DNA of 10,056 bases, taken from assembly GCA_026987055.1 (NCBI GenBank), contig JALSNL010000331.1:1-10056 (forward strand). Direction: 5' to 3'. The notes under the pieces were generated by a model. It saw only the letters and a program-made list of their open reading frames with translations. It was not told the DNA's origin and made no database searches. Below are positions 1 to 10,056 of the stretch, piece by piece. Source of the DNA: Melioribacteraceae bacterium (GTDB lineage: Bacteria; Bacteroidota; Ignavibacteria; Ignavibacteriales; Melioribacteraceae). Each line of letters opens with the position of its first letter. Within the stretch, counting starts at the first letter, position 1. The translations under genes and the position numbers were made by a program.

Positions 1-1
1 T

Positions 2-127
2 GTGTTTAATATTAAAGGGAATAAATACAGATTAATTGTAAAAATAAATTTTCAATATCAAATAATATGGTTAAGATTTATTGGTACACACGCTGAATAT
101 GATAAAATAAATGCAAATAATATTTAA
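2..127 (+). CDS. higB: HigB-type mRNA-interferase toxin, C-terminal fragment (cut by window edge)
   Basis: This open frame enters from the left edge and ends in TAA at 125-127, giving 41 residues of a C-terminus. It has the features of the HigB toxin family (RelE/HigB fold, a ribosome-dependent mRNA endonuclease): an alternating beta-strand part with the segment [11 protein letters not shown], then [12 protein letters not shown] near the end. The GTHAEYDKI tail is highly typical of HigB in Bacteroidota and Proteobacteria. The gene ends 3 bases before the HigA start, giving the toxin-first order that defines higBA loci. The missing N-terminal half is outside the window, so whether the toxin is intact cannot be judged. 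Normal HigB length is about 95-110 residues, so roughly 60 are unseen. Confidence 0.85.
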
Positions 128-130
128 ATT

Positions 131-490
131 ATGAATATAAAACCTATAAAAACAAAAGCTGATTACGAAAAAGCACTCGAAAGGCTTGAAATTATTTTTG
201 ATGCCAAAAAAGGCACAAAAGAAGGTGATGAATTAGAAATTTTGTCAATTCTTATCGAAAAATTTGAAAAAGAAAACTTTCCAATTGAGTTGCCTGACCC
301 AATAGAAGCAATCAAATTTAGAATGGAACAATTGGGAATGAAACAAAAAGATTTAGCTGAAATTGTTGGATTTAAAAGTAGGGTCAGCGAAATTCTTAAT
401 AAAAAACGAAAATTAACAATTGAAATGATTAGAAATATCAGTCAAAAATTGAATATTCCTTCCGAAGTACTAATACAAAAATATCAATAA
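131..490 (+). CDS. higA: HigA-type antitoxin, XRE helix-turn-helix
   Basis: A 119-residue antitoxin of the HigA family (COG5499 type). Residues 1-55 form the acidic helical part (KADYEKALERLEIIFDAKKG, then GDELEIL) that in this family contacts the toxin. Residues about 56-115 are a XRE/Cro helix-turn-helix: PDPIEAIKFRMEQLGM, then KQKDLAEIVG and the recognition helix around FKSRVSEILN. The start at 131 lies 3 bases after the toxin stop, so the two are co-transcribed and probably translationally coupled. By family knowledge HigA neutralises HigB and represses the higBA promoter, which lies outside the window. The length is normal and no damage is seen. It belongs to a separate module from the downstream operon and marks this as an accessory region. 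Confidence 0.92.
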   Translation: MNIKPIKTKADYEKALERLEIIFDAKKGTKEGDELEILSILIEKFEKENFPIELPDPIEAIKFRMEQLGMKQKDLAEIVGFKSRVSEILNKKRKLTIEMIRNISQKLNIPSEVLIQKYQ

Positions 491-526
491 TTAAAAAAAT
501 ATACCGCTTTTATATAGCTTATTATC

Positions 527-611
527 AAGATTATTGGAGCTTAATGACCCTTAATGTAAAATTACTATTTGGTTTTTTAATTACGCTTTTGTTGTTTCTT
601 TTATCATTAAG
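527..611 (+). repeat. Dispersed AT-rich intergenic repeat A, left copy
   Basis: This stretch of 85 bases matches 9858-9942 on the other side of the operon in the same orientation and at the same length. Shared blocks in order are AAGATT, CTTAATG, a second TTAATG 8-10 bases later, TAAA/TTAAAT, a T-rich run, ATTACGCTTT versus ATTGCGCTTT, and an identical TTTATCATTAAG at the end. A small pair of compensating indels is needed after the first CTTAATG. The bases before it (about 502-526, with CGCTTT and TTATCA) look like the tail of a further, more decayed unit. No coding or transposase signal is associated. Confidence 0.6.
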
Positions 612-681
612 TTGTGCTTCATACATAAAACGAGATAAAGACAAATATTTTGTTAGCAAATAAGAAAAAATTCCATTCCAC

Positions 682-744
682 AAATAGCACATTTGCAATT
701 CGCACAAACCAACCCGTAAACCAAAAATTGCAAAAGAACTATTT
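682..744 (+). repeat. Dispersed intergenic repeat B, left copy, with bracketing inverted repeat
   Basis: The core at 688-737 (CACATTTGCAATTCGC, then AACCAACCCG, then CCAAAAATTGCAAAAGA) aligns with 9600-9654 (CACATTGCCAACTCGC, AACCCACCGC, CCAAAACTTGTCAAAGA) in the same orientation. Immediately outside the core are AAATAG (682-687) and its exact complement CTATTT (739-744), so the unit can form a long-loop stem. The right-hand copy has a different but also perfectly complementary pair of arms. The nature of the element is unknown; similar short palindromic intergenic repeats are common in Bacteroidota. Confidence 0.5.
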
Positions 745-781
745 TTTCAGCCCATAATCAAAATGATTCAGATTTATTTTA

Positions 782-789
782 TATTTTTG
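782..789 (+). promoter_or_regulatory. Possible Bacteroidota -7 promoter box (TATTTTTG)
   Basis: TATTTTTG fits the Bacteroidota -7 consensus TAnnTTTG. It would place transcription start a few bases downstream, near 793-797. No TTG is seen at the expected -33 position about 19-21 bases upstream, so the match may be chance in AT-rich DNA. If real, it makes the ATG at 794 an unlikely start and favours the ATG at 818 for the XRE gene. Confidence 0.3.
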
Positions 790-820
790 ACAAATGTGTC
801 TAAATAAAATTGACAAAATG
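787..820 (+). promoter_or_regulatory. Candidate operator: GACA-N4-TGTC dyad and a repeated TTGACAAATG element
   Basis: GACAAATGTGTC at 789-800 has perfect 4-base arms (GACA/TGTC) around a 4-base centre, a size common for XRE/Cro-type dimer operators. In addition TTGACAAATG (787-796) recurs as TTGACAAAATG (810-820), 23-24 bases on. The dyad overlaps the end of the possible promoter box and the expected transcription start, and the second repeat runs into the ATG at 818. This is where an autoregulating XRE repressor would bind. It is inferred from position and symmetry only. Confidence 0.3.
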
Positions 821-1096
821 GAATCATTTGGAAAATATATCCGACAACTAAGAGAGTCAAAAGGGTTACCGTTAAGAAAAGTTGCAGCTGCTTTGGATGT
901 TGATACTTCAATTTTAAGTAAAATTGAAAGAAATGAGAGAAGAGCAACAAGTGAAATGATTCCAATCCTCGCAAGAATTTTAGAAAAATCAGAAAAAGAT
1001 ATTGAAATACAATTTATAAAATCAGCTATTATTTCAGATTTAGGTGAACTTAATTATTTGAAAGATGGTCTAAAAGAAATATTGAAAATCTTATGA
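818..1096 (+). CDS. XRE-family HTH regulator, first gene of the operon
   Basis: A 92-residue protein (from the 818 start) that is almost entirely a Cro/CI-type helix-turn-helix: MESFGKYIRQLRESKGL is the first helix, PLRKVAAALDVD the scaffold helix, and TSILSKIERNERRA the recognition helix and following turn. A short helical tail (residues about 60-92) may serve dimerisation. An in-frame ATG at 794 would add eight residues, but family members normally begin close to the FGKYIRQLR segment and a possible -7 promoter box lies just before 794, so 818 is preferred. The stop overlaps the next start (ATGA, 1093-1096), coupling translation to the PLD-helicase. By analogy with controller proteins of restriction-modification loci it probably times expression of the operon and represses its own promoter. 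Its target is unproven. Confidence 0.88.
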   Translation: MESFGKYIRQLRESKGLPLRKVAAALDVDTSILSKIERNERRATSEMIPILARILEKSEKDIEIQFIKSAIISDLGELNYLKDGLKEILKIL

Positions 1097-4000
1097 GCAC
1101 TAAATTTTTCACAAACGAAGAAGAATACACTTTAATCAACAAAATTGAAGGAATATTCAAGCATAGAAATATTCACTTCTTTGATGCTTTGGTTGGATAT
1201 TTTCGTGCCTCTGGATATTTCAGAATTAGAAAATTTATTGAAAAAGCAGCTGAAATACGAATACTTGTCGGCATAAATGTAGATAACTTAATCAATGAAG
1301 CATCACAACAAGGACTACTTTTTGACCCCAATGCGGAACAAGTACAGAATGAATTTTTTAAAGAAGTAAAAAAAAGCATTCAGGAAGCTGAATATGATAA
1401 AGATGTTGAAGATGGTATGCTTCAATTAATTTCTGATATAGTTTCGGGAAAATTAAAAATAAGGATTCATCCTAAGCAAAATATTCACGCTAAAATTTAT
1501 ATTTTCAAAGAAAAAGAAAAACACGATCACGGTTATGGTTCTATAATCACAGGTTCTAGTAATTTAACAGATGCCGGACTTTCAAAGAATTTTGAATTTA
1601 ATGTAGAACTAAGAGATAATACCGATATAGAATTTGCTTCTGAAACTTTTAATAAACTTTGGGAAGAATCGGTACCCATTGACCAAGGATATATTGAAAA
1701 ATTAGAAAAAGAAACATATCTTAATGATACTTACAGTCCTTATGAGGTTTACTTGAAATTCTTAGTTGAATACTTTGGAAAAAGCATAGAATTTGATCCT
1801 AACTCAATAACTGATTTACCAAAAGGCTTCAAAAGACTATCATATCAGATAGATGCCGTTAACGATGGCTTTGCTAAGATGATGAAACACAATGGTTTTA
1901 TTTTGGCTGATGTTGTTGGGCTAGGAAAAACAGTTGTTGCAACAATTATTGCTAAAAAATATTTCTATTCGAATGGTTTCCCTTCGCATCGCTCACGTAC
2001 ATTGATTATTGTACCTCCGGCATTAAAAGAGAATTGGGCTGAAACTACGGATAAATTCAGATTAGATAACGTTAAAATTATCACAAATGGTAGCTTACAT
2101 AAAATCCGAGATCCTAGAAAGTATGATTTAATCATAGTTGATGAAGCGCATAAATTTCGTTCCGATACTGCAACAATGTATAATGAATTACAAAAAATAT
2201 GTAAGACACCAACACGTAGAGTTTTACCTAACGGTCAAGTAGTTCAAAAAAAGGTAATGCTTGTTTCGGCAACACCTTTAAATAATAAACCGGAAGATAT
2301 AGCAAACTTGGTTTATTTATTCCAAGACAGTAAAAATTCAACACTTGAAATTGGTAACTTACAACATTTTTTCAGAACTCAAATTGATACTTATAAAAAA
2401 CTAAAAAGCGAACCGGATATTAAAGTTGTTCAACAAGGTGTAAAACGCATCTACGAAAGAATAAGAACAAAGGTAATTGAACCACTTATTGTAAGAAGAA
2501 CCCGTACTGACTTAATGGCACACGATTTATATTCAAAAGATCTCGAAAAACAAGGGATTAAATTTCCAAAAGTTGGAGCACCAAAAAAAATACTTTATCA
2601 GCTGGAACCACACCTTGAAAAACTATATGATAAAACAATATTTATTTTAAGCCATCCGACACAAGGATTAACTTACAACAGGTATCAAGCTATTGCATAT
2701 TTAAAACCTCACAAAAAAGCAAAATATAAGCAAGCTGAAATGATATCCAGTCAATTGGCTAAAATTATGAAAACATTACTTGTTAAGAGAATTGACAGTA
2801 GTTTTTACGCTTTTAAAAAATCATTGCATCGCTTTATGATGGCAACAAAAGCAATGGTAACAATGTTTGAAAACGGAAAAATTTATATTGCACCGAATTT
2901 ACCTGTTTCAGATTTAATTAATGAAGGAAAAGAAGAAGAATTATTAGAATTGATAATTGAAAAATCAATTGAAGACCCAACAATTGATATTTGCGAACCG
3001 GATGATTTTGAATATGATTTTTTACCTGGTCTGAAAAATGATTATGAGTTGCTTAAATATCTAAACAAAGAATGGCAAAAAATTAATGATGATCCTAAAT
3101 TGGAAATGTTTGTTCATTATTTGAAAAATATACTTTTGAGGAAAAACATTAATCCTACATCTAAATTGGTGGTTTTCTCTGAAAGCAAAGAAACAACTGA
3201 ATATTTATATCGTGAACTGCCTAAACATATCGATGAAAAAATACTGATGGTTGACAGTAGTTCACGCAAAGAAAAAATGCCAATAATTAGAGCTAATTTT
3301 GACGCAAATATTCCAAAGTCTGAACAAAAAAATGATTTCAATATTGTTATTTCAACAGAAGTTTTAGCAGAAGGAATCAACCTACATAGGGCAAATGTGA
3401 TTGTTAATTATGATACACCTTGGAATTCTACTCGTTTAATGCAACGTATTGGTCGTGTAAACAGAATTGGTTCCGTAGCAAAAGAAGTACACGTTTATAA
3501 TTTTTATCCAACAGCAAAAGTTAATAATGATATTGAATTAGAGAAAAAAGCCATAATGAAATTACAGGCTTTCCACGCTGCACTAGGAGAAGATAGTCAA
3601 ATATATTCTCCGGATGAAGAAACCGAGTCCTTTGGACTTTTTGATCACGAATTGGAAGAAGAAAAAGACGAAAAATTGGCGTATCTAATGATGATTCGAG
3701 ATATTAAAGAAAAAGATCCTACATTTTTTAAACAGATAAAAAATATGCCTTTAAGGGCAAGAGTTGGAAGAAAAAATGGAGACTTAAATAATAGCACTAT
3801 CAGTTTTGTTAAAGATGCCAAAAGAGACGCATTCATTTATGTAAATTCAAAAAATGAAATAGAGGAACTTACTTTTTTGGAAGCTATAAAAAAATTTCAA
3901 GCAGATATAAACGAAAAAGCAATTCCGCTTCATTCAAAACATCACGAACAAGTAAAAACAGCAATAAAATTATTTTCTGACAAATTAGAGGAAGAAAAAG

Positions 4001-4356
4001 CCAAAGACAAAAAAGTAGATGTTACTCAGGGACCAAACGAAAAAAGAGCAATTGCTTATTTAGAAGCAATGATTAATTTACCCTTTACAAATGATGAAGA
4101 AACAGAATTAATAATTAAAGCAAAAGATGCAATTCGTAAAGGTAGATTTCAAAACTTGCAGCGTGATATTAACAAGCTAAAAAGAGCTGTTAGTAAGAGT
4201 TCTTTAAAACCCGTTATCATTTTGGAGAAAATAATGGAAATATTAAAAAGTTATCCATTAATCAATGAAGAAACTGATGAACTTGAACAAACAAAAATTG
4301 TTCATTCAAGAATATTAAATCCTGAGATTATTATTACAGAAAGTTTTAGCAAATAA
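1093..4356 (+). CDS. PLD (HKD)-SNF2 helicase fusion, candidate translocase-nuclease
   Basis: A 1087-residue protein with two recognisable parts. Residues about 20-200 form a phospholipase-D-like domain with one HKD-type motif: H132-A-K134, then G154-S-S-N157 and a conserved NFEFNVEL segment. One motif per chain usually means an active dimer, and this class is often a DNA nuclease. Residues about 245-830 are a SNF2/superfamily-2 motor: Walker A VGLGKT (275-280), DEAH box 350-353, SATPLNN (392-398), VVFSES (693-698), STEVLAEGINL (754-764) and QRIGRVNR (784-791). The two RecA-like lobes are separated by a lysine-rich helical segment (about 470-685). Residues about 850-1087 are charged and helical, with no family I can name. 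It overlaps the XRE stop by 4 bases and is followed after 6 bases by the methyltransferase. The fusion resembles DISARM DrmC plus DrmD in one chain, but that assignment is not established. All catalytic motifs look intact. Confidence 0.9.
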   Translation: MSTKFFTNEEEYTLINKIEGIFKHRNIHFFDALVGYFRASGYFRIRKFIEKAAEIRILVGINVDNLINEASQQGLLFDPNAEQVQNEFFKEVKKSIQEAEYDKDVEDGMLQLISDIVSGKLKIRIHPKQNIHAKIYIFKEKEKHDHGYGSIITGSSNLTDAGLSKNFEFNVELRDNTDIEFASETFNKLWEESVPIDQGYIEKLEKETYLNDTYSPYEVYLKFLVEYFGKSIEFDPNSITDLPKGFKRLSYQIDAVNDGFAKMMKHNGFILADVVGLGKTVVATIIAKKYFYSNGFPSHRSRTLIIVPPALKENWAETTDKFRLDNVKIITNGSLHKIRDPRKYDLIIVDEAHKFRSDTATMYNELQKICKTPTRRVLPNGQVVQKKVMLVSATPLNNKPEDIANLVYLFQDSKNSTLEIGNLQHFFRTQIDTYKKLKSEPDIKVVQQGVKRIYERIRTKVIEPLIVRRTRTDLMAHDLYSKDLEKQGIKFPKVGAPKKILYQLEPHLEKLYDKTIFILSHPTQGLTYNRYQAIAYLKPHKKAKYKQAEMISSQLAKIMKTLLVKRIDSSFYAFKKSLHRFMMATKAMVTMFENGKIYIAPNLPVSDLINEGKEEELLELIIEKSIEDPTIDICEPDDFEYDFLPGLKNDYELLKYLNKEWQKINDDPKLEMFVHYLKNILLRKNINPTSKLVVFSESKETTEYLYRELPKHIDEKILMVDSSSRKEKMPIIRANFDANIPKSEQKNDFNIVISTEVLAEGINLHRANVIVNYDTPWNSTRLMQRIGRVNRIGSVAKEVHVYNFYPTAKVNNDIELEKKAIMKLQAFHAALGEDSQIYSPDEETESFGLFDHELEEEKDEKLAYLMMIRDIKEKDPTFFKQIKNMPLRARVGRKNGDLNNSTISFVKDAKRDAFIYVNSKNEIEELTFLEAIKKFQADINEKAIPLHSKHHEQVKTAIKLFSDKLEEEKAKDKKVDVTQGPNEKRAIAYLEAMINLPFTNDEETELIIKAKDAIRKGRFQNLQRDINKLKRAVSKSSLKPVIILEKIMEILKSYPLINEETDELEQTKIVHSRILNPEIIITESFSK

Positions 4357-4362
4357 TTCATT

Positions 4363-7300
4363 ATGAAAGAAAAAGAACTAAAACATATTTTACAAAAAGA
4401 TTACAATTTCAATGAAAATTGGAAAACCATATTAAGTTTTCTTTTTAACAAAGTTGTTTATTTTTCCTCCCCTTCAAATCCATTTTTTGAAGAAGACAAA
4501 GTAAAATCAGGAAAACAGATAGGTGCCATAAAACTTGACGACAATAAATCGCTTGCTATTTTTGAAGTGGAAGTGGATGACAGCATCCGCATTGACCAAA
4601 ACCGAAAAGGATTAAGAGATATTGCCGCCAAACATATCGACCAGAATATTACACACGGAGCTTTGGTCTTTTTCTATTCCAAAAATCAAACTGATTACCG
4701 CTTTTCTTTCATTGCCAAATGGTCGGAAATTGATTTGGAAACCGGTGAATTTATCAAAGGCGAAACAAAACCTAAAAGATATACCTATTTGCTTGGGGGA
4801 AACGAATCGTGTACAACACCGGCAAAAAGAATTTTAGAGTTGGCTTCTAAGAAAGAAAAAGGCGAAAAAACCAGCTTACAAGATGTAATGGATGCTTTCG
4901 CTGTTGAACCATTGAAAAAAGACTTTTTCAAATCCTACAAAGATCACTACAATAAATTTTGGCAATACATTGCTGAAAACGAACAATACTGTCATATTCT
5001 TTTAGATACTTCCAAAGAGAAAATAGAGGAACAGCAAAAACCCATTAGAGATTTTGTAAAAAAATTGCTTGGTCGTATTGTTTTTCTACACTTTCTGCAA
5101 AAGAAAGGATGGATGGGCTGTCCCGCAAACACCAAAAAATGGGAAGGTGGCGAAAAACAATTTATGCAATTATTGTTTGATAATTTTGAGAACAAAGAAC
5201 GCTTTCATAGCCAATGTTTAACTAAGTTATTTTTCAATACGCTGAACACCCGGCGCGAAAACGATATTTTTGAAATCAAGGGATTAAACGGAAAGTTAAA
5301 CGGTTCCCGGGTGCCCTATTTAAATGGCGGACTGTTTGAAGCGGACAAACCAAAGGAGATTTTAAACGTTGATTTTCCCGTTAAATATTTTGAAGAACTC
5401 TTTGATTTTTTTGCGCAGTATAATTTTACCATTGACGAAAACAGTCCGGATGATCACGAAGTGGGAATTGACCCCGAAATGCTTGGACATATTTTTGAAA
5501 ACCTCTTGGAAGAAAACCGCGAGAAAGGTGCTTTTTATACGCCCAAAGAGATTGTGGAATATATGAGCAAGGAAAGTGTAATTCAATACTTGAAAAATCA
5601 TTTTCCCGAAGAAGCAAAAGTAGATGATTTTGTAAGAAATCATCAAGTATCTGAATATTTTACCGAAAGGGATAACGCCATTTTGCTAAACCAAAAAATT
5701 GATGCAATAAAAGTGTGTGATCCTGCCATTGGTTCGGGAGCTTTTCCTATTGGCATTTTACACGAACTTTTTGAAGCAAAAAAGTTTATTTATCCCTATT
5801 TGAAAACCAATAAGGAATTTAATCCTGCGAATGTTAAAAAAGACATTATCCAAAATTCCATTTATGGGGTGGATATTGAAAAAGGTGCGGTGGATATTGC
5901 CCAATTGCGATTTTGGCTGGCTTTGGTAGTGGACGAAACCGAACCCCAACCCTTGCCCAACCTGGATTATAAAATTATGCAGGGGAACAGTTTATTGGAG
6001 AGTTTTGAAGGTATTGATTTAAGCGAAACGGCTTTATTTGATGAACCAAAGGTTACCATTGTTCAGCAAAGTTTGTTTAAAGAGCCCAAGGCAGACTACG
6101 GTTTTACAGAAGAAAACAGAAAAGATATTAAACAGCTGATTAAAGATTATTTTAAAGTTGAAGATAAAGGCGAAAAGACCAGAATACACAAAGCCATTGA
6201 CAGGATTGTACGCGACCATATCGATAAATCCTTGGAGTTTTATGAGAACAAACTATTGATTGAAATAGAAACTTTTCAAGATAAACTGGACAAAAAACTG
6301 GAACGCCTAAACGACAAGCAACAAGCAATTTATCTATCCAAAAGCAAAGAAGTAAAAGAAATAGAAAAACGCAAAAAACACTTAGAAAACAAAACACAAG
6401 CAAGAGCAAAACTGTTGGAATTTGAAAAAACGGACGAACGCCCATACTTCCTTTGGCACTTGTATTTTATGGATGTATTTGAACAAGGCGGTTTTGATAT
6501 TATGATTGGTAATCCGCCTTATATTCAGTTGCAGAAAATGGGTAAGGATACCGATATTTTACAAGCCGAAAAATTTAAAACTTTTAAGCGTACAGGTGAT
6601 ATTTATACACTGTTTTACGAAAAAGGAATTAATCTCTTAAAACCCAACGAAGGTATTTTAACTTACATTACTTCAAACACTTGGATGCGTACAAAATTTG
6701 GTGAAGCCTTACGTAAATTTTTCATTGAATACTCAAATCCTATAAAACTGCTCAATTTTGAGGATACTAAAATATTCCCTTCCGCTACGGTAGAAGTAAA
6801 TATTATGCTTACTAAAAAAGAAGAATGGAATAATAATTTACAAGCCGTTGCCATTAAAGGCGATTATTTGCCCGGTATGTCAATCCACGACTACCTAAAC
6901 AAAAAGCAAATTGTTCTTACCGATTTAGATAAAGAAAGTTGGGTAATATTAGATAAAGAAGACTTTGAAATCAAAAAGTTTATTGAAACAAATGGTATAC
7001 AATTAAAAGAATGGAATGTTGAAATGAATTTTGCATTAAAATCAGGTTTCAATGATGCATTTTTCTTAGATGAAGAAACAAAAGACGAATTAATTAATAG
7101 TGATATTAACAGTAAGCATATCATAAAACCTTTACTGAGAGGAAGAAATATCAGAAAATATACTTATAGTTTTGACAATATTTATATCCTTTACATTCCG
7201 TGGCATTTCCCTCTACACAATGACCCAACTATTTCCGGTGCTTCTATAATTGCCGAGAAAGAATTTGAAAAACAGTATCCGGCAGTTTATAATCATATGT

Positions 7301-8013
7301 TACTATTTAAAGATAAATTATCTCAGCGAAATAAAGCTGAAACGGGTATAAGGTATGAATGGTACGCATTGCAAAGAGCTTCATCAACTTTTGCCCAGAA
7401 TTATGAAAAGGATAAAATTGTATGGTTAGCAATTACTGACAAACCAGCTTTTGCCTTTGATAATAAAAACCACTACGTAACATCCCCTTCGTATATAATG
7501 GTTTCTGATTTTCCAAAATATCACCTGGTTATGCTTAATTCAAAATTAGTTGAATGGTATTTAGACAAGGTTTCATCATCAACTGGGCAGGGCACAAATC
7601 AGTGGACTAAAATTTTTATGGATAAAATTCCCATTCCACAACTTGATAAAAAAGAGAGAAAACCATTTGAAATATTGGCAGATTATCTAACGCTAATCAA
7701 CGACCCTGAAAAACCGTATTTGTTTGAAAGCATATCAAACGAAATAGTTAGTCGTTTTTTTGAAGATGTACTTAATATGATGGTTTACGAGCTTTACTTT
7801 GAAGAGCATATGAAAGAACGAGAAATAGACGTTTTGCAGTTTGTAGATTTTCAACCCATTGATCATCTGGAAACCTTTGAAGAAAAGCGAGATGTAATTC
7901 AAAAAGAGTATTACAAATTGAAGGAGAAAGATAATCCTATTAGGAATAGAATATTGCTTGCCCCTGTAAAAAGTCCTGATATTATTAAACGTATCAATGA
8001 AAGTACACATTAA
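4363..8013 (+). CDS. Eco57I/TaqI-like gamma-class adenine-N6 DNA methyltransferase with N-terminal accessory domain
   Basis: A 1216-residue protein predicted to transfer a methyl group from S-adenosylmethionine to adenine N6 in DNA. Motif order is that of gamma-class enzymes: motif X GAFYTP (389-394), motif I CDPAIGSGAFP (452-462) and motif IV NPPY (717-720), followed by a long recognition part. A highly charged coiled coil (about 615-690) sits just before the NPPY motif. The end of the recognition part carries SSSTGQGTNQW (1071-1081) then IPIP, typical of TaqI-like specificity domains. Residues 1-180 form a separate alpha/beta domain: D59/D60, then SLAIFEVEV (63-71, acidic E68 and E70), R76 and NR (80-81). 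This resembles a PD-(D/E)XK-type core, but with E-x-E instead of E-x-K, so nuclease activity is doubtful. The size fits type IIG or PglX-like proteins. Base composition is patchy: GC-richer core, very AT-rich 6901-7200. Gaps of 6 and 3 bases join it to its neighbours. Confidence 0.92.
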   Translation: MKEKELKHILQKDYNFNENWKTILSFLFNKVVYFSSPSNPFFEEDKVKSGKQIGAIKLDDNKSLAIFEVEVDDSIRIDQNRKGLRDIAAKHIDQNITHGALVFFYSKNQTDYRFSFIAKWSEIDLETGEFIKGETKPKRYTYLLGGNESCTTPAKRILELASKKEKGEKTSLQDVMDAFAVEPLKKDFFKSYKDHYNKFWQYIAENEQYCHILLDTSKEKIEEQQKPIRDFVKKLLGRIVFLHFLQKKGWMGCPANTKKWEGGEKQFMQLLFDNFENKERFHSQCLTKLFFNTLNTRRENDIFEIKGLNGKLNGSRVPYLNGGLFEADKPKEILNVDFPVKYFEELFDFFAQYNFTIDENSPDDHEVGIDPEMLGHIFENLLEENREKGAFYTPKEIVEYMSKESVIQYLKNHFPEEAKVDDFVRNHQVSEYFTERDNAILLNQKIDAIKVCDPAIGSGAFPIGILHELFEAKKFIYPYLKTNKEFNPANVKKDIIQNSIYGVDIEKGAVDIAQLRFWLALVVDETEPQPLPNLDYKIMQGNSLLESFEGIDLSETALFDEPKVTIVQQSLFKEPKADYGFTEENRKDIKQLIKDYFKVEDKGEKTRIHKAIDRIVRDHIDKSLEFYENKLLIEIETFQDKLDKKLERLNDKQQAIYLSKSKEVKEIEKRKKHLENKTQARAKLLEFEKTDERPYFLWHLYFMDVFEQGGFDIMIGNPPYIQLQKMGKDTDILQAEKFKTFKRTGDIYTLFYEKGINLLKPNEGILTYITSNTWMRTKFGEALRKFFIEYSNPIKLLNFEDTKIFPSATVEVNIMLTKKEEWNNNLQAVAIKGDYLPGMSIHDYLNKKQIVLTDLDKESWVILDKEDFEIKKFIETNGIQLKEWNVEMNFALKSGFNDAFFLDEETKDELINSDINSKHIIKPLLRGRNIRKYTYSFDNIYILYIPWHFPLHNDPTISGASIIAEKEFEKQYPAVYNHMLLFKDKLSQRNKAETGIRYEWYALQRASSTFAQNYEKDKIVWLAITDKPAFAFDNKNHYVTSPSYIMVSDFPKYHLVMLNSKLVEWYLDKVSSSTGQGTNQWTKIFMDKIPIPQLDKKERKPFEILADYLTLINDPEKPYLFESISNEIVSRFFEDVLNMMVYELYFEEHMKEREIDVLQFVDFQPIDHLETFEEKRDVIQKEYYKLKEKDNPIRNRILLAPVKSPDIIKRINESTH

Positions 8014-8016
8014 AAT

Positions 8017-9579
8017 ATGAAGCTATGGGAATTACATATTAACAACTTTAAGTTTTTTACGGAAGTAGATAATGATAGCCCTTTGCTACAAATTAATGGA
8101 AATCATTTGCTTATTTATGGTGAAAACGGAAGCGGAAAATCTACTATTTATTGGGCTTTATATACCTTGCTCGAATCAAGCCTTAAAACAAATGATGATG
8201 ATATTCGGAAATATTTTAAGAAAACAGGAAATGATAGTTTGGTGAATATTCATTCAACCGGAAGAAGTAATTCTTTTGTCAAGGTTGTGTTAAAAGGTGA
8301 TGACGGCAATAACCCAAAAACATTTCGGGTTTCAAGAAAAAGCAAGGACTTATCCATTCGAGGGAATACTGATGTTATACAAAGCAGTATGGCAACCGAT
8401 TTTATCAACTATCGTGTTCTTTTTCAGTTACACAACCTAAAACACTCAAAAGATAACGACCTTTGGCTTTGGTTTGAAGAAGAAGTTTTGCCCTATGTAA
8501 AAAAAGATGGTAATCCGTGTTTAAATGAATTGTCTGAATTAAAAAGAGGACCGGAAAAAATAAGAAACCTACAAGGAGATGAAGTCTTTCCTACCGCTTC
8601 GTTAAGAACCGCAGCTACACCACAGGAAAGAAGAGATTATCAGAAATACAAAACATACAAACAAAAAGTAAAGGCTTGGAATGATTGGTTAAAAGGATTC
8701 CTTTCTGATATTGAAACCAAAGCAAATCTTTCGATTAAAAATGATTTTGGTTATAACTTCAAAATCAAAGTTGAATTAGAAACAAAATTTCCTGAGTTTA
8801 CAGCAACTGATGAAAAAATAAAATGGTTTAATCCAAAAATAATTATTTCCATCTCTGAATACGAGGGAATCCGGAATCCGAAAATTAAGAAACCGCATAC
8901 CTTTTTGAATGAGGCAAAATGGTCAGCCATTGGTCTTTCAATAAGGTTTGCCATACTTGATATCAAACTCTATACCGCCGATTTTAAGGCTTTGATTATT
9001 GATGATATGATAATTAGTCTTGATATGTCCAATAGGGAGGTTGTCATAAATCTTTTATTAAACAAATATGCAAATGATTATCAACTTATTATAATGACAC
9101 ACGACAGGTTCTTTTTTGAACTGGTTAAGTATAAGATTTCTCTATTAAGGTTAACAAACTGGAAATATTTTGAAATGTTTGAGGATGAAGAAAGTCCTAC
9201 CCCAAAACCGTTAATTATTGAAGAAACAAGTAAAATACAAAAGGCTTGGTCTTTATATCATCGTAAAGAATATAGCTTAGCTGCAAATACACTTAGAAAA
9301 GCAGTTGAAAAGTTATGCAAAGCATATTTAACGGCACAAGAAAGACTAAATACTAATTATAGTGTTAAGAATTTGCATCAAATGATTGAAGCATTTAGGA
9401 CAAAAGGTACAGCAAACGGATTGGATGCAAATAAGCTAACAAAGCTACTTGAATACAAAGACAGAATATTGAATCCAAATTCACATTATGATATTGAGAC
9501 ACCTTTGTTTAAGAATGAATTAAAGAAAGCGATAGAAACAGTTGAAGAATTAGCAAATGACACAGGAATTAATGTATAA
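8017..9579 (+). CDS. SMC/RecF-like ABC ATPase with HEPN-like C-terminal domain
   Basis: A 520-residue protein. The N-terminus (MKLWELHINNFKFF) and Walker A GENGSGKST (35-43) are typical of the SMC/RecF/Rad50-like ABC ATPases. The signature segment is degenerate, LNEAKWSAIGLSIRFA (297-312). Walker B is LIIDD (326-330), with aspartate where most ABC ATPases have catalytic glutamate; the D-loop is SLD (334-336) and the switch histidine is H362 in MTHD. The helical insert between the lobes is short (about 170-240), so no long SMC arm is present. From about 400 the protein becomes an all-helical domain with LAANTLRKAVEKLCKAYL and RILNPNSHYD, which contains R483-x6-H490. HEPN RNases carry R-x4-6-H, so a HEPN-like effector is plausible, although the residue after R is I rather than the usual polar one. 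It starts 3 bases after the methyltransferase stop and ends the operon. ATP-gated sensing or RNA cleavage is inference. Confidence 0.88.
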   Translation: MKLWELHINNFKFFTEVDNDSPLLQINGNHLLIYGENGSGKSTIYWALYTLLESSLKTNDDDIRKYFKKTGNDSLVNIHSTGRSNSFVKVVLKGDDGNNPKTFRVSRKSKDLSIRGNTDVIQSSMATDFINYRVLFQLHNLKHSKDNDLWLWFEEEVLPYVKKDGNPCLNELSELKRGPEKIRNLQGDEVFPTASLRTAATPQERRDYQKYKTYKQKVKAWNDWLKGFLSDIETKANLSIKNDFGYNFKIKVELETKFPEFTATDEKIKWFNPKIIISISEYEGIRNPKIKKPHTFLNEAKWSAIGLSIRFAILDIKLYTADFKALIIDDMIISLDMSNREVVINLLLNKYANDYQLIIMTHDRFFFELVKYKISLLRLTNWKYFEMFEDEESPTPKPLIIEETSKIQKAWSLYHRKEYSLAANTLRKAVEKLCKAYLTAQERLNTNYSVKNLHQMIEAFRTKGTANGLDANKLTKLLEYKDRILNPNSHYDIETPLFKNELKKAIETVEELANDTGINV

Positions 9580-9590
9580 AGCCATCCTTC

Positions 9591-9664
9591 GCATCCATAC
9601 ACATTGCCAACTCGCTAAAAAAAACCCACCGCACGAGCCAAAACTTGTCAAAGAGTATGGATGC
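9591..9664 (+). repeat. Dispersed intergenic repeat B, right copy, with 10-base bracketing inverted repeat
   Basis: The core at 9600-9654 aligns with the left copy at 688-737 in the same orientation (CACATT, CAA, CGC, AACC, CCAAAA, TTG, CAAA blocks in the same order). Its outer arms GCATCCATAC (9591-9600) and GTATGGATGC (9655-9664) are exact reverse complements with a 54-base loop, the left arm sharing one base with the start of the core. It lies only 11 bases after the ATPase stop. It could be a palindromic mobile or structural repeat, or act as a 3' structure on the operon transcript. Confidence 0.55.
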
Positions 9665-9850
9665 CCCAACGCAGTAAAAGATGCTAATAAAATTTGAAAT
9701 AATGAATGAAAGGAAAAAGTACGAAAGCACAACAAAAAATATAGTGCATTTGGCAGATAGTGCTAAAAATGAAGATGATAGCAATAAATAAACATAGTGC
9801 AAAACCGAAAAGTTGGAGCGTTGAAATGCCAAACGCACCATATTTAGAAC

Positions 9851-10032
9851 GTTCATTAAGATTTTTCGTTCTTAATGTTCTTAATGGTTAAATACTTCGT
9901 TTTCTTTTTTTATTGCGCTTTCATTAATTTTTTATCATTAAGTTCATTAAGATTTTGCGTTATTGATACTCTAATTATTAAATACTTATCTTTTATTTCT
10001 CAATTACGCTTTCGTTATTTTTTTGAAAATGA
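9851..10032 (+). repeat. Repeat A, right side: two diverged tandem units with a 91-base period
   Basis: Unit 1 begins at 9851 and unit 2 at 9942, both with GTTCATTAAGATTTT followed by CGTT or GCGTT. The ATTGCGCTTTC block at 9912-9922 and the ATTACGCTTTCG block at 10003-10014 are also exactly 91 bases apart, and TTAAATACTT recurs in both units. Unit 1 over 9858-9942 is the partner of the left copy at 527-611. The units are substantially diverged, so the duplication is old. No transposase, integrase or CRISPR-like spacer pattern accompanies them. Confidence 0.6.
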
Positions 10033-10056
10033 AAGTCAAATCTGAAATCATAAATC

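Follow-up and report, generated by a model that had tools for sequence, protein, structure and literature searches.

A probable restriction-modification-like operon with an HKD-SNF2 and N6-adenine methyltransferase core, flanked by hairpins that also border other defence operons

The 10,056-base contig of a Melioribacteraceae bacterium analysed here over its full length (the window) raises the question of whether four consecutive genes form a defence system in their own right, and what marks the ends of that unit. The four open reading frames (ORFs) are intact, tightly packed and all on the plus strand, with junctions of -4, +6 and +3 bases according to the ORF list of the window. They encode an XRE-type helix-turn-helix protein (818..1096), an HKD/PLD nuclease fused to an SNF2 translocase (1093..4356, 1087 aa), an N6-adenine methyltransferase (MTase) of the Eco57I/TaqI type with a TaqI_C targeting domain (4363..8013, 1216 aa) and a Rad50/SMC/RecF-type ABC ATPase with a short insert and a helical C-terminal tail at residues 406-520 (8017..9579, 520 aa). 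The Pfam families found above their cut-offs were HTH_3 in the first protein (E 2.3e-10), PLDc_2, SNF2-rel_dom and Helicase_C in the second, Eco57I (E 1.1e-36) and TaqI_C (E 3e-14) in the third and AAA_23 in the fourth. ORFs, motif positions and Pfam matches confirm the plus-strand operon of the original prediction, with its junctions and key motifs. The prediction had also noted the absence of a separate HsdS, which agrees with the location of the TaqI_C domain in the variable C-terminal part of the MTase itself, and the compact, restriction-modification (R-M)-like nature that it proposed is supported. The operon is quite probably an ATP-dependent R-M-like defence system.

The XRE protein is the probable controller of the operon. 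An in-frame ATG is also present at 794, ahead of the start at 818. In the related locus L031, an XRE relative of 67 % identity lies directly 5' of the same operon. The dyad GACAAATGTGTC (789..800, no strand assigned), which holds the only GACAnnnnTGTC in the window, recurs as GACAAATATGTC in the corresponding position ahead of the XRE gene of L031, and is a likely candidate for the XRE operator.

The second protein combines the HKD-domain motifs HAK (residue 132) and GSSN (154) with the helicase motifs GLGKT (276), DEAH (350), SATP (392) and QRIGRVNR (784). HxK and GSSN are retained in all 37 aligned helicases, that of the window counted. Its PADLOC matches included C3a139 'HKD+Snf2' (E 1.2e-43), DrmD (E 2.4e-39) and HmaA (E 2.6e-29); a reading as Hma was rejected, HmaA being the weakest of the three and DUF499 being absent. 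The distribution of the helicase is patchy, with 29 of 395 genomes of the host's phylum being positive. In 27 of 28 helicase relatives from these 395 genomes, the MTase gene is located downstream on the same strand, and the 28th ends at a contig end. The ATPase gene follows the SNF2-MTase pair at 8 of the 28 core loci; two further loci are probable split assemblies, and 18 to 20 loci lack the gene. Because the link of the MTase is so much tighter than that of the ATPase (27/28 vs 8/28), the unit is a two-gene core of PLD-SNF2 and MTase, not a set of four equal parts, and the ATPase is an optional add-on. The original prediction had expected homologues of both the MTase and the ATPase beside the helicase in other genomes; this was borne out for the MTase and not for the ATPase, yet the MTase precedes all nine clear ATPase relatives (E <= 1e-30). 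An SNF2 relative is present on the same contig for seven of these nine, the remaining two being located at contig ends. A genome contig scan gave nine loci, among which L020 is a helicase fragment only; L022 and L023 (Treponema), with a helicase stretch only, and the fragment L021 were left unannotated. In the relatives, the core is adjoined by defence-type genes (a DUF1016/YhcG nuclease, a Schlafen AlbA_2 protein, a KAP/PifA-like NTPase), and these neighbours are swapped from one relative to another.

The MTase carries the motifs DPAIGSG (453) and NPPY (717), and its solved relatives are M.BseCI and M.TaqI. All 36 aligned MTases, that of the window among them, have either NPPY or NPPF as motif IV. 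Identity to the MTase of L015, per 100 residues, is 69-91 % at residues 1-600 and 25-41 % at 601-1200, the helicases being 87 % identical. For L017 (helicase, 77 %), the values are 57-81 % at 1-800 and 22-36 % at 801-1100. In four relatives the MTase gene shares inverted repeats with the sequence behind it, namely in L072 (arms of 314 nt, 95 %, and 29 nt, 100 %), L065 (30 nt, 93 %), L004 (47 nt, 96 %, at motif IV) and L066 (128 nt, 74 %). All of these adjoin one protein family, which the record of L004 names an Mpi-type DNA invertase, and an MTase piece on the opposite strand was recognised in L004 and L072. Since the C-terminal part falls to 22-41 % where the helicases stay at 77-87 %, and since the inverted repeats lie near an invertase-family gene, the targeting part has apparently been exchanged between relatives, as in a restriction system with changeable specificity. 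Divergence and, in some relatives, apparent inversion of this part would make target recognition of the class testable.

As in type IIG enzymes of the Eco57I kind, MTase and TaqI_C-type recognition domain are joined in one chain. A type IIG-like arrangement, in which the MTase cuts alone with an N-terminal PD-(D/E)XK nuclease of its own and the helicase is a helper, has a slim chance of being correct. Against the preferred reading of an ATP-dependent R-M-like system, ten of the 33 MTase-positive genomes have no SNF2 match at 1e-100, so the MTase might act alone; in one of the ten (G334), a more distant SNF2 gene adjoins it. The PD-(D/E)XK motif occurs in 9 of 36 aligned MTases, with weak fold matches. 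In the window it is missing, the N-terminal domain being without a conserved nuclease site, and a separate ATP-driven nuclease is present. A Foldseek search with the MTase N-terminus returned unrelated dehydrogenases at low TM.

The ATPase contains GENGSGKS (35), LIIDD (326), SLD (334) and THD (361), that is, an ABC head with Walker A, Walker B and D loop as in Rad50/SMC ABC ATPases, and by its predicted structure the head is of the Rad50/RecF-type fold. The long helix of its insert is only ~42 residues. Such a head would suit an operon for DNA repair or regulatory methylation whose mobility is incidental. This reading is highly improbable; the patchy distribution of the helicase, the diverging targeting part of the MTase and the swapped defence-type neighbours argue against it. 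A match to MADS mad3 (E 2.5e-10) is weak, the operon is presumably without the other MADS genes, and a reading as MADS was rejected.

Residues 325-493 of the ATPase align to AAA_13 (E 2.8e-7), a family which we take to include PrrC/RloC-type proteins. PrrC and RloC are R-M-linked ATPase-HEPN effectors, and the window resembles them in that its R-M core is accompanied by an ABC ATPase whose head leads into a helical, possibly HEPN-like tail. The tail matches PF05168 HEPN (residues 407-513, E 1.1e-3) and DUF4145 (E 9.7e-4) below the family cut-offs; among 33 ATPases at E <= 0.01, PF05168 was matched in 2 and DUF4145 in 4. Within the Rx6H motif, all 33 ATPases have H490, whereas R483 is kept by 12 of the 23 short-form and by none of the 10 long-form proteins, so that, unlike in PrrC/RloC, the catalytic motif of the tail is not conserved. 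The HEPN-like tail originally predicted thus stands as a weakly supported fold, and not as a conserved catalytic site. A role as ATPase-linked effector is one that we infer. HEPN-ATPase fusions within R-M operons have been described (PMC3710099), which together with the alignments to PF05168 and AAA_13 favours a type IV-like or abortive system, where HKD-SNF2 attacks modified phage DNA or an RNase in the ATPase tail kills the infected cell, and where the main task of the MTase is to provide the mark that is protected or sensed. The HKD domain could indeed be a modification-dependent (type IV-like) nuclease. With R483 so poorly kept and with most core loci lacking the ATPase, such a system is rather unlikely.

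No single named system was assigned to all four proteins by PADLOC, Pfam and NCBIfam profile scans, and the original view that the operon is unlikely to be a piece of a DISARM or BREX system holds. The helicase resembles DrmD (PADLOC E 2e-39) and an adenine MTase is present as in class 1 DISARM; in contrast to DISARM, DrmA, DrmB and a stand-alone PLD protein are missing, the PLD domain being fused to the helicase. Among ORFs of at least 60 aa there is no room for DrmA or DrmB on the 10,056-base contig, and the sole DrmA match among the PADLOC matches listed falls on the helicase core. The helicase scored 159.9 and 80.6 bits against NCBIfam DrmD cut-offs of 610 and 950, and the MTase scored 59.6 bits against 400 (BREX-2) and 56.8 against 900 (BREX-6) for PglX. 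PglZ and BrxC are absent among the best 25 of 42, 36 and 26 PADLOC matches of the three large proteins, and the contig has no further large ORF.

A close parallel, overlooked in the original prediction, is found in described systems with HKD-SNF2 and an N6-MTase. The type-2 BREX-related (BR) system consists of an HKD-SNF2 helicase, an N6-MTase, a DUF499 ATPase and DUF3780 (PMC12839542). It shares with the window the HKD domain at the N-terminus of the SNF2 helicase, the N6-adenine MTase and ATPase in one operon, and the same inferred logic; the window differs from it in its Rad50/SMC-type rather than DUF499 ATPase, and no DUF3780 gene was seen. DUF499 gave no match in the window ATPase or in the seven operon-bearing genomes searched (the control was positive in 1/14), and DUF3780 gave none in the seven genomes or in the control search. 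The CxC ABC-ATPase-DndE (PbeABCD) systems have HKD and an SF2 helicase, a coiled-coil type ABC ATPase and, in some, a methylase (PMC10853773), all features with a counterpart here. Compared with these systems, the window ATPase has a short helix insert and no CxC hook, and the MTase is an adenine instead of a cytosine enzyme. A CxC or CxxC zinc hook was found in 0/33 ATPases; DndE was not named among the PADLOC matches listed for five proteins, and no DndE-like small gene was recognised. A search of open-licence literature found no description of PLD-SNF2, N6-MTase and an SMC-type ATPase together. A Rad50/SMC-like protein would be a further kind of ATPase for HKD-SNF2 and N6-MTase restriction systems, one that is optional and replaceable.

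For the R-M-like system that is preferred here, we infer the enzymatic activities, complex formation, methylation, phage resistance and the role of the ATPase as follows. The TaqI_C-type domain of the MTase would read a DNA motif and the host would be marked by N6-adenine methylation. At unmethylated sites, the MTase would be the targeting partner of the HKD-SNF2 protein, which would travel along the DNA and cut with its HKD nuclease. The XRE protein may time expression via the dyad that immediately precedes its own start. As optional partner, the Rad50-like ATPase would bind DNA or DNA ends and either strengthen the restriction step or be a reserve effector.

The original prediction also mentioned intergenic repeats on both sides of the operon. 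These are real and comprise two hairpin copies and an outer direct repeat of 92 columns. The upstream DNA hairpin (674..758, plus strand) has an outer stem, an inner stem ATTTGCAATT/AATTGCAAA and a conserved loop (fold 676-752, z -2.06; local alignment score 68 vs a shuffle maximum of 33; 82.6 bits by a covariance model of which it is a training member). A diverged copy in the same orientation lies downstream (9586..9675, plus strand; fold 9580-9680, z -2.80; score 52 vs 34; 62.7 bits, likewise a training member). Outside the hairpins, 524..613 is repeated at 9855..9944 on the same plus strand (74 %, E 2e-10), and 9851-9933 is repeated at 9942-10024 (71 %). The hairpin covaries: 13 of its 17 base pairs had changed on both sides, with 76 double vs 3 single changes (0/500 shuffles as high on these counts). 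G-T intermediates are almost missing, which suggests that the strands pair as DNA. The hairpin was present in 3 of 43 sources with R-M core genes (window, L031, L064), and is therefore not a fixed part of the R-M system. A reading as dispersed repeat was rejected, the strict pattern occurring once in the host genome and a loose one giving mostly unrelated sequence.

The hairpins are tentatively regarded as boundary sites of an undescribed Bacteroidota cassette mobilisation system that may move whole operons, mostly defence, in intervals of 2 to 10 kb; the hairpin is possibly a terminator or a protein-binding site instead. A Pfam scan of ten ORFs adjoining hairpins gave no recombinase, and Rfam gave no match at the gathering threshold in the window and seven hairpin loci. 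The hairpin was absent from viral contigs (one exact pattern) and from phage records (BLASTN), and no description of it was found in open-licence literature. Integron cassettes have the boxes GTTRRRY/RYYYAAC, which were not seen by eye in the hairpin copies of the window; box-like ends occur outside the copies in L086, L103, L107 and L110. In unrelated genomes the same hairpin flanks further defence operons (Shango, mza-like, type I R-M), an observation that was overlooked in the original prediction and is the more novel, if unproved, lead than the R-M operon. Should the hairpins be recombination sites, they would give a sequence handle on known and unknown Bacteroidota defence operons without prior knowledge of the proteins. 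A search by hairpin pattern only gave 14 loci, 11 with good copies, and in nine of these 11 PADLOC-matched genes were located within the interval or directly ahead of a copy, the matches being to type I R-M (twice), type I-like, mza, Mko-like with DarG, Hhe-like, an MTase with capP, and single genes (twice). In Persicobacter, hairpin copies bracket SngABC. Neighbouring copies point the same way in 13/13 intervals, and four units from four genomes have left and right ends in common around four different cargoes.

The window makes up the whole of contig C331 (10,056 bases, GC content 31%) and comes from an incomplete genome (2.35 Mb, 68.6% complete), assigned to Bacteroidota on the strength of its proteins, whose close named relatives belong to that phylum. 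ORF calling bore out the original prediction in its coordinates, strand and junctions for the four genes, which encode an XRE protein (818-1096), an HKD/PLD-SNF2 helicase (1093-4356), an Eco57I/TaqI_C-type N6-adenine methyltransferase (MTase; 4363-8013) and a Rad50/SMC-type ATPase (8017-9579). The operon is real. The XRE gene more probably starts at 818 than at 794, because the ATG at 794 falls within the dyad GACAAATGTGTC (789-800), the sole GACAnnnnTGTC in the window. We take this dyad to resemble the controller-protein operators of restriction-modification (R-M) systems; by analogy, the XRE protein would exert regulation through it. The dyad is kept, as GACAAATATGTC, ahead of a 67%-identical XRE gene in locus L031 of genome G303, even though the SNF2 protein of that locus is only 37% identical. 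Just upstream of the operon, within 1-490, lies a toxin-antitoxin pair composed of a HigB-type toxin gene, cut by the contig start, and HigA (131-490), the latter matching PADLOC PD-Lambda-2_B (E 5e-46). An AT-rich direct repeat was also observed on both sides of the operon (524-613, 9855-9944 and 9942-10024; 74% between sides), outside the hairpins that flank it.

Each protein was searched against one and the same set of 395 genomes from the host's phylum. Among these, the ATPase (E ≤ 1e-30) was found in nine, its own included, the helicase (E ≤ 1e-100) in 29 and the MTase (E ≤ 1e-60) in 33; one more ATPase genome, G408, came from a class-level set (391 genomes) that partly overlaps the first. 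Apart from the window's own, 28 helicase and nine ATPase matches had their neighbourhoods annotated by BLASTP against the window proteins. A same-strand MTase gene is located downstream of the helicase gene in 27/28 loci, sometimes with one or two genes in between; in the exception, L080, the contig ends about 220 bases past the helicase gene. The ATPase gene directly follows that of the MTase in 9/9 loci, with a 101-aa ORF between them in L031, and in seven an SNF2 relative is present upstream on the same contig, those of L029 and L085 being only 24-26% identical. In the other two, the contig begins inside the MTase gene. With the helicase loci as the starting point, 8/28 have an ATPase relative behind the MTase gene (L025, L026, L027, L028, L031, L069, L077 and L079, in the last as two ORFs). 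This count gains genomes G046 and G213 if their split contigs belong together: the MTase of G046 is divided over two contigs (6-317 on C10, 314-1214 on C23), the missing half being at a contig end, and the helicase gene of G213 is at the end of a separate contig (L080). The helicase-MTase core together with the ATPase was also found in named records, namely Splendidivirga corallicola (L017) and MAGs of Chitinophagaceae (L018), Taibaiella (L019) and Bacteroidales (L016). The MTase family also occurs alone: in 10 of the 33 genomes that have it, no helicase match reached the cut-off; in one of these ten, G334, a more distant SNF2 gene adjoins.

Extra genes in the relatives are located before the helicase gene, between helicase and MTase genes, or behind the latter. 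They specify members of the DUF1016/YhcG nuclease family (six proteins in five loci, two of them Pfam-checked), the Schlafen AlbA_2 family (four proteins in four loci, two Pfam-checked) and DUF3800 (L078), and a PifA-like KAP NTPase occupies the ATPase position in L061 and L062 (both Pfam-checked). With such varied accessory genes around it, the core looks like a platform carrying varied effectors. Among the ATPases, a short form (516-536 aa) and a long form (about 600-650 aa) could be distinguished, the latter having a similar head and an extra C-terminal domain.

Among the DUF499-centred systems described in a 2026 paper, type 2 combines an HKD-SNF2 helicase with an N6-MTase and with DUF3780 (PMC12839542). 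Another paper reports on CxC-ATPase-DndE systems, which include an HKD-SF2 helicase (PMC10853773). The idea of HKD-SNF2 plus MTase is common to these and the window operon, whereas the ATPase of the latter differs. DUF3780 was not seen with the window system, with the control search likewise silent. In a HEPN survey, HEPN-ATPase fusions beside R-M genes are proposed to act in a PrrC-like manner (PMC3710099). The top PADLOC helicase model, C3a139 'HKD+Snf2' (147.6 bits, 948-residue profile), is a distant match, and its name was not found in the literature searched. Most probably, the operon serves in R-M-like defence and represents a recognisable kind of system in which the ATPase partner is new and the specificity part can be exchanged.

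Compared with L015, a locus with an 87%-identical helicase, the MTase is 69-91% identical per 100 residues over residues 1-600 and only 25-41% over 601-1200, the L015 MTase running off its contig near its end. A comparable C-terminal fall in MTase identity was observed in L017, L018, L019, L025 and L026; L016 is an exception, its fall being limited to residues 901-1000 (30%). L004, L065, L066 and L072 carry inverted repeats, 18 to 314 nt in length, some of which pair the MTase gene with sequence behind it. An opposite-strand MTase piece lies behind the MTase gene in L004 and L072, and none was recognised by BLASTP in L065 and L066. One protein family (mean identity 68%) adjoins the repeats in all four loci, and its L004 member is annotated as an Mpi-type (serine) DNA invertase. 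Judged from sequence, this arrangement resembles that of phase-variable specificity genes, and phase variation is likely in these loci. The window carries no gene of this invertase family.

The more surprising part, compared with the operon, is the hairpin, a folded DNA element present in like orientation upstream (674-758) and downstream (9586-9675). The same pair surrounds the operon of L031. BLASTN with the element gave matches in a Persicobacter and a Flammeovirga plasmid, in both of which two like-oriented copies bracket one operon. That of Persicobacter encodes SngA-SngB-SngC (Shango); its first ORF has an over-long predicted start, which overlaps the upstream copy. The Flammeovirga operon encodes a repressor, an isoprenylcysteine methyltransferase and a cation transporter; two of its proteins were tested and gave no PADLOC match. 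A 24-base hairpin pattern (≤ 2 mismatches) was found at 18 places in 16/395 genomes, and its reversed control at 0. Up to 20 kb was taken from 14 of the 16 genomes (host and G303 excluded), and a local-alignment scan of 18 loci yielded 28 copies at a score ≥ 38, with 0 in reversed sequences. Single operons with a direct-orientation hairpin on both sides are those of the window, L031, L086, L087, L098, L099, L101, L102, L103, L107 and L110. The bracketed operons come from unrelated Bacteroidota, and many are defence systems.

An alignment was made of 23/28 copies. Those left out are the downstream copies of L031 and L110, which have diverged, and three spurious-looking ones in L104 and L106; this selection biases the alignment towards a clean structure. 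In the RNAalifold structure, 92.4% of cells are paired. Both sides have changed in 13/17 pairs, with 76 double versus three single changes, counts that are inflated by kinship among the copies. The pairing and change counts were reached in 0/500 shuffles, those for pair types in 21/500, and sliding the partner by 1-3 columns lowered pairing to 28-41%. The few G-T intermediates in the alignment suggest that the hairpin pairs as DNA and not as RNA. Run over 59 sources (1.07 Mb), a covariance model built from the 23 copies matched 30 times at E ≤ 0.1; these matches comprise the training copies and seven new ones, one of the latter directly 5' of the PLD-SNF2 gene in L064.

Neighbouring copies are like-oriented in 13/13 intervals, and in ten of these every listed ORF runs with the copies. 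ORF direction is mixed in L101 and opposite in L105; the L107 interval holds one 1980-aa ORF that runs with the copies and has a predicted start overlapping one. Model-grade copies were obtained from 11/14 pattern loci (L100, L104 and L106 failed). Nine of the 11 (L098, L101, L102, L103, L107, L108, L109, L110 and L111) have PADLOC matches, either inside the interval or immediately ahead of a copy; three proteins tested from L099 gave none, and the one from L105 gave only a weak match named desaturase. As the proteins were hand-chosen from hairpin loci only, and the PADLOC methylase and 'PDC' models are broad, the enrichment of defence genes at hairpins is suggestive only.

Outside the hairpins, a left end of about 190 nt and a right end of about 140 nt are common to L086, L103, L107 and L110, which represent four different genomes with four different defence cargoes. 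Their outermost ends match inverted, e.g. GTTGTATGC / GCATACAAC. The hairpin could act as a terminator, bind a protein or be a site of recombination; the last is favoured because of the direct-repeat bracketing and the common ends. Just beyond the hairpin-bracketed mza-like operon of L110, a gene for an SMODS nucleotidyltransferase (CBASS-type) was observed (10047-10820). In L087, from plasmid p2 of Flammeovirga kamogawensis, there are four repeats of 87 nt (5667-7681) that look integron attC-like, one copy being GCCTAAC...GTTAGGC; they lie close to the hairpin element and are distinct from it.
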